Source: Rhodovulum robiginosum (lineage in GTDB: Bacteria > Pseudomonadota > Alphaproteobacteria > Rhodobacterales > Rhodobacteraceae). Taken from it: DNA of 64,000 nt. The stretch spans positions 372,001 to 436,000 of the forward strand of contig NZ_RWGU01000051.1 in assembly GCF_003944755.1 (NCBI RefSeq), read 5' to 3'. The notes below the pieces were generated by a model, which worked only from the letters and a program-made list of their open reading frames with translations, had not been told where the DNA came from and made no database searches. Below are positions 1-64,000 of the stretch, piece by piece (position 1 is the first letter of the stretch; every line of letters starts with the position of its first letter). The position numbers and the translations under genes were made by a program.

Positions 1-2410
1 AGGGTGCGCCGTCGGCATCCTGGATCCAGAACACGGCGGTCGCGTAGCCGTCCTTGGTGGTATAGGTGCGCGCGTCCACCACGTTGGCGCCGACCAGCGC
101 CAGCGCGCCCGCCAGCCGCGAGAAGATGCCCGGATGGTCGGCCAGCGCGAAACAGGCCCGCGTGGCGTCGTGATCGGCGTCTTCGTCCAGGTCGATGCGG
201 ATCTCGTCGTCGGTGATGCCGCGCAGCAGGTTGGCAAAGACCACCTGCGTGTCGGTGGCCAGCCCCTGCCAGTAGGGGCCGTAGTGGCGCCCGGTCTCGG
301 CGCGCAGGTCCTTCTTTTCCCAGTCGGGCAGGGCGGCGCGCAGCGCGCGCTTGGCCTCGGCCTCGCGCTTTTCGCGGTTGACGGCCTCCAGCCCGGTTTC
401 CAGCGCCTGGGCGGTTTCGCGGTAAAGGCTGCGCAGCAACTGGGCCTTCCAGTTGTTCCAGGTGCCCGGCCCGACGCCGATGATGTCGCAGACGGTCAGC
501 ACTGTCAGCAGGTCCAGCCGCTTCTTGGTCTTCACTGCCTTGGCGAAATCACGCACCGTGCGCGGGTCGGACAGATCGCGCTTTTGCGCCATGTCCGACA
601 TCAGCAGGTGATACCGCACCAGCCACTCGACGGTCTCGCAATCCTCGGCCTTCAGCCCCAGCCGCGGCGCCACCTTGCGCGCGATCTGTGCCCCCAGCAC
701 CGAATGGTCGTCGGGCCGGCCCTTGCCGATGTCGTGCAGCAGCAGCGCGACGTACAGCACCTTGCGGTCAACGCCGTTCTGGAGGATGCGGCTGGCGATG
801 GGCAGTTCCTCGACCAGCTCTTCGCGCTCGATCTTGGCCAGTGTCGAGATGCACTGGATGGTGTGCTCGTCCACCGTGTAGTGGTGGTAGACGTTGAACT
901 GCATCATCGCCACGATGGGCTCGAACTCGGGGATGAAGGCGGCGAGCACGCCGAGCTCGTTCATCCGCCTGAGCCCCCGTTCGGGATTGCCGTGCTTCAG
1001 CATCAGATCGAGGAAGATGCGCCGCGCCTCGGGGTCGTTGCGCATGTCGTCGTCGATCTTGTCCAGGTTTGCGGCGACCAGCCGCATCGCTTCGGGATGG
1101 ATCAGCATGCCCGTCCGCAGCGCCTCTTCGAAGAGCCGCAGGATGTTCAGCTTGTCTTGGGTAAACTGCTCGGGGTCTTCGACGTTCAGCCGGTTCTGGA
1201 CGACGACATAGCCCTCCTTGACCTTGCGTTTGCGCCGCCAGAGCCCCAGCAGCATCGGCGCCTTCTTGACATGGGCTGCTTCCAGCGCGGTCAGGAAGAT
1301 GCGCGTCAGCTCGCCCACGGTGGTGGCGTGACGGAAATAGTCCTGCATGAAATGCTCGACCGCCCGGCGCCCGGCCCGGTCGGCATAGCCCATGCGGCTG
1401 GCCACCTCGACCTGGATGTCGAAGGTCAGCTGGTCCATCGCGCGGCCCGATATCAGGTGCATGTGGCAGCGCACCGCCCAAAGAAAGTTCTCGGCCCGGT
1501 CAAAGCTTTGCAGCTCTTCCTCGGTAAACACGCCGACGCGGGCCAGTTCGGCCACGCTGTCCACCCGGTGGACGTACTTGGCGATCCAGTAGAGCGATTG
1601 CAGGTCGCGCAGCCCGCCCTTGCCCTCTTTCACGTTGGGCTCCAGCACGTAGCGCTGGCCGCCCTGCTTGCGGTGACGTTCGGCCCGTTCCGAGAGCTTG
1701 GCCTCGATGAAATCCGATGCGGTCGAGGCGAAAAGGTCGCTCCAGAGCCTGTCCTTCAGCTCGGCGGCCAGGGGTTCGTGCCCGCCGAGAAAGCGCAGCT
1801 CAAGCAGCGAGGTGCGGATCGTGTAGTCGTCGCGCCCCAGCCGCAGGCAATCCTTCACCGTGCGGCTGGCATGGCCCACCTTCAGCCGCAGATCCCACAG
1901 GATGTAGAGCATCGACTCGATCAGGCTCTCGGCCCAGGGGGTGATCTTGTAGGGGGTCAGAAACAGCAGATCGACGTCGGAAAAGGGCGCCATCTCGCCC
2001 CGCCCATAGCCGCCCACGGCCAGCACCGCGATGCGCTCGCCCTCGGTGGGGTTGGGCAGCGGGTGCAGGTAGCGGGTGCAAACCTCCAGCGCGGCGCCGA
2101 CCAGGGCATCGGTCAGGTAGGTGTAGCTGCGCACGGTGGGCCGGGCGTCGAAGGGCCTTGCCTCGAACGCCGCGGAGATCGCGTCCATTCCGCGCGTGCG
2201 GGCCGCCAACAGGTGCTTGACCGCCATGTCGCGCACCGCGCGTGGCTGCAAACCCTCTGCGCAGGCGTCTGCCATCAAGGCGCGAAACGCGCCGAGGTCG
2301 AAGATGTCGGGTGCCGGGCAGGCCAGCCCGTCCGGCGCTGCTGGTATCGTCGGGTCGTCGGTGCGCGGCTCAGTAGCCGGCGCCGCCGAAGCTTCTAGGG
2401 GCAGGATCAA
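1..2410 (-). CDS. glnD: Bifunctional [protein-PII] uridylyltransferase/uridylyl-removing enzyme, C-terminus cut by window edge
   Basis: GlnD senses glutamine and uridylylates or deuridylylates PII proteins, controlling nitrogen assimilation in the cytosol. Reading the minus strand gives an uninterrupted frame of about 803 residues that leaves the window at base 1. The nucleotidyltransferase motif GGYGRGEMAPFSDVD starts near residue 133. The HD (uridylyl-removing) domain shows HHYTVDEHT and LLLHDIGKG with the HD pair near residue 559. The first ACT domain is reached at the edge, so roughly 120 residues including the second ACT domain are missing. No ATG precedes the conserved CPAPDIFDL segment. 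The only start codon between it and the upstream in-frame stop (2411-2413) is TTG at 2408-2410, inside the end of the upstream lipoprotein gene; an ATG at 2275 would be too short. Identity is sure, the start is not. Confidence 0.93.
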   Translation of the reverse strand, partial: MILPLEASAAPATEPRTDDPTIPAAPDGLACPAPDIFDLGAFRALMADACAEGLQPRAVRDMAVKHLLAARTRGMDAISAAFEARPFDARPTVRSYTYLTDALVGAALEVCTRYLHPLPNPTEGERIAVLAVGGYGRGEMAPFSDVDLLFLTPYKITPWAESLIESMLYILWDLRLKVGHASRTVKDCLRLGRDDYTIRTSLLELRFLGGHEPLAAELKDRLWSDLFASTASDFIEAKLSERAERHRKQGGQRYVLEPNVKEGKGGLRDLQSLYWIAKYVHRVDSVAELARVGVFTEEELQSFDRAENFLWAVRCHMHLISGRAMDQLTFDIQVEVASRMGYADRAGRRAVEHFMQDYFRHATTVGELTRIFLTALEAAHVKKAPMLLGLWRRKRKVKEGYVVVQNRLNVEDPEQFTQDKLNILRLFEEALRTGMLIHPEAMRLVAANLDKIDDDMRNDPEARRIFLDLMLKHGNPERGLRRMNELGVLAAFIPEFEPIVAMMQFNVYHHYTVDEHTIQCISTLAKIEREELVEELPIASRILQNGVDRKVLYVALLLHDIGKGRPDDHSVLGAQIARKVAPRLGLKAEDCETVEWLVRYHLLMSDMAQKRDLSDPRTVRDFAKAVKTKKRLDLLTVLTVCDIIGVGPGTWNNWKAQLLRSLYRETAQALETGLEAVNREKREAEAKRALRAALPDWEKKDLRAETGRHYGPYWQGLATDTQVVFANLLRGITDDEIRIDLDEDADHDATRACFALADHPGIFSRLAGALALVGANVVDARTYTTKDGYATAVFWIQDADGAP

Positions 2411-3545
2411 TCACGACCACCTGGTTGTTGCTGATTTGCGCGACGGCGAGGCCGCGTTGGTTGGTGCCGTCGGGGCGAAGGCGGAACACGCCGTTGACGC
2501 CGACAAAGCCCGACGCCTGAGTCAGGGCCGCCGCGGTCAGGGCGTTGGACTGGTCGCGCTGGACCAGCGCGCCCACCGCCGCGATCGCGTCATAGGCGAG
2601 CCCGGCGATGGAATGGGGCGCCTCACCGAAGGCTTCGGTGTAGCGGCTGTAGAACCGGTTGCTGAGTTGCGGATCGGGCAGCGCGAACCACGCCCCCTGA
2701 ACCCCCGGCAGGGCCAGAGTGGCGGGCGGAATGTCCCAGCGGGTAAGGCCGATGAACTGTATCGTCTGCGGGTCCACCCCGTTCTCAGGCAACAGTTGGG
2801 TCAAGAGCGGCAGCGCCCCCGCCGTGTCGGCGGTGAAGAAGATCGCATCGGCCCCGGTGGACCTGGCGCTGCCGGCGATGCGGGACACGGCGTCGACCAC
2901 CCCGTTCTGCGAGAATTCGTAGGATTCGACGGATGCCACGCGCCCGCCCGCGCCCTGCACCGCGCTGGTGATCGCGGCGCGCCCGGCCTCGCCCGCGACA
3001 TTGCGCTCGTGGACGACCATGATCGCGTTCCTGCCGCGGGACAGGGCGAACCGCGACAGCCGGTCGGCGGTGTTCTGGAAGGTCGGGCCCAGTACGAAGA
3101 CATTGCCGCCGGCGATGCTTGTATTGTTGGAAAAGGCCAGGACATTGACGTTGCGGGCGGCCGCGGCCCTGCCAGCGGCATTGGCCGACTGGGCGTAGAC
3201 CGGCCCGAGGATGATCTTGGCGCCCTCCTCGACGGCGCGCGTCGCGGCCGAGGCCGCCTGCGCCGCCGAGCCCGCGGTGTTGTAGACGCGCAGGTCGATC
3301 TCGACCCCGTCGAGGTCCGAGGCCGCCAGTTCGGCGGCGTTGCGCAGGCTGCGGGCCAGTACCTCGTCCTCGCCCTGGGTCGAGCCGCCGGGCACCAGCA
3401 GCGCCACGGGCACCGGCGCGCGCGCGTCGATCCGCGGCCCGCCACCGCCCACGGCCACCGGATCGCAGCCGGCCAGAACCAGGGCGGACAGCATCGCGAC
3501 AAGCCCGATCAGCGGGTTGCGGAAGGGGCGGGAACGGGCGATCAT
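2370..3545 (-). CDS. Penicillin-binding protein activator-type lipoprotein (periplasmic-binding fold)
   Basis: 391 residues. The N-terminus is a lipoprotein signal: a hydrophobic stretch ending in LVLAGC with Cys27 as the lipidated residue. The rest resembles the periplasmic ligand-binding fold used by amino-acid-binding ABC proteins and by LpoA, with segments such as ALLVPGG, AKIILGPVY and VLAFSNN. In E. coli, lpoA sits between rsmI and yraN; here this gene is divergent from rsmI-yraN, about 100 bp away, which supports an LpoA-like role in activating peptidoglycan synthases. The E. coli N-terminal helical domain is absent, as expected for the short alphaproteobacterial forms. Its last 41 bases overlap the proposed glnD start, so the two may be co-transcribed. 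An amino-acid-binding lipoprotein is the alternative. Confidence 0.85.
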   Translation of the reverse strand: MIARSRPFRNPLIGLVAMLSALVLAGCDPVAVGGGGPRIDARAPVPVALLVPGGSTQGEDEVLARSLRNAAELAASDLDGVEIDLRVYNTAGSAAQAASAATRAVEEGAKIILGPVYAQSANAAGRAAAARNVNVLAFSNNTSIAGGNVFVLGPTFQNTADRLSRFALSRGRNAIMVVHERNVAGEAGRAAITSAVQGAGGRVASVESYEFSQNGVVDAVSRIAGSARSTGADAIFFTADTAGALPLLTQLLPENGVDPQTIQFIGLTRWDIPPATLALPGVQGAWFALPDPQLSNRFYSRYTEAFGEAPHSIAGLAYDAIAAVGALVQRDQSNALTAAALTQASGFVGVNGVFRLRPDGTNQRGLAVAQISNNQVVVIDPAPRSFGGAGY

Positions 3546-3645
3546 GTCACTCTCCTTGCAGCCGCAGGGCGGGGCCGGGTTGTTGCGGCGGCAGCCTAAG
3601 CGTATCGGCTGGGCAAGTAAACGACCGACATCCGACGAGGTGGCG

Positions 3646-4506
3646 ATGCAGATCGAGACAGGCCCGCTGGCGCCCGGGCTCTACCTTGTGGCGACGCCGA
3701 TCGGCGCGGCGCGCGATATCACATTGCGCGCGCTCGACATTCTCGCCTCGGCCGACGTGATCGCCGCCGAGGACACGCGCACCGCGCGGCACCTGATGCA
3801 GATCCATGGCGTGGCGCTGGGCGGGCGTCCGGTGGTGGCCTATCACGACCACAGCGGGCCTGCCGCGCGCGCCCGCCTGATCGGCGATATCGCCGCCGGG
3901 CGGGCGGTGGCCTATGTCAGCGAGGCGGGCACGCCGCTGGTCGCCGATCCGGGCTACCAACTGGTGCGGGCAGCCGTCGACGAAGGGCACAAGGTCATCG
4001 CCGCGCCGGGGCCGTCGGCGCTGCTGGCGGCGCTTTCGGTGTCGGGGCTGCCCACAGACCGGGTGTTTTTCGCCGGGTTCCCCCCGGTGCAGGCCAGCGC
4101 GCGCGCGGCACAGTGGCAAGGCCTCAAGGGGCTCGACGCAACCATCGTTTTGTATGAATCGCCCAAGCGGATTAACCGGCTGTTAGCCGAATTGCGCGAC
4201 GTCTGGGGAGAGGACCGTCAGGCGGCGGTCTGCCGCGAGCTGACCAAACGGTTCGAGGAGGTCAGCCGCGGCGCGCTGGGCGCGCTGGCGGCGGATTTCG
4301 ACAGCCGGCAGGTGAAGGGCGAGATCGTGCTCGTCATCGACCGGGGCGGCACGGAGACGGCCGATGACGCGACGCTCGAAGCCGCGCTCCGGGCGGCGCT
4401 CGACCGGCTGTCGGTCAAGGATGCGGTGGCCGAGGTCTCTGCCGCGCTGAACCTGCCGCGCCGCCAGGTCTACCAGGCCGCGCTGGCGCTGGAGGATGGA
4501 AAATGA
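3646..4506 (+). CDS. rsmI: 16S rRNA (cytidine(1402)-2'-O)-methyltransferase
   Basis: 286 residues, the usual length. RsmI 2'-O-methylates C1402 of 16S rRNA with S-adenosylmethionine in the decoding centre. The tetrapyrrole-methylase fold is evident: LYLVATPIGAARDITLRAL near the N-terminus, AEDTRTARHL, then YVSEAGTPLVADPGY and APGPSALLAALSVSGLPTD. The ATG at 3646 has GAGG eight bases upstream; the frame is open further upstream but that stretch has no family similarity and overlaps the divergent lipoprotein gene. The stop overlaps the yraN start (ATGA), so the two are translationally coupled. Confidence 0.96.
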   Translation: MQIETGPLAPGLYLVATPIGAARDITLRALDILASADVIAAEDTRTARHLMQIHGVALGGRPVVAYHDHSGPAARARLIGDIAAGRAVAYVSEAGTPLVADPGYQLVRAAVDEGHKVIAAPGPSALLAALSVSGLPTDRVFFAGFPPVQASARAAQWQGLKGLDATIVLYESPKRINRLLAELRDVWGEDRQAAVCRELTKRFEEVSRGALGALAADFDSRQVKGEIVLVIDRGGTETADDATLEAALRAALDRLSVKDAVAEVSAALNLPRRQVYQAALALEDGK

Positions 4507-4856
4507 GCGGAACGGTCGCCTATCATTCGGGCCTCGCGGCCGAGGAGTGCGTGGCCCGCCAGTACCAGCGGCAGGGCGGGACCATCGCGGCGCGGCGCTG
4601 GCGCGGCCGGGGCGGCGAGATCGACCTGGTGGTCGAACATCGCGGCGTGCTGATTTTCGTCGAGGTGAAAAAGGCGAAAAGCTTTGACCGCGCCGCCGAA
4701 CGCGTGACGCCGCGCCAGATCGAAAGGATCGTGGCGGCGGCTGGCGAGTATCTCGCGGGCGCGCCCCTCGGGCTGTCGAGCGAAAGCCGGTTCGACGTCG
4801 CGCTGGTCGATGGGCAGGGGCAGGTGGAAATCCTGCCAAACGCCTTTCCGGCCTGA
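4503..4856 (+). CDS. yraN: YraN/UPF0102 family nuclease-fold protein
   Basis: 117 residues, typical of the UPF0102 family. The family has a PD-(D/E)xK restriction-endonuclease-like fold; here [20 protein letters not shown] carries the E, D and ExK residues of that active site. The cellular role is not established. The start overlaps the rsmI stop by four bases (ATGA), and the rsmI-yraN pairing next to an LpoA-like lipoprotein matches the gamma-proteobacterial order, which strengthens all three calls. Confidence 0.93.
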
Positions 4857-4924
4857 ACCGGCGCCGTTGCAAAGCCCGGGCGGCTCGGCCATGTAAGGCG
4901 AAAGCCGCAGGAGAAGGGGGCGCC

Positions 4925-5866
4925 ATGTCGCTCAACGTCGCCATCCAGATGGATCCGATCGCCGGGATCGACATCGCCGCCGATACCACCTTCCGGCTGG
5001 CCGAAGAGGCGCAGGCCCGCGGCCACAGGCTGTTTTACTACACCCCGGACCGGATCTACTGGGACAACGGGCGCGTCATGGCCCGCGGATGGCCGCTGGA
5101 GGTGCGCCGCGTGGTCGGCGACCATTTCACGCTCGGCGCGGAGGAGGATGTCGACCTGGGCGGCTACGACGTGGTCTGGCTGCGCCAGGACCCGCCCTTC
5201 GACATGGGCTATATCACCACCACCCATTTGCTGGAGCACCTTTCACCGGGCACTCTGGTGGTCAACGACCCGTTCTGGGTGCGCAATTTCCCGGAAAAGC
5301 TGTTGGTGCTGCGCTTTCCAGAGCTGATACCGCCCACGCTGATCGCCCGCGACCTCGGCACGCTCAGGCGCTTCAAGGACGCGCATGGCGATATCATTCT
5401 CAAGCCGCTTTACGGCAACGGGGGCGCCGGCGTGTTCCGCCTCGACCCCAACGACCGCAACCTCTCCTCGCTGCACGAGCTGTTCACCACGATGAGCCGC
5501 GAGCCGCTGATCGCGCAAAAATTCCTGCCGGCGGTGTCGGAGGGCGACAAGCGGATCATCCTCGTCGATGGCGAGCCGGTGGGGGCGATCAACCGGGTGC
5601 CGGCGCGCGGCGAGACACGGTCGAACATGCATGTGGGCGGGCGCCCGGAACGCGCGGCGCTGAGCGCGCGCGATCTGGAAATCTGCGCCGCCATCGGCCC
5701 GACCCTGCGCGACAACGGCCAGCTCTTCGTCGGCATCGACGTGATCGGCGACTATCTGACCGAGATCAACGTGACCTCGCCCACGGGGCTGCAGGAACTC
5801 GAACGCTTCGACGAGGTCAACCTAACGGCGCGCGTCTGGGAGGCGATCGAGGCCCGGCGCGGCTGA
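4925..5866 (+). CDS. gshB: Glutathione synthase
   Basis: 313 residues. GshB joins gamma-glutamylcysteine and glycine using ATP, the second step of glutathione synthesis. Visible are the N-terminal segment [22 protein letters not shown], typical of Gsh[22 protein letters not shown], the ATP-grasp stretch [17 protein letters not shown], and [17 protein letters not shown] near the C-terminus, holding metal-binding residues. The ATG is preceded by GGAGAAGGGGG. It follows yraN by 68 bp on the same strand and is probably in the same operon. It converges with comM, with a degenerate repeat between them. Confidence 0.97.
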
Positions 5867-5888
5867 ATGCGGCGGCGCGCCCGCGGCG

Positions 5889-5925
5889 CAAGATCGCTGG
5901 AAAGTATCTTGCCAAGAGGCCCGTT
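5889..5925 (-). repeat. Degenerate copy of the dispersed TTCTTCTTGG-GAAATA repeat (copy E)
   Basis: Read on the minus strand this gives CCTCTTGGCAAGATACTTTCC, a diverged match to the repeat core seen near 23985, 35320, 42151 and 44300. It lies between the convergent ends of gshB and comM. The downstream G-run hairpin of the better copies is not recognisable here, so this is the least certain copy. Confidence 0.4.
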
Positions 5926-5948
5926 TCGAAACGCGCAGGTCGACCCGG

Positions 5949-7463
5949 TCACCGCCCGGCCGCGCCGGCCAGGCGAAAGCTGACCGCCTCGGCCACGTGG
6001 TCGCGGCCGACGCCCTCTGCCAAGTCCAGATCGGCGATGGTCCGCGCAACACGCAGCACCCGGTGATAGCCCCGCGCCGACAGCCCGAACCGTTCGGCCA
6101 CCCGGGCAAGAAGTGCGCGGCCTTCGGCGTCCGGGGCGGCAATTTCTTCCAGCTGGGCGCCTTCGGCCTCGGCATTGACGCGCACCCGCGCATGGCCGGC
6201 GAAGCGGTCGGCCTGACGCGCCCGCGCCGCGGCCACGCGCGCGGCCATCTGCACCGACCCCTCTGACGGGGCGGGCAGGTCGAGATCGGTATAGGCCACC
6301 GGGGGCACCTCGACGCGCAGATCGAACCGGTCCATCAGCGGCCCCGAGATGCGGCCCAAATAGTCCTCGCCGCATTGGGGCACGCGCGCGCAGGCCCGCG
6401 ACGGATCGCTCAGGTAGCCGCATTTGCACGGGTTCGCCGCGGCCAGCAGCAGAAAGCGGCAAGGATAGCGGGTATGGGCATTGGCGCGGGCCACGATAAC
6501 CTCGCCGGTCTCGATCGGCTGGCGCAGCGTTTCCAGCACCGCGCGGGGGAATTCGGGGAATTCGTCCATGAACAGCACCCCGTTATGAGCGAGGCTGATC
6601 TCACCGGGTTTGGCGCCGCGCCCGCCGCCGACGATGGCGGCCATCGACGCGGTATGATGCGGCTCGCGGAACGGGCGGTTGCGCGAGATGCCGCCCTCGT
6701 CAAGCAGACCGGCCAGCGAGTGGATCATCGAGGTTTCCAGCGCCTCGGCGGGCGAAAGCGGCGGCAGGATCGTCGGCATCCGCGCGGCCAGCATCGATTT
6801 CCCGGCGCCGGGTGGGCCCACCATCAGCATGTGATGCCGTCCCGCCGCGGCCACCTCGAGCGCCCGCTTGGCGCGTTCCTGCCCCTTGACGTCGGACAGG
6901 TCGCGCGCCCTTTCGGGGCCGGCCACCTCGCCGGGTTCGGCAGGCGCGAGCGGCGCCTGCCCGGTGAAATGGCGCACCACCTCGCCCAGCCCCGGCGCGG
7001 CCAGCACCTGCGCCGCGCCTACCCAGGCGGCCTCGGCCCCGCATGCACGCGGGCAGATCAGCGCGCGGTCGGATTCGGCGGCGGCCATGGCCGCCGGCAG
7101 CGCGCCGATCACCGGCACCAGCGCGCCGTCGAGCGACAGCTCGCCCAGTGCCACGGCGCCCTCGATCTCTTCGCGCGGGATCACCTCGAGCGCGGCCAGC
7201 AGCGCCAGCGCGATGGGCAGGTCGAAATGCGAGCCCTCCTTGGGCAGATCGGCGGGCGACAGGTTGACCGTGATCCGTTTCGACGGCAGCGCGATGGACA
7301 TCGCGGTCAGCGCCGCGCGCAACCGGTCACGCGCCTCGCTCACCGCCTTGTCGGGCAGGCCGACGATGGAAAAGGCCGGCAGCCCGGCCGAGACCGCGCA
7401 TTGTACCTCGACGAGCCGCGCCTCGACCCCTTCGAACGCGACCGTGTAGGCGCGTGCCACCAT
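5949..7463 (-). CDS. comM: YifB/ComM family Mg-chelatase-like AAA+ ATPase
   Basis: 504 residues, normal length. ComM-type hexameric helicases promote branch migration during integration of transforming DNA. The N-terminal Lon-like fold domain contains FSIVGLPDKAVSEARDRLRA and VNLSPADLPKEGSHFDLPIA. The Walker A motif GPPGAGKS lies at about residues 216-223 and Walker B is GVLFMDEFPEF. A C-terminal Mg-chelatase-type region follows, with cysteines in NPCKCGYLSDPSRACARVPQC. The gene is monocistronic, convergent with gshB and divergent from rpoH across a 393-bp gap. Its presence does not by itself prove natural competence. Confidence 0.95.
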   Translation of the reverse strand: MVARAYTVAFEGVEARLVEVQCAVSAGLPAFSIVGLPDKAVSEARDRLRAALTAMSIALPSKRITVNLSPADLPKEGSHFDLPIALALLAALEVIPREEIEGAVALGELSLDGALVPVIGALPAAMAAAESDRALICPRACGAEAAWVGAAQVLAAPGLGEVVRHFTGQAPLAPAEPGEVAGPERARDLSDVKGQERAKRALEVAAAGRHHMLMVGPPGAGKSMLAARMPTILPPLSPAEALETSMIHSLAGLLDEGGISRNRPFREPHHTASMAAIVGGGRGAKPGEISLAHNGVLFMDEFPEFPRAVLETLRQPIETGEVIVARANAHTRYPCRFLLLAAANPCKCGYLSDPSRACARVPQCGEDYLGRISGPLMDRFDLRVEVPPVAYTDLDLPAPSEGSVQMAARVAAARARQADRFAGHARVRVNAEAEGAQLEEIAAPDAEGRALLARVAERFGLSARGYHRVLRVARTIADLDLAEGVGRDHVAEAVSFRLAGAAGR

Positions 7464-7856
7464 TGCGGGCCTCCCCTGACTGGGCTCAGGGCTAGGCCGC
7501 TATGGTTTACGAATGGTAAACGGCCCGCAACGGGAAAGCGACCTGCGCGGGTGCCTTGCCTTTGATCGCAAAGGCGTTTCGGCCTGACAGGACGGCCCGC
7601 GCAGCCCGGTGGCGGCGCGCCCTCGGATGTCGGGGGCGGGCCGATGGAACGCCGACCGTTTTGCCGGGCCGACGAAAATCGTCACACCAGATGGAACCGA
7701 ACCGCCCCCCTGTGCGTTTTCGCACAAGACCAGTGCGCCCGAATTCCGGGGCGAGGCCGCCCTGTCGGTGATCCGACTGATGGAGGGGGACGTATATCAC
7801 ACCAAACGGACCAGTGACGATCAGCGTGCACCAAGTCAAAAACCGGGGGGTTTAAG
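7464..7856. other. Intergenic region between divergent comM and rpoH
   Basis: 393 bp with no convincing gene; several short frames exist but lack ribosome sites and family similarity. It holds an inverted repeat GTTTAC-N5-GTAAAC at 7505-7521 (42 bp before the comM start), a small hairpin GCCTTTG-atcg-CAAAGGC at 7558-7575, and the likely rpoH promoter at 7769-7797. Confidence 0.6.
7769..7797 (+). promoter_or_regulatory. Candidate ECF sigma (RpoE/ECF11-like) promoter of rpoH
   Basis: TGATCC at 7769-7774 is followed, after exactly 18 bases, by TATAT at 7793-7797. From established work in Rhodobacter sphaeroides, the singlet-oxygen sigma factor RpoE recognises TGATC-type -35 elements with about this spacing to a TA-rich -10, and drives rpoHII. 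The predicted transcript would start near 7804 and leave a leader of about 50 bases. This is a pattern match only; no rpoE gene lies in the window. Confidence 0.5.
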
Positions 7857-8735
7857 ATGGCATTCGACGCATACGACGATCAATCGCTCTCGCGCCACGC
7901 CATGAAGGCCGAGCTTCTGGACGCCGAGACGGAGCTCAGGCTTGCCTACGCCTGGCGCGACGAGCGCGACGAAGAGGCGCTGCACCGGCTGATCACCGCC
8001 TACATGCGGCTTGCGATCTCGATGGCCGCCAAGTTCAAGCGTTACGGCGCACCGATGAACGACCTCATCCAGGAGGCGAGCCTCGGCCTGATGAAGGCCG
8101 CCGACAAGTTCGACCCTGACCGGGGCGTCCGGTTTTCCACCTACGCCGTCTGGTGGATCAAGGCGTCGATTCAGGATTACGTGATGCGCAACTGGTCGAT
8201 GGTGCGCACGGGTTCGACCTCGTCGCAGAAATCCCTTTTCTTCAACATGCGCCGGGTGCAGGCGCGTCTGGAGCGCGAGGCCAGCTCCCGCGGCGAGGCG
8301 CTGGATCGTCATCAGCTGCGCCAGATGATCGCCAGCGAAGTCGGCGTGCCCCTGCACGATGTCGAGATGATGGAAGGCCGGCTGTCGGGCTCGGATTTCT
8401 CGCTGAACGCCACCCAGTCGACCGACGAGGAAGGCCGCGAGTGGATCGAGACCATCGAGGATGAGGGCGATCACGGGGCCGAGCTGGTCGAGGAAGGGCG
8501 CGATCGCGCCACCCTGCGTCACTGGCTGGTGGCTGCGCTGACGCAGTTGAATGACCGCGAGCAGTTCATCGTGCGCGAGCGCAAGCTGCGCGACGAGCCG
8601 CGGACGCTGGAAAGCCTGGGCCAGGAGCTGGGCCTTTCGAAAGAGCGGGTCCGCCAGATCGAGGCCGCCGCATTCGGCAAGATGCGCAAAAGCCTTGAGA
8701 CGCAGTCCTCGGAAGTGCATCACTTCCTCGTGTGA
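7857..8735 (+). CDS. rpoH: RNA polymerase sigma-32 factor, RpoHII type
   Basis: 292 residues. Alternative sigma factor of the heat-shock class. Region 2 shows LISM-like core-binding sequence then NDLIQEASLGLMKAADKFDP and FSTYAVWWIKASIQDYVMRN, ending in the RpoH box region SQKSLFFNMRRVQARL. Region 4 ends in GLSKERVRQIEAAAFGKMRK, the helix-turn-helix for the -35 box. The divergent wording around AISMAAKFKRYGAPMN resembles RpoHII rather than RpoHI of Rhodobacter, which acts in the singlet-oxygen/oxidative response; that subtype is inferred. The ATG follows a GGGGGG stretch. Its stop overlaps the GTG start of the next gene. Confidence 0.93.
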   Translation: MAFDAYDDQSLSRHAMKAELLDAETELRLAYAWRDERDEEALHRLITAYMRLAISMAAKFKRYGAPMNDLIQEASLGLMKAADKFDPDRGVRFSTYAVWWIKASIQDYVMRNWSMVRTGSTSSQKSLFFNMRRVQARLEREASSRGEALDRHQLRQMIASEVGVPLHDVEMMEGRLSGSDFSLNATQSTDEEGREWIETIEDEGDHGAELVEEGRDRATLRHWLVAALTQLNDREQFIVRERKLRDEPRTLESLGQELGLSKERVRQIEAAAFGKMRKSLETQSSEVHHFLV

Positions 8736-9550
8736 GACACCCGATCCGAGCATTTGCCGCCATTGCGCTTGCCGCTGCCACCGCCGCCGGGGCCGACCAG
8801 ATCGGGCCGGAAGGGTTGGTGCGCCTGCCCGCTGCGGATGTGGTGGTGCTGGGCGAAGTACATGATAACCCCGACCACCACGGAAATCAGGCCGCAGCCG
8901 TTGCGGCGTTGGAGCCCGCGGCCATTGTTTTCGAGATGTTGACCGCCGAACAGGCCGCGCGCGTCACCGACGGGGTGCGCGGCGATGCCGATGCGCTGGA
9001 GTCCGCGCTGGACTGGGAGGCATCCGGCTGGCCCGATTTCGACATGTACCACCCGATTTTCGCGGCCGCGCCGCGCGCGGCGGTCTATGGCGGGGCGCTG
9101 CCGCGCGGCGACGTGCGCCGCGCCATCGGCGAGGGGGCGGCCGCCGTGTTCGGGCCGGATGCGGCGTCCTACGGGCTGGCCGACCCGTTGCCGGCCGACC
9201 AGCAGGCCACGCGCGAAGAAGGCCAGCAAGCCGCCCACTGCAACGCCCTGCCGCCCGAGATGCTGCCCGGCATGGTCGAGGCGCAGCGCCTGCGCGACGC
9301 GGCCATGGCCCGCGCCGTCGTCCGGGCGCTGGACGAGACCGGCGGGCCGGTGGCGGTGATCACCGGCAACGGCCACGCGCGCACCGATTGGGGCATCGCG
9401 GCCGCGCTGGGCCACGCCATGCCCGGGGCCAGTGTGCTGGCGCTGGGGCAGTTCGAAGAGTCGCCCCGGGCGGATGCCCCCTACGATCTTTGGCTGGTGA
9501 CCGAACCGGCCGAGCGGTCCGACCCCTGCGCGGCGTTCAGATCCGACTGA
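8732..9550 (+). CDS. ChaN/DUF399-family haem-binding-like secreted protein
   Basis: 272 residues. The start is a GTG overlapping the rpoH stop (GTGA), so it should be translated together with the sigma factor. The first 21 residues form a Sec signal peptide ending near AAGA; there is no lipobox cysteine, unlike lipoprotein ChaN relatives. The DUF399/ChaN signature VVVLGEVHDNPDHHGNQA is followed by AIVFEMLTAEQA and, toward the end, GPVAVITGNGHARTDWGI. ChaN of Campylobacter binds haem cofacially; whether this protein does is not shown. Coupling to an oxidative-stress sigma factor suggests an envelope haem or iron role. Confidence 0.8.
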   Translation: MRHPIRAFAAIALAAATAAGADQIGPEGLVRLPAADVVVLGEVHDNPDHHGNQAAAVAALEPAAIVFEMLTAEQAARVTDGVRGDADALESALDWEASGWPDFDMYHPIFAAAPRAAVYGGALPRGDVRRAIGEGAAAVFGPDAASYGLADPLPADQQATREEGQQAAHCNALPPEMLPGMVEAQRLRDAAMARAVVRALDETGGPVAVITGNGHARTDWGIAAALGHAMPGASVLALGQFEESPRADAPYDLWLVTEPAERSDPCAAFRSD

Positions 9551-9608
9551 GCTTGTCTCGCGCGGGCGTGCGGCCTAGACAGGCCGGGGGCATTGAAAGG
9601 CGGGCCAC

Positions 9609-10805
9609 ATGCTGTCAGGCAAACGCATATTGCTGATCGTCTCGGGCGGGATCGCGGCCTACAAGTCGCTCGACCTGATCCGGCGGCTGCGCGAGAAGGG
9701 CGCCGCCGTTACCCCGGTGCTGACCCGCGCCGCCGAGCAATTCGTCACCCCGCTGTCGGTTTCCGCGCTGTCTGGCAACAAGGTCTACCGCGACCTGTTC
9801 GACCTGACCGACGAGGCCGAGATGGGCCATATCGAGCTGTCGCGCAGCGCCGATTTGATCGTCGTGGCGCCGGCAACGGCCGACCTGATGGCCAAGATGG
9901 CAAACGGCCTGGCGTGCGACCTGGCCTCGACCCTGCTGCTGGCGACCGACACGCCGGTGCTGATCGCGCCGTCGATGAACGTGCGGATGTGGCAGCACCC
10001 GGCCACCCAACGAAACCTCGCGGCGCTGAAGGGCGACGGCATCGCCGTCGTCGGCCCCGACGAGGGCGCCATGGCCTGCGGCGAATACGGGCCCGGCCGC
10101 ATGGCCGAGGTGCCCGCGATCCTGGCCGCCATCGAGGCCGCGGTGGCCGACGGTCCGCTCAAGGGCAGGCGCGTCGTCGTGACATCGGGACCGACGCAAG
10201 AGCCCATCGACCCGGTGCGCTACATCGCCAACCGATCCTCGGGGGCGCAGGGCACGGCGATTGCCGCAGCGCTGGCCGGGCTGGGCGCCGAGGTGGTGTT
10301 CGTCACCGGCCCGGCCGATGTGGCCCCGCCCGGCGGCGTCACGGTCGTGCCGGTGGAAAGCGCGCGCGAGATGCTGGCCGCGGTCGAGGCCGCGCTGCCT
10401 GCGGATGCCGCGGTCTTCGCCGCCGCGGTGGCGGACTGGCGGGTGGCCGAGCAATCGGGCGCCAAGATCAAGAAACAGCCCGGCGGCGCGCCGCCCGCGC
10501 TGCAATTCGTCGAAAACCCCGACATCCTGGCCGCGATCGCCCGGCGCTCGGCCGGGCGGCCCGCCCTCGTGGTGGGTTTCGCTGCCGAAACCGATGACGT
10601 GATCGCCCATGCCACAGCCAAGCGCGCCCGCAAGGGCTGCGACTGGATCGTGGCCAACGACGTGTCGCCCGCCACCGGCATCATGGGGGGCGCCGAGAAC
10701 GAGGTGACGCTGATCACCGCAGACGGTGCCGAGACCTGGCCGCGCATGGGCAAGCCCGAGGTGGCGCGGCGGCTGGCCGCCCGCATCGCCGAGGCGCTGG
10801 GATGA
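9609..10805 (+). CDS. coaBC: Bifunctional phosphopantothenoylcysteine decarboxylase/phosphopantothenate-cysteine ligase
   Basis: 398 residues, full length. CoaBC makes 4'-phosphopantetheine from phosphopantothenate and cysteine in coenzyme A synthesis. The N-terminal flavoprotein CoaC domain has ILLIVSGGIAAYKSLDLIRRL, the PSMNVRMWQHPATQRN stretch that contains the conserved Asn, and the substrate clamp MACGEYGPGRMAE with its Cys. The CoaB domain begins at VVVTSGPTQEPIDPVRYIANRSSG and contains FAAAVADWRV and KIKKQPGG. It is followed by dut with an ATGA overlap, a coaBC-dut pairing that is widespread in bacteria. Confidence 0.97.
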   Translation: MLSGKRILLIVSGGIAAYKSLDLIRRLREKGAAVTPVLTRAAEQFVTPLSVSALSGNKVYRDLFDLTDEAEMGHIELSRSADLIVVAPATADLMAKMANGLACDLASTLLLATDTPVLIAPSMNVRMWQHPATQRNLAALKGDGIAVVGPDEGAMACGEYGPGRMAEVPAILAAIEAAVADGPLKGRRVVVTSGPTQEPIDPVRYIANRSSGAQGTAIAAALAGLGAEVVFVTGPADVAPPGGVTVVPVESAREMLAAVEAALPADAAVFAAAVADWRVAEQSGAKIKKQPGGAPPALQFVENPDILAAIARRSAGRPALVVGFAAETDDVIAHATAKRARKGCDWIVANDVSPATGIMGGAENEVTLITADGAETWPRMGKPEVARRLAARIAEALG

Positions 10806-11269
10806 GCCCCGTTCTCAATATCCTCTGGGAGGAATGGGCCGACCGGTCGCTACCCCTGCCGTCTTACGAGACCGCGGGCGCGGCGGGCGCCGACATCCGC
10901 GCCAACCTGCCGCCGGAGACCCGCGAGGAAGGCATTGCGCTGGCCCCGATGGAGCGGCGCATCGTGGCCACCGGCCTGCGCGTGGAAATTCCGCAGGGGT
11001 TCGAGATGCAGATCAGGCCACGTTCCGGCCTCGCGCTGAAACACGGCATCACGCTGCCCAACACGCCAGGCACGATCGACAGCGACTATCGCGGGCCTTT
11101 GGGCGTGCTGCTCGTCAATTTCGGGGGCGCGCCCTACACCATCCACCACGGCGACCGGATCGCGCAGATGATCGTGGCGCCGGTGGTGCAGGTCCGTTTC
11201 GAGGTGGTCGAGGCGCTGGGCGACACCGCGCGGGGCACCGGCGGGTTCGGGTCCACGGGGCGCGGCTGA
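10802..11269 (+). CDS. dut: Deoxyuridine 5'-triphosphate nucleotidohydrolase (dUTPase)
   Basis: 155 residues, the normal trimeric dUTPase length. It hydrolyses dUTP to dUMP, keeping uracil out of DNA and feeding thymidylate synthesis. All five motifs are visible: AGAAGADIRA, RPRSGLALKHG, NTPGTIDSDYRGPLGV, GDRIAQMIVAP and RGTGGFGSTG. The start overlaps the coaBC stop (ATGA) and the stop overlaps the next start (TGATG), so translation is likely coupled along the operon. Confidence 0.97.
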   Translation: MSPVLNILWEEWADRSLPLPSYETAGAAGADIRANLPPETREEGIALAPMERRIVATGLRVEIPQGFEMQIRPRSGLALKHGITLPNTPGTIDSDYRGPLGVLLVNFGGAPYTIHHGDRIAQMIVAPVVQVRFEVVEALGDTARGTGGFGSTGRG

Positions 11270-12312
11270 TGGGGCTGGTCTTCGGTCTGGCGTTGGCTTT
11301 CTGGGGCCTCGGCGCGCTGATGGGCGCCTCGCGCCGGGCGCGGCTGGCGATGATCCTGTCGCTTTATCTGGGCGTGGTGCTGGTACATCTGGTGATGCCC
11401 GAGGGCCACGCGCTGCGCGCCACCCTGGGCGGAACGCCGCAAGGCTGGCTGGCGCTGGGCGTGGTGGGGGTGTTGGTGGCGGCCTATGCCTGGGGCGTGC
11501 GCCGGCTGCGCGCCCGGGTGGCGCCTGCGGCGGCGCCCGCGGTGGCGCCCGAGCGGACGGGCACCTTCCGCCCGGTCGAGCTGGACCGCTACGCCCGCCA
11601 CATCGTGCTGCGAGAAATCGGCGGACCGGGCCAGAAGGCGCTGAAACAGGCCAGCGTTCTGGTGATCGGCGCGGGTGGGCTGGGGGCGCCGGCGCTGATG
11701 TACCTGGCCGCCGCCGGGGTGGGCCGGATCGGGGTGATCGACGGTGACACGGTGGATAATTCCAACCTGCAGCGGCAGGTGATCCATACCGACGCGCGGA
11801 TCGGCATGGCCAAGGTGTTCTCGGCGCAGATGGCGCTCGAGGCGCAGAACCCGTTTGTCGAGATCCGCCCCTATAACCGCCGCCTGACCGACGACATCGC
11901 CGAAGAGCTGTTCGCCGATTACGATCTGATCCTCGACGGCAGCGACAATTTCGACACCCGCTATCTGGCCAATCGCGCTGCGGTGGCCGCGGGCAAGCCG
12001 CTGATCGCCGCGGCGATCACCCAGTGGGAGGGGCAGATCAGCCTCTACCATCCGGCCGCGGGCGGGCCGTGCTACGAATGCGTCTTTCCCACCCGGCCCG
12101 CGCCGGGCCTGGCGCCCGCCTGCGCCGAAGCGGGCGTGGTCGCCCCCCTGCCGGGCGTGATGGGCGCGATGATGGCGCTGGAGGCGATCAAGGCGATTTC
12201 CGGCGCGGGCGAGGGGCTGAAGGGCCGGATGCTGCTTTACGACGGTCTCTATGCGGATACGCGGCAGATCGCGGTGAACCGGCGCGAGGATTGCCCGGTG
12301 TGCGGGGGATAG
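11269..12312 (+). CDS. ThiF/MoeB/HesA-family adenylyltransferase with N-terminal membrane anchor
   Basis: 347 residues. MoeB/ThiF enzymes adenylate the C-terminal glycine of small sulfur carriers such as MoaD or ThiS. The catalytic domain starts near residue 100 with ELDRYARHIVLREIGGPGQ. It has the nucleotide loop VIGAGGLGAPALMYLAAAGVG, DGDTVDNSNLQRQVIHT, and the zinc-type cysteines CYEC and CPVC. Unlike classical MoeB, the first 80 residues form about three hydrophobic segments (roughly 3-20, 27-45, 60-80) plus an Ala/Pro linker, so the enzyme is probably tethered to the inner membrane. The start overlaps the dut stop (TGATG). The partner sulfur carrier is not in the window. Confidence 0.9.
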   Translation: MGLVFGLALAFWGLGALMGASRRARLAMILSLYLGVVLVHLVMPEGHALRATLGGTPQGWLALGVVGVLVAAYAWGVRRLRARVAPAAAPAVAPERTGTFRPVELDRYARHIVLREIGGPGQKALKQASVLVIGAGGLGAPALMYLAAAGVGRIGVIDGDTVDNSNLQRQVIHTDARIGMAKVFSAQMALEAQNPFVEIRPYNRRLTDDIAEELFADYDLILDGSDNFDTRYLANRAAVAAGKPLIAAAITQWEGQISLYHPAAGGPCYECVFPTRPAPGLAPACAEAGVVAPLPGVMGAMMALEAIKAISGAGEGLKGRMLLYDGLYADTRQIAVNRREDCPVCGG

Positions 12313-12623
12313 TTGGGGCGGCATAGACCCGGAACGGGGCCCGCGCCGTGTCATGCAAGCGTGCCGCTATGCCAAGAGCCCTTGGTGGGAGTTGACACCG
12401 CCGCGCAAGGTAAGCCGGGGCGGCGCCGGCCCGGCGCCGTCGGCTTGACTCCGGGCCGGGGGCGACATGCGACTGTTCGCTCCGTCCCGCAGAGAGGAGC
12501 AAGTTGCTTTCGGGACCGCGCCAAGTGGGGCGGGGGCGGTTTTAGCGGATAGCTGGCCCTGCCAGGGCGCTGCCCATTCCCTTGGCGCCGCCGCTCAAAC
12601 GCGCTGGACCCCGCCTCGTCCGT
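12313..12623. other. Intergenic region between convergent ThiF-like and saccharopine dehydrogenase genes
   Basis: About 310 bp without a supported gene. It contains a 19-base perfect GC palindrome, CGGCGCCGG-C-CCGGCGCCG at 12421-12439, with no T-run on either side. No promoter, RNA gene or copy of the dispersed repeat was recognised. Confidence 0.5.
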
Positions 12624-13763
12624 TCAAAGCTGATCGACCACCTGCATGTGCTGGGCCAGCCGGTCGACCTCGGCCAGCCAGCGGGTCAGCAGCCGCGGGT
12701 CGCTGGGGGCGGCGCTGACGCCGGGGGCGATCTCGTGATCCAGCGCCGCCTCGACGGCCAGCGACACGGGCACCGAGACCAGCCGCGCCATCGCCGTGCC
12801 GCGCGCGTCGCCCCAGGCATCCATGACGTAGGTCTTGTGGTAGACCGGCCGCCCATCGCGCTCGACCTTCAGCGCGACGCAGAGCACCACCCGGTCGGGC
12901 TCGCCCTCGGCGTAGGCATAGTTGGCCCACAAGTCGTCGGACATCTCCTTGAGCCGGGTCTCGCCCTCGGGCCCTTCCAGCGTCTCGATCTCGTCGAATA
13001 TGCCGGACCAGGCGTCGGCCCAGCCGTTCAGCCTGAGCGTGCCGCGCACGAAATCGCGCACCTTCCACCCGGGTTCGAACCCGTATTGCGCCATGAACGG
13101 CAGCGAGTCGCGGTTGGGGTAGACCTCGAAGGTTTCCGGCGTGGGCAAGGGCGCGTCGTAGCGTCCCAGCGCGTCCCAGGGGCGCTGTACCGAAAGCTCG
13201 GAGAAATCGCGGATCGAGCGCGAGGGCGAGCGCAGCGCGCGCAGCACGCCCAGCGGCGACCAGCTGAACTTGTAGCGAAACGCGTTGGCCTCTTTCGGCA
13301 CGCCGCCGCAATAGGAGGTGAAGGAAAACACGTTGCCGGCGCCGTGCGCCCCCGAGGCGCGGTAATCGGTCATCAGCCAATGGGCCATCAGGTGGTCGAT
13401 GCCGGGGTCGAGGCCGACCTCGTTGACCAGCGCCACGCCCGCGGCCTTGGCGCGTGCGTCGAGCGCGCGCATCTCGGGCGCGATGTAGCTGGACGAGACG
13501 AAATGCGCGCCCTTGTCTATCGCCGCCTCGGCCAGCGGAACATGCCAGTTGGCGGGCAGCATCGACACCACCACGTCGCCCGGTTCCAGCTCTGCCGACA
13601 GCGCGTCCAGGTCGAATGCGCGGATGTCGTCGGTCAGATCGCCCACGGCCTCCCGGGCCTTTTCCACCGTCCGGTTCCAGACGGTGACGGGCTTGCCCGC
13701 CTCGATCAGACGCCTCAGCCCCGGAATGGCCGAAAGGCCGGTGCCGCACCAGTGGATGGTCAT
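12624..13763 (-). CDS. Saccharopine dehydrogenase, glutamate-forming type (Lys9/SDH-like)
   Basis: 379 residues from the ATG at 13763, which has GAGGAG upstream; the longer frame to 13826 overlaps the preceding gene and is not family-like. The family oxidises saccharopine to glutamate and aminoadipate semialdehyde, or runs in reverse. The N-terminal Rossmann motif is IHWCGTGLSAIPGLRRLIEAG, then DVVVSMLPANWHVPLAEAA and VNEVGLDPGIDHLMAHWLM, which holds the substrate-binding Asp and His. It lies 10 bp downstream of the lysine-forming enzyme gene, so both halves of the saccharopine route are encoded together. Confidence 0.9.
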   Translation of the reverse strand: MTIHWCGTGLSAIPGLRRLIEAGKPVTVWNRTVEKAREAVGDLTDDIRAFDLDALSAELEPGDVVVSMLPANWHVPLAEAAIDKGAHFVSSSYIAPEMRALDARAKAAGVALVNEVGLDPGIDHLMAHWLMTDYRASGAHGAGNVFSFTSYCGGVPKEANAFRYKFSWSPLGVLRALRSPSRSIRDFSELSVQRPWDALGRYDAPLPTPETFEVYPNRDSLPFMAQYGFEPGWKVRDFVRGTLRLNGWADAWSGIFDEIETLEGPEGETRLKEMSDDLWANYAYAEGEPDRVVLCVALKVERDGRPVYHKTYVMDAWGDARGTAMARLVSVPVSLAVEAALDHEIAPGVSAAPSDPRLLTRWLAEVDRLAQHMQVVDQL

Positions 13764-13773
13764 CGCGCTCTCC

Positions 13774-14829
13774 TCAGATATCTCGTGTGTGCCGCTCGAA
13801 CTCGGCCGCCGCCCGGCCCCAGACACCCGCGCCCAGATCGTGCAGGCCCAGCAGCGACGGCAAAAGCTGCGCGGCGTAATCCTCCGACGATTCCACCGGC
13901 AGCATCGAGGGCAAGTTGTCTATGGCGGTAACGTCGAGGACCGGATCGTCGTGCACCCGCAGCGCCGGCGCGTGCCAGTCGGTCACCCGGTCGTAGACCT
14001 TGATCGGCGAGAAATCCGACGACGGGTCGCAGGCGATGTCGCCGATGACGGACAGGCGGCGCTTTGCCGTCTTGGCGTGCTCGGGCACGAAAACCGGGGT
14101 GCCGGGCCGCGCCAGGATGCAGTTCAGAAAAAGCTCGTGGTCGAGGATCTCGGGAAAGGGGCCGCCATGGGCGGTTTCGGCCATGTCCCATTTGGTGACC
14201 TCGACACCCATCGCATCGCACAGATCCGCCGCGCCGGTGCCCACGCGGCCCAGCGCGCCGATGACGATGGCGCGCGGGCGCGGCGCTGCGAGGCCGGTCA
14301 GCGCCTCTTTCAGCGCGGCGCGCAGGTCGGCCGAGCCGGCATGCACGCCCACCGGCCCGGCGATGCCGCCGCGCTGCTGCGCCGCCCAGCACGACAGGCT
14401 GACCGCCGCGCCGGCGTAACCCGCCCAATAGCCGAAGGCGGCGACCCGCCGCCCGGCCTCGTCCATCAGGTATTCAAGGTCGTAGAGCGTGCCGCCCCCG
14501 GCCTTGAACCGCTTCAGCAATGCGCGCCCGGCCGGCTGGCCCTTGTAGGCATGGCCGAACATGATGTGCCGATGAACCAGCGGCGTGCCATCCTCGGGCA
14601 GTTCCTTGAGGCCGAAGACAATGGCGTCTTGGGGCGCCTCGGGCCAGGCGTTTTCCGGCACGATTTCGCAGCCCGCCTCGGAAAAGCCCGCGATCGGGAT
14701 CGCGCGCACGCTGCTTTGCTCGACGCTGACGCGCAGGCCGGCCCCGACCAGGGCAGCCGCGCCCGCGGGCGTCAGCCCGACGCGTTCTTCATTGGGCCGC
14801 TGTTCGGCCCGGACCCACAGATGTGTCAT
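13774..14829 (-). CDS. Saccharopine dehydrogenase, NAD+, L-lysine-forming type (Lys1/LKR-like)
   Basis: 351 residues. The enzyme interconverts lysine plus 2-oxoglutarate and saccharopine. The N-terminal alanine-dehydrogenase/PNT-like domain reads HLWVRAEQRPNEERVGLTP; the motif FGHAYKGQ is characteristic of lysine-forming enzymes, and IVIGALGRVGTGAADLCDAMG is the nucleotide loop. The ATG at 14829 fits the family start; the open frame beyond it has no similarity. It is the first gene of a two-gene operon with the glutamate-forming enzyme. In Roseobacters the pathway has been linked to lysine degradation and osmotic stress, which is a reasonable guess here. Confidence 0.9.
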   Translation of the reverse strand: MTHLWVRAEQRPNEERVGLTPAGAAALVGAGLRVSVEQSSVRAIPIAGFSEAGCEIVPENAWPEAPQDAIVFGLKELPEDGTPLVHRHIMFGHAYKGQPAGRALLKRFKAGGGTLYDLEYLMDEAGRRVAAFGYWAGYAGAAVSLSCWAAQQRGGIAGPVGVHAGSADLRAALKEALTGLAAPRPRAIVIGALGRVGTGAADLCDAMGVEVTKWDMAETAHGGPFPEILDHELFLNCILARPGTPVFVPEHAKTAKRRLSVIGDIACDPSSDFSPIKVYDRVTDWHAPALRVHDDPVLDVTAIDNLPSMLPVESSEDYAAQLLPSLLGLHDLGAGVWGRAAAEFERHTRDI

Positions 14830-15148
14830 CGTTCGCCACCCGATACTCGGCCCCCGGTCTAGGCCAAAGCCCGGGCGGGGCCAAGGGGCCGGCAGCCGGC
14901 AATAGCTTTCGCTTGACCTCCCGTTTCGGCTGGGCAAATGTCTGTGCGTCGTTATGGCGCGGGGAGGGCGCTGCGACCGGCTAAAGCCGATACCTTTGGA
15001 GGGGCAATGCGGCCGGCCCAGGCCGGCCGCAAGATCGGAAAAACCGGCGAAGTTGTTGACCGCCGCGAAGAAAACGCCACGCTGGGGCTGCGCAAGAATC
15101 GTACAAAGCGATCGGCGCAACGAGCGCCCGGCGCAGGGAGGAGACAAT
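14830..15148. other. Intergenic region between divergent saccharopine and acyl-CoA ligase operons
   Basis: About 320 bp that must hold both promoters. A TTGACC at 14913-14918 on the plus strand could be a -35 box, but no good -10 follows. The ligase frame is open back to 14954 without family similarity, so that stretch is taken as leader. No operator-like palindrome was identified. Confidence 0.45.
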
Positions 15149-17311
15149 TTGACACCGCACAGCGCGTCCCCGGACGAGCTCTGTTCGATTCCGGCGCTGC
15201 TGGCCCGGAACGCGCAGGTCTTCAGCGACAGGCCGGCCTATCGCGAGAAAGAATTCGGCATCTGGCAATGCTGGACCTGGGCCGAGGCCGCCGACGAGAT
15301 TCGGGCCATGGCCATGGGGCTGCTGGCCCTGGGGCTGCAACGCGGCGAATACGTCGCGATCATCGGGCGCAACCGCCCGGCGCATTACTGGTCGATGGTG
15401 GCCGTGCAGATGTGCGGCGCGGTGCCTGTACCGCTTTACCAGGACGCGGTGGCCGAAGAGATGGCCTATGTGCTTGACCACTGCGGCGCGCGCTTCGTGG
15501 TCTGCGGCGACCAGGAACAGGTGGACAAGGTCATCGAGGTGCAGGACCGCATCCACCACATCGAGCATGTCCTCTACAACGACAAGCGGGGCATGCGTAA
15601 ATACGACCACACGCATCTCAACTGGCTCAAGGACATCGAGGAAGAGGGGCGCGCGGGCCATTTCCGGCTGGGCCCCGAGCTGGACCGCCGCATCGCGGAG
15701 CTGGCCTGGGACAGCACCTGCGTGATGCTTTACACCAGCGGCACGACCGGCAAGCCCAAGGGCGTGGTCCTGTCGAACCGCAACATCATCGAGACCTCGC
15801 GCGCCTCGGTCGAGTTCGACAAGCTCGGCCCCGACGAAGAGGTGCTGGCCTACCTTCCGATGGCCTGGGTGGGCGATTTCATCTTTTCCATCGGCCAGGC
15901 GATGTATGCGGGCTTTTGCGTCAATTGCCCCGAAAGCCCCGACACCATGATGACCGATCTGCGCGAAATCGGGCCAACCTATTTCTTCGCCCCGCCGCGC
16001 ATCTTCGAGACGATGCTGACCAACGTGATGATCCGCATGGAAGACGCGGGCGACCTCAAGCACGGGCTGTTCCATCATTTCATGGAATTCGCCAAGACCA
16101 CCGGCGAGACCTACGGCATGCCCAAGCTGCGCAAGCAGCAGTCGACGCCGACATTGCGCCGCCGCTGGCGCTCGATCTTTCGCTACGCGATGGGGATCGG
16201 TTTCGCCGTCGAGACGCTGGTGGAAAACGCCGTCCGGTTGTTTTTCATCAAGCTGCGCCACCCGGTCAAGGCGCGCGATCATTTCTCGGCGCGGGGGCCG
16301 ATTTTTAACCTCTACCCCCAGCCCTTGCGCGACTATTTCGACTATCGCACGGGCGATGTTCTGGTCTACGGGCCGCTCAAGAACACGCTTGGCCTGTCGC
16401 GCATCCGCGTGGCCTATACCGCGGGCGAGGCCATTGGGCCGGAGATCTTCGATTTCTACCGCTCGCTGGGGATCAACCTCAAACAGCTTTACGGCCAGAC
16501 CGAGGCGTCGGTGTTCATCACCCAGCAGCCCAATGGCGAGGTGCGGTCCGACACGGTGGGCGTGCCCAGCCCCGGCGTCGAGGTCAAGATCGCCGAGTCG
16601 GGCGAGGTGTTCTACCGCTCGCCCGGGGTGTTCGTGGAATATTACAAGAACCCCGAGAGCACGGCCTCGACCAAGGACGCCGAGGGCTGGGTCGCCACGG
16701 GCGATGCCGGGTTCTTCGAGGAAGGCACCGGGCATTTGCGGATCATCGACCGGGCCAAGGACGTGGGCAAGATGGCCGATGGCAGCCTGTTCGCGCCGAA
16801 ATACGTCGAGAACAAACTGAAATTCTACCCCGACATCCTGGAGGCCGTGGTGTTCGGCAACGGGCGCGAGATGTGTACCGCCTTCATCAACATCGACCTC
16901 AGCGCGGTGGGTAACTGGGCCGAGCGCAACAACATCGCCTACGCCAGCTACCAGGAGCTTGCCGGCCACCCGCGGGTGCTGGAGACGATCCAGGCCCATG
17001 TTGAAGAGGTCAACCTCTCGGTCGCCGAGGACCCGATCCTGTCGGGCTGCCAGATCCACCGCTTCCTGGTGCTGCACAAGGAACTGGACGCCGACGATGG
17101 CGAGCTGACCCGCACCCGCAAGGTGCGCCGCAACGTCATCGCCGAAAAATTCGGCGAACTGGTGGACGCGCTTTATGACGGCTCGACATCGGTCTACACC
17201 GAGACCGAAGTCACCTACGAGGACGGGCGCAAGGGCAGCATCAAGGCGACACTGGAAATCCGCGACGCCAAGGTCGGCGATCCGCAGCACAAGCGGCAGG
17301 TGGCGGCATGA
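15149..17311 (+). CDS. Long AMP-dependent acyl-CoA synthetase (FadD/ACSL-like) of a LIV-transporter operon
   Basis: 720 residues. It is expected to activate a carboxylic acid to its CoA thioester through an acyl-adenylate. The start is TTG at 15149, six bases after AGGGAGGAGA; the open frame upstream has no similarity. The ATP P-loop is YTSGTTGKPKGVVLSN, the adenine motif QLYGQTEASVF, and the hinge region GWVATGDAGFF with RIIDRAKDVGKMADG. The domain between residues about 290 and 400 is longer than in FadD. The stop overlaps the first transporter ATPase gene (ATGA), tying ligase and importer into one unit. The substrate is unknown; long-chain or aromatic acids are possible. Confidence 0.9.
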   Translation: MTPHSASPDELCSIPALLARNAQVFSDRPAYREKEFGIWQCWTWAEAADEIRAMAMGLLALGLQRGEYVAIIGRNRPAHYWSMVAVQMCGAVPVPLYQDAVAEEMAYVLDHCGARFVVCGDQEQVDKVIEVQDRIHHIEHVLYNDKRGMRKYDHTHLNWLKDIEEEGRAGHFRLGPELDRRIAELAWDSTCVMLYTSGTTGKPKGVVLSNRNIIETSRASVEFDKLGPDEEVLAYLPMAWVGDFIFSIGQAMYAGFCVNCPESPDTMMTDLREIGPTYFFAPPRIFETMLTNVMIRMEDAGDLKHGLFHHFMEFAKTTGETYGMPKLRKQQSTPTLRRRWRSIFRYAMGIGFAVETLVENAVRLFFIKLRHPVKARDHFSARGPIFNLYPQPLRDYFDYRTGDVLVYGPLKNTLGLSRIRVAYTAGEAIGPEIFDFYRSLGINLKQLYGQTEASVFITQQPNGEVRSDTVGVPSPGVEVKIAESGEVFYRSPGVFVEYYKNPESTASTKDAEGWVATGDAGFFEEGTGHLRIIDRAKDVGKMADGSLFAPKYVENKLKFYPDILEAVVFGNGREMCTAFINIDLSAVGNWAERNNIAYASYQELAGHPRVLETIQAHVEEVNLSVAEDPILSGCQIHRFLVLHKELDADDGELTRTRKVRRNVIAEKFGELVDALYDGSTSVYTETEVTYEDGRKGSIKATLEIRDAKVGDPQHKRQVAA

Positions 17312-18129
17312 CCATGGTCAGCTACGAGCCTTTCGTCACCGAGGACGGCCGCACCATCGGCGGGGTGCTGATGGAGATGCGCAATATCACGCTGCGTTTC
17401 GGGGGCGTGGTGGCGATCAAGGACATTTCCTTCGACATTCGCGAGGGCGAGATCCGCGCGATCATCGGCCCGAACGGCGCCGGCAAGTCGTCGATGCTGA
17501 ACGTGATCTCGGGGTTTTACACGCCCAGCGAGGGCGAGGTCTGGTTCGAGGGCCAAAAGCGCCCGCCGATGCGGCCCTACCAGGTGGCCCGCCAGGGCAT
17601 CGCGCGGACATTCCAGAACATCGCGCTGTTCCAGGGCATGTCGACGCTCGACAACATGATGACGGGACGCATAACCAAGATGCATTCCTCGCTGCCCGCG
17701 CAGGCCCTGTGGTGGGCCTCTGCCCAGCGAGAGGAGAGCGAACACCGCGAGGCGGTGGAGAAGATCGTCGATTTTCTTGAGATCCAGCATATTCGCAAGA
17801 CGCCGGTGGGCCGGCTTCCCTACGGCCTGCAAAAGCGGGTCGAGCTGGGCCGGGCGCTGGCCGCGGAGCCGCGGCTCTTGCTGCTCGACGAGCCGATGGC
17901 GGGCATGAACGTGGAAGAGAAAGAGGACATGTCCCGCTTTATCCTCGACGTGAACGACGAGTTCGGCACCACCATCGCGCTGATCGAGCATGACATGGGC
18001 GTGGTGATGGACCTCTCCGACCGGGTGGTGGTGATGGATTACGGCAAGAAGATCGGCGACGGCACCCCCGACGAGGTGCGCGGCAACCAGGAGGTCATCG
18101 ACGCCTATCTGGGGGTGACCCATGACTGA
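17308..18129 (+). CDS. LIV-type ABC transporter ATP-binding protein (LivG-like)
   Basis: 273 residues. Cytoplasmic ATPase of a branched-chain-amino-acid-family importer. Walker A is GPNGAGKSS (about residues 54-62), the signature is the LivG-type LPYGLQKRVELGRALAAEP, Walker B is LLLLDEPMAGM, and the switch His is in IEHDMGVVMDLSDR. The C-terminal NQEVIDAYLG is typical of LivG. The start overlaps the ligase stop by four bases. Membership of the LIV family does not prove amino acid transport; related systems import aromatic acids, urea and amides. Confidence 0.93.
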   Translation: MTMVSYEPFVTEDGRTIGGVLMEMRNITLRFGGVVAIKDISFDIREGEIRAIIGPNGAGKSSMLNVISGFYTPSEGEVWFEGQKRPPMRPYQVARQGIARTFQNIALFQGMSTLDNMMTGRITKMHSSLPAQALWWASAQREESEHREAVEKIVDFLEIQHIRKTPVGRLPYGLQKRVELGRALAAEPRLLLLDEPMAGMNVEEKEDMSRFILDVNDEFGTTIALIEHDMGVVMDLSDRVVVMDYGKKIGDGTPDEVRGNQEVIDAYLGVTHD

Positions 18130-18158
18130 CGCGCGGCAAAACCAGGGGGGCACGGCCG

Positions 18159-19154
18159 ATGCCTGATCAGCTGCTTTACGGCATCGAGGTGATGATCAAC
18201 GGGCTGATGGCCGGGGTGCTTTATGCGCTGGTGGCGCTAGGCTTCGTGCTGATCTTCAAGGCCTCGGGCATCTTCAACTACGCGCAAGGCGTGCTGGCGC
18301 TCTTCGCCGCGCTGACGCTGGTGGGGCTGCAACAGGGGCAGGTGCCGTTCGCCCATCTGATCAACGCGATCTTCGGCACCGAGATCCATCATTTCGGGTG
18401 GGAGCTGCCGGCGATCGTGGCGATCGTGCTGACGATGGGGGTGATGGTGCTGCTTGCCATCGTCATCGAGAAATTCATCCTCAAGCACCTGGTGAACCAG
18501 GAGCCGATCATCCTGTTCATGGCGACCATCGGCCTTGCCTATTTCCTCGAAGGGTTCGGCGACATCATGTGGGGGTCGGACATCAAGACCCTCGATGTCG
18601 GGCTGCCCCAGGGCGGAAGTATCTGGATCGAAGAAAAAACCGCTGCGCTGGGCGGCGACGGCTTCTACGGCTTCTTCATCGACCGGCTCGACATCGTGGC
18701 CGCACTCGTGGCGGCGCTCTTGGTGATTTCGCTCACGCTCTTTTCGCAGTTCTCGAAACAGGGCCGGGCGCTGAGGGCGGTGGCCGACGACCACCAGGCG
18801 GCGCTCAGCGTGGGCATCAGCCTGCGCTTCATCTGGGTGCTGGTCTGGTCGATCGCGGGCTTCGTGGCGCTGGTGGCGGGCATCATGTGGGGCGCGAAAT
18901 CGGGGGTGCAGTTCAGCCTGTCGCTGATCGCGCTCAAGGCGCTGCCGGTCCTGATGCTGGGCGGATTCACCTCGATCCCCGGCGCCATCGTCGGCGGGCT
19001 GATCATCGGTGTCGGCGAAAAGCTGTTCGAGTTCACCATCGGGCCCATGGTGGGCGGCGCCACCGAGAACTGGTTCGCATACGTGCTGGCACTGGTCTTC
19101 CTGGTGTTCCGGCCGCAGGGCCTCTTTGGCGAAAAGATCATCGAGAGGGTATGA
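18159..19154 (+). CDS. LIV-type ABC transporter permease (LivH-like)
   Basis: 331 residues with about eight or nine hydrophobic segments. LivH hallmarks are INGLMAGVLYALVALGFVLI at the N-terminus, FNYAQGVLALFAAL, and the cytoplasmic coupling region GRALRAVADDHQAALSVGI. A loop of about 40 residues around MWGSDIKTLDVGLPQGGSIW is probably periplasmic. It lies 29 bp after the ATPase gene and is followed by the small membrane protein gene one base after its stop. Confidence 0.93.
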   Translation: MPDQLLYGIEVMINGLMAGVLYALVALGFVLIFKASGIFNYAQGVLALFAALTLVGLQQGQVPFAHLINAIFGTEIHHFGWELPAIVAIVLTMGVMVLLAIVIEKFILKHLVNQEPIILFMATIGLAYFLEGFGDIMWGSDIKTLDVGLPQGGSIWIEEKTAALGGDGFYGFFIDRLDIVAALVAALLVISLTLFSQFSKQGRALRAVADDHQAALSVGISLRFIWVLVWSIAGFVALVAGIMWGAKSGVQFSLSLIALKALPVLMLGGFTSIPGAIVGGLIIGVGEKLFEFTIGPMVGGATENWFAYVLALVFLVFRPQGLFGEKIIERV

Positions 19155-19155
19155 C

Positions 19156-19341
19156 ATGCTGAAAATCTGTTCCGTGGCCTGCGTGGTCGGATGGGCGGCC
19201 TTTGTCGTCTTCGGATATTTCGCCATCGCCTCGATCAACGATGCGGCCTGGATGCCGGTAACGGGCACGGTCCTGTCCTTTGCCGGGCTCATGGTCGGGG
19301 TCTGGGCCTGGATGCGCATCGCCCGGGGCAAGTGCGTGTGA
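19156..19341 (+). CDS. Small two-helix membrane protein inside the LIV-type operon
   Basis: 61 residues. ATG at 19156, one base after the livH-like stop (TGACATG). Two hydrophobic segments are predicted, about residues 4-27 and 34-55, separated by NDAAWMPVTG and ending in the basic tail RIARGKCV. I do not recognise a family. Its tight position between the two permease genes and its codon use, matching its neighbours, suggest a real gene and perhaps an accessory subunit of the permease. LIV systems studied so far work without such a subunit. Confidence 0.7.
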   Translation: MLKICSVACVVGWAAFVVFGYFAIASINDAAWMPVTGTVLSFAGLMVGVWAWMRIARGKCV

Positions 19342-19385
19342 CCGGTCCGGCGGCAAATGGCATGAGCAGGTAAGGAACAAAGCGT

Positions 19386-20462
19386 ATGCTCTATCGCGAG
19401 GCGGGCGACTTCAAGACCTCCTATGTCGAGGACGGCCAGACCTTTCCGATCAGGTTCGACCGCTGGCGGTATTACGCCGTGCTGGCCGTGGCCTTCGGGG
19501 TGATCCCCTTCGTCATCAACGATTACTGGGCCAGCGCGGTCTTCGTGCCCTTCCTGATCTATGCCATCGCGGCGATCGGGCTGAACATCCTGACGGGCTA
19601 TTGCGGGCAGGTCAGCCTCGGCACCGGCGGGTTCATGGCCGTGGGCGCCTATTCCTGTTACAAGCTGATGACCGCCTTTCCCGAGATATCCATCCTGATC
19701 CACGTGCTGGGCGCGGGCGTGATCACCGCGGCGGTGGGGGTGCTTTTCGGCCTGCCGTCGCTCCGGATCAAGGGGTTCTACCTGGCCGTGGCGACGCTGG
19801 CCGCGCAGTTCTTCCTTGTCTGGCTCTTCAACAAGGTGCCGTGGTTTTACAACTACTCCGCCTCGGGCCAGATCAGCGCGCCCGAGCGCACGGTGCTTGG
19901 CGTGGCGGTGACCGGGCCCAATACCGAGGCCTGGGCGAAATACATGGTCTGCCTTGTCTTCGTCGTCGCGCTGGCCTGGGTGGCGCGCAACCTGACCCGC
20001 GGCACGGTGGGGCGCAGCTGGATGGCGATCCGCGACATGGACATCGCCGCCGAGATCATCGGGGTCAACCCGCTCAAGGCCAAGCTGACGGCGTTTGCCG
20101 TCTCGTCGTTTTTTGTCGGCGTGGCCGGAGCGCTGTTCTTTTCGGTCTATCTCGGCGCGGTCGAGGTGGGCGAGGCGTTCGGCATACAGAAATCGTTCCT
20201 GGTGCTCTTCATGGTCATCATCGGGGGGCTTGGCTCGATCTTCGGCAGTTTCGCCGGGGCGGCCTTCCTCGTGCTTCTGCCCGTGCTCTTGAAAAACACG
20301 CTGGTGGGGGGCTTTGGCTGGCCTACCGACCTGACCGCGCACCTGGAGCTGATCATCGTGGGCGCGCTCATCATCTTCTTCCTGATCGCCGAGCCGCATG
20401 GCCTGGCCCAGCTCTGGCGCATCGGCAAGGAAAAGCTCCGGCTCTGGCCGTTCCCGCATTAG
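19386..20462 (+). CDS. LIV-type ABC transporter permease (LivM-like)
   Basis: 358 residues, about nine or ten hydrophobic segments. LivM features are FLIYAIAAIGLNILTGYCGQVSLGTGGFMAVGAY near the N-terminus and the coupling region GRSWMAIRDMDIAAEIIGVN. The ATG is preceded by AAGGAA. It pairs with the LivH-like permease to form the heterodimeric channel. The N-terminal 30 residues (LYREAGDFKTSYVEDGQTFP) are a hydrophilic cytoplasmic extension. Confidence 0.93.
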   Translation: MLYREAGDFKTSYVEDGQTFPIRFDRWRYYAVLAVAFGVIPFVINDYWASAVFVPFLIYAIAAIGLNILTGYCGQVSLGTGGFMAVGAYSCYKLMTAFPEISILIHVLGAGVITAAVGVLFGLPSLRIKGFYLAVATLAAQFFLVWLFNKVPWFYNYSASGQISAPERTVLGVAVTGPNTEAWAKYMVCLVFVVALAWVARNLTRGTVGRSWMAIRDMDIAAEIIGVNPLKAKLTAFAVSSFFVGVAGALFFSVYLGAVEVGEAFGIQKSFLVLFMVIIGGLGSIFGSFAGAAFLVLLPVLLKNTLVGGFGWPTDLTAHLELIIVGALIIFFLIAEPHGLAQLWRIGKEKLRLWPFPH

Positions 20463-20530
20463 GGGGCGGCCGCACAACCCCGACCGGGAAAACCCGGCGA
20501 ATCCGAAACCACTTGGGAGGAAACCAAGAC

Positions 20531-21811
20531 ATGAGACTCAGACTCGCAACATTCGCGCTGACCGCGCTGATTGCCGCCGGCCCGGCAATGGCCGAACTCG
20601 TCTTTCCCGATCTCAGCTACCGCACCGGCCCCTACGCGGCGGGCGGCACGCCGTTCTCGGACGGCTACCAGGACTATTTTTCCCTGGTCAACGAGCGCGA
20701 CGGCGGCATCGGTGGGGTGAAGGCCCGGGTCATCGAGTGCGAGACCGGCTATAACACCGAAAAGGGCGTGGAGTGCTACGAGGCCACCAAGGGCGAAGGC
20801 GCGCTGATCTACCAGCCGCTCTCGACCGGCATTACCTATCAGTTGATCCCCAAGGTCTCGGCCGACGAGATCCCGCTGCACACCATGGGCTATGGCCGCA
20901 CCTCGGCGGCCAACGGCGAGGTGTTCGAATGGGTGTTCAACTATCCGGCCAATTACTGGGACGCCGCCTCGGTGGCGATCAAGTATCTCTCCGACGAGAA
21001 CGGCGGCGATCTGAGCGACAAGAAGATCACGCTGCTCTATCACAACTCCGCCTACGGCAAGGAACCGATCCGCACGCTTGAGGAGTTGGCCGACAAGCAC
21101 GGCTACGAGCTGACCACGATCGCGGTCGACCATCCCGGCCAGGAACAAAAGAGCCAGTGGCTGCAGATCCGCCGCGAACGGCCCGATTACGTGCTGATGT
21201 GGGGCTGGGGCGTGATGAACCAGGTCGCCGTGCAGGAGGCCGCCAACATTCGTTTCCCGATGGAAAACTTCATCGGCAACTGGTGGGCCGGCGCCGAGCA
21301 TGACGTCACCCCCGCGGGTGCGGCCGCCGACGGTTACAAATCGCTCAACATGAACCGCATCGGCGATCTGCCGGTCTTCGACGACATCAAGACCTACGTT
21401 CATGACAAGGGCATGGCCGCAGGCGACGGCTCCAATGTCGGCAAGGTGCTCTACACCCGCGGCATGTACGCCGCCGTGCTCGCTGTCGAGGCCGCCAAGA
21501 CCGCGCAGGAAATCCACGGCACCCCCGACATCACCGCCGCCATGATGCGCGACGGGATGGAGGCGCTGGAGATGACCGCCGCGAAGATGGAGGCGCTGGG
21601 CGTGCCCGGCATCGGCCCCGAGTTCAGCGTGAGCTGCGCCGATCACGGCGGCTCGGGCCAGGGCATCGTGCAGCAATGGGATGCGGATGCAGGCAAATGG
21701 GTCGCGCTGACCGACTACATCCAGCCCGACAGCGAGGTGATCGCGCCGTTGGTCGAAGAGGATTCGATGGCCTACGCCAGCGAGAACAATATCGATCTGC
21801 GCTGCCAGTGA
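20531..21811 (+). CDS. LIV-type ABC transporter periplasmic substrate-binding protein
   Basis: 426 residues. A Sec signal peptide of about 21 residues ends in AGPAMA. The mature part follows the type I periplasmic binding fold (LivK/AmiC-like): DLSYRTGPYAAGGTPFSDGY, RVIECETGYNTEKGVECYEA, ITLLYHNSAYGKEPIRTLEEL and ENFIGNWWAG. Two cysteines in the last quarter (VSCADHG and the terminal LRCQ) could form a disulfide. The ATG has GGGAGG ten bases upstream; the frame is open far upstream only because it shadows the livM-like gene. It is followed by a strong hairpin. Confidence 0.93.
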   Translation: MRLRLATFALTALIAAGPAMAELVFPDLSYRTGPYAAGGTPFSDGYQDYFSLVNERDGGIGGVKARVIECETGYNTEKGVECYEATKGEGALIYQPLSTGITYQLIPKVSADEIPLHTMGYGRTSAANGEVFEWVFNYPANYWDAASVAIKYLSDENGGDLSDKKITLLYHNSAYGKEPIRTLEELADKHGYELTTIAVDHPGQEQKSQWLQIRRERPDYVLMWGWGVMNQVAVQEAANIRFPMENFIGNWWAGAEHDVTPAGAAADGYKSLNMNRIGDLPVFDDIKTYVHDKGMAAGDGSNVGKVLYTRGMYAAVLAVEAAKTAQEIHGTPDITAAMMRDGMEALEMTAAKMEALGVPGIGPEFSVSCADHGGSGQGIVQQWDADAGKWVALTDYIQPDSEVIAPLVEEDSMAYASENNIDLRCQ

Positions 21812-21819
21812 TCCGTGTC

Positions 21820-21846
21820 GCCCCGGCCCCGTCAGGGGGCCGGGGC
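21820..21846 (+). terminator. Strong intra-operon hairpin after the binding-protein gene
   Basis: GCCCCGGCCCC at 21820-21830 pairs perfectly with GGGGCCGGGGC at 21836-21846 (11 bp, 5-base loop). No T-run follows, so it is unlikely to be an efficient rho-independent terminator. Hairpins at this position after binding-protein genes (as in malE-malF) commonly protect the upstream mRNA from 3' exonucleases or reduce downstream expression, giving excess binding protein over ATPase. Confidence 0.65.
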
Positions 21847-21866
21847 TCAACCCGAAAGAGGCCCCG

Positions 21867-22691
21867 ATGCTCGACGCCGGACGCACCGAAGAAACGCTTC
21901 TCGAGGTCAACAATATCGAGGTGATCTACAACCACGTGATCCTGGTGCTGAAGGGCGTGTCGCTCTCGGTGCCCAAGGGCGGCATCACCGCGCTTCTGGG
22001 CGGCAACGGGGCGGGCAAGACCACCACGCTCAAGGCGATTTCCAACCTGCTGCATTCCGAACGCGGCGAGGTCACCAAGGGCTCGATCCTCTACCGCGGA
22101 GAGCGGGTGCAGGACCTTGGCCCGTCCGATCTCGTCAAGACGGGCGTGATCCAGGTGATGGAGGGGCGGCATTGCTTCGAGCACCTGACCGTCGAGGAAA
22201 ACCTGCTGACCGGCGCCTATACCCGCGACGACGGCAAGGCCGCGATCCAGGCCGATCTCGACATGGTCTATTCCTATTTCCCGCGGCTCAAGGAACGGCG
22301 CAAATCCCAGGCGGGCTACACCTCGGGCGGCGAACAGCAGATGACCGCGATCGGCCGCGCGCTGATGTCCCGCCCCGAGACGATCCTGCTCGACGAACCG
22401 TCGATGGGCCTCGCGCCGCAACTGGTGGAACAGATCTTCCAGATCGTGAAATCGGTGAACGAGAACGAGGGGGTGACCTTCCTCCTGGCCGAGCAGAATA
22501 CCAACGTCGCGCTGCGCTATGCCCATTACGGATATATCCTTGAATCGGGCCGCATCGTGATGGACGGCCCCGCCGCCGAGCTGCGCGAGAACCCGGATGT
22601 CAAGGAGTTCTACCTCGGCATGTCCGAGGAGGGCCGCAAGAGCTTTCGCGACGTGCGCTCCTACCGGCGCCGCAAGCGCTGGCTCAGTTGA
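21867..22691 (+). CDS. LIV-type ABC transporter ATP-binding protein (LivF-like)
   Basis: 274 residues. Second ATPase of the importer. Walker A is GGNGAGKTT (about 45-53), the signature is YTSGGEQQMTAIGRALMSRPE, Walker B ILLDEPSMGLAP, and the switch is LAEQNTNVALRYAHYGYIL, all LivF-type. LivF proteins end soon after the DVKEFYLG motif, present here; about 24 further basic residues (KSFRDVRSYRRRKRWLS) extend the C-terminus. Confidence 0.93.
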   Translation: MLDAGRTEETLLEVNNIEVIYNHVILVLKGVSLSVPKGGITALLGGNGAGKTTTLKAISNLLHSERGEVTKGSILYRGERVQDLGPSDLVKTGVIQVMEGRHCFEHLTVEENLLTGAYTRDDGKAAIQADLDMVYSYFPRLKERRKSQAGYTSGGEQQMTAIGRALMSRPETILLDEPSMGLAPQLVEQIFQIVKSVNENEGVTFLLAEQNTNVALRYAHYGYILESGRIVMDGPAAELRENPDVKEFYLGMSEEGRKSFRDVRSYRRRKRWLS

Positions 22692-22754
22692 CCCGGGGCG
22701 CGCGCGGGGACGCCGCCTGCCGACGACCGCCATACCCGACCGGAGAAATCGCCC

Positions 22755-23978
22755 ATGACCGCCCATTACGACGCGCTGGAAACCCGCTCCGAAGACGAGC
22801 GCGCCGCCTCGCTGGCGCAATGCCTGCCCTCGCTTGTCGCCATGGCCAAGGCGCTGCCCGGTTACGGCGAAACGCTGGCCGGGGCCGAGCCCGAGGCCGT
22901 CACCGACAGGCCCGCGCTGGCCGGCCTGCCGGTGCTGCGCAAATCGGGCCTGTCCAAGGCGCAGGCGAGCGACGCGCCTTTCGGCGGCTTCACCACGCGC
23001 GCGGCGCACGAGTTCGACCACGTCTTCCAGTCGCCGGGCCCGATCTACGAGCCCGGCCGCACATCCACCGACTGGTGGCGGCTGGGCCGGTTCCTGCACG
23101 CCTGCGGCATCGGCCGCGGCGATATCGTGCAAAACTGCTTTGGCTATCACCTCACCCCCGCCGGCATGATCTTCGAGAACGGCGCACGCGCGGTGGGCGC
23201 CGCCGTGCTGCCTGCGGGCACCGGCCAGACCGAGTTGCAGGCCCGCGCCGCGGCCGACATCGGTACCACCGCCTATGCCGGCACGCCCGACTACCTCAAG
23301 GTCATCCTCGACAAGGCCGACGAGACGGGGCTGGACCTCTCGCGCCTCACTCGCGCGGCGGTCTCGGGCGGCGCGCTCTTCCCCTCGCTGCGGCAGGAAT
23401 ACGCCGACCGCGGCATCGCCTGCCGGCAGTGCTACGCCACCGCCGATCTGGGCAACATCGCCTATGAATCCGAGGCCATGGAAGGGATGATCGTCGACGA
23501 GGGCGTAATCGTCGAAATCGTCCGCCCGGGCACCGGCGACCCCGTGGCCGAGGGCGAGGTGGGCGAGGTGGTCGTCACCTCGCTCAACCCCGATTATCCG
23601 CTGATCCGCTTCGCCACGGGCGATCTTTCCGCCGTGCTGGCGGGGGTCTCGCCCTGCGGGCGCACCAACATGCGCATCAAGGGCTGGATGGGCCGCGCCG
23701 ACCAGACCACCAAGATCAAGGGCATGTTCGTCCGCCCCGAACAGGTGGCCGACCTCGTCGCCCGCCACCCCGAGGTGACCAAGGCCCGCGTCATCGCCAC
23801 TCGCGAGGGCGAGATGGACGCGATGCGCGTACAACTGGAAACCGAGGCAACCGACCCGGCCGCCTTCGCCGCCTCCGTCGCCGAGGTGCTCAAGCTCAAG
23901 GGCGAGGTCGACCTGGTGGCGCCCGGCAGCCTGCCCAATGACGGCAAGGTCATCGACGATCAGCGCAGCTACGACTGA
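22755..23978 (+). CDS. PaaK-like AMP-dependent ligase family protein with degenerate P-loop
   Basis: 407 residues. Similar to phenylacetate-CoA ligase: GIGRGDIVQNCFGYHLTPAGMIFENGARAVGAAVLP matches the PaaK core, followed by GTPDYLKVILDKADE, AAVSGGALFPSLRQEY, YPLIRFATGDLSAVL and a C-terminal AMP-binding lid GMFVRPEQVADLVARHPEV. The ATP-binding P-loop, SSGTTGKPT in PaaK, is replaced by QSPGPIYEPG, which lacks the Thr-Thr-Gly. The protein may therefore bind adenylate differently or be non-catalytic. It ends the operon that also has a bona fide acyl-CoA synthetase. GGAG lies eight bases before the ATG. Confidence 0.85.
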   Translation: MTAHYDALETRSEDERAASLAQCLPSLVAMAKALPGYGETLAGAEPEAVTDRPALAGLPVLRKSGLSKAQASDAPFGGFTTRAAHEFDHVFQSPGPIYEPGRTSTDWWRLGRFLHACGIGRGDIVQNCFGYHLTPAGMIFENGARAVGAAVLPAGTGQTELQARAAADIGTTAYAGTPDYLKVILDKADETGLDLSRLTRAAVSGGALFPSLRQEYADRGIACRQCYATADLGNIAYESEAMEGMIVDEGVIVEIVRPGTGDPVAEGEVGEVVVTSLNPDYPLIRFATGDLSAVLAGVSPCGRTNMRIKGWMGRADQTTKIKGMFVRPEQVADLVARHPEVTKARVIATREGEMDAMRVQLETEATDPAAFAASVAEVLKLKGEVDLVAPGSLPNDGKVIDDQRSYD

Positions 23979-23982
23979 CCCG

Positions 23983-24032
23983 CCCCCTTCTTCTTGGAAA
24001 AAATACCCGATCGCCCGGCCCCTCCGCCGGGC
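23983..24032 (+). repeat. Dispersed repeat, copy A, with adjacent hairpin between convergent genes
   Basis: CTTCTTCTTGGAAAAAATACCC (23989-24008 and on) matches the 5' core of the repeat. It is followed by GCCCGGC-ccctcc-GCCGGGC at 24013-24032, a 7-bp stem. It lies between the convergent paaK-like and cation-efflux genes and could act as a two-way transcription barrier. The G5/C5 half of the complete copies is replaced by this other hairpin. Confidence 0.55.
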
Positions 24033-24056
24033 CGGCCACCGGGGCGGGGCGCGGCC

Positions 24057-24941
24057 CTACCCGTTGCCCTCGCGCAGCGGGTCGAAATGGATGATCACGT
24101 CGGCGCCGGGGAATTCCTGCAAGATCCGGTGCTTCAGCGTCGCGCCGATGCCGTGCGCTGCGTTCAGGCTCTGCTCGCCGTCCAGCTCGATATGCAGGTT
24201 CACGAACAGCGTTGCGCCCGAACGGCGGGTCTTGAGGTCATGATAGGCGTGAACGCCCGGCTGGCTGCCGGCCAGCGCTTCGATGCGGGCGACGACCTCG
24301 GGGTCGGCGGCGCGGTCCATCAGCGCGTCCCACGCGCCTCGGCCGATGCCCAGCGCGCCGACCGCCAGCATCGCTGCCGCGGCGATCGCCACCACCGAAT
24401 CGATCCGCGCCAGTCCGAACTGGGCCGAGGCCCAGAGCGCCAGAAGCGCGCCCAGGTTGGGCAACAGGTCGCCCAGGTAATGCAGCGAATCCGCCGCCAC
24501 CACCCGGCTGCCCGTGCGTGCCGCCACCCGGCGCTGCCACAGCACCAGCGCAAGGGTGAGGGCGATGGAAAGCGCCATGGCCACCATGCCGCGTCCCTCG
24601 GCGGCCAGCATCACCGGTTCGGGCGCCAGCAATCGCCTTGTGGCGGCAAAGGCGATCACGCCGGCCGAGACGAGGATCACCACCGTCTGGCCCAGCGCGG
24701 CCAGGTCTTCTGCGGCGGAATGGCCGAAGGCGTGGTCGTCGTCGGGCGGCCGCGCGGCGTAAAGGATCGCGGTCAGCCCGGCGGCAGACATCATCAGGTC
24801 GAGCGCGCTGTCGGCCAGCGAGGCGGCCACCGACAGCGACTGCGTCTCGCCCATCGCCCAGAGCTTGAGCGCCACGAGGATCAGCGCGGTGGCGACCGAG
24901 GCAAGGCTCGCGGATATGTTCAGGCGGGTGGCGCGGGACAT
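24057..24941 (-). CDS. Cation diffusion facilitator family efflux protein (FieF-like)
   Basis: 294 residues. CDF proteins exchange divalent metals such as zinc, iron or manganese for protons at the inner membrane. TM2 has the metal-site motif SLADSALDLMMS (D-x3-D), TM5 has ADSLHYLGDLLPN (H-x3-D), and the cytoplasmic C-terminal domain ends HIELDGEQSLNAAHGIGATLKHRI followed by FPGADVIIHFDP. About six membrane segments. The ATG at 24941 gives the family N-terminus MSRATRLNISASLASV; the longer frame is not conserved-looking. The metal cannot be told from sequence alone. Confidence 0.92.
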   Translation of the reverse strand: MSRATRLNISASLASVATALILVALKLWAMGETQSLSVAASLADSALDLMMSAAGLTAILYAARPPDDDHAFGHSAAEDLAALGQTVVILVSAGVIAFAATRRLLAPEPVMLAAEGRGMVAMALSIALTLALVLWQRRVAARTGSRVVAADSLHYLGDLLPNLGALLALWASAQFGLARIDSVVAIAAAAMLAVGALGIGRGAWDALMDRAADPEVVARIEALAGSQPGVHAYHDLKTRRSGATLFVNLHIELDGEQSLNAAHGIGATLKHRILQEFPGADVIIHFDPLREGNG

Positions 24942-25002
24942 GGGGGCGTCGATGGCTGGGGTTCGGACTTCGCCTAGCCCATGCCCGCCCCCCGGCGCAA
25001 GA

Positions 25003-25494
25003 TCACTCTCGTATTTCGTCGGGCGCCACGCCCCACAGCGCGGCCTTGGGCACCCAGCCGGATTGGCCGCCGGCGCTGATCCGGCACCAGTCGGGCAGGC
25101 ATTCGCCCAGCCGCGCGACGACGCCGATCTCGGCCTGCGCGCGCACCGGCGCATCCGGCGACGGGGTGCGGCGCATGGCCACCATGTCTTTTTCGATCAC
25201 CACGGTGCGCGCCCCCGACAGCAGCGAGTAATGCATCCAGCCGCCGGCCCCGTCGCGGTCGCGCACGCGCCGCCAGTGGCCGTATTCCGCGGTGATTTCC
25301 AGAGGCAGGTTGCGCCGCTTGTAGACCCAGTCGATCCTGTGGCTCAGGCTCGGGCCGCGGCGCACGTTGCCTTCGCCGGCCTTCATCGAGACATAGCGCG
25401 GCAGCGGCAGGTTGGTGACCGGACCCCGGTCCTGTCCCGCGCTCGCCATCGCCGCCATCGCACAGAAAAATACCGCCGACAATCCTGCCCGCAT
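25003..25494 (-). CDS. Secreted SH3-domain protein (bacterial SH3, DUF1058-like)
   Basis: 163 residues. A signal peptide of about 20 residues (AMAAMASAG) is followed by two SH3-like repeats: GEGNVRRGPSLSHRIDWVYKRRNLPLEI with YGHWRRVRDRDGAGGWMHYSLLSG, then MVAMRRTPSPDAPVRAQAEIGVVARL with WCRISAGGQSGWVPKAALWGV. Such proteins are periplasmic and presumed to bind cell wall components. It is divergent from the hydroxyacid dehydrogenase gene, 113 bp away, and followed by the CDF gene after about 60 bp. Confidence 0.87.
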   Translation of the reverse strand: MRAGLSAVFFCAMAAMASAGQDRGPVTNLPLPRYVSMKAGEGNVRRGPSLSHRIDWVYKRRNLPLEITAEYGHWRRVRDRDGAGGWMHYSLLSGARTVVIEKDMVAMRRTPSPDAPVRAQAEIGVVARLGECLPDWCRISAGGQSGWVPKAALWGVAPDEIRE

Positions 25495-25607
25495 CGCCCG
25501 CTGCCTCGTTACTTCGGCTGCCCCGTCGAACGGGGTCTTGTGCCTTGCTGTGATCTCGGACAGTTTGCCACTGTGCCCACGGGTTGGAAAGCAGGGGGAG
25601 GCTCTGG

Positions 25608-26594
25608 ATGCCCGCTCAACGTCTGAGTGTTGTCGTGACGCGACGGTTGCCCGAGGCCGTCGAGACGAGGATGAAAGAGCTCTTCGATGTCGAGTTGAAC
25701 GAGACCGACACCAAGATGTCCCGCGAGGACATCGTGTCCGCGATGCAGCGCGCCGACGTGATCGTGCCCTGCGTCACCGATGTCATCGACCAGGCGATGC
25801 TGGCCCAGGCCGGCGACAAGCTGAAGCTGATCGCCAATTACGGCGCGGGCGTCGACCATCTGGACGTGCAGACCGCGCGGCAGCGGGGCATCCTCGTCTC
25901 GAACACCCCCGGCGTCGTCACCGAAGACACAGCCGACATGACCATCGCGCTGGTGCTCGCCGTCACCCGCCGCATCCCCGAGGGGCTGGCGATGATGCAG
26001 TCGGGCCAGTGGGCGGGCTGGGCGCCGACGGCGTTCATGGGCGGACGTGTCGGCGGGCGGCGGCTGGGCATTCTGGGCATGGGCCGGATCGGCCAGGCGG
26101 TCGCCCGGCGCGCCCGCGCCTTCGGGATGCAGATCCACTACCACAACCGCCACCGCCTGCGCCCCGAGGTCGAGGAGGCGCACGAGGCCACCTATTGGGA
26201 AAGCCTGGACCAGATGGTGTCGCGGATGGACGTGATCAGCGTCAACTGCCCGCACACGCCGTCGACCTTTCACCTGATGAACGCCCGCCGGCTGAAGCTG
26301 ATGAAACCCGACGCGGTGATCGTGAATACCTCGCGCGGCGAGGTGATCGACGAGAATGCGCTGACGCGGATGCTGCGCGCGGGCGAAATCGCGGGGGCCG
26401 GGCTGGACGTGTTCGAGCACGGGCATGAAATCAACCCGCGCCTGCGCGAGTTGTCCAACGTGGTGCTGCTGCCGCATATGGGCTCGGCCACCATCGAGGG
26501 GCGCACCGAGATGGGCGAAAAGGTGATCATCAACGTCAAGACATTCGCCGACGGCCACCGCCCGCCCGACCTGGTGGTTCCGAGCATGCTGTAA
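25608..26594 (+). CDS. D-2-hydroxyacid dehydrogenase (glyoxylate/hydroxypyruvate reductase-like)
   Basis: 328 residues. NAD(P)H-dependent reduction of 2-oxoacids such as glyoxylate or hydroxypyruvate. LIANYGAGVDHLDVQTARQRGI contains the substrate loop, LGILGMGRIGQAVARRARAFGM is the Rossmann motif, VIVNTSRGEVIDENAL contains the catalytic Arg, LDVFEHGHEINPRL the Glu, and LLPHMGSATIEGR the catalytic His. The ATG at 25608 follows GGGGGAGG; an upstream start at 25584 would add eight non-conserved residues. It may serve the C2/serine metabolism connected to the flavoprotein gene downstream. Confidence 0.92.
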   Translation: MPAQRLSVVVTRRLPEAVETRMKELFDVELNETDTKMSREDIVSAMQRADVIVPCVTDVIDQAMLAQAGDKLKLIANYGAGVDHLDVQTARQRGILVSNTPGVVTEDTADMTIALVLAVTRRIPEGLAMMQSGQWAGWAPTAFMGGRVGGRRLGILGMGRIGQAVARRARAFGMQIHYHNRHRLRPEVEEAHEATYWESLDQMVSRMDVISVNCPHTPSTFHLMNARRLKLMKPDAVIVNTSRGEVIDENALTRMLRAGEIAGAGLDVFEHGHEINPRLRELSNVVLLPHMGSATIEGRTEMGEKVIINVKTFADGHRPPDLVVPSML

Positions 26595-26616
26595 CCCCGC
26601 CCCAGGGGAGGGAGCG

Positions 26617-28095
26617 ATGACCGAAGACACCCCCCGAGTGCCCCGCCGCGGCTGGCTTGCCACGCTTATGTTCCTGCTGGCGATCACCGCCTATTTCGCC
26701 GCCCAGACAGGGCTGCGCGTGGCGCTCGGCGGCGCGCTCGAGACCGACGAGGCCGAGATGATGGTCATGACGCCGGGCCTTCGGCTCGGCTACGGCCCGC
26801 AACTGCCGCTTTACAACTGGGTGCAATGGGGCGTGTTCGAGTTGTTCGGCCGGTCGCTCTTCGCGCTTTCGCTGGTCAAGAACGGGCTCTTGTGGCTCAG
26901 CTATCTTTTCGTCTTCCTCGGGCTCCGGCTCTGGGTGCCCGCGGGCGCCGCCGTCTTCGGTGCGCTGGCGCTTTTTTTCGTGCCCGACATCGCGTGGGAG
27001 GCCGAACGCGCGACGACTCATTCCAACATGCTGCTGGCCACCTCGGGCTTGACGCTGGCGGCGTTTCTCTGGGCGCTGCGCGGCGGCGCGCTGGCGGCGT
27101 GGCTATTGCTGGGGCTGGCCATGGGGCTGGGGGGGCTTGCCAAATACAACTACTGGCTGGTTCCCGCGGGCCTTGCGCTGTCGGCGCTTACGGTTGTGCA
27201 GATGCGCGCGCAACTCGTCCGCTGGCGGGCATTGCTGGCACCGCTCGTCGCGCTGGCCATGCTGGCCGCTCCCTATAACTGGATGGTGCAAAACCCCGAC
27301 CTGGCCTTCGCCTCGCTGCACAAGCTGCAACTGAACGAGGCGCCCGCGGGCGTCAGCCCGGAAGGACTGACCCTGATGGCGCAGGGCGCCGGGCTGTTGC
27401 TGGCGTTGCCGCTGATCGTGGCGGGGCTTTTGTTCTGGCTGGGGCGGCGCAAGCCGGTGCCGGTGCCGCGGCCGGGGGTGGCGGCGCTGTTGGTCCGCGC
27501 GGCGCTGATCCTGGCGCTGCTGGTCGGCGCAGGGGTCTACACCGCCGATATCGGACATATCACGCCGCGCTGGCTGTTGCCGGTCGCATTCCTCTTCGTC
27601 CCCGGTCTCTTCGTCTGGTTGCACCGGCGGATCGGCCCCCGCGCGGTGGGGCGCAGCTATCTGGCGGTCGCGCTGCTGGCCGTGCTGGTGATGGGCGGGC
27701 TGACCTATGACCGGTTCAAGCCCGGCGCGCGGCGCGATGTCGATTTCACGCCCCTGCCCGGCGCGCTGGCCGAAGTCGCACCGCTGCCCGACGTGCCGGT
27801 GGTGGCCGAGTTCTACACCGCCGGCAACCTCAAGCGGCTGGAGCCCGACTGGTCTGTCTCGCCCTACCTCCCGTTCGTCGCGCCCGGGCTCGGCGGGCAA
27901 ACCGCGCTGTTCCTGCTGCGCGACGATGTCCCGTCGAGCCTTGAGGTGGGAATGCGGCTGGCCGGCTGGCCCGCGGGCGCCGGCCCGGAGGTCCGCGATG
28001 AGGGCGTGATACGGCTGCCCTCGGCGCGGTCGCAAGAGACCCTGCCGATCCGCTGGCTGCTGGTCGAGACACCGGTGCCGGACGGGCTTGAGTAA
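26617..28095 (+). CDS. GT39-type (PMT_2) polytopic glycosyltransferase
   Basis: 492 residues with about ten or eleven hydrophobic segments. Members transfer sugars from polyprenyl-phosphate donors to lipids or proteins on the outer face of the inner membrane (ArnT, protein mannosyltransferases). The first outer loop holds ETDEAEMMVMTPG, with the acidic pair typical of the family, followed by GPQLPLYNWVQWG. DIAWEAERATTHSNMLLATSG and GLAKYNYWLVPAGLAL are also family-like. The C-terminal 120 residues form a soluble outer domain. It starts 22 bp after the reductase gene. The donor and acceptor are unknown. Confidence 0.85.
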   Translation: MTEDTPRVPRRGWLATLMFLLAITAYFAAQTGLRVALGGALETDEAEMMVMTPGLRLGYGPQLPLYNWVQWGVFELFGRSLFALSLVKNGLLWLSYLFVFLGLRLWVPAGAAVFGALALFFVPDIAWEAERATTHSNMLLATSGLTLAAFLWALRGGALAAWLLLGLAMGLGGLAKYNYWLVPAGLALSALTVVQMRAQLVRWRALLAPLVALAMLAAPYNWMVQNPDLAFASLHKLQLNEAPAGVSPEGLTLMAQGAGLLLALPLIVAGLLFWLGRRKPVPVPRPGVAALLVRAALILALLVGAGVYTADIGHITPRWLLPVAFLFVPGLFVWLHRRIGPRAVGRSYLAVALLAVLVMGGLTYDRFKPGARRDVDFTPLPGALAEVAPLPDVPVVAEFYTAGNLKRLEPDWSVSPYLPFVAPGLGGQTALFLLRDDVPSSLEVGMRLAGWPAGAGPEVRDEGVIRLPSARSQETLPIRWLLVETPVPDGLE

Positions 28096-28175
28096 GCGGC
28101 CGACTGGCGGCGGCGCTAATTCTGGCAGCTCGCGCTGGTTATTTTGCCGCCCAGGCGACGCTGCTGGCGCTCGGC

Positions 28176-28358
28176 GTGGTGCTGACCGGCACCGCCTTCG
28201 TCCACGCCCACTGGATGCTGCCGCTCTTCATGCTGGCTGCGCCGCCGGTGATGATGTGGGCGCTGCGGCAGGCGCGCGCGCGGGCCTACCGCTTCACCGA
28301 TAGCGAGACCCGCATTGTGCGGTTCCTGCTGTTCGATTTCGGTCCGGGCGCGGAATAG
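28176..28358 (+). CDS. Small membrane protein, start uncertain
   Basis: 60 residues from a GTG at 28176; the same frame is open back to 28092 and would add up to 28 hydrophobic residues (ALILAARAGYFAAQATLLALG) if a rarer start such as CTG were used. The sequence has one or two membrane segments and then a hydrophilic tail RARAYRFTDSETRIVRFLLF. No ribosome site is clear at 28176. It may be a small gene co-transcribed with the glycosyltransferase or a remnant of a longer one. No family recognised. Confidence 0.4.
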   Translation: MVLTGTAFVHAHWMLPLFMLAAPPVMMWALRQARARAYRFTDSETRIVRFLLFDFGPGAE

Positions 28359-28461
28359 GCGCGGCGTCGGTTTCGCGCCACCTTGCGTCGGATGCCCCTC
28401 GCCGCGCGCGGCGATTTGCGCATAACTGTGGGCGGAAAGACGTCTTGCGGGAGTTCCGGCC

Positions 28462-30960
28462 ATGAAGACCCATGTCAAAGCCCTTGTCGTCGGCGGCGGC
28501 GCCGTCGGCACCTCGATCGCCTATCACCTGGCGAAGCGCGGGTGGGACACGATGCTGCTGGAACGCGACGAGCTGACCAGCGGCAGCACTTGGCACGCGG
28601 CCGGGCTGCTTCCCTACTTCAACATGTCCTACGCGACGACCCATATCCACGACTACTCGATCAAGTTCTACAAGACGCTGGAGGACGAGACCGGGCTCAA
28701 CCCCGGTTTCTACGTGGTCGGCAACCTGCGCATGGCCCAGACCGACGCGCGGATGGATGAATACATGCTCTACGCCAGCACGGCCGAGACCGTGGGCGTA
28801 CCCTATGAATGGATGACGCCGCAAGAGATCAAGGAACGCTGGCCGCTGGTGCGCACCGAGGACCTGAAGGGCGCGATCTACCATCCGACCGACGGCTACA
28901 TCAATCCCGCCGACGTGACGCAAGCGATGGCCAAGGGCGCGCGCCAGTTCGGTGCCGCGATCGAACGGAAATGGCAGGTCGACGCCTATGAATGGACAGG
29001 GTCCGAGTGGCGGGTGACCGTCACCAAGATGGCCGAGAAGGGCGGCAACCTGGTGCCGACCGACGAGCAAACGGTCATCACCGCCGAGCATGTCGTCACC
29101 GCCACCGGCAACCACGCCCAGCGCACCGCGCAACTGCTGGGCCTCAAGATCCCCGCGATCCCGGTCGAGCACCAATATATCGTCACAGAGCCTGACCCGG
29201 CGCTGGTGGCATGGCGCAAGGAAGGCAACCCCGAACATCCCGTCCTGCGCGATGCCGACGCCAAGTGGTACGTGCGTGAGGAACGCGGCGGCTGGATCTT
29301 GGGCCCCTATGAGCGGAACGCGCCGGCCCGGTTCGAATACGGCTGCCCCGACAGCTTTCGCGCCGACCTCTTCCCGCTCGATCTGGAGCGGATCGAAGAG
29401 GAATACATGTCGATGATCCACCGCATACCGTCCTCGGAAGAGGTCGGGTTGAAGGACGATTACAACGGCCCGATCTGTTACACGCCTGACGGCAACCCGC
29501 TGCTCGGCCCCGCGCCGGGCCTCAGGAACATGTGGCTGGCCGAGGGCTTTTCCTTCGGCATCACCGCCGCCGGCGGTGCGGGGCATTACCTGGCCCAGCT
29601 CATGGACGACGGCGAGGCCGAGATCGACATGGCCTCGCTCGACCCCAGGCGCTACGGCGACTGGATGACCACCGAATACGCCGCCCGCAAGAACGAGGAG
29701 GCGTATGAGCATGTCTACATCCTGCACCACCCCGACGAGGAACGCCCCGCCTGCCGGCCGCTGAAAACCGCGCCCTGCTACGACCGGGTCAAGGCGCTGG
29801 GCGCGCAGTTCGGGCAGGTGAACGGGTGGGAGCGGCCCAACTATTTCGGCCCCGCGGATGCGCCCGACACCTTCGACCACGAGGCGCGGTCGTTCCGCCG
29901 GGGCGGCTGGTGGCAATACGCGGCGGACGAGGCCAGGGCGATCCGCGAAGGCGCGGGGATGATCGACGCCACGGCCTTTACCAAGCATGTCATCAAGGGG
30001 CCCGGCGCGACGGCCTTCCTCGACTGGTTCACCAGCAACCGCCTGCCCAAGGTGGGCCGGGTGAATCTGACCTATGCGCTGACCACCGCAGGCACGGTAC
30101 GCACCGAATACACCATCCTGCGCCGGGCGGAGGATGCCTATTACCTGGTCTCCGCCGGGGCCTGGCAGGCCTATGACCAGGATTTCCTGATCAAGGCGAT
30201 CGAGGACAAGATGGCCGAGTTCGGCCCGATCTACCTGGCCGACGTCACCTCGCAATACGGTGTCTTCGCGCTGGCCGGGCCGAAATCGCGCGACATCCTG
30301 GCGGCGCTGGTGCGCGACGCCGAACCGGGCACGGCGCTGTCGAACGCGCGTTTCCCGTGGCTCTCGGGCCGCGACGTCGAGCTGATGATGTGCCCCGCCA
30401 TCGCGTTGCGCGTGGCCTATACGGGCGAGCTGGGGTGGGAGCTGCACCACCCGATGGAGATGCAGAACTACCTGTTCGACCGGCTGATGGAGGCAGGCGG
30501 GCCCCACGGGCTGAGGCTGGTGGGCGCGCGGGCGCAGAACTGGCTGCGGCAGGAGAAGAGCTATCGCGCCTTCGGCACGGAACTCGGGCGGGACGCGACG
30601 CCGCTGGAGGCCGGGCTGGACCGGTTCGTGGACCTGTCGAAAGACTTCCACGGCAAGGCGGCGATGGAGGAAACCGGCATCCGCAGCAAATGCGCGACCT
30701 TCCTGATCGACGGGCCGGCTTATGCCGACCCCTGGGGCCGCGAGGCGCTTTATGATGGCGACACGCGCGTGGGCCGGCTGACCTCGGGCGGCCATTCGGT
30801 GGCCTTCGGCAAATCCATCGGCATGGGCTACGTGCGGCCCGATCTGGCGGTGCCGGGCACCAGGCTGAAGGTCCGGATGCTGGGCGATCTGTGGGACGCC
30901 GAGGTGACCGAGGATTGCCCCTACGACCCGAAGAACGCCCGCATCCGCGTCGACGCATGA
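28462..30960 (+). CDS. FAD-dependent dimethylglycine/sarcosine dehydrogenase-like protein with GcvT domain
   Basis: 832 residues. The N-terminal FAD-binding DAO domain starts VVGGGAVGTSIAYHLAKRG and includes TSGSTWHAAGLLPYF, whose His is the covalent FAD site in dimethylglycine and sarcosine dehydrogenases. The C-terminal half is a tetrahydrofolate-binding GcvT-like domain (residues about 490-830: GMIDATAFTKHVIKGPGATAFLDWF and FALAGPKSRDILAALV). Family members demethylate glycine betaine breakdown products, passing the one-carbon unit to folate. The substrate here is uncertain, since Roseobacters carry many paralogues. The stop overlaps the next start (ATGA). Confidence 0.9.
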   Translation: MKTHVKALVVGGGAVGTSIAYHLAKRGWDTMLLERDELTSGSTWHAAGLLPYFNMSYATTHIHDYSIKFYKTLEDETGLNPGFYVVGNLRMAQTDARMDEYMLYASTAETVGVPYEWMTPQEIKERWPLVRTEDLKGAIYHPTDGYINPADVTQAMAKGARQFGAAIERKWQVDAYEWTGSEWRVTVTKMAEKGGNLVPTDEQTVITAEHVVTATGNHAQRTAQLLGLKIPAIPVEHQYIVTEPDPALVAWRKEGNPEHPVLRDADAKWYVREERGGWILGPYERNAPARFEYGCPDSFRADLFPLDLERIEEEYMSMIHRIPSSEEVGLKDDYNGPICYTPDGNPLLGPAPGLRNMWLAEGFSFGITAAGGAGHYLAQLMDDGEAEIDMASLDPRRYGDWMTTEYAARKNEEAYEHVYILHHPDEERPACRPLKTAPCYDRVKALGAQFGQVNGWERPNYFGPADAPDTFDHEARSFRRGGWWQYAADEARAIREGAGMIDATAFTKHVIKGPGATAFLDWFTSNRLPKVGRVNLTYALTTAGTVRTEYTILRRAEDAYYLVSAGAWQAYDQDFLIKAIEDKMAEFGPIYLADVTSQYGVFALAGPKSRDILAALVRDAEPGTALSNARFPWLSGRDVELMMCPAIALRVAYTGELGWELHHPMEMQNYLFDRLMEAGGPHGLRLVGARAQNWLRQEKSYRAFGTELGRDATPLEAGLDRFVDLSKDFHGKAAMEETGIRSKCATFLIDGPAYADPWGREALYDGDTRVGRLTSGGHSVAFGKSIGMGYVRPDLAVPGTRLKVRMLGDLWDAEVTEDCPYDPKNARIRVDA

Positions 30961-31679
30961 CAAGGGCCCTCGCCCCCGAAACGGCCGTCAAGCTCGCCCG
31001 GTGGGCGGGGTTTTTGTACCTCGTGGTGATCGTCTGCGGGCTGTTGGCGGAACTGGCGGTGCGCCAGGCGCTGATCGTGCCGGGCGATGCGGCGGCGACG
31101 GCGGCGAATATCGGCGCGGCCGAGGGGCGGTTCCGGCTGGGGCTGGCGGCGGACGCGGCGATGGGGCTGGCCGATGCCGGGCTGGGGGTGCTGCTTTTCG
31201 TGCTGCTGCGGCCGGTCGGCGCGATCTTGTCGCTGGCGGCGCTGGTGTTCCGCCTGGCGCAGACGGCCATCGTCGGGATGACGCTGATCCTGTCGCAGGC
31301 TGCGCTGTTGGCGCTGGACGGTGTGGCCGGTGACGGCGGCGAGGGGCTGGCCGCGCTGCTCCTGGCCGCGCACGGGCTGGGTTACGATACCGGGCTGGCG
31401 TTTTTCGGCGTGGCCTGCGGGCTGCTCGGCCTGCTGGTGTGGCGCTCGGGTTATTTGCCGCGGTGGCTGGGGGCGCTTCTGGCCGCGGCGGGGGCGGTTT
31501 ACCTGACGGGCAGCGCACTGCGGCTTGTGGCCCCGGGGCTGTCGGGGGCCTTTGCCCCGGCCTATGCGCTGCCGCTGCTGGCCGAGGCCGCGTTTTGCCT
31601 GTGGCTTTTGATCCGCGGGGTCGATCGCGCGGGCTGGGCCCGGGCGGTCAGCGCCCCGGACCGAAATCCGCCGCGCTGA
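30957..31679 (+). CDS. DUF4386-family integral membrane protein
   Basis: 240 residues, six or seven hydrophobic segments. KLARWAGFLYLVVIVCGLLAEL at the N-terminus and LAAHGLGYDTGLAFFGVACGLLGLLVWRSGYLPRWLG are typical of DUF4386. No function is known. The ATG overlaps the stop of the flavoprotein gene. Its last 32 bases overlap the 3' end of the EF-hand gene on the opposite strand. Confidence 0.85.
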   Translation: MTRALAPETAVKLARWAGFLYLVVIVCGLLAELAVRQALIVPGDAAATAANIGAAEGRFRLGLAADAAMGLADAGLGVLLFVLLRPVGAILSLAALVFRLAQTAIVGMTLILSQAALLALDGVAGDGGEGLAALLLAAHGLGYDTGLAFFGVACGLLGLLVWRSGYLPRWLGALLAAAGAVYLTGSALRLVAPGLSGAFAPAYALPLLAEAAFCLWLLIRGVDRAGWARAVSAPDRNPPR

Positions 31680-32085
31680 GCACGCCGTCGCCGTTGCGGT
31701 CTGCCCGGTCGCGCCAGCCTTCGGTGCCGGCGATGAACTCTGCCCGCGTCACCTGGCCGTCGCCGTCGGCGTCGTTGGCGGCAAGCGACAGGCCGTTGGC
31801 CAGCCGCTGCAGCTTGCGCCCGCCGGCGGCGGCCTGCGCGCCCACGTCGTTGGCACGGGCCTCGTCGAAATAGCTGTATTCCTCGGCGTCGAGAATGTCG
31901 TCTTCGTTGGTGTCGAACATCGAAAAGACGGTGCCGCGCTGGGTTTTCATCTCTTCCAGCGTGACCTCGCCGCTTTGGTCGAGGTCCCAGACTTCGAGAA
32001 AACGCTCGCCGGGCACGCCCTGCTGGGCGAGCGCGGGCGCCGCGAAGGCAAGGCCGAGGATAAGGCCGAGGGCGTGGCGGGGCAT
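31648..32085 (-). CDS. Secreted EF-hand calcium-binding protein
   Basis: 145 residues. A signal peptide (about 20 residues, ending AAPALA) precedes four EF-hand loops: DLDQSGEVTLEE, DTNEDDILDAEE, DADGDGQVTRAE and DRNGDGVLSAAD, each with acidic residues at positions 1, 3, 5 and 12. The fourth loop ends close to the C-terminus. Probably periplasmic; the role is unknown. The 3' end overlaps the DUF4386 gene by 32 bp in convergent orientation. Confidence 0.9.
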   Translation of the reverse strand: MPRHALGLILGLAFAAPALAQQGVPGERFLEVWDLDQSGEVTLEEMKTQRGTVFSMFDTNEDDILDAEEYSYFDEARANDVGAQAAAGGRKLQRLANGLSLAANDADGDGQVTRAEFIAGTEGWRDRADRNGDGVLSAADFGPGR

Positions 32086-32272
32086 TGTCGTGACTCCTTT
32101 CCAAGTGTCGATATTCAGCTAGGCATGGGCTCACCCGCTGCCAAGCCCGGCGCGGCGCAATCTCGCAGGTTGCGGCTATGTCGCGCCCCGAGACAATGGC
32201 CCGACCTGCGGCGCGATTGTCTCTCGCCCGGCATCGCCTCTCCCAATTGCCGCCGCAAATGCACGTCAGTTT

Positions 32273-32941
32273 GTGAACGATGCGCCACAAAGCGAGTCGG
32301 TCTTGATGAGCCTTTTGCAGAAGATAGATCCGCCCGGCGGCGGCCCGGCCTTTCCCGGCGGGGTGGCCGAGGGGGCCAACCTGCGTACCCCCTGCGGCCC
32401 GCGCCGGGTAGAGTTCGTGCGCAATGGCGACATGATCGTCACCCGCACCGGCGGGTTGCAGCCGGTGCGCCTGGTCTGGCAGCGCCGCCTGACGGCAGAC
32501 GAGGTCGCCCGCCACCCCGACCGCGCCCCGGTGCGGCTGATGCCGCGCGCGCTGGGCCCGATGATGCCGCAATCCGCGCTGCTGGTGGCGCCGGATCACC
32601 GCCTGCTGATACCCGGCTGGCGGCTGGCGGCCTGGCCCGACGACCGCGCCGCGCTGGTCCCCGCGCGCGAGATCGCCGGCACGTCCGACGCGGCCTTCAT
32701 CGACCGCGCGCCGGCCGCGGTGACACTCTATCACTTTGTTTTCGACAGCCCGCAGGTGCTCTTGGTCAACGGCCTTCCGGTGGAAAGCCTCGCGCCCGGC
32801 GCACGGGTGATCGCCGGGCTGGGGCTGGCCGAGCGTACGTCCCTGTTCGACCGGTTCCCGCAGCTCAGGAAAGACCCGTCGGCCTATCCGCCGGCCGAGT
32901 ACCCCTCGGCCAGCGGGACGGATTACCTCGCCGTGGTGTGA
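32273..32941 (+). CDS. Hint-domain protein
   Basis: 222 residues from GTG 32273; an ATG at 32306 is an alternative, and neither has a strong ribosome site. The Hint (hedgehog/intein) fold region reads GANLRTPCGPRRVEFVRNGDMIVTRTGGLQPVRLVWQRRL, then LLVAPDHRLLIPGW and LYHFVFDSPQVLLVNGLPVESL, matching the many stand-alone Hint_2 domain proteins of Rhodobacteraceae. Those are usually attached to large secreted or calcium-binding proteins; here only the Hint part remains. No splicing function is implied. It lies next to the EF-hand gene, on the opposite strand. Confidence 0.78.
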   Translation: MNDAPQSESVLMSLLQKIDPPGGGPAFPGGVAEGANLRTPCGPRRVEFVRNGDMIVTRTGGLQPVRLVWQRRLTADEVARHPDRAPVRLMPRALGPMMPQSALLVAPDHRLLIPGWRLAAWPDDRAALVPAREIAGTSDAAFIDRAPAAVTLYHFVFDSPQVLLVNGLPVESLAPGARVIAGLGLAERTSLFDRFPQLRKDPSAYPPAEYPSASGTDYLAVV

Positions 32942-32948
32942 GGCGGGC

Positions 32949-33305
32949 CTATTCGGCGGCCTGGGCCTTCTCCTCGGTCAGCTGATCGTAGCATTCTATC
33001 GCCTCGGCGGCATACATCATGGCCGGACCGCCGCCCATCTGGATGGCCATAGACAGGACGTCGCCCACTTCTTCGCGGGTCGCGCCGGCGCGCACCAGCG
33101 CCTCCATGTGCAGCACGATGCAGGCCTCGCAGCGCAGTGTGATGGCCATGCCCATGGCGACCAGTTCCTTGGTCTTGAAATCCAGCGTGCCGCCTTCCTT
33201 GACCGCCTTGCCGAGCCCGCTGAACGCCTTGGTGGTGTCGGGGATTGCCTTGTTCAGGCGGCGCAGCTGGTCCTTGGTGCCATCGCGTTTTTGCGTCCAG
33301 TCCAT
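32949..33305 (-). CDS. Carboxymuconolactone decarboxylase/AhpD-like protein
   Basis: 118 residues from the ATG at 33305, which follows AAGGAGA; the open frame to 33359 is upstream leader. The AhpD-like redox centre is CEACIVLHMEALVRAGATREEV (C-x2-C-x3-H), which in AhpD and relatives forms the reactive disulfide and proton relay. All-helical fold. It probably acts in peroxide defence or as a general thiol reductase; the exact substrate is unknown. It ends seven bases from the Hint gene end. Confidence 0.9.
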   Translation of the reverse strand: MDWTQKRDGTKDQLRRLNKAIPDTTKAFSGLGKAVKEGGTLDFKTKELVAMGMAITLRCEACIVLHMEALVRAGATREEVGDVLSMAIQMGGGPAMMYAAEAIECYDQLTEEKAQAAE

Positions 33306-33377
33306 GAGGGTCTCCTTGGTTGTCCGTTCTCGCCGTCTGAGCATTTCGCAGACGCACAAGCCTTGATCGGGGTCAAG

Positions 33378-34037
33378 TCAGCGGGGCTTTCTTGCCAGAT
33401 GCGTCAAGTTGTTGGCGGGCATGGGCAGCTCGGCCTCGTGGACAAGTTCCGCGCGGGCGCACCAGGCGGCGACATCGCCGGTCGATTTGTACCCGATTTC
33501 GGGGTCCTGCGCGGTCAGGCTGGCGTGAAAGGCTTCGTCGCCCGAGCTGGCAAAGCCGCCGGGCCGGCGAAAGGGCCCGTAGATCATCAAGAGGCCGCCG
33601 GGGGCCAGCGCCCGGGCCGCCTCGGCGATCAGGGTTTCGGCCTCGGCGTCGCTGACGAGATGCAGGATGTTGCTGGCGAAAATCAGGTCCCAGGGGTCTT
33701 CGGCCGCGCCCCACCCGGCCTCGGTCGCGTCGAGCAGCCGCGCGGGCGCGAGGTTGCCACATCCCGCGTCGGCGGCCCAGGCGTCGATGCTGGCCAGCCG
33801 CGCCGGGTCGACATCGGTGGGCTGCCAGGTCAGCCCCGGCTTGCACGCGGCGATGGCGGCGGCGTGTTCGCCGGTGCCGCTGGCGATCTCCAGCGCGCGG
33901 CCCGTTTCGGGGGCGTGCTCTGCGATCGCCGCGCAGATCGCCGCGGCGTTGCGCCGGGCCGACGGTGCGTGCAGCCGCCCGCCCTCGCGCGGTTCGGCGG
34001 CCGAGGCGGTGTCGGGCAGGGTCAGCCGCCGGGCCAT
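33378..34037 (-). CDS. DUF938 family SAM-dependent methyltransferase
   Basis: 219 residues from the ATG at 34037, one base after the stop of the preceding gene. DUF938 features are the N-terminal SARRNAAAICAAIAEHAPETGRALEIASGTGEHAA (the SAM loop), PTDVDPARLASIDAW, FASNILHLVSDAEAETL and GGLLMIYGPFRRPGG. A methyltransferase fold is clear; the substrate is unknown. It is co-transcribed with the amino acid oxidase gene upstream. Confidence 0.88.
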   Translation of the reverse strand: MARRLTLPDTASAAEPREGGRLHAPSARRNAAAICAAIAEHAPETGRALEIASGTGEHAAAIAACKPGLTWQPTDVDPARLASIDAWAADAGCGNLAPARLLDATEAGWGAAEDPWDLIFASNILHLVSDAEAETLIAEAARALAPGGLLMIYGPFRRPGGFASSGDEAFHASLTAQDPEIGYKSTGDVAAWCARAELVHEAELPMPANNLTHLARKPR

Positions 34038-34038
34038 G

Positions 34039-35118
34039 TCAGGCAAACCGCGCCGGCGAAAACCGCGCGGCGATTTCGGCGTCGATCTCGGGCGGTCGCC
34101 CGGCCACGATGTCGGCGGCCAGCCGGCTGGCCGCGGGGGCGGTCTGAAAGCCCACGCCGCCCTGGCCCGCATGCCAGAAGAATGCGGGCTCGGCCGGGTC
34201 GAACCCGATGACCAGCAGCCGGTCGGGCGAAAAGGTGCGCAGCCCGGCCCAGTTGGTTTCCACCCGGGTCACGGGCTCGGTGACCATTTCCTCGTAGCGG
34301 GCCAGGCCCTCTGCCAGCACCATGTCGTCGGCCCAGGCGTCGTGGGGGTGCTGCGGGTGTTCCTCGGCGGGCGAGACCAGCAGCTTGCCGGCATCGGGCT
34401 TGCAATACCACCGCTCGCCGGCGCCCAGGACCATGGGCCAGGTGCCGAGGTCATGCCCGCCGGGCGCGGGCAACCGCGCCATCGACCGGCGCATCGGGGT
34501 AAAGCCCAGGCGGGCGACGCCGGCCATGTCGGCCACCTCGTCGACCCAGGCGCCGGCGGCGTTGACCAGCACCCGGGCCGCGACGGTCTCGCCGCCTGCC
34601 TCGACCTGCCAGCCGGCGCCGGTGCGCGCGATCGCCGTCACCCGCGCGCCCGTGCGTACAATGCCGCCATTGCCCCTGATCTCGCGCGCGAAATTCTGGA
34701 TCAGCCGGTCGGTGTCCAGGTCCCAGGCGTTCTCGTTCAGCCCGGCATGGGCCACCGTTTCGGGGTTGAGGATCGGCACATGCGCCCGCGCCTCTTCGGG
34801 GGTGAGAGGGATGAGCCCCATATGCGCGCGGTCACGGTCGAAAAGCGCGGCATCCTCCGCCCGTGCCACCACCATCAGCCCGCGGTCGGACAGCACGCCG
34901 CCATTGGCGCTGGCGTGGTAGGCGTGGCTGGCGCGGTTGAGCGCGACGATCTGTGGCGCGCCGAGGCATTCGTCGAACAGCGCGGCCGACCGGCCCGAGG
35001 CGTGGTAGCCCAGCCCCGCCTCGCCCTCGACCAGCGCCACGCGGCCCAGATGCGACAGCCGCGCGCCCACCGAAACCCCGGCGATGCCGCCGCCGATAAC
35101 CAGAAAATCGTTCTCCAT
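34039..35118 (-). CDS. FAD-dependent D-amino acid oxidase/dehydrogenase-like protein (DAO fold)
   Basis: 359 residues. FAD loop VIGGGIAGVSVGARLSHLG at the N-terminus; GYHASGRSAALFDECLG resembles D-arginine dehydrogenase (DauA), as does the closing AFFWHAGQGGVGFQTAPAASRLAADI. It probably oxidises a D- or secondary amino acid to the imino acid with transfer of electrons to the respiratory chain. It is the first gene of a two-gene unit with the DUF938 methyltransferase. Confidence 0.85.
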   Translation of the reverse strand: MENDFLVIGGGIAGVSVGARLSHLGRVALVEGEAGLGYHASGRSAALFDECLGAPQIVALNRASHAYHASANGGVLSDRGLMVVARAEDAALFDRDRAHMGLIPLTPEEARAHVPILNPETVAHAGLNENAWDLDTDRLIQNFAREIRGNGGIVRTGARVTAIARTGAGWQVEAGGETVAARVLVNAAGAWVDEVADMAGVARLGFTPMRRSMARLPAPGGHDLGTWPMVLGAGERWYCKPDAGKLLVSPAEEHPQHPHDAWADDMVLAEGLARYEEMVTEPVTRVETNWAGLRTFSPDRLLVIGFDPAEPAFFWHAGQGGVGFQTAPAASRLAADIVAGRPPEIDAEIAARFSPARFA

Positions 35119-35285
35119 GCGGCAAAGCTAGCCGCAGCCGCCGGGCGATGGAACAGCCGGCGCTGCCAGGCGGTCAACTTTTCCGCGGCGGCATGTCATC
35201 GCGCCCTGCAAATTGATGCGACAGCACGGGGGCAAGCGCGCAATGCGGGTTCAGCCCGCCCGCAAACCGACCGTTCCCGAACATG

Positions 35286-35313
35286 AAAAAAGGGTGGGGT
35301 TTCACCCACCCTT
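35286..35313 (-). terminator. Rho-independent terminator of the xdh/BMP operon
   Basis: On the minus strand AAGGGTGGG (35313-35305) pairs with CCCACCCTT (35298-35290) around a six-base loop TGAAAC, and six consecutive T residues run to 35286. It lies about 90 bp past the binding-protein stop and is the clearest terminator in the window. On the plus strand there is no T-run. Confidence 0.88.
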
Positions 35314-35319
35314 CAGCCG

Positions 35320-35390
35320 TTTTCTTCTGGCCCGAAATATCCCGGGGGAGCCGCCGCGGATGCGGCGGCGGGGGCAGCGCCCCCGGGCCG
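35320..35390 (+). repeat. Dispersed repeat, copy B (most complete)
   Basis: Core TTTTCTTCTGGCCCGAAATA continues TCCCGGGGG, then a GCCGCCGCGG-at-GCGGCGG segment, then GGGGGCAGCGCCCCC at about 35370-35384. It sits between the operon terminator and the stop of the binding-protein gene, on the strand opposite to the genes. Of the copies here it shows both the 5' core and the G5/C5 hairpin most clearly. Confidence 0.7.
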
Positions 35391-35399
35391 CTGTCGGCC

Positions 35400-36473
35400 T
35401 TACTGCGGGATCGACCCGGTCAGCCCCTCGACATAAAAGTTCATGCCCAGCAGCGTGCCGTCATCGGCGGTCTCGCCCTCGGCCAGCCAGGCGGTGCCGT
35501 CCTGCTTGTTCAGCGGCCCCGTGAAGGGGTGGTAGTCGCCATTGGCGATGGCCTCTTTCAGGGCCAGCGCCTCGGCCTTGACGTCTTCGGGCACGGCACT
35601 GGAAATCTCGCCGATGCCGACCATACCGGGGCCGATGCCGTCCCAGGTGTCGTCGCTTTCCCAGGTGCCGTCGATCACCGCCTGCACGCGGTCGATGTAG
35701 TAGGGCGCCCAGTTGTCGATGATCGAGCTCACGCGCGGCATCGGCGCGTATTCGGCCATGTCCGAGGCCTGGCCGAAGGTATAGACGTCGCCGGCCTTCT
35801 CGGCGGCGGCCTGGGGCGCGGTGGAATCGGTGTGCTGCAGGATCACGTCTGCGCCCTGTTCGATCAGCGCCTGCGCCGCGTCGGCCTCTTTCGCCGGGTC
35901 GAACCAGGTGTAGGCCCAGATCACCTTGAACTCGACATCGGGGTTGGCCTTTTTCGCATGGATATAGGCCGAGTTGATGCCGCGGATGACCTCGGGGATC
36001 GGAAAGGAGGCGATGTAGCCGATGATGTTGGACTCAGTCAGCTTGCCCGCGATATGGCCCTGCACCGCGCGGCCCTCGTAGAAGCGGGCGGAATAGGTGC
36101 CGACGTTATCGGCGCGCTTGTAGCCGGTGGCGTGTTCGAATTTCACGTCCGGAAATTTCTGCGCCACGTTGATCGTGGGGTCCATGTACCCGAATGAGGT
36201 CGTAAAGATCAGGTCGGCGCCCGACAGGGCCATCTGGGTCAGCACCCGCTCGGCATCGGCGCCCTCGGGCACGTTTTCCTGATAGATCGTCTCGACCGCG
36301 TCGCCGAATTCCTCTTCCACGGCCAGCCGGCCCTGGTTGTGCTCGTAGGTCCAGCCGCCGTCGCCGATCGGGCCGACGAAGACGAAGCCCACCTTGGTCT
36401 TGTCCTGGGCGGTCGCGGCGCCCGCAAGGCCCAGCGCCAGCGCGGCGCCGGCCAGAATGGAAGTCAGTTTCAT
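35400..36473 (-). CDS. BMP-family ABC transporter substrate-binding protein (purine/nucleoside)
   Basis: 357 residues. Signal peptide ends ATAQ (about residue 23). The BMP/Med fold shows KVGFVFVGPIGDGGWTYEHNQGR, ADLIFTTSFGYMDPTINVAQKFPDVKFEHATGY and EADAAQALIEQGADVILQHTDSTAPQ. BMP proteins PnrA and BmpA bind purine nucleosides, and the xdh genes upstream in the operon make a purine ligand likely, for example xanthine, hypoxanthine or a nucleoside. There is no lipobox, so it is a free periplasmic protein. It is the last gene of the operon. Confidence 0.92.
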   Translation of the reverse strand: MKLTSILAGAALALGLAGAATAQDKTKVGFVFVGPIGDGGWTYEHNQGRLAVEEEFGDAVETIYQENVPEGADAERVLTQMALSGADLIFTTSFGYMDPTINVAQKFPDVKFEHATGYKRADNVGTYSARFYEGRAVQGHIAGKLTESNIIGYIASFPIPEVIRGINSAYIHAKKANPDVEFKVIWAYTWFDPAKEADAAQALIEQGADVILQHTDSTAPQAAAEKAGDVYTFGQASDMAEYAPMPRVSSIIDNWAPYYIDRVQAVIDGTWESDDTWDGIGPGMVGIGEISSAVPEDVKAEALALKEAIANGDYHPFTGPLNKQDGTAWLAEGETADDGTLLGMNFYVEGLTGSIPQ

Positions 36474-36528
36474 GATTCGCTTTCCCCGTGTTGTTGGCGG
36501 GCGACATGCCCGGAAGGTTTTACCGCCC

Positions 36529-37461
36529 CTAGCTCGAGGCGTGGAAACGCCGCCCCAGCGAGGCGGGCGCGTTTATCGCCGCGCGCGAGCGGTCGGCGGA
36601 CATGATGACCAGCACCAGGATCGTTACCAGATAGGGCGACATCGACAAGACCTCGACCGGCACGGCCAGGCCGGCGGCCTGCAGATTGAGCTGCAGCACC
36701 GCGACGCCCCCGAACAGGTAGGCGCCCAGCAGCACCCGTGGCGCCTTCCAACTGGCGAAGACGACAATGGCCAGCGCGATCCAGCCCGCGCCGGCGGTCA
36801 TGCCCTCGGTCCATTGCGGCACGCGCACGAGGCTGAGATAGGCGCCGCCCAGTCCTGCCATGGCGCCGCCGAAGGCGATGGCGGCCAGCCGCAGGCGCAC
36901 CACCTTGTAGCCCAGCGCATGGGCGGCGTCGTGGTTTTCGCCCACCGCGCGCAGGACCAGCCCGGCGCGGGTATAGCGCAAGCCGGCCCAGACGCCGGCC
37001 ACCAGCGCGAGGCTGAGATAGACCATCAGGTCGTGGGAAAACAGGATACGGCCGATGACGGGGATGTCCGACAGCGGCCCGAGGTTCAGCGCGGCCGTGC
37101 CCGGCGGTTTGATCCCCACGTAGCCCTGCCCGATCAGCGCCGAGAGGCCGAGGCCGAAGAGCGTCAGCGCCAGCCCCGTGGCCACCTGGTTGGACATCAG
37201 CACCTGGGTGAGAAACCCGAAGATCAGCGACAGCGCCGCGCCGCCCAAAGCGGCGGCGACAAAGCCCAGGGCGGGGCTGCCGGTCTCGACCGCGGCGGCA
37301 AAGCCGCAGATCGCGCCGGTGATCATCATCCCCTCGACCCCGAGGTTCAGCACACCCGATTTCTCGACCACCAGCTCGCCCGTCGCCGCCAGCAGGATCG
37401 GCGTCGCCGCCGCCATGAGCGAGGCGATCAGAATCACCGGGTTGATTGCGGAAAGATCCAT
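36529..37461 (-). CDS. BMP-type ABC transporter permease, second subunit (NupQ/YufQ-like)
   Basis: 310 residues, eight to ten hydrophobic segments. Family features are TPILLAATGELVVEKSGVLNLGVEGMM near the start, and the coupling region GENHDAAHALGYKVVRLRLAAIAFGGAMAGLGGAYLSL. The ATG at 37461 overlaps the stop of the first permease gene (ATGA). It pairs with the following permease to form the channel for purines. Confidence 0.92.
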   Translation of the reverse strand: MDLSAINPVILIASLMAAATPILLAATGELVVEKSGVLNLGVEGMMITGAICGFAAAVETGSPALGFVAAALGGAALSLIFGFLTQVLMSNQVATGLALTLFGLGLSALIGQGYVGIKPPGTAALNLGPLSDIPVIGRILFSHDLMVYLSLALVAGVWAGLRYTRAGLVLRAVGENHDAAHALGYKVVRLRLAAIAFGGAMAGLGGAYLSLVRVPQWTEGMTAGAGWIALAIVVFASWKAPRVLLGAYLFGGVAVLQLNLQAAGLAVPVEVLSMSPYLVTILVLVIMSADRSRAAINAPASLGRRFHASS

Positions 37462-38546
37462 CAGGCGGCCTCTCTCCGGCCCAGCCGGATGCGGAAATTG
37501 GACAGCACGTCGACGCCCAGCAGGAAGAACAGAAGCATCCCCTGGAACAGCTGTATCGCCGCCGCCGGCAGGCCCAGCATGAATTGCGCGAGTTCGCCGC
37601 CGATATAGGTCAGCGCCATCAAGAGCCCCGCAAGCAAGATACCCACCGGGTGCAGCCGGCCCAGGAAGGCCACGATGATCGCGGTAAACCCGTAGCCCTG
37701 GTTGAAGTCGATGCTGATCTGGCCCGCGGGCCCCGACACCTCGAAGAGGCCCGCCAGCCCGGCCAGCGCGCCCGACGCGCCGAGACAGAACAGCACCAGC
37801 CGCGTGGGCCGCACGCCGGCAAAGCGCGCGGCGCGCGGCGACTGGCCGGTCAGACGGATGTGAAAGCCCAGCATGTGCCGGTTGAGCAGCACATAGGCGC
37901 CGATCACCGCGACAAAGGCGGCGACCACGCCCCAATGCATGCCCGTGCCCGCGATCAGCTCGGGGTTCGAGGCGGCCGGGTATTGCTGGAAGTTCCGGCT
38001 GCCGGGAAAACCGCCGCCCTCGGGGTTGCGCATCAACCCCAGCGACATCGAGGCCAGGATCTGCTCGGCCACGTAGACCAAAAGCAGCGAGACGAGGATC
38101 TCGTTGGTCTGGAACCGGGTCTTCAGGATCGCCGGGATCATCGCCCAGGCCCAGCCGCCCAACCCGCCCGCGATCACCATCAGCGGGAACACGAGCCACG
38201 ATTCCGACGGGTAAAAGGCCAGCCCGACGCCCGCGCCGCAGATCGCGCCGATGATGTATTGCCCCTCGGCCCCGATATTCCAGATATTGGCGCGAAACCC
38301 CAGGCTCAGCCCGATCGCGATCAGGATCAGCGGCCCCGCCTTGACCAGCAGTTGCGGCCGGGAATAGGCAGCGAACTGGTCGTTGAACAGCGGGTCCCAG
38401 AAAATCGTGCGGATCGCGGCGACCGGGTCTTTCCCAAGCGCTGCGAACAGCAGCCCTCCGGCCACCATGGTCAGCGCCACCGCCAGAAGCGGTGTCGCCA
38501 CCGTCCAGGCGCGCGAGGGCGCCGGGCGTCTTTCCAGCCGTATCAT
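37461..38546 (-). CDS. BMP-type ABC transporter permease, first subunit (NupP/YufP-like)
   Basis: 361 residues. Hallmarks are FRANIWNIGAEGQYIIGAICGAG and GFHIRLTGQSPRAARFAGV, the coupling segment. About ten membrane segments with a longer N-terminal part (residues 1-60) that holds one extra helix and periplasmic loop. It lies 15 bp after the ATPase gene and overlaps the next permease gene by four bases. Confidence 0.92.
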   Translation of the reverse strand: MIRLERRPAPSRAWTVATPLLAVALTMVAGGLLFAALGKDPVAAIRTIFWDPLFNDQFAAYSRPQLLVKAGPLILIAIGLSLGFRANIWNIGAEGQYIIGAICGAGVGLAFYPSESWLVFPLMVIAGGLGGWAWAMIPAILKTRFQTNEILVSLLLVYVAEQILASMSLGLMRNPEGGGFPGSRNFQQYPAASNPELIAGTGMHWGVVAAFVAVIGAYVLLNRHMLGFHIRLTGQSPRAARFAGVRPTRLVLFCLGASGALAGLAGLFEVSGPAGQISIDFNQGYGFTAIIVAFLGRLHPVGILLAGLLMALTYIGGELAQFMLGLPAAAIQLFQGMLLFFLLGVDVLSNFRIRLGRREAA

Positions 38547-38561
38547 GCGTGCGCCCCGGTG

Positions 38562-40082
38562 CTATTCGGCGACATGGGCCACCTCCATGTCATGGGCGCC
38601 GCCCATCATCAGGCCGATCTCCTCGATGCTGAGGCCCCTTGTGGGCCGCGGCGTGCTGAGCCGCCCCTCGTTGAGCGCGGCAAAGCGGTCGGCGATTTCC
38701 ATCAGTTCGTCCAGGTCCTGGCTGATCACCACGACGGCGGTTCCGCCGGCAGCGAGGTCCAGCAGCGCCTGCCGGATCGCCGCGGCGGCGGCGGCATCCA
38801 CGCCCCATGTCGGCTGGTTGACCACCAGCACCTCGGGGCGCTGCAACACCTCGCGCCCGATCACGAATTTCTGCAGGTTCCCGCCCGACAGCGCGCGCGC
38901 CGCGTTGCCGGGGCCGGGGGTGCGCACATCGAAAGCCTCGATCACCTTCTCGGCAAAGGCCCGTGCCGCGGGCCATTTCAAAAACCCGTTCACCGCCAGC
39001 CCCTCGCGTTCGGCCGCGGTCAGCATGGCGTTCTCGGTCAGGCTCATGTCGGGCGCCGCGGCATGGCCCAGCCGTTCCTCGGGCGCGGCCAGCACCGCGA
39101 TGCGCCGGCGTTCCAGCGGGCCCAGCCGCCCGATCGGCGTGCCGTGCAGCGAGACCGCGCCACCGGCGCTCGGTGCCTCGCCCGACAATGCGGCCAGCAA
39201 CTCGTCCTGGCCGTTGCCCGCCACGCCGCCGATGCCCAGCACCTCGCCGGCGCGCACCGAAAAGGTGACGTCCTTGAGGCTGGTGCCGAACGGGTTGGAC
39301 GAGGGCAGGCTCAGCCCCTCGACCTTCAGCATCACCTCGCCCGGCTGGGTTTCGGTCCGGCTGGGCGGTGTCAGCTTGGTACCCACCATCATCTCGGCCA
39401 GCTCGGCCGCGGACCGTTCGCGCGGGTTGCAACTGGCCACCACCTTGCCCAGCCGCAGGATCGTCGCCCGGTCGCAGAGCGCGCGGATTTCCTCCAGCTT
39501 GTGCGAAATATAAAGGATCGCCGTGCCTTCGGCGGCCAGTTTCCGCAGCGTGGCGAACAGGATTTCCACCTCCTGCGGCGTCAGCACCGAGGTCGGCTCG
39601 TCCATGATCAGAAGCTTGGGGTCCTGCAACAGGCAGCGCACGATCTCCACCCGCTGCCGCTCGCCCGCCGACAGATCCCCCACCAGCCGGTCGGGCGCCA
39701 GGGGCAGGCCGTAGGTCTCGCTGACCTCGCGGATGCGCGCGGCCAGTTTTCCCATCGGCGGCGGGTCTTCCATGCCAAGCGCCACGTTCTCGGCCACGCT
39801 CAGCGCCGCGAAGAGCGAGAAATGCTGAAACACCATCGCCACGCCCGAGGCGCGTGCGGCCCGCGGCTCGGGCGGGGCGAACGCGGCGCCGTTGAGGCGC
39901 ATCTTGCCCGCATCGGGCGTGACCAGGCCGTAGATCATCTTGACCAGCGTCGACTTGCCCGCGCCGTTTTCGCCCAACAGCGCGTGCACCTCGCCCGGCG
40001 CGACCTCGAAGGATACGCGGTCATTGGCCAGAACGCCCGGATAGGCCTTGGTCAGGCCCTCGACTGTCAATAGCGCTGTCAC
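38562..40082 (-). CDS. BMP-type ABC transporter ATPase with two ABC domains (NupO/YufO-like)
   Basis: 506 residues, tandem ABC domains as in sugar and nucleoside importers. Domain 1 has an intact Walker A GENGAGKST (about 37-45), LSAGERQRVEIVRCLLQDPK and LLIMDEPTSVLTP. Domain 2 has a degenerate Walker A, GGVAGNGQDELL, usual for this class, but an intact signature LSGGNLQKFVIGREVLQRP. The start is GTG at 40082, overlapping the xdhC stop (GTGA), so the transporter is translated together with the enzyme genes. Confidence 0.93.
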   Translation of the reverse strand: MTALLTVEGLTKAYPGVLANDRVSFEVAPGEVHALLGENGAGKSTLVKMIYGLVTPDAGKMRLNGAAFAPPEPRAARASGVAMVFQHFSLFAALSVAENVALGMEDPPPMGKLAARIREVSETYGLPLAPDRLVGDLSAGERQRVEIVRCLLQDPKLLIMDEPTSVLTPQEVEILFATLRKLAAEGTAILYISHKLEEIRALCDRATILRLGKVVASCNPRERSAAELAEMMVGTKLTPPSRTETQPGEVMLKVEGLSLPSSNPFGTSLKDVTFSVRAGEVLGIGGVAGNGQDELLAALSGEAPSAGGAVSLHGTPIGRLGPLERRRIAVLAAPEERLGHAAAPDMSLTENAMLTAAEREGLAVNGFLKWPAARAFAEKVIEAFDVRTPGPGNAARALSGGNLQKFVIGREVLQRPEVLVVNQPTWGVDAAAAAAIRQALLDLAAGGTAVVVISQDLDELMEIADRFAALNEGRLSTPRPTRGLSIEEIGLMMGGAHDMEVAHVAE

Positions 40083-41029
40083 CCGGCGGCGTCCCCCGCG
40101 GCCACGTTCTCGGTATCATCGCTTAGTAGCGCGGCGGCGACGCCCACGGCAATGGCCTGCGGGTGTTTTCCGAGCTCGGGCTGCCCAATCGGGCAGCGAA
40201 TGCGCGCAATCTGTGCAGGCGCATGGCCCAGCTGCCCAAGGCGGCCGCGAAACCGCGCCCATTTGCTGGCCGACCCGATCAGCCCGGCCGAGGCAAAGCC
40301 ATGGCTGAGCAGCCGGTGACACAGCTCCAGGTCCAGCGCGTGGGAATAGGTGACGATCAGGTGGTGGGCGTCGGCGGGCGCCTCGGCCGCCAGTGCGGCG
40401 GGGTCGGGTGCCGCGCGGCAGGTTACGCCCTCCGGCGCCGGATCGGGAAACCGCTCGGGCCCCGTGTCGACCCAGACCAGGGCGATATCGGGCAGGGGGG
40501 TCAGCACCCCCACCAGCGCGCGGCCCACATGGCCCGCCCCCCAAACCCAGACCGGCCGGGCCGCAGGCGCCACCGGCTCGATCAACCAGCCGCCGGCCAG
40601 CAGCGGCCCGCCCGCGCCCTGTCCGCCCCGTGCCCCCGCCACGACCCGGCGGATCGCCAGGGGCATCTCGCCCGCGCGCTGCTCCACCGGTCGGGCAAAG
40701 ACCGGGCCGGCCAGCGCCGCCACCGCCGCCGCGTCGAACACCTCGCTCACCAGCGTCACCGCGCCGCCGCAGCACTGGCCCAGCCCCGGCCCCAGCGCGT
40801 GGCGCGTCACGGCGACCGCCGGGCCATCGGCCAACTGGGCCCGCGCCGCCCGCGCGGCTGCGTATTCCAGCGCCCCGCCTCCGATCGTGCCCGCCTGCCC
40901 GCCGGGCCAGACCAGCATCGCCGCGCCGGGCTCGCGCGGGGCCGACCCTTGCGTTTGCGCGACCGCCACCCGCGCCACCCGGCCATGCGCGGCGGTCGCC
41001 GCCTCCAGCGCCGCCCGGTCCAGGCTCAT
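40079..41029 (-). CDS. xdhC: Xanthine dehydrogenase accessory protein XdhC
   Basis: 316 residues. XdhC binds molybdenum cofactor, promotes its sulfuration and inserts it into XdhB. The N-terminal part has VAQTQGSAPREPGAAMLVWPGGQAGTIGGGALE and the CCGG motif GPGLGQCCGGAVTLVSE; the C-terminal Rossmann part has VWGAGHVGRALVGVL and HHLIVTYSHALDLELCHRLL followed by GLIGSASKWARFRGRL. The ATG at 41029 overlaps the xdhB stop (ATGA). Confidence 0.94.
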   Translation of the reverse strand: MSLDRAALEAATAAHGRVARVAVAQTQGSAPREPGAAMLVWPGGQAGTIGGGALEYAAARAARAQLADGPAVAVTRHALGPGLGQCCGGAVTLVSEVFDAAAVAALAGPVFARPVEQRAGEMPLAIRRVVAGARGGQGAGGPLLAGGWLIEPVAPAARPVWVWGAGHVGRALVGVLTPLPDIALVWVDTGPERFPDPAPEGVTCRAAPDPAALAAEAPADAHHLIVTYSHALDLELCHRLLSHGFASAGLIGSASKWARFRGRLGQLGHAPAQIARIRCPIGQPELGKHPQAIAVGVAAALLSDDTENVAAGDAAG

Positions 41030-43362
41030 CCCCGCACCCGCGCGATCGCGGCCAGCAGACGCTCGGGCGTTGCCGGCGCGTCGAGCGCCGGGTAGCCCGG
41101 CCCGCAGGCCGCAACCGCGTCCGACAGCGCCAGGAAGGCCGAGATGCCCAGCATCAGGGGCGGCTCGCCCACCGCCTTCGACCGAAAGACCGTCGCGGCC
41201 CGGTTCTCGCCGGGCCAGAGATCGACGTTGAACACGTCGGGCCGGTCCGAACAGGCGGGTATCTTGTAGGTCGAGGGCGCATGGGTCTTCAGCCGTCCCT
41301 TTTCGTCCCAAAACAGCTCTTCCATGGTCAGCCAGCCCGCGCCCTGCACATAGCCGCCCTCGATCTGCCCGATGTCCAGCGCCGGGTTCAGGCTGGCGCC
41401 GGCATCGTGCAGGATATCGGTGCGCAGGATGCGGTTCTCGCCGGTCAGCGTGTCCAGCGCGACCTCGCTCACCGCCGCGCCGTAGGCGAAATAGAAAAAC
41501 GGCCGCCCGGCGCCCGCGATCCTGTCCCAGTCCAGCCCCGGGGTGCGGTAATACCCGGTCGCGCTCAGGCTCACCCGCGCCTGGTAGGCGCTTTTCGCGG
41601 CCTCGGCGAACGACATCTCGTCGTCACCGACGAAGACCCGGCCGCCGGCGAAATGCACCCGCCGGGCCTCGGTCTGGTGCGTCTCGGCCAGATGGGCCGC
41701 GATCCGTCCCCTGATCGCGTCGCAGGCCGCCTGAACCGCCATGCCATTGAGGTCTGACCCCGACGAGGCCGCGGTGGCCGAGCTGTTGGGCACCTTGCCG
41801 GTATCGGTCGCGGTGATCTTCACCGCCTCGACCGGCATGCCAAAGGCACTCGCCGCCACCTGCGCCACCTTCTGGAACAACCCCTGGCCCATCTCGGTGC
41901 CGCCATGGTTCAGATGCACCGAGCCGTCCTGGTAGACATGCACCAGCGCGCCGGCCTGGTTCAGATGGGTCAGGGTAAAGGAAATCCCGAACTTGACCGG
42001 GCTCAGCGCGATTCCGCGTCTGATCACCGTGTTTTCCGCGTTCCACGCCGCCACCGCCGCCCGCCGCCCGGCATAATCGGCGCGCTCGGCCAAAGCCTCC
42101 GTCATCTCGTGCAGGATGAAATCCGAAACCTCCATCCCGTAGGGCGTTCGGGTCTTCTTCTTGGTCGAAATACCCTCGGGGGGGCTCGGGGGGGCAGACG
42201 GCCCCCCCGCCTCTCCACCGGGCGCGTCGTAATAATTGGTGCGCCGCACCTCCAGCGGGTCGCGGCCCAGCTGGTGGGCGATGTGGTCCATCACCCGCTC
42301 GATCCCCACCATCCCCTGCGGCCCGCCAAAGCCGCGAAACGCGGTGGCCGACTGGGTATGGGTGCGCAGCCGGTGGCTCTCGATCCGCACGGCGGGCAGG
42401 AAATAGGCGTTGTCGGCATGCAGCATCGCCCGGTCGGCCACGGGCAGGCTGAGGTCCTGCGCCCAGCCGCAGCGGGCGTAGTGCACGAACTCGACGCCCG
42501 ACAGACGCCCCTCGCCGTCGACCCCGGCGCGGTAGCGAATGCGGAAATCGTGGCGCTTGCCGGTGACGATCATGTCGTCGTCGCGGTCATAGCGCATCTT
42601 GCAGGGACGGCCCGTGGCGCGGGCCGCCAGCGCGCAGGCGATGGCCAGCGCGTTGCCCTGGCTCTCCTTGCCGCCGAAGGCCCCGCCCATGCGCCGCACT
42701 TCGACACGGACGGCATGCATCGCCAGCCCCAGCGCATCGGCGACCTTGTGCTGGATCTCGCTGGGATGCTGCGAAGAGGCGTGAACCACCATGTCGCCGC
42801 CTTCCTGCGGCAGGGCCAGCGCGACCTGGCCTTCGAGGTAGAAATGCTCCTGCCCGCCGATCTCAATCTGTCCTTCCACGCGGTGGGGTGCGGCGGCGAT
42901 TGCGGCGGCGGCATCGCCGCGCGCCCAGACGCGCGGCCCCTCTTCGAAGCGGCTGTTGGCGGCCAGAGCATCGTCGATGGTCAGGATCGCCGGCGCCTCG
43001 GCGTAGTCCACCGCGGCCAGCCGCGCCGCCTTGCGCGCGGCGAGGTGGCTTTCGGCGGCCACCAGGAACAGCGGCTGGCCGTGATAGGACACCACCCAGG
43101 GCGCCAGTAGAGGCTCGTCATGGGCCGAGGGCGAGCAATCGGGCATCGGGTCCAGATCGCCTGGACCCCAGGCGGCCACCACCCCCGGCGCGGCGCGCAC
43201 GCGGTCGAGATCGAGCGCGGTGACCTCGCCATGGGCGACGGTCGACAGGCCGAAGGCCAGGTGCAACGTGCCCGCGGGCACGGGGATGTCGTCGACATAG
43301 CGCGCCTGGCCGGTGACGTGCAGCCGCGCGGCGTCGTGGGGCAGGGGTTTGGTCACGCTCAC
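41026..43362 (-). CDS. xdhB: Xanthine dehydrogenase molybdopterin-binding subunit XdhB
   Basis: 778 residues. Hydroxylates hypoxanthine and xanthine at the molybdenum centre. Seen are [21 protein letters not shown] at the N-terminus, the cofactor-binding [10 protein letters not shown], the substrate arginine in [24 protein letters not shown] and the catalytic glutamate in [11 protein letters not shown]. The start is GTG at 43362, overlapping the xdhA stop. Odd: residues about 381-404 ([20 protein letters not shown], then KKKT) interrupt the loop before [14 protein letters not shown] and are encoded by a copy of the dispersed repeat. All catalytic motifs are intact, so the enzyme is probably active. 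Confidence 0.95.
42151..42226 (+). repeat. Dispersed repeat, copy C, inside xdhB (antisense to the gene)
   Basis: TCTTCTTCTTGGTCGAAATA then CCCTCGGGGGGGCTC and the hairpin GGGGGGGC-AGAC-GGCCCCCCC run on the plus strand, while xdhB is on the minus strand. It keeps the reading frame and supplies about 24 residues rich in Gly, Pro and Lys. Same core as copies A and B. Confidence 0.7.
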
Positions 43363-44804
43363 GGCGCCACCTCGCCGATGTCGCTCGCCGCGCCGGAACG
43401 CGCGTGCCAGAGCCGCATCAGCATGTTCTGGGCGGTCGCCAGGCGGTATCCGGCCGAGGCGCGCATGTCCGATAGCGGCTGGAAATCCTCGGCCATGGCG
43501 TCACGCGCGGCGATGAGCGTGTCCTCGGCAAAGGGCTGGCCGGCGAGCGCGGCCTCGACCGCAGCCGCGCGTTTCGGGATGCCGGCCATGCCGCCGAAGG
43601 CGATGCGCGCGGATCGGATCGTGCCGTCTTCAACGGCGATGCTGAAGCATCCGCAAACCGCCGAGATGTCCTGATCGCGCCGTTTCGACAGCTTGTAGCA
43701 GCGCAGGGCATCGGGCTGGCGGGGGATCGAAACCGCCTCGACGAACTCGCCCGGGGTGCGGTCCTGTTTGCCATAGTCGAGGAAGAACTCTTCCAGCGCC
43801 AGGCTGCGGTGCGTCTCGCCCTTTCTCAGGTGCAGCGTGGCGCCCAGCGCGATCAGCGCCGGCGGTGTGTCGCCGACGGGCGAGCCGTTGGCGATGTTGC
43901 CCCCGACCGTCGCCGCCGCCCGCACCTGGGGCGAGCCGAAGCGGGCGAGCATCACCGCGAAATGCGGGTGGTGGCTTTGCATCAGCGTCATCAGCTCGGC
44001 GATCGTTACGCCCGCGCCGAGGCGGATCTCGGTGTCGGTAATCTCGATCTTCTGCAGGTCCGCGCAGCCGTTGAGAAACGCCACCTGGCCGAGGTCCTGC
44101 AGCCCCTTGGTGACCCACAGGCCCACATCGGTGGCCCCGGCGACGAGCGTGGCGTCGGGGTGCTCTTCGTACCAGGTGGCGAGTTCGTCGGCGTCGGCCG
44201 GGCGGAACGCGCCTGGGGGCTGTCCGCCCCCGGCGCCACCGTCGCTCGGACCGATGGCGCCACCGATGGCGACCCCCGAGGATATTTCGGGCCAGAGGAA
44301 CCTTGGGGCGTCGGGAAGGGTGTCTGCGAGCCAGCCGGGGCCCGGTTGAGCGGCCGCGGCCTCGGCGGCGCGGACGATGGGGGCGTAGCCGGTGCAGCGG
44401 CAGAGGTTGCCCGAAAGGGCCGTGTCATGGTCAGCCTCGCCATTGCGGTGCGCGGCGGCCAGCGCGACCGCGATGCCGGGGGTGCAAAAGCCGCATTGGC
44501 TGCCGTGATGCTCGATCAGCGCCTCCTGCACCGGGTGGAGCGTGCCATCGGGGCCGGCGAGCCCCTCGACCGTGCGCACCGCGGCGCCGTGAAGCTGGGG
44601 CAGGAACAGGATGCAGGCGTTGAGCGGCCGGGTGCCGCGCGCGTCGGTCACCATTACGGTGCAGGCGCCGCAATCGCCCTCGTTGCAGCCTTCCTTGGTG
44701 CCGGTCAGCCCGCGCGCCTCGCGCAGCCAGTCAAGCAGGGTCAGCGTGGGCGGCGGGTCGGTCAGCTCGACCGTCTCGCCGTTGAGAAGAAAGCGCAGGG
44801 GCAT
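43359..44804 (-). CDS. xdhA: Xanthine dehydrogenase small subunit XdhA (two 2Fe-2S clusters, FAD)
   Basis: 481 residues from the ATG at 44804. Electron-transfer subunit: the first 2Fe-2S cluster uses C40, C45, C48 and C64 ([10 protein letters not shown]), the second C104, C107, C135 and C137 (CGFCTPG, CRCTGY). The FAD domain begins near residue 205, with [17 protein letters not shown] and [23 protein letters not shown]. Odd: residues 169-198 (starting [14 protein letters not shown]) lie between the iron-sulfur and FAD domains and are encoded by a dispersed-repeat copy in the sense direction. The length is therefore slightly above usual bacterial XdhA. First gene of the purine operon. Confidence 0.95.
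44209..44304 (-). repeat. Dispersed repeat, copy D, inside xdhA (sense to the gene)
   Basis: On the minus strand: TCCTCTGGCCCGAAATATCC, then TCGGGGG, a 45-base middle, and GGGGGCGGACAGCCCCC. The core is identical to copy B over CTGGCCCGAAATATCC. Translated it gives about 30 residues in the linker of XdhA without breaking the frame. The middle is longer than in copies B and C. Confidence 0.7.
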
Positions 44805-44997
44805 GGCCGGTCCGCCGCTTTGGTGTTTCGCGCCGGCCGCGTGCCTCGCCCGATGCGGCGGCGGGCTGGGGCGACCGTTCCGAGACCCGAGGAAACCGGC
44901 AAAGCGGGGACTTGGCAAGGGGCGGCGGAGGGTTTCGCGCAGGCTGCCCGGCGGCTAGGCTGGTTTTCGAGGTCGATGCCGCGAAGGAGGGCGTGCC

Positions 44998-45363
44998 ATG
45001 TTTCCCCACGCGCTGCACCATGTGCAACTGGCGATGCCGGCGGGCGGCGAGGACGCGGGCCGCGCGTTTTACCGCGACCTGCTGGGGCTGGAGGAAGAGG
45101 CCCGGCCCGAGGCGCTGGATGCGCGCGGCGGGGTGTGGTTCTACCGCGGCGAGTTGCGGTTGCATCTGGGCGTCGAAGAGGGGTTTCGCCCCGCGAGAAA
45201 GGCGCACCCGGCCCTGATGGTGGCGGATCTGGACGCGCTGGCCGAGCGGCTGGAGCGGGCGGGCTGCGCGTTGGTCTGGGACGAGGCCATCCCGCAGGTG
45301 CGGCGGTTTTTCATCGACGACCCTTTCGGCAATCGGATCGAGTTGATGGAGGGCGCGCGATAG
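44998..45363 (+). CDS. Glyoxalase/VOC-family protein
   Basis: 121 residues. The vicinal-oxygen-chelate fold is suggested by ALHHVQLAMPAGGEDAGRAFYRDLLGLEE, GELRLHLGVEEGFRPARKAHPALMV and FFIDDPFGNRIELMEG, which carry the usual H, H and E metal ligands. The substrate is unknown; glyoxalase I, bleomycin-resistance and dioxygenase relatives all share the fold. It is a single gene between divergent xdhA and co-directional dnaE. Confidence 0.88.
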   Translation: MFPHALHHVQLAMPAGGEDAGRAFYRDLLGLEEEARPEALDARGGVWFYRGELRLHLGVEEGFRPARKAHPALMVADLDALAERLERAGCALVWDEAIPQVRRFFIDDPFGNRIELMEGAR

Positions 45364-45380
45364 CGCTTGGCGGGGGGCCG

Positions 45381-45402
45381 GCCGGCGGGCTAGCCTGCCG
45401 GC
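45381..45402 (+). promoter_or_regulatory. 22-bp near-palindrome abutting the dnaE start codon
   Basis: GCCGGCGGGCTAGCCTGCCGGC at this position is self-complementary except for two bases that become G-U pairs in RNA. It ends one base before the dnaE ATG at 45404 and covers the place where a ribosome-binding site would be; no AGGAGG-like site is seen. In mRNA it could fold over the ribosome site, or it could be a protein operator. Confidence 0.35.
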
Positions 45403-45403
45403 C

Positions 45404-48400
45404 ATGAGCAGCCTTCCCCGATTCATTCACCTGCGGCTTCACACCGAGTATTCGCTTCTGGAAGGGGCGGTGCGGGTGAAGAAGCTGCCCGAGATGTGCC
45501 GTGCCGCGGGGATGCCCACCGTCGCCGTGACCGACACCAATAACATGTTCTGCGCGCTGGAGTTTTCGACGCTGGCCGCGGGCGCGGGCATCCAGCCGAT
45601 CCTGGGGTGCCAGGTCGATCTGGCCTACGATCCCGCGGCGCCGGGCGAGCGGCCGCGCGCGCCGGCGCCCTTGGTTCTGCTGGCGCAGGACGAGGCGGGT
45701 TACGGCAACCTGATGAAGCTGAATTCCTGCCTCTACCTTGGCAAGGCGGGGCAGCTGCCGCAGGTGACGCTGGACGAGCTGGTGGCGCATGCCGGCGGGC
45801 TGATTTGTCTGACCGGCGGGCCCGAGGGGCCGGTGGGGCGGTTGTTGCAGGCCGGCCAGCGGCCCAAGGCCGAGGCGTTGGCGGCGCGGCTGGCGGGGGC
45901 CTTTCCCGACAGGCTTTACGTCGAGCTGCAGCGCCACCCGGGGCCCGGCGGACATCCGACCGAGGCGGAGCAGGCGACAGAGCGCGGCCATGTCGAGATC
46001 GCCTATGCGATGGAGCTGCCGCTGGTGGCGACCAACGATGTCTATTTTCCCAAGGAAGAGATGTACGAGGCCCATGACGCGCTAATCTGCATTTCCGAGG
46101 GCGCCTATGTCGACCAGGCCGATCCGCGCCGGCGGCTGACCGCGCAGCACTATTTCAAGAGCGCCGACGAGATGGCCGCGCTTTTCGCCGACCTGCCCGA
46201 GGCGCTGGAAAACACCGTCGAGATCGCAAGGCGCTGCGCGGTCAAGGCGGAGAAACGCCCGCCGATCCTGCCGCGCTTTGCCGATGACGAGGTCGAGGAG
46301 TTGCGCCGGCAGGCGAAGGAGGGGCTGGCCGCGCGGCTGGCGGTGATCCCCCATGCCGCGCCGGTCGATGCCTACGAAAAGCGGCTGGAGTTCGAGCTGG
46401 GCATCATCGAGGGCATGGGCTTTCCCGGCTATTTCCTGATCGTGGCCGATTTCATCAAATGGGCGAAAGAGCAGGACATCCCGGTGGGGCCGGGGCGGGG
46501 TTCGGGCGCCGGCAGCCTGGTGGCCTATGCGCTGACCATCACCGATCTCGACCCGCTGCGCTATTCGCTGCTGTTCGAACGGTTCCTCAACCCCGAGCGG
46601 GTCAGTATGCCCGACTTCGACATCGACTTCTGCATGGACCGGCGCGAAGAGGTGATCGAGTACGTCCAGCGCAAGTACGGGCGCGAGAAGGTGGCGCAGA
46701 TCATCACCTTCGGCGCGCTCTTGTCAAAGGCTGCGGTGCGCGACGTGGGGCGCGTGCTGCAGATGCCCTACGGGCAGGTCGACAAGCTGTCGAAGCTGAT
46801 CCCGGTGGAAGGGGTCAAGCCCGTCTCGATTGCCCAGGCGCTGACCGACGAGCCGCGCCTGCGCGAGGCCGCGCGCGCCGAGGAGGTGGTGGACCGTCTC
46901 TTGACCTACGGCCAGCAGGTCGAGGGGCTGCTCAGAAACGCCTCGACCCATGCCGCCGGCGTGGTGATCGGCGACCGGCCCCTGGACGCGCTGGTGCCGC
47001 TCTACCAGGACCCGCGCTCGGACATGCCGGCGACCCAGTTCAACATGAAGTGGGTCGAGCAGGCGGGGCTGGTGAAGTTCGACTTTCTCGGGCTGAAAAC
47101 CCTGACGGTGATCCAGAACGCGATCGAGCAGATCCTCGGCGGCGGGCGCAATCTGCACGAGGCGGCCGACGGAAGCGTCCTTTATCAACCGGCCGAGGGG
47201 GCGGAGAACGATATCGGCCAGATCCCGCTGGAGGACGAAAAGACCTATCGCCTTTATGCCAGCGCGAAAACGGTCGCCGTGTTCCAGGTGGAAAGCTCGG
47301 GCATGATGGATGCGCTGAGGCGGATGAAGCCCACCTGCATCGAGGATATCGTGGCGCTGGTGGCGCTTTACCGCCCCGGCCCGATGGAGAACATCCCGAA
47401 ATATTGCGAGGTGAAGAACGGACTGTCGAAACGCGACCGCCTGCATCCCACCGTCGATCACATTCTGGACGAAACCCAGGGCATCATCGTCTACCAGGAA
47501 CAGGTGATGCAGATCGCGCAGGAGATGGCGGGCTACAGCCTCGGCGGCGCCGACCTGCTGCGCCGCGCCATGGGCAAGAAGATCCAGGAAGCGATGGATG
47601 CCGAGAAGCCCAAGTTCCTGGCCGGGGCCAAGGCGAACGGGGTGGACGAGAAGAAGGCGCAGGAGACCTGGGCGCTGCTGGACAAGTTCGCCAATTACGG
47701 CTTCAACAAGTCCCACGCCGCGGCCTATGCGGTGGTCAGCTACCAGACCGCGTGGCTGAAGGCGAACCATCCGGTCGAGTTCATGGCCGGTGTCATGAAC
47801 TGCGATATCCACCTTACCGACAAGCTGGCCGTCTATGCCGAAGAGGTGCGCCGCGGCCTCGATATCGAGATCGTGCCGCCCTGCGTGAACCGTTCCGGCG
47901 CGATGTTCGGGGTGGCGGACGGCAAGCTGGTTTACGGGCTGGGGGCGCTGAAAAACGTGGGCGTCGAGGCGATGAAGATGATCGTCGCGGCGCGGCGCGC
48001 CGATCCGGGTGACGAGGCCAGCCCTGACAAGCCCTTCGTCACGCTTTTCGATTTCGCCCGGCGGGTTGATCTCAAACGCATCGGCAAGCGGCCGCTGGAG
48101 ATGCTGGCCCGCGCCGGCGCGTTCGACCAGCTCGACCCCAACCGCCGGCGTGTCTTTGACAGCCTCGACGCGCTGGCCGCCTATTCCGCGGCGGTGCATG
48201 ACCAGCGCGGGTCGGCGCAGGTGTCGCTGTTCGGCGAGGCGGGCGACGATCTGCCCGAGCCGCGGCTGAGCCCCGTGGCCGACTGGCTGCCCAACGAGCG
48301 GCTGGCCGAAGAGCACAAGGCGGTCGGCTTTTACCTGTCGGGCCATCCGCTCGACGATTACATGGCCGCGCTCAAGCGCAAGGGGGTGACGACGCTTTCG

Positions 48401-48934
48401 GACCTGGCCGAGGCCGTCAAGGCCGGGCCGCGCGTGGCCAAGCTGGCCGGGGCCGTCTCGGGACGGCAAGAGCGGAAATCGGCCCGCGGGAACCGCTTTG
48501 CCTTTGCCCAGCTTTCCGACCCGACCGGGCTATACGAGGTCACCGTCTTTTCGGACGTTCTGGAACAGGCGCGCGACCATCTGGAGGCGGGGCAGAACGT
48601 GGTGCTGGGGGTCGAGGCGACGCTGGAATCCGACCAGCTCAAGCTGCTGGCGCGGTCGGTTCAGCCGGTCGATGGCGTCGTGGCTGATGTGGGCGCGTTG
48701 GGCCTGCGGGTGTTCGTCGACGACCCGGTGGCGGTGAAATCGGTCTCGGGCCTGTTGCAGCGCGCCAAGTCCGAGGGCGGCATCAAGGGGCGCGGGCCGG
48801 TCTGTTTCTGTTTGATGGCGCCCGATCTGCCCGGCGAGGTCGAGATGTCGCTGGACGAAGAATACCCGGTGAACCCGCAGATCAAGGGCGCGATCAAGGC
48901 CTTTGCGGGGGTTTTGACGGTCGAAGAGTTCTAG
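45404..48934 (+). CDS. dnaE: DNA polymerase III subunit alpha (replicative)
   Basis: 1176 residues, the length of replicative DnaE1. The N-terminal PHP domain has HLRLHTEYSLLEGAVRVKKL; the catalytic palm shows GPGRGSGAGSLVAYALTITDLDP and MPDFDIDFCMDRREEV, whose aspartates (about D403 and D405) bind metal. A finger/beta-binding region and a C-terminal OB domain follow (VAKLAGAVSGRQERKSARGN, FAFAQLSDPTGLYEVTVFSDV). The error-prone DnaE2 companions imuA and imuB are absent, which agrees with the replicative enzyme. The next gene starts 15 bp downstream. Confidence 0.96.
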   Translation: MSSLPRFIHLRLHTEYSLLEGAVRVKKLPEMCRAAGMPTVAVTDTNNMFCALEFSTLAAGAGIQPILGCQVDLAYDPAAPGERPRAPAPLVLLAQDEAGYGNLMKLNSCLYLGKAGQLPQVTLDELVAHAGGLICLTGGPEGPVGRLLQAGQRPKAEALAARLAGAFPDRLYVELQRHPGPGGHPTEAEQATERGHVEIAYAMELPLVATNDVYFPKEEMYEAHDALICISEGAYVDQADPRRRLTAQHYFKSADEMAALFADLPEALENTVEIARRCAVKAEKRPPILPRFADDEVEELRRQAKEGLAARLAVIPHAAPVDAYEKRLEFELGIIEGMGFPGYFLIVADFIKWAKEQDIPVGPGRGSGAGSLVAYALTITDLDPLRYSLLFERFLNPERVSMPDFDIDFCMDRREEVIEYVQRKYGREKVAQIITFGALLSKAAVRDVGRVLQMPYGQVDKLSKLIPVEGVKPVSIAQALTDEPRLREAARAEEVVDRLLTYGQQVEGLLRNASTHAAGVVIGDRPLDALVPLYQDPRSDMPATQFNMKWVEQAGLVKFDFLGLKTLTVIQNAIEQILGGGRNLHEAADGSVLYQPAEGAENDIGQIPLEDEKTYRLYASAKTVAVFQVESSGMMDALRRMKPTCIEDIVALVALYRPGPMENIPKYCEVKNGLSKRDRLHPTVDHILDETQGIIVYQEQVMQIAQEMAGYSLGGADLLRRAMGKKIQEAMDAEKPKFLAGAKANGVDEKKAQETWALLDKFANYGFNKSHAAAYAVVSYQTAWLKANHPVEFMAGVMNCDIHLTDKLAVYAEEVRRGLDIEIVPPCVNRSGAMFGVADGKLVYGLGALKNVGVEAMKMIVAARRADPGDEASPDKPFVTLFDFARRVDLKRIGKRPLEMLARAGAFDQLDPNRRRVFDSLDALAAYSAAVHDQRGSAQVSLFGEAGDDLPEPRLSPVADWLPNERLAEEHKAVGFYLSGHPLDDYMAALKRKGVTTLSDLAEAVKAGPRVAKLAGAVSGRQERKSARGNRFAFAQLSDPTGLYEVTVFSDVLEQARDHLEAGQNVVLGVEATLESDQLKLLARSVQPVDGVVADVGALGLRVFVDDPVAVKSVSGLLQRAKSEGGIKGRGPVCFCLMAPDLPGEVEMSLDEEYPVNPQIKGAIKAFAGVLTVEEF

Positions 48935-48948
48935 GGCACGTTCCGGCG

Positions 48949-49710
48949 ATGAAGTCACCTACTCCCAGCGCGCGGCGCGGCAAGCGGCTGCATTTCGGCA
49001 ACCGTTTCCTGTCGGGCAAAACGGTGCTCATCATCGGCCCCGCGGGCACGGCGGAGGACGAGTTGCAGGGGGTCGACCCGGCGGCATTCGACATCGTCAT
49101 CCGCATCAACCGCGCGATCGAGCTGGAAAGCCTCGGGCAAGGGCGCGGCGCGAACCGGTTCAACACCTATATCCGCAACCAGAACGGCAACCGGGCCGGC
49201 GCGTTGGCGGGGCATTACACCGGCGCCAACCTGCGGGCGCGGGGGGTGGAAAACCTTGTGTTCCTGTTCTACCGCTGGCGCGAGCTGCCCAAGCTGGGGC
49301 GAAAGCTGATCTTCTTGCCGTTTCTCAGGCATCCGCTCGATGTCTGGTTCATCGGCCCGCGCTTTCTGAACGCGCTGGCCGACCGGTTGCACGGGGCCAA
49401 GCCCACGGCGGGAATGGCGGCGCTGGAATGGGTGCTGGGGCAGGAATTCGCACGGTTCCACGTCGTCGGGTTTACCTTTTTCCAGACCGGCTATGTGCCC
49501 GGCTACAACGACGATTTCACCTCTGACGCCAGCGCCGAGGCGCGGCTGAAGGGGCTGATGACCCGCGACAAGACCTATTCGCACAAGCCCGATTTCGAAC
49601 GCGCGTATTTCCGCAGGCGCGTGGCCGAGGAACGGGCGCGGGGCAAACGGGTGATCCTGGGCCGGCACGTGGCCGAGGCGCTGGGCAAGGACGTGCCGGA
49701 AGACGGGTAG
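48949..49710 (+). CDS. GT29-like (sialyltransferase-fold) protein
   Basis: 253 residues. The arrangement resembles GT29 sialyltransferases: a large-sialylmotif-like block TVLIIGPAGTAEDELQGVDP then AFDIVIRINRAIELESLG, and a small-motif-like block PTAGMAALEWVLGQEFARFHVVGF. GT29 enzymes transfer sialic acid from CMP-sialic acid to glycans; a few bacterial relatives probably use other sugars. There is no signal peptide or membrane segment. It follows dnaE by 15 bp and precedes hisS, with no sugar-pathway neighbours, so the substrate cannot be guessed. Confidence 0.7.
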   Translation: MKSPTPSARRGKRLHFGNRFLSGKTVLIIGPAGTAEDELQGVDPAAFDIVIRINRAIELESLGQGRGANRFNTYIRNQNGNRAGALAGHYTGANLRARGVENLVFLFYRWRELPKLGRKLIFLPFLRHPLDVWFIGPRFLNALADRLHGAKPTAGMAALEWVLGQEFARFHVVGFTFFQTGYVPGYNDDFTSDASAEARLKGLMTRDKTYSHKPDFERAYFRRRVAEERARGKRVILGRHVAEALGKDVPEDG

Positions 49711-49802
49711 GAAACACCCCGCCCCGACCCTGCGCCCGGTACCTTGCCCCCCCGCCCCCCATCCGCTAGAGACCGCGCGACAGCGACGCGAGGCGGAAAG
49801 CG

Positions 49803-51293
49803 ATGGCCAAGGACAAGAAAGCGCGGCGGCCCAAGGCGGAAACGCCCAAGGGCTTTCGCGACTATTTCGGCGCGGACGTGACCGAGCGCAAGGCGATGCT
49901 CGACACCATCGCCGAGGTCTACCATCGCTACGGGTTCGACCCGCTGGAAAGCTCGGGCGTCGAAACCCTGGACGCGCTGGGCAAGTACCTGCCCGATGTC
50001 GACCGCCCCCATGCCGGCGTCTTCGCCTGGCAGGAGGACGACGGCGACTGGCTGGCGCTGCGCTATGACCTGACCGCGCCGCTCGCCCGCGTTGCCGCGC
50101 AGTTCCGCAACGACCTGCCCAGCCCCTATCGGCGCTACGCCATGGGTCCGGTCTGGCGCAACGAAAAGCCGGGGCCGGGGCGGTTCCGCCAGTTCTACCA
50201 ATGCGACGCCGACACGGTGGGGGCGGCGAGCGTTGCCGCCGATGCCGAGATCTGCGCGATGCTGGCCGACACGCTGGAGGCCGTGGGCATTCCGCGCGGC
50301 GACTACATCGTGCGGGTGAACAACCGCAAGGTTCTGAATGGGGTGATGGAGGTGGCCGGCGTGCTGGACCCCGCCGACCCCGACAAGCACGAGCACGAAC
50401 GCGGCATCGTGCTGCGCGCCATCGACAAGCTCGACCGGCTGGGCGAGTACGGCGTGCGTGCACTTCTGGGCGAGGGGCGCCGCGACGAGTCGGGGGATTT
50501 CACCGAAGGGGCCGGGCTCTCGGACGAGCAGGCCGAGGTGGTGATGGGCTTCATGGCCGCAAAACGCGAGAATGGCGAGGCGACCTGCACGCGCCTGCGC
50601 GAGCTGGTGGCGCACTCAACCATAGGTTCGGAAGGTGTGACCGAGCTGGAAACCATCGCCGCGCTTCTGGCAGCACAGGGCTATGGCCCTGAACGGATCG
50701 AGCTTGACCCCTCGGTCGTGCGCGGCCTCGGTTACTATACCGGCCCCGTTTACGAGGCCGAACTCACCTTCGAGATCCTCGACGAGAAGGGCCGCCCGCG
50801 CCAGTTCGGCTCGGTCGCGGGCGGCGGGCGTTACGATGACCTCGTCAAGCGCTTCACCGGGCAGGCGGTGCCGGCGACCGGCGTTTCCATCGGGGTCGAC
50901 CGGCTGCTCGCCGCGCTGCGCGAAAAGGGCCGGGCGGGCGCGACCCTGCAAGGCCCCGTGATCGTCACGGTGATGGACCGCGACCGCATGGCCGACTACC
51001 AGAAAATGGTGGGCGAGCTGCGCGCCGCCGGCATCCGCGCCGAGGTCTACCTCGGCAACCCCAAGAATTTCGGCAACCAGCTCAAATACGCCGACAAGCG
51101 CAATTCGCCGGCCGCCATCATCCAGGGCAGTGACGAGGCCGAGCGCGGCGTGGTGCAGATCAAGGATCTGGTCCTCGGCGCCAAGATCGCCGAGAGCGCC
51201 AGCCTGGAAGAATGGAAATCCCAGCCCGCGCAATTCGAGGTGCCGCGCGCCGATCTGGTGACCGAGCTCAGCAGCCTGCTGGAGAAATACTGA
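49803..51293 (+). CDS. hisS: Histidine-tRNA ligase
   Basis: 496 residues, class II aminoacyl-tRNA synthetase charging tRNA-His. Motif 2 is [32 protein letters not shown]; the histidine-specific motifs are [18 protein letters not shown] and the ATP site [13 protein letters not shown] with [13 protein letters not shown]-terminal anticodon-binding domain follows. It is longer than E. coli HisRS (424), as in other alphaproteobacteria. Ribosome site GAGGCGGAAAGCG just before the ATG. Overlaps hisZ (TGATG). Confidence 0.97.
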
Positions 51294-52399
51294 TGCCCAC
51301 CAAGGCCGAGATCCGCGCCCAGGCCGAGCGGTTGCAGGGCTTCTTCAAGGGTGCCGGGGCGGTGCCGGTGGAAACCGACATCTTGCAGCCCGCCGAGGCG
51401 CTGCTGGACCTCTACGGCGAGGACATCCGCGGGCGGGCCTACGTCACCTCCGACGCGCTGCGGGGCGAACAGATGCTGCGGCCCGATTTCACCGTGCCGG
51501 TGGTGCAGATGCACATGGCCGAGGGCGCCGCGCCCGCGCGCTATACCTACCTGGGCGAGGTTTTCCGCCGGCAGGAACAGCACCCCGGCCGGGCCAGCGA
51601 ATACATCCAGGTGGGGTTCGAGATTTTCGACGGCGAAAACCCGGCGGCCGCCGAGGCCGAGGTTTTCGCGCTCTTCTCCGAGGTGCTGTCGCCGCTGGGC
51701 CTGCGCGCGGCCACCGGCGATATCGGGCTGTTGCTGTCTGCCGTTGCGGGGCTCTCGACCACCGAAAAGCGCAAGGCCGCGCTCCGGCGGCATCTCTGGC
51801 GGCCACGGCGCTTCAAGGCGCTGCTCGACCGGTTCGGCGGGCGCGTACCGGTGCGCGAGGCGCGTGCCAGGCTCTTGCAGGCGCTGGAGGCCGAGGGCGC
51901 CGAGGCGCTGATCGGCAGGGCCGGCCCCGAGATCGGGCTCAGGCGGCGCGACGAGGTGGCCGCGCGGCTGGACGCGCTTGCCCAAGATGCCGCCGAGCCG
52001 CCGATCGCCGCCGCCGAGGTTGCGCTGCTCGATGACCTCATGTCGCTGCGCGAGACCTGCGTGAACGCGCTGGAGCATTTGCGCGACATCGCCGTCGACA
52101 TGCCCGCCATCGCGCCCGCCATCGACCGCATGGCCGCGCGCCTGGATGCGCTGGCAGCCGAAGGCATCGACGTGGATCTGCTGGATTTCGAGGCGAGCTA
52201 CGGGCGCACGACGATGGAATATTACGACGGTTTCGTCTTTGGCTTTTACGCCGAGGCGCGGCCCGACCTGCCCCCTGTGGCCACCGGCGGGCGCTACGAC
52301 GCGCTGACCGCGCGGCTGGGCGGCGGCACGGGCGTGCCCGCCGTGGGCGGGGTGGTGCGCCCCGAACTGGTGCTGACGCTGTCGGGGGCCGGGCAATGA
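51293..52399 (+). CDS. hisZ: ATP phosphoribosyltransferase regulatory subunit HisZ
   Basis: 368 residues. HisZ is a HisRS paralogue without synthetase activity that forms an octamer with short HisG and gives it histidine feedback control. HisRS-like core segments are ALRGEQMLRPDFTVPVVQMH, ARYTYLGEVFRRQEQHPGRASEYIQVGFEIF and GRYDALTARLG. It lies between hisS and hisG with overlaps at both ends, the expected order. Confidence 0.95.
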   Translation: MPTKAEIRAQAERLQGFFKGAGAVPVETDILQPAEALLDLYGEDIRGRAYVTSDALRGEQMLRPDFTVPVVQMHMAEGAAPARYTYLGEVFRRQEQHPGRASEYIQVGFEIFDGENPAAAEAEVFALFSEVLSPLGLRAATGDIGLLLSAVAGLSTTEKRKAALRRHLWRPRRFKALLDRFGGRVPVREARARLLQALEAEGAEALIGRAGPEIGLRRRDEVAARLDALAQDAAEPPIAAAEVALLDDLMSLRETCVNALEHLRDIAVDMPAIAPAIDRMAARLDALAAEGIDVDLLDFEASYGRTTMEYYDGFVFGFYAEARPDLPPVATGGRYDALTARLGGGTGVPAVGGVVRPELVLTLSGAGQ

Positions 52400-53094
52400 C
52401 GCTGAAACTGGGGGTGCCCTCGAAGGGCCGGCTGATGGACAAGACCTTCGACTGGTTCGCGGGGCACGGTGTGTCGATCCGGCGTACCGGGTCGGAGCGC
52501 GAATATGCCGGCGCGGTCGAGGGGATCGACGGGATCGAGCTGGTGCTGCTGTCGGCGGGCGAGATTCCGCGCGAGCTGGCGGCGGGGCGCATCCATCTGG
52601 GTGTGACGGGCTCTGACCTGGTGCAGGAAAAGCTGGCCGATTGGCAAGCCCGCGTCGCGGCGCTGGAGCCCATGGGCTTCGGCTTTGCCGACCTGGTGAT
52701 CGCGGTGCCCGCCTTCTGGGCCGATGTCGAAACGCTCGACGATCTCGACGCCGCCGCCGCGGCCTTTCGCGCGGCGCATGGGCACCGCCTCAGGATCGCC
52801 ACGAAATACCACCGCCTCGTGCGGGAGTTCCTGCGCGAGGCGGGTGTGGCCGATTATGCCCTCGTCGACAGCCAGGGCGCGACCGAGGGCACGGTCAAGA
52901 ACCTCACCGCCGAGGCTATCGCCGACATCACCTCGACCGGCGAGACCCTGCGCGCCAACCACCTGAAGATCCTGTCCGACGGGGTGATTCACCGCAGCCA
53001 GGCGACGCTTTTCAAAGCGCGCGGGGCCGATTGGGACAACGGGGCGCGGGGCGTCTATCAGCGACTGGCGGACCGGCTGGGCCTGGGGGAGTGA
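52396..53094 (+). CDS. hisG: ATP phosphoribosyltransferase catalytic subunit, short form
   Basis: 232 residues. First step of histidine biosynthesis: ATP plus PRPP gives phosphoribosyl-ATP. LKLGVPSKGRLMDKTFDWFA at the N-terminus, GVTGSDLVQEK, and the PRPP site DSQGATEGTVKNLTAEAIADITSTG. The short form lacks the C-terminal allosteric domain and depends on HisZ, encoded immediately upstream. A weak 6-bp hairpin follows at 53101-53118. Confidence 0.96.
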   Translation: MTLKLGVPSKGRLMDKTFDWFAGHGVSIRRTGSEREYAGAVEGIDGIELVLLSAGEIPRELAAGRIHLGVTGSDLVQEKLADWQARVAALEPMGFGFADLVIAVPAFWADVETLDDLDAAAAAFRAAHGHRLRIATKYHRLVREFLREAGVADYALVDSQGATEGTVKNLTAEAIADITSTGETLRANHLKILSDGVIHRSQATLFKARGADWDNGARGVYQRLADRLGLGE

Positions 53095-53100
53095 GCGCGC

Positions 53101-53118
53101 GCAGCCGTGAAGGGCTGC
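53101..53118 (+). terminator. Possible weak hairpin after hisG
   Basis: GCAGCC-gtgaag-GGCTGC forms a 6-bp stem directly after the hisG stop. No T-run follows, so termination is uncertain. The remaining 240 bp to the DUF1489 gene contain no other recognisable feature. Confidence 0.35.
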
Positions 53119-53360
53119 AAAGCCGGATCGTGCTGCCGGCCGGACGTGCCTCGGGAATTGCCTTGGTCCGAGCATTGCGACCCGGTTGCCGCCCCAAGCC
53201 TCGACCCGAAGCCCGGCGTTGCGCGAGGGCACGCGGATGTTCATCCGATCGACATCGGCATGTTCGCGGCGGCCCTCGCCGCGTGGCCCGCTTGGGCGCG
53301 GTCAGGCGTGGCGCCAAGCTGCCGAGACGACCCGTCGCCTTGTCGGCGTGGGACCGCGTC

Positions 53361-53795
53361 TCAGCGCACACCGATCTCGGCCAGCGCGGCCATCAGTCTG
53401 GGCGGCAGGTCGGTGTCGTGCTGGCGGGCGGCGGACAGGTCGCGCGGAGCGATCTCTGACGGCAGGTAGCGCCAGCCCTGGAAAGGGCGTTTGGGCACGG
53501 CCTCGGTGCGCACCACGTCCGGGTCCAGTACGATGCCGCAGCGGGTGATGCCATCGGCGCCATCGACCGCGTCGAGGCGCAGGATGCGTTGCCGCGCCAG
53601 CAGCACCCCCTTGAACACCCAGTAAAGCGAGCCGCCGTTCAGCAGTTCGGCCTCGCGCTTGGGCCACATCCGGGTGACGTGGCGGGGCAGCCCGTCGGGC
53701 CCCTTGGCGCGCGGCTGGGCCTGCCAGTGCAGCAGATCCTCTACCCGCTCGGCGCCGACGCAGAGCTTTACCAGATTGACATGGGCCTTGCCCAT
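53361..53795 (-). CDS. DUF1489 family protein
   Basis: 144 residues, typical of DUF1489, which is largely confined to Alphaproteobacteria. Sequence features are HVNLVKLCVGAERVEDLLHWQ, YWVFKGVLLARQRIL, CGIVLDPDVVRTEAVPKRPFQGWRYL. The function is unknown. It is divergent from the ribonucleotide reductase gene across about 110 bp, and convergent with hisG. No signal peptide or membrane segment. Confidence 0.9.
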   Translation of the reverse strand: MGKAHVNLVKLCVGAERVEDLLHWQAQPRAKGPDGLPRHVTRMWPKREAELLNGGSLYWVFKGVLLARQRILRLDAVDGADGITRCGIVLDPDVVRTEAVPKRPFQGWRYLPSEIAPRDLSAARQHDTDLPPRLMAALAEIGVR

Positions 53796-53904
53796 CGTGC
53801 CCCCTAGATCATGATGATGAGTCGGCAGGGTAGGCTAGTTGTTGCGGAGTTCAAGCCGAACCCGTATCCTGATCGCCCTTTCCCGCCGCCCGAGGACCCG
53901 CCCG

Positions 53905-56202
53905 ATGACCCGTTTCGCCGCCCCCATCGCCGAGCAGATCTGGGACATGAAATACCGCCTCAAGGCGGCCGACGGCACGCCCCGCGATCTGACGGTCGAG
54001 GACAGCTGGCGGCGCATCGCCCGCGCGCTTGCCGTGGTCGAGGACGACCCGGCCCAATGGGAAGAGCGGTTTTACGATGCGCTCGTGGATTTCCGCTTTC
54101 TGCCCGCCGGCCGCATCACCGCCGGTGCCGGCACGGGGCGGTCGGTGACGCTGTTCAACTGCTTCGTGATGGGCACGATCCCCGACAGCATGGCCGGCAT
54201 CTTCGACATGCTGAAAGAGGCCGCGCTGACCATGCAGCAGGGCGGCGGCATTGGTTACGATTTCTCGACCATTCGGCCCAAGGGCGCCGATGTGCACGGC
54301 GTGGCGGCCGACGCCTCGGGGCCCTTGAGCTTCATGGACGTATGGGACGCGATGTGCCGCACGATCATGTCGGCGGGCTCGCGCCGGGGCGCGATGATGG
54401 CCACCATGCGCTGCGACCACCCCGACATCGAGGATTTCATCACCGCCAAGCAGGACGCCGCGCGCCTGCGGATGTTCAACCTCTCGGTGCTGGTGACCGA
54501 CGCGTTCATGGAGGCGGTGAAAAACGACGGATCTTGGGAGCTGATCTTCGGCGGCAAGGTCTACCACACGGTCCAGGCCCGCGATCTGTGGAACAAGATC
54601 ATGCGCGCCACCTACGACTATGCCGAGCCGGGCGTGATCTTCATCGACCGCATCAACGCGATGAACAACCTCAGCTATTGCGAGACCATCGCGGCCACCA
54701 ACCCCTGCGGCGAGCAGCCCCTGCCGCCCTACGGCGCCTGCCTGCTGGGGTCGATCAACCTCGCTCGGCTGGTGCGCGACCCGTTCGAGGATGCCGCGGC
54801 GCTGGACGAAGCGGAACTGGACGAGCTGGTCACCACCGCCGTGCGGATGATGGACAACGTGGTCGACGTCTCCCGCTTCGCCCTGCCGCAGCAGGCCGAC
54901 GAGGCCAAGGCCAAGCGGCGGATCGGGCTGGGCGTGACGGGGCTGGCCGATGCGCTGCTCATGGTGGGGCTGCGCTACGGCTCTGACGAGGCGGCGCGCC
55001 AGACGGAACGCTGGCTGCACCGGATCGCCCGCGCCGCCTACCTGGGTTCGGTGCAATTGGCGAAGGAGAAGGGCGCCTTCCCGCTGTTCGAGGCGGAAAA
55101 ATACCTCGCCAGCGGGTCGCTGACCCACATGGACGAGGACGTGCGCGCGGCCATCGCCGAGCACGGCATCCGCAACGCCCTGCTGACCTCGATCGCGCCC
55201 ACCGGCACGATCTCGCTTTACGCCGGCAACGTCTCGTCGGGTATCGAGCCGGTCTTCGCCTACAGCTACACCCGCAAGGTACTGCAGCGCGACGGCTCGC
55301 GCAGCGAGGAAGAGGTGGTCGATTACGCCGTACAGATGTGGCGCGAAAAATTCGGCGAGGCCGAACTGCCCGACCATTTCGTCAATGCCCAGACGCTGAG
55401 CCCGTCGGAGCATGTGAAGATGCAGGCCGCGGCGCAGAAATGGGTGGATTCGTCGATTTCCAAGACGATCAACTGCCCCGAGGATATCGACTTCGACGCC
55501 TTTCAGAACGTCTACCTGCAAGCCTACGAGACCGGGTGCAAGGGCTGCACCACCTACCGGCCGAACGATGTGACCGGCAGTGTGCTGAGTGTATCGGAGC
55601 AAAAACCCGAGGCCGCCTCGGCCGAGCATATCGTCGTAACCGACGGCCAGCACGCGGTGCCGCCCGGCGACGTGGTCTACATCTCCGAGCCGCTGGACCG
55701 CCCGCAGGCGCTGGAGGGCAACACCTACAAGCTCAAATGGCCCGACAGCGAGCACGCGATCTACATCACCATCAACGACGTGGTGGTCGGCGGGCGGCGG
55801 CGCCCCTTCGAGGTGTTCATCAACTCCAAGAACATGGAGCATTTCGCCTGGACGGTCGCGCTGACGCGGATGATCTCGGCGGTATTCCGGCGCGGCGGCG
55901 ACGTGTCCTTCGTGGTCGAGGAACTGAAGGCCGTGTTCGACCCCCGCGGTGGGGCCTGGATGCAGGGAAAGTACATCCCCTCGATCCTGGCCGCCATCGG
56001 CGGCGTGATCGAGCACCACCTGATCTCGATCGGTTTCATCGACGGCGAGGGGATGGGGCTGAAAGCCGACCCGCAGATCGAGGCCATGGCGGTCGGCGAA
56101 ACCCGCCGCGGCCCGGCCTGCCCAAGCTGCGGCTCTTACGAGATGCGGATGGTCGAGGGCTGCATGACCTGCATGAGTTGCGGGCATTCCAAATGCTCGT
56201 GA
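53905..56202 (+). CDS. nrdJ: Adenosylcobalamin-dependent (class II) ribonucleotide reductase
   Basis: 765 residues from ATG 53905, with GAGGA upstream; the longer open frame from 53839 is leader. Converts ribonucleotides to deoxyribonucleotides using a B12 radical. The active-site pair is C86 in FNCFVMG and the thiyl-radical Cys268 in TNPCGEQPLPPYGAC; QQGGGIGYDFS, and the PTGTISL loop are also present. A Cys-rich tail, CPSCGSYEMRMVEGCMTC and further CSCGHSKC-like spacing, provides the redox/metal-ribbon. No ATP-cone is seen at the N-terminus, so dATP inhibition is unlikely. No cobalamin riboswitch was found upstream. Confidence 0.94.
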   Translation: MTRFAAPIAEQIWDMKYRLKAADGTPRDLTVEDSWRRIARALAVVEDDPAQWEERFYDALVDFRFLPAGRITAGAGTGRSVTLFNCFVMGTIPDSMAGIFDMLKEAALTMQQGGGIGYDFSTIRPKGADVHGVAADASGPLSFMDVWDAMCRTIMSAGSRRGAMMATMRCDHPDIEDFITAKQDAARLRMFNLSVLVTDAFMEAVKNDGSWELIFGGKVYHTVQARDLWNKIMRATYDYAEPGVIFIDRINAMNNLSYCETIAATNPCGEQPLPPYGACLLGSINLARLVRDPFEDAAALDEAELDELVTTAVRMMDNVVDVSRFALPQQADEAKAKRRIGLGVTGLADALLMVGLRYGSDEAARQTERWLHRIARAAYLGSVQLAKEKGAFPLFEAEKYLASGSLTHMDEDVRAAIAEHGIRNALLTSIAPTGTISLYAGNVSSGIEPVFAYSYTRKVLQRDGSRSEEEVVDYAVQMWREKFGEAELPDHFVNAQTLSPSEHVKMQAAAQKWVDSSISKTINCPEDIDFDAFQNVYLQAYETGCKGCTTYRPNDVTGSVLSVSEQKPEAASAEHIVVTDGQHAVPPGDVVYISEPLDRPQALEGNTYKLKWPDSEHAIYITINDVVVGGRRRPFEVFINSKNMEHFAWTVALTRMISAVFRRGGDVSFVVEELKAVFDPRGGAWMQGKYIPSILAAIGGVIEHHLISIGFIDGEGMGLKADPQIEAMAVGETRRGPACPSCGSYEMRMVEGCMTCMSCGHSKCS

Positions 56203-56260
56203 GCGGCTGACAGGGTCGGGTGATGTGACCGCCAAATCGTGTCCATTTGCGCCATCCAAA

Positions 56261-56680
56261 GGCTCTGTTGCACAAATCCTGTCAGGGATTCATCTCGTGA
56301 CTCCAGCGTGGTAGCTGGGATACAGGCGCAGACCTACCCCCCCGATCTACAGGACCAGGAACTGGCCGGCCTAAAATGAGGCGCTGAAGCGCCGGGGCTC
56401 GCTGACGATCTGGTTCGACCCCGGGATGAGCTGGGGTGCCGCCCCGACAGGCAGGCGCTGCCGCCATCCAGACCTGCCTTTCAATGAAAGGGCTGTTCGG
56501 CATGGTCGACATTGAGAGCGTCATTGGTCCGAGCGACAATGTCGACGCTGCAGACGACCGGCTTCGTCGAGCGCCGATTGCGCCTGGCCGATCTCGACTG
56601 GACGGTGCCCGACTTCAGCACCTTGAGCCGGCGCCGGAAAACTCTGACCGCAAACATCCCGTATTGTGGGTCGATGCTGC
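56261..56680 (+). mobile_element. Remnant of an IS5-family insertion sequence (left end and broken transposase)
   Basis: GGCTCTGTTGCACAAATCC at 56261 resembles IS5/IS903-group terminal repeats. The following DNA encodes transposase pieces in more than one frame: EALKRRGSLTIWFDPGMSW-like at about 56378-56438, then TCLSMKGLF, and LQTTGFVERRLRLADLDWTV with PDFSTLSRRRKTLTANIPY at 56540-56665. In-frame stops and small deletions separate them. The catalytic DDE part and the right-hand terminal repeat are missing, so it cannot move. It lies between nrdJ and the CDGSH-fusion gene. Confidence 0.8.
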
Positions 56681-56721
56681 GCCGGGTCTTGAGTGATACC
56701 CTGCGGGCGTGGTGCCGATAG
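56512..56721 (+). pseudogene. Broken IS5-family transposase N-terminal fragment
   Basis: The longest surviving open stretch of the element, 69 residues. Its middle part, LQTTGFVERRLRLADLDWTV and PDFSTLSRRRKTL, is the N-terminal DUF772-like domain of IS5 transposases. The first residues and the last ones (RVLSDTLRAWCR) are not transposase-like, showing deletion on both sides. Confidence 0.8.
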
Positions 56722-56755
56722 CGCGACCGGGGCGGCGCGGAATTAGGCCGCGCCG

Positions 56756-58297
56756 TCAGGTCCCGACGCCGGCGAAGCGGACGCCGCTCAGATCGGCCAT
56801 CTCGCGCTTCCAGGTGGCGAGGTCGCGCTGTGACAGGTCCGACAGCTTGTCGTGCCCGCAAGCGCGGGCGAGCACCTGCATCAGTTCGACCGATGCGCCG
56901 AAGTAGCGGGCAAGCCGCTTTGCGCCCACCTGCACGTCGAGCCGGGCGCGCAGTTCAGGGTCTTGTGTGGCAACGCCGGACGGGCAGTTGTTGGTATGGC
57001 AGATCCGCGCCGCGACACAGCCGACCGCCTGGATGCCCGCATTGGCCACAGCGACGGCATCCGCCCCCAGCGCCAGTGCCTTGGTGAAATCCTCGGCAAC
57101 CCTGAGGCCGCCGGTTATCACCAGCGTCACCTCGCCGCCCGTGCGATTGTCCAGGTGCCGGCGCGCGCGGGCCAGCGCCGGTATGGTCGGAACCGAGATA
57201 TGATCGCGGAACAGAAGGGGCGCGGCCCCGGTGCCGCCGCCCCGCCCGTCGAGGATGATGTAGTCGGCGCCGGCCTCCAGCGCGAAATCGATGTCGTCTT
57301 CGATATGGTTGGCCGACAGCTTGAACCCGATGGGAATGCCGCCGGAGCGTTCGCGCACCTCGTCCGCCAGCTTGCGAAAGTCCCCGGCGCTGTCGAGATC
57401 GGGGAAACTGCTGGGCGAGTAGGCGCTTTGACCGGGCTCCACGCCGCGCAGTTCGGCGATCTTGCCCTCGACCTTTTCACCGGGAAGGTATCCGCCCGTG
57501 CCCGTCTTGGCGGCCTGGCCGCCCTTGAAATGAAAGGCCTGGACCGTCTCGACCAGTTCCGGCTCCCAGCCGAACCCGGCCGGTGCCAGCTCGTAGAAAT
57601 ACCGGCTGTTCTCGGCCTTTTCCTCGGCCAGCATACCGCCTTCGCCCGAGCAGATGCCGGTGCCCGCCATCTCTGCCCCGCGTGCCAGCGCGATCTTGGC
57701 TTCCTCGGACAGCGCGCCAAAGCTCATGTCCGACACGAAGAGCGGAATGCCGAGGCGCAGCGGCTTGGCGGCACGCGGCCCGATCACCGTTTCCGTGGCG
57801 ACGGGGTGATCGTCGGCAAGGGGCTTGCGCGCCACCTGCGCCGGCAGGATCTGAATGTCGTCCCAGTGCGGCAGATCCTTTCGCGGCACCCCCATCGCGT
57901 CGACCTCGCCGTGCCGGCCGATCTGTGACAGCCCGTCACGCGCCAGGGCGTGGATGCGCGCGACGGTCGGTTCCTCTGCCGTGGGCTTGGCGTCGGGGGC
58001 GCTGTTGCCCTCGCGCTCCTGAGATGACGGTACGTCATCGCCAACCGACAGGTCGTCCAGCGTTGCATGGGTGCCGTCGCAAAACGGCGCGTTGCCCGTC
58101 GCCTTGCACCGGCACAGCGTCGCGCGCTCGGTCTTTTCGGCGGTAAAGCTGACGGGTTCGAGACCGGTGCCTTCGTGAGAGCCGTCGCAAAACGGTTGAT
58201 TTTGCGAACGTCCGCACCGGCACCAGGAATAGGTTTTTCCCTCCTCCAGATCGACGGTCTGCGGGGATTTCGCGGCGATGACGGGGGCTTCGGTCAT
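56756..58297 (-). CDS. Two CDGSH iron-sulfur domains fused to an FMN-binding glutamate-synthase-like domain
   Basis: 513 residues from the ATG at 58297. Two N-terminal CDGSH motifs, each C-x-C-x8-C-x3-H, bind 2Fe-2S clusters: C26, C28, C37, H41 (CRCGRSQNQPFCDGSH) and C62, C64, C73, H77 (CRCKATGNAPFCDGTH). The rest matches the synthase domain of glutamate synthase: VSDMSFGALSEEAKIALARGAE, PGEKVEGKIAELRG, GFKLSANHIEDDIDFALEAGADYIILDGRGGGTG and RICHTNNCPSGVATQ, the 3Fe-4S motif. The glutaminase domain is absent, so the substrate is unknown. It lies about 100 bp upstream of nothing but the IS remnant, and follows the SDR gene in the same direction. Confidence 0.88.
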   Translation of the reverse strand: MTEAPVIAAKSPQTVDLEEGKTYSWCRCGRSQNQPFCDGSHEGTGLEPVSFTAEKTERATLCRCKATGNAPFCDGTHATLDDLSVGDDVPSSQEREGNSAPDAKPTAEEPTVARIHALARDGLSQIGRHGEVDAMGVPRKDLPHWDDIQILPAQVARKPLADDHPVATETVIGPRAAKPLRLGIPLFVSDMSFGALSEEAKIALARGAEMAGTGICSGEGGMLAEEKAENSRYFYELAPAGFGWEPELVETVQAFHFKGGQAAKTGTGGYLPGEKVEGKIAELRGVEPGQSAYSPSSFPDLDSAGDFRKLADEVRERSGGIPIGFKLSANHIEDDIDFALEAGADYIILDGRGGGTGAAPLLFRDHISVPTIPALARARRHLDNRTGGEVTLVITGGLRVAEDFTKALALGADAVAVANAGIQAVGCVAARICHTNNCPSGVATQDPELRARLDVQVGAKRLARYFGASVELMQVLARACGHDKLSDLSQRDLATWKREMADLSGVRFAGVGT

Positions 58298-58399
58298 GAT
58301 GTCGGTTTCCGTTAGGTCTGCGATGGCGTCGCTTTGGCCTTGGTCGCGTCGCGTCCGCATCTCGGAGAAATCGGTGGCGCGAGCGGTGCGGCCCGAGGA

Positions 58400-59071
58400 T
58401 TAGCCCGTCGGCATGATGTGGATTTCGCGCACCTCTGCGCGCGGGTTCGACTCGAGCGCGAACATCACCGCGTCGGCGACATCCTCGGGTTTGATCTTGT
58501 CCGGCTTCGGCGTGTCGAAGAACGGCGTGTCGACCATTCCGGGCGAGATCACCGTACAGCGCCCGCCCCATTCGCGCATTTCCTCGGACATGTTGCCGCC
58601 ATAACCGTGCACGAACCACTTCGTCGCGGAATAGATCGAGCCCTTGATATGGCGTCGTCCCGCGGCCGAGCCGGTCAGCACCAGATGCCCTTTGGACTTG
58701 CGCAACTCCGGCAGCGCGGCGCGCGCGGTGTAAAGAACGCCCATCACGTTGAGATCGACCAGTTGACGCCACTCGTCGGGATCGCCGTTTTCGGTGCCGG
58801 GCGTGTCGAGGCCGCGGCCGGCATTGGCGAAGGCGGCATCGAGCGCGCCGAACCGCTCCACCGTTTGCGCCACGGCCGCCTGTTGTGCGGCCAGGTCGGT
58901 GGCATCCCCCGCAAGTGGCAACGCGGCATCGCCCAGCTCGGACGCGAGCGCCTCGATCCTGTCTGCCGATCGCGCCATCAGGCCGACATTCCAGCCCATT
59001 GCGGTCGCGGCACGGGCCGTCGCGGCGCCGATACCGGTGGATGCGCCAGTGATAAGCAGCGTTTTGGTCAT
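58400..59071 (-). CDS. Short-chain dehydrogenase/reductase
   Basis: 223 residues from the ATG at 59071. Classical SDR: LLITGASTGIGAATARAA (cofactor loop TGxxxGIG), NAGRG, and the catalytic Ser, Tyr and Lys in LTGSAAGRRHIKGSIYSATKWF. RSADR after the second strand suggests NADP preference. The substrate is unknown. It precedes the CDGSH/glutamate-synthase gene by about 100 bp on the same strand and may be co-expressed. Confidence 0.93.
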   Translation of the reverse strand: MTKTLLITGASTGIGAATARAATAMGWNVGLMARSADRIEALASELGDAALPLAGDATDLAAQQAAVAQTVERFGALDAAFANAGRGLDTPGTENGDPDEWRQLVDLNVMGVLYTARAALPELRKSKGHLVLTGSAAGRRHIKGSIYSATKWFVHGYGGNMSEEMREWGGRCTVISPGMVDTPFFDTPKPDKIKPEDVADAVMFALESNPRAEVREIHIMPTG

Positions 59072-59434
59072 CGTCGGCCCCCGTTTTCCTTGGTCCTTCA
59101 GTGAAACAACTGTTGCTGTGTCCCTGGAAGGCAAGTGCGGCCGCGGAAATGCTGCCCGAGGCAAGTGGGCCTTGCGCGCCGGGCGGCCCTCCGGGCGGGA
59201 CACCGAGAAACCGGCCCCGCAAGCACGCGCCCAAAAAGGCAACACCAATCGCGGCGCAAGATCGGCCGTTGACCTTGCCCCACCGGGCGTCCCGTGCCAC
59301 GGGTCCCAAAAGACGGTCTTGCGGTGACGCCTGGACGATCCGGCCTCTTATGTGCCTAGACATGCCGCCCCGGCTGACGTAGCGGTACAGCCTTTCGCGC
59401 CGCGCCGGCGCATGGCCCCACGGATGTTGCCCCG
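59072..59434. other. Intergenic region between divergent SDR and DEAD-box helicase genes
   Basis: 363 bp, no gene supported. A TTGACC at about 59274 could be a -35 element for the helicase but has no good -10 partner. A long leader is common for cold-inducible DEAD-box helicase genes, but no specific cold-shock element was recognised. Confidence 0.45.
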
Positions 59435-61462
59435 ATGATCTCAACCCTTGCCGATGCCCTCGCCGAACGCGGGTTCGACACCCTGACCGAGGTACAGCAG
59501 GCCGTGACGGCCCCCGACCTGGCCGAAGCAGACCTGTTGGTCTCGGCCCAGACCGGGTCGGGCAAGACCGTGGGGTTCGGGCTTGCCATTGCGGCGACGC
59601 TGATGGGGCCGGAGGTGCGCCTTGCGCCCCCGGCAGCCCCGCTGGCGCTGGTCGTCGCGCCGACGCGGGAACTGGCGCTGCAGGTCCAGCGGGAACTGGC
59701 CTGGCTATACGCCAAGGCGGGCGCGCGGGTGGTGTCCTGCATCGGGGGCATGGACGCGCGCGAGGAACGGCGCGCGCTGGACCGCGGCGCGCATATCGTC
59801 GTCGGCACGCCGGGGCGGCTGCGCGATCACATCACCCGCGGCAACCTCGATCTGACCGGCATCCGCGCCATCGTGCTGGACGAGGCGGACGAGATGCTGG
59901 ACCTCGGCTTTCGCGAGGATCTGGAATTCATGCTGGGCGCGGCGCCCGAAGATCGCCGGACGCTGCTGTTTTCGGCCACCGTGCCGCCGGCGATTGCCGA
60001 CCTCGCCAAGCAGTATCAGCGCGACGCGGTTCGCGTGACGACCCTGTCGCGCGGCACGCAGCACGCCGATATCGCCTATCAGGCCGTGCAGGTTTCCATG
60101 GCCGATTGCGAACACGCGATCATCAACCTGCTGCGGTTTCACGACGCGCCCCGGTCGATCGTCTTTGCCAATACGCGGGCCGCGGTCGCCCGTCTGGCCG
60201 CGCGCCTTGCCAACAGGGGGCTGCCTGTCGTCAGCCTCTCGGGTGAGCTCAGCCAGGACGAGCGCAGCCACGCGCTGCAGGCGATGCGCGACGGGCGCGC
60301 GCGGGTCTGCGTCGCCACCGACGTGGCTGCCCGCGGTATCGACCTGCCGAACCTCGACCTGGTGATCCATGCCGACCTGCCCACCAATACCGAGGGATTG
60401 CTGCACCGATCGGGGCGCACGGGCCGTGCCGGGCGCAAGGGGATCTCGGCGCTGATCGTGCCCGACAAGTTTTCGAACAAGGCCGCGCGGCTATTGAAAT
60501 GGGCGAAGATCGAGGCCGAATGGATCTTCGCGCCGACCCCCGAGGAAATCCTCGCCCTCGATGAAACCCGCCTGCTTGCCGATCCGGTCTGGACGCCCGA
60601 ATTGACCGAGGCCGAGGCCGCCTTCGCAGCCGGGCTGATGGCCGAATACGGGCCCGAGCGGATCGCTGCGGCCTGCCTGCGGCTCTACCGAGCGCGCCTG
60701 TCCGCCCCCGAAGAGCTGAACGCGCCAACGGCCCGTGCCCCTCGAACCGAACGCGCGCCTTTCGGTCCCTCGGTCTGGTTCGAGCTGTCGGTCGGTCACG
60801 ACCGCCGGGCCGAGGCGCGCTGGCTGCTGCCGCTGCTCTGCCGGGCCGGAAACCTCGACAAGACGCAGATCGGCAAGATCCGCGTGCTGCCCGACACCAC
60901 CCTCGTCGAGATCGCCGAGTCGGCGGTGCCCGGCATGCTCGACCGGCTGGGACCGCAGGGCGAGCTGGAAGACGGTATTCACGCGGTAAAACGCGACAGC
61001 CCGCCCGAAGACACCCATGTGCCCCGTCCGGCGCCGGACCGTCCGCGCCCCGCGCGAGAGGATGACAGCGCGCCGCGCCCGGCCCGCAAGCCGCCTGCCC
61101 AAACCGGTGCGCCCCGCGCCGCGGCGCGCCCGGAAACCGCGCCCAAGCCCCCCCGGAAACCCGACCCCAAGCCCAACTCGCCGGCGCCCCGGCCCCCCGC
61201 CGCGCCAGCGAAAGCCAAGGAAAAGGACGCCCCGCGCAAGCCGCGCCACCCGGCCCGGAAAAAGGACGCGGTACGGCCCAACGCCGACCAGCGCGGGCCC
61301 GCGCAGGCCGGGCCGAAGGGCGAGGCCGGCCGCGATGCGACGCGTGCCGGTGCCATGGACACCTCGAAACGGATGGACCGGCCCGATGCCAAGAAACGGC
61401 GTGCCGGGAAATCGACGCCGAACCGCAAGGGCGGCGACGCGCCGCCACGACGCAAAAGGTAA
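59435..61462 (+). CDS. DEAD-box ATP-dependent RNA helicase with DbpA-like RNA-binding domain and basic tail
   Basis: 675 residues. Motifs in order: Q-motif region FDTLTEVQQAVT, Walker A AQTGSGKT, PTRELALQ, GTPGRLRDHI, DEAD (VLDEADEMLDLGF), SAT (LFSATVPP), then ATDVAARGIDLPNLDLVIH and HRSGRTGRAGRKG. After residue about 440 is a DbpA-type RNA-binding domain (WFELSVGHDRRAEARWLLPLLC). The last 150 residues are a disordered Pro/Arg/Lys/Ala tail with many PRPA and RKP repeats, likely an RNA anchor. Related to CsdA/DeaD and DbpA, which act in ribosome assembly and mRNA decay. Confidence 0.93.
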   Translation: MISTLADALAERGFDTLTEVQQAVTAPDLAEADLLVSAQTGSGKTVGFGLAIAATLMGPEVRLAPPAAPLALVVAPTRELALQVQRELAWLYAKAGARVVSCIGGMDAREERRALDRGAHIVVGTPGRLRDHITRGNLDLTGIRAIVLDEADEMLDLGFREDLEFMLGAAPEDRRTLLFSATVPPAIADLAKQYQRDAVRVTTLSRGTQHADIAYQAVQVSMADCEHAIINLLRFHDAPRSIVFANTRAAVARLAARLANRGLPVVSLSGELSQDERSHALQAMRDGRARVCVATDVAARGIDLPNLDLVIHADLPTNTEGLLHRSGRTGRAGRKGISALIVPDKFSNKAARLLKWAKIEAEWIFAPTPEEILALDETRLLADPVWTPELTEAEAAFAAGLMAEYGPERIAAACLRLYRARLSAPEELNAPTARAPRTERAPFGPSVWFELSVGHDRRAEARWLLPLLCRAGNLDKTQIGKIRVLPDTTLVEIAESAVPGMLDRLGPQGELEDGIHAVKRDSPPEDTHVPRPAPDRPRPAREDDSAPRPARKPPAQTGAPRAAARPETAPKPPRKPDPKPNSPAPRPPAAPAKAKEKDAPRKPRHPARKKDAVRPNADQRGPAQAGPKGEAGRDATRAGAMDTSKRMDRPDAKKRRAGKSTPNRKGGDAPPRRKR

Positions 61463-61651
61463 CGCTTTGCGCCGGCCGCCGGCGTTCAGCCGCGGCGCCG
61501 GTCGGATATTGCGGCACACACGCCGCTCTTATCCTGCACGGTCGGTGTCCTTTTCTCGGCGCGGACAGTGGCGGTTGGCGGGGCTGTTTTGGACGTCTGG
61601 GGTCAATCCGCTAGGCTTTCACCATCTTCGGACCGAATGCGGGGAAACACC

Positions 61652-62635
61652 GTGCTGGACATCTTGATACCGCTCGTCGGCGGATTGGTTCTGCTGATTG
61701 CCGGCGGAGACCTCCTTGTGCGCGGCGCTGTCCGGGTGGCCGCAACCTTGGGAGTCTCGCCCCTCGTGATCGGGCTCACCCTGGTTGGCTTCGGCACATC
61801 GACACCGGAACTCGTCACCTCGGTACAGGCCGCTCTGACCGACGCGCCAGGGATCGCCTACGGCAACATCGTCGGTTCGAATATCGCCAACGTTCTTCTG
61901 ATCGGCGGGGTTGCCTCGATCGTCTTCCCGATTGCGGTCACCTCCTCGGCGCTGAGGCGAGACGCGTTCGTCATGCTGGCCGCGACGGTCGCCTTTGCCG
62001 GTCTCGCCGCCACGATGTCACCGAGCCGGCCGCTTGGCGCCGTGTTCGTGGCGGCGCTTGCGCTCTACATCTATCGCGCGTTCCGTCAGGAACGCTCGCC
62101 GGCGCATCCGGACCACGGGGCCGTCTACGACAAGAGCCGCGCCACCCAGGACGCCGACCCGGCGCTTTCGCCGCCGACGGCGCCCGGTGGATCGATGGCG
62201 GTCTCGGTGTTGCTGGCCGTGGCCGGGCTCGCCCTGGTCGTTCTTGGCGGAAAGCTTCTGGTCGAGGGGGCTGTCGCACTGGCGCGGGGCTTTGGAATGT
62301 CCGAAACGGTGATCGGTCTGACTATCGTCGCCATCGGGACGTCCATGCCGGAGTTGGTGACCTCGATCGTCGCCGGGCTGAAGCGACAGAGCGATGTCGC
62401 ATTCGGCAATATCGTCGGCTCGAACATCTACAATATCCTCGGTATCGGCGGTGCGACCGCCTTGATCGCCCCCGGGGCGGTACCGCCGGAAATTGTCCGC
62501 TTCGACAATCTCGTCATGGTCGGCGTTTCGTTTGTGCTGGTCGGTTTCGCCTATAGCGGCATGCGGATCGCACGGTGGGAAGGCGGGCTGCTGCTTGCCG
62601 GCTATGGTGGGTATGTCTTCTACATCTGGCCCTGA
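61652..62635 (+). CDS. Calcium/sodium antiporter (CaCA family, YrbG-like)
   Basis: 327 residues from GTG 61652, preceded by GGGGAAA; an ATG at 61637 would add five residues. Two inverted alpha repeats carry the ion site: GFGTSTPELVTSVQAAL with GNIVGSNIANVLLIGG in the first half and AIGTSMPELVTSIVAGL with GNIVGSNIYNILGIGG in the second. Ten membrane segments with a central cytoplasmic loop (RQERSPAHPDHGAVYDKSRA). It exchanges calcium or related cations for sodium or protons; the physiological ion is unknown. Confidence 0.93.
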   Translation: MLDILIPLVGGLVLLIAGGDLLVRGAVRVAATLGVSPLVIGLTLVGFGTSTPELVTSVQAALTDAPGIAYGNIVGSNIANVLLIGGVASIVFPIAVTSSALRRDAFVMLAATVAFAGLAATMSPSRPLGAVFVAALALYIYRAFRQERSPAHPDHGAVYDKSRATQDADPALSPPTAPGGSMAVSVLLAVAGLALVVLGGKLLVEGAVALARGFGMSETVIGLTIVAIGTSMPELVTSIVAGLKRQSDVAFGNIVGSNIYNILGIGGATALIAPGAVPPEIVRFDNLVMVGVSFVLVGFAYSGMRIARWEGGLLLAGYGGYVFYIWP

Positions 62636-62658
62636 TCTGTCCGGGGCAACGGCCGATG

Positions 62659-63956
62659 CTACGGTTCGGCCTGCCGAGGGTCGGCGATATCGGGCTGGTT
62701 GACCAGCGGCATCGCCTCGTCCTCGCCCGCTGCGAGCGCGGCGGTTTCCGGCGTGGCCCCGCGGGCCGGCAGACCGACCTGAAAGGCGCCTTTCTCGGCC
62801 TCCGGAACCTTCGGGCTGCGCGACATCCGCCAGAGCGTGTACGCGATCATGGTCGCATGGTCGCATGGGCGCAGATGGTCGTCAGGAACAGGCCCTGGGG
62901 CCCGGCCTTTGACATCATGACACCGGCAATCAGCGGCCCCACGATCGAGCCCAGGCCGAATACCATCAAAAGGCCGCCCGAGACCTGGATCGACGTGCCC
63001 GGCGGCGCGTGGTCGTTGGCGTGCGCGACGATGATGGGGTACATCGCAAAGATCGCGGCGCCGAACAGCCCGGCCAGAAGCAGGTTTTCCAGCCGTCCCT
63101 CCGGCGCGAGCAGAATGAACGCCAGGTCGGCCGACAAGGCCGCGACGGCGGCCGCGATCAGCACGATGCGGCGGTCCATGCGGTCGCTGGCAAAGCCGAT
63201 CGGCACCTGCGACAGAGCGCCTGCAAGGACCGGAACGCTGGCAAAAAGCGCGAGCGATGTCAGCCCGAGGCCGACCCGGTCGGCATAGACCGCAGCCAGC
63301 GTGCCGAACGCGGCGTTGGAAATGCCGACCATGAAAACCGCCGCGACGGCAACCGGCGAGTTGCGCCAGAGCGCCGGCAAATTCAGGCGCACCGTTGTCA
63401 GCGGCGCCGGCGAGGCCGATGTCGACAACGCCGTCGGAACCAGGGCCAGGCAGTAGAAGACAGCGCCCACGGCGAAGAACAGGAACCCCGTGGTATCGCC
63501 CTGTGAAATCGCCATTTGCCCGGCGGTGAGCGCGACAAGGTTCACCATGGTGTAGATGCCGAAAATGGTGCCCCGCGTGCTTGGCTGGGCGCGGTCGTTC
63601 AGCCAGGATTCGACGATCATCGCGGCACCGGCGAAACAAAAGCCCGACACGGCCCGCACCGGGATCCATGCCCATTCCTCTACGATCAGCGCCTGGATGA
63701 GGATCGAAACCGCGGCGAAGGCGCACATCACCCCGAAGGTGCGGATATGACCGACCGCCCCGACCAGGCGAGGCACGAACAGGCAGCCCAGCACGTAGCC
63801 GATGGCCCAGCCCGTTCCAAGCAGCCCGAGGGACGTGGCTGTGAACCCCTCTGCCGAGCCGCGCACCGGCAGGATGAGGCTGTGAATGCCGCCCGCAAAG
63901 AGAAGAAGGGCGGAGCCGAACAGAAGCGCAGAAATCGGAAGAAGATGTCTTACCAT
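62659..63956 (-). pseudogene. MFS transporter (YcaD-like) disrupted by an 8-bp tandem duplication near its 3' end
   Basis: From the ATG at 63956 the frame encodes 369 residues with about ten to eleven membrane segments, beginning LPISALLFGSALLLFAGGIHS and containing FASDRMDRRIVLIAAAV and GGLLMVFGLGSIVGPLIAG. It stops at 62847 just after ICAHATMRP. The plus-strand unit ATGGTCGC is present twice in tandem at 62849-62864. Removing one copy restores ICAHATMIAYTLWRM and a C-terminal tail ending near 62659, giving 429 residues. The lost part is the last membrane segment and a hydrophilic tail. The shorter protein may still be made; a sequencing error is possible. Substrate unknown. Confidence 0.85.
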
Positions 63957-64000
63957 AGGTAACGGACTTCGTGGGCCGACACGCAGAGGTGGGGGCGGGA

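Follow-up and report, generated by a model that had tools for sequence, protein, structure and literature searches.

A dispersed bipartite element, possibly a gene-end site with a co-evolving factor, lies in frame in both xanthine dehydrogenase genes of Rhodovulum robiginosum

The present analysis of a 64,000-nucleotide stretch of the Rhodovulum robiginosum genome (hereafter the window; C11:372001-436000 in G000, an assembly of 3.71 Mb in 51 contigs) revealed that xdhA and xdhB, encoding the small and the large subunit of xanthine dehydrogenase, each contain a copy of one dispersed element whose core is TTCTTCT(T/G)G(G/C)-NNN-AAATA(C/T)CC. In this genome and in that of a second genus, Rhodosalinus, the sole copies lying fully within genes are in these same two genes, among the copies fitting each search pattern. 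We favour, with about evenly divided confidence, the interpretation that the element is a bipartite gene-end site of the Rhodobacteraceae, read by a putative co-evolving factor and kept in two permissive linkers of the enzyme.

Both genes lie on the minus strand, xdhA at 43359-44804 and xdhB at 41026-43362. The xdhB copy is antisense within its gene and starts with an exact form 1 core (TTCTTCTTGG-TCG-AAATACCC; 42155-42175, plus strand), behind which stands a hairpin of the minority TCGGG/GACAG type, made of TC plus a G-run with a GACGG loop (42176-42208, plus strand); together (about 42155-42208) they correspond to XdhB residues 385-403, approximately. The xdhA copy is sense and has a form 2 core with one mismatch (TTCCTCTGGC-CCG-AAATATCC; 44280-44300, minus strand), and the hairpin behind it, also TC plus a G-run, is interrupted by an inner palindrome (44215-44279, minus strand), so that core, hairpin and palindrome (about 44215-44300) make up XdhA residues 169-197. 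The inner palindrome resembles a second repeat module. A pattern search of the window also gave an intergenic form 2 core followed by a G-run hairpin (35322-35342, plus strand), and an intergenic form 1 core lies in a convergent gap, 9 nt past the stop codon of a plus-strand gene (23988-24008, plus strand). The preliminary description had claimed that a repeat sits in frame within both genes, where it occupies an XdhB loop and the XdhA linker between the iron-sulfur and FAD domains. This is confirmed: both genes stay open, and the Pfam domain limits place the XdhA insert between Fer2_2 (to residue 147) and FAD_binding_5 (from residue 200) and the XdhB insert between MoCoBD_1 (to residue 377) and MoCoBD_2 (from residue 424). 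The 17-mer that it gave as the core covers one of two sub-forms, the xdhB copy being of the second (TTCTTCTTGG..AAATACCC). In nicotinate dehydrogenase, separate chains flank the place of the XdhB insert (3hrd_A matches 16-381 and 3hrd_B 448-771). AlphaFold pLDDT is <50 at XdhA 164-197 and XdhB 383-402, the XdhB model being poor elsewhere too (128 residues <50).

A search of the whole 3.71-Mb genome with TTCTTCTKGSNNNAAATAYCY found 156 places at ≤2 mismatches and none with the reversed control pattern; the core is thus far more frequent than chance. Separate searches distinguished form 1 (TTCTTCTTGG-N3-AAATACCY; 96 copies, 93 exact and three with one or two mismatches) from form 2 (TTCTTCTGGC-N3-AAATATCY; 60 copies, 56 exact and four with one or two mismatches); over both forms, 149 of the 156 copies are exact and seven carry one or two mismatches. 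Among the single copies, the 18 positions 1-10 and 14-21 vary little or not at all. Within N3, C or T predominates at position 11 and the other two positions are variable; the flanks are diverse. With loose patterns, a G-run was found behind 43 and a CGCCGG module behind 15 of the 60 form 2 copies, and neither of them behind 85 of the 96 form 1 copies. All 29 pairs of neighbouring copies less than 250 nt apart are head-to-head, with a spacing (start to start) of 32-33 nt in 16 pairs, 40-44 nt in seven, 48-49 nt in three and more in the other three. The 40-44 nt class lies about one helical turn beyond the 32-33 nt class.

Such copies could also stem from a miniature mobile repeat, REPIN- or MITE-like, that inserts new copies of itself where they are tolerated, chiefly downstream of genes, and for which the xdh linkers are recurrent targets; we consider this origin a serious alternative, although less probable than the gene-end site. 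Its old copies would be quickly lost, so that all copies would look fresh, and new master copies would bring new spellings. The head-to-head pairs, as in REPINs, and the varied 3′ modules are in keeping with such a repeat, as are the long flanks that some mixed pairs 33 nt apart have in common by eye. However, few decayed copies were found within three mismatches, among the matches listed, and neither N3 nor most of the flanks are homogenised. Three other ideas on the distribution and origin of the core were rejected: even spacing along the genome, since copies are more clustered than random (CV 1.59 against a random mean of 1.13, sd 0.12); a guide RNA matching the core, since the places at ≤3 mismatches are element copies, among the matches listed; and a phage origin, since 27 viral contigs match the pattern, of which only six (G+C 0.62-0.71) look element-like by eye and the rest chance-like. 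Also among the matches listed, C8:29188 is the single other-looking site with three mismatches in the genome.

A custom hexamer finder, which gave 91% coding over 456 kb, was used to call genes on stretches of the window's own contig and on the regions around every copy. Apart from the copies in xdhA (sense) and xdhB (antisense), one copy overlaps the 3′ end of a gene and the other 153 are intergenic. Compared with expectations drawn from gap lengths on contig C11, copies are in excess in convergent gaps (76 observed, 16.3 expected), depleted in divergent ones (six against 49.8) and somewhat fewer in co-directional ones (71 against 86.9), where a 3′ end is the closer gene end for 55 of the 71. 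Of the 147 copies with a neighbouring 3′ end, 90 are no more than 50 nt away from the nearest. The form 2 element was also matched in 48 plasmid records; in the four examined, all from Rhodobacterales, the match lies between annotated genes, at most 14 nt from a stop codon. This position at 3′ ends, the convergent bias and the hairpin that follows form 2 (mean z -1.36 versus -0.45 behind genes in general) would suit an element whose RNA acts as a terminator of transcription or as a 3′-end processing signal, but we judge such a role unlikely. An intrinsic terminator was rejected, as no G+C hairpin was found before the T-rich TTCTTCTT tract and the fold z is near 0 over the 104 single copies (mean 0.15 for 57 of form 1 and -0.24 for 47 of form 2). 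Moreover, single copies in co-directional gaps are found in both orientations (20 sense and 31 antisense), and in a carbon-fixation cluster of Cereibacter, one element-like match falls between gap and an aldolase gene.

The second genome, Rhodosalinus sediminis (L077 = G396), was analyzed through all 64 matches of TTCNTYTNGNNNNAAATAYNC. Besides one copy that overlaps a 3′ end and the two fully in genes (xdhA sense, xdhB antisense), 61 are intergenic, with 16 in convergent, 38 in co-directional, five in divergent and two in open gaps. By eye, the position bias is less clear here than in R. robiginosum. Among 67 element-bearing Rhodosalinus gene ends, 16 have an R. robiginosum homologue whose end also bears the element, against about three by chance according to a rough estimate. 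In five of the 14 unambiguous common gene ends the element has the opposite orientation in the two genomes, flips that also fit re-insertion of a mobile repeat.

The search was extended to the order with TTCNTCTKGSNNNAAATAYNC, which matched in 170 of 390 genomes, all from one family; the control pattern matched in two genomes, among the matches listed. Outside that family, six of 380 genomes match, with seven matches in total, and chance might give as many. A chromosome strand bias was apparent in some genomes among the order-level matches listed and was rejected, both strands being mixed in the lists of three genomes. The genomes listed hold to mainly one spelling each, and the xdh copies of six genomes were compared with it. 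They are exact in three: L106 (TTCATCTTGC..AAATATCC in 56 of 60 matches; xdhB copy), Rhodosalinus (TTCTTCTTGG..AAATATCC in 60 of 64 matches; both copies) and L102 (TTCTTTTGGC..AAATATCC in 66 of 75 matches; xdhB copy). In R. robiginosum, the xdhB copy is exact and the xdhA copy is one base off; the xdhB copy of L076 (spelling TTCTTCTTGG..AAATA(C/T)TC) is one base off and the xdh copy of L069 (spelling AAATACTC in the 21 listed of its 63 matches) two bases off. The general pattern finds nothing in the genome of L111, although xdhA there carries a related core. In 10 loci (L070, L072, L078, L084, L094, L104, L107, L118, L121 and L129), an antisense element-like core of differing spelling follows a gene as large as the neighbouring ABC-ATPase gene, a name that was deduced from its size and place; in-gene flags from this comparison, which rest on longest ORFs, were left out of the counts.

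The enzyme was then compared across 80 named loci with XdhB (the best 80 of 389), from which 80 XdhB and 78 XdhA were aligned. With the window included, the general core (≤2 mismatches) is present in sense orientation in 18 of 79 XdhA linkers and in antisense orientation in 32 of 81 XdhB loops, versus zero and one, respectively, on the opposite strands; in the rest of the xdhA and xdhB genes of these loci, neither strand has the core at ≤2 mismatches. Relatives without the core have other residues at both places, as the repeat-insertion view had implied. The companion claim that the repeat adds residues holds for XdhA, whose linker has a median of 28 residues with the element and 16 in its absence. 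For XdhB it does not hold in this simple form (median loop of 36.5 residues with the element and 47 without), many relatives having loops filled by other peptides. Where a genome has both copies (15 genomes, ≤3 mismatches), xdhA and xdhB copies agree at 82.6% of the fixed positions within a genome versus 74.0% between genomes, a value that none of 5000 permutations reached. The element is patchily distributed over the XdhB tree, with 20 changes against a shuffled mean of 25.2 (six of 500 shuffles as low), and this patchiness also suits a mobile repeat. The genus comparison covered 16 genomes, of which R. robiginosum and five others have a close XdhB orthologue (≥83% identity). Three of these five congeners have both copies (that in G794 xdhA with one mismatch), G790 has the xdhB copy but not the xdhA copy, and G788 has the xdhA copy but has lost the core from its XdhB loop; therefore, the site is dispensable in the genus. 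Two other genomes of this comparison (L340 and L341) have an XdhB only 58% identical, with a short plain loop.

Codons and frames were used to ask what is conserved at the inserts. Since counts on rows picked by DNA were circular, they were dropped and the DNA-picked set served for the background only; rows were instead picked by peptide, with patterns drawn up after the alignment had been seen. Among the 14 XdhA linkers with [EQ]I, the isoleucine codon is ATA in 13, the one ATT being in L119, which has no element. The 30 XdhB rows all use ATT. In the rest of the xdhA and xdhB genes, ATA and ATT account for 2.9% and 16.1% of the isoleucine codons. Furthermore, relatives translate the xdhA element in three different frames, giving FFLAEIPSGGA (L061), ASSGRKYPGGS (L107) and LLLAQNTSGEA (L111). 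Because of the genome-specific spelling, the uncommon isoleucine codons and the three xdhA frames, it is the nucleotide sequence, rather than the peptide, that seems to be kept at the xdh inserts, by selection or by renewed insertion. The three frames are also in keeping with a mobile repeat. Selection on the peptides as such, for the function of the enzyme, is hardly credible: although they occupy the same two places in many relatives and the 1jro chain of R. capsulatus XDH includes the XdhB peptide, their residues vary with the frame and the spelling, uncommon codons persist, the peptide is missing from many relatives, and pLDDT is <50 over the segments. R. capsulatus XdhAB (PDB 1jro, 2w3r) is a full-length homologue, and its XdhB chain carries the 17-residue peptide here; its XdhA linker differs (AQLSSGVRGQ) and looks like a drifted version in the chain sequence.

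Taken as a whole, a recognised gene-end site fits these data better than a plain selfish repeat because of the exactness of the copies, their varied N3 and flanks, the genome-wide spelling, the pair geometry and the gene ends common across genera. Such a site, located between genes, mostly near 3′ ends, on either strand and frequently in head-to-head pairs, would be recognised by a sequence-specific putative factor, and shifts in the preference of this factor would shift the sites of the genome. Recognition would probably occur at the DNA level, given the orientation independence and the spacing, and the role at gene ends might be insulation or pausing of transcription. One copy each would have been kept in xdhA and xdhB, whose interdomain linkers may tolerate 20-30 extra residues, and there the DNA site would dictate the peptide and not the reverse. 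Permissive linkers only partly account for the restriction of in-gene copies to xdh, since linkers are common in proteins. A mobile repeat that turns over quickly is a serious rival in view of the uneven distribution over the tree, the copies lost by congeners, the three reading frames and the flips in orientation. It is also conceivable, though we doubt it, that the site is kept by selection at the domain junctions of both molybdoenzyme genes, where it would slow or stop RNA polymerase (or ribosomes at the hairpin) so that the cofactor domains fold in turn, a change of spelling then rewriting the protein. If the gene-end site interpretation is correct, a non-coding DNA signal, and not protein function, sets part of the sequence of an enzyme, which shifts with the spelling. 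It would also offer a route to a factor that evolves together with sites at gene ends throughout a bacterial family, and account for the variable linkers of an enzyme whose structures are solved.

No description of the element was found in the literature, a weak result since subscription papers are poorly covered; a string search found only TTCTTCTTGGCC, in 17 papers, with nothing relevant among the titles listed. Names such as Rhodobacter, Roseobacter and Ruegeria have no match in PMC5217627 and PMC3733652. In 17 element loci, Rfam gave no hit above the gathering cut-off. A known RNA at L194 was rejected too, the one hit there at E up to 1 being below its own cut-off. The likeness to Rickettsia palindromic elements suggested in the preliminary description lies in repeat DNA being read in frame as extra enzyme residues. 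According to the part of PMC10969869 consulted, these elements are about 150 bp long and sit in ORFs of many unrelated genes, nearly half of those of R. conorii being in ORFs. By contrast, the present element is fully within genes in only two of 156 copies and two of 64 in Rhodosalinus, always in the same two genes; membership in that group was thus rejected for want of frequent in-frame insertion into unrelated genes. REP sequences and REPINs with their RAYT transposase are likewise short extragenic repeats that often form inverted doublets, as described in the sections of PMC3116915 consulted, and the head-to-head pairs found here show the same over-representation. However, the core of the present element is bipartite with a free N3, and its single copies are no more degenerate than paired ones (three of 104 versus four of 52 with a mismatch, only copies within ≤2 mismatches being compared), whereas REPIN singlets are more degenerate than doublets in the same source. 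A RAYT-driven REP was rejected, as Y1_Tnp (PF01797) has no match in the R. robiginosum genome at E 0.001, while the same search was positive in five of 14 control genomes; this absence also weighs against a mobile repeat in general. Finally, the DNA uptake sequences (DUS) of Neisseriaceae, as far as the consulted portion of PMC3630211 describes them, are common within genes and number in the thousands (4549 in one genome), whereas the present element has 156 copies in 3.7 Mb, only two of them intragenic, and a role in uptake for transformation is accordingly very improbable. The two nevertheless resemble each other in their strong conservation, in their inverted pairs near gene ends and in their "dialects", that is, a spelling fixed in each genome and yet differing between genomes.

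Behind the element cores of the own genome, the start sequence of the hairpin module and the type of its loop co-vary (n = 49). Thirty-three of these modules, all intergenic, combine a CGGGG start with an AGNG-type loop, and a TCGGG start goes with a GACAG-type loop in six intergenic modules and in both in-gene copies (xdhA and xdhB); the remaining eight of the 49 show neither pairing.

Some elements have another palindromic module beside them, with the sequence CATTGGTCCGAG..GACAATGGCG or a variant of it (loci L009, L015, L164, L169 and L224). A varied form of this module lies inside the xdhA insert (window 44231-44274), and a similar module is found at 56504-56547 of the window. In the alignment, further peptides that recur among relatives, DL(A/T)SRGA and RFGGxHSP among them, occupy the XdhB loop (the linker between MoCoBD_1 and MoCoBD_2) in many of these relatives, both with and without the element (for example, L072, L076, L105, L124 and L131).

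Some mixed pairs of form-2 (AAATATCY) and form-1 (AAATACCY) elements, 33 nt apart in the own genome, share by eye longer flanks (GGGGGGAGTCCGAAGGACGGGGGGCAG...), for example at C2:51978/52011, C36:184389/184422 and C50:154607/154640. Judged from their sequence, these common flanks may reflect the duplication of a longer unit.

At L194:1501-1662 (C36:310596-310757 of the own genome), two outward-pointing elements bound an intergenic stretch of about 120 nt. Judged by eye, the gene on one side resembles that of a DNA polymerase III alpha-type (dnaE2-like) protein and the gene on the other side that of a lytic transglycosylase. The stretch between the elements, for which an Rfam search returned no match above the cut-off, is possibly a small RNA. 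Among the matches listed, and compared by strand and spacing alone, -+ element pairs spaced by 146-194 nt are present in nine other genomes.
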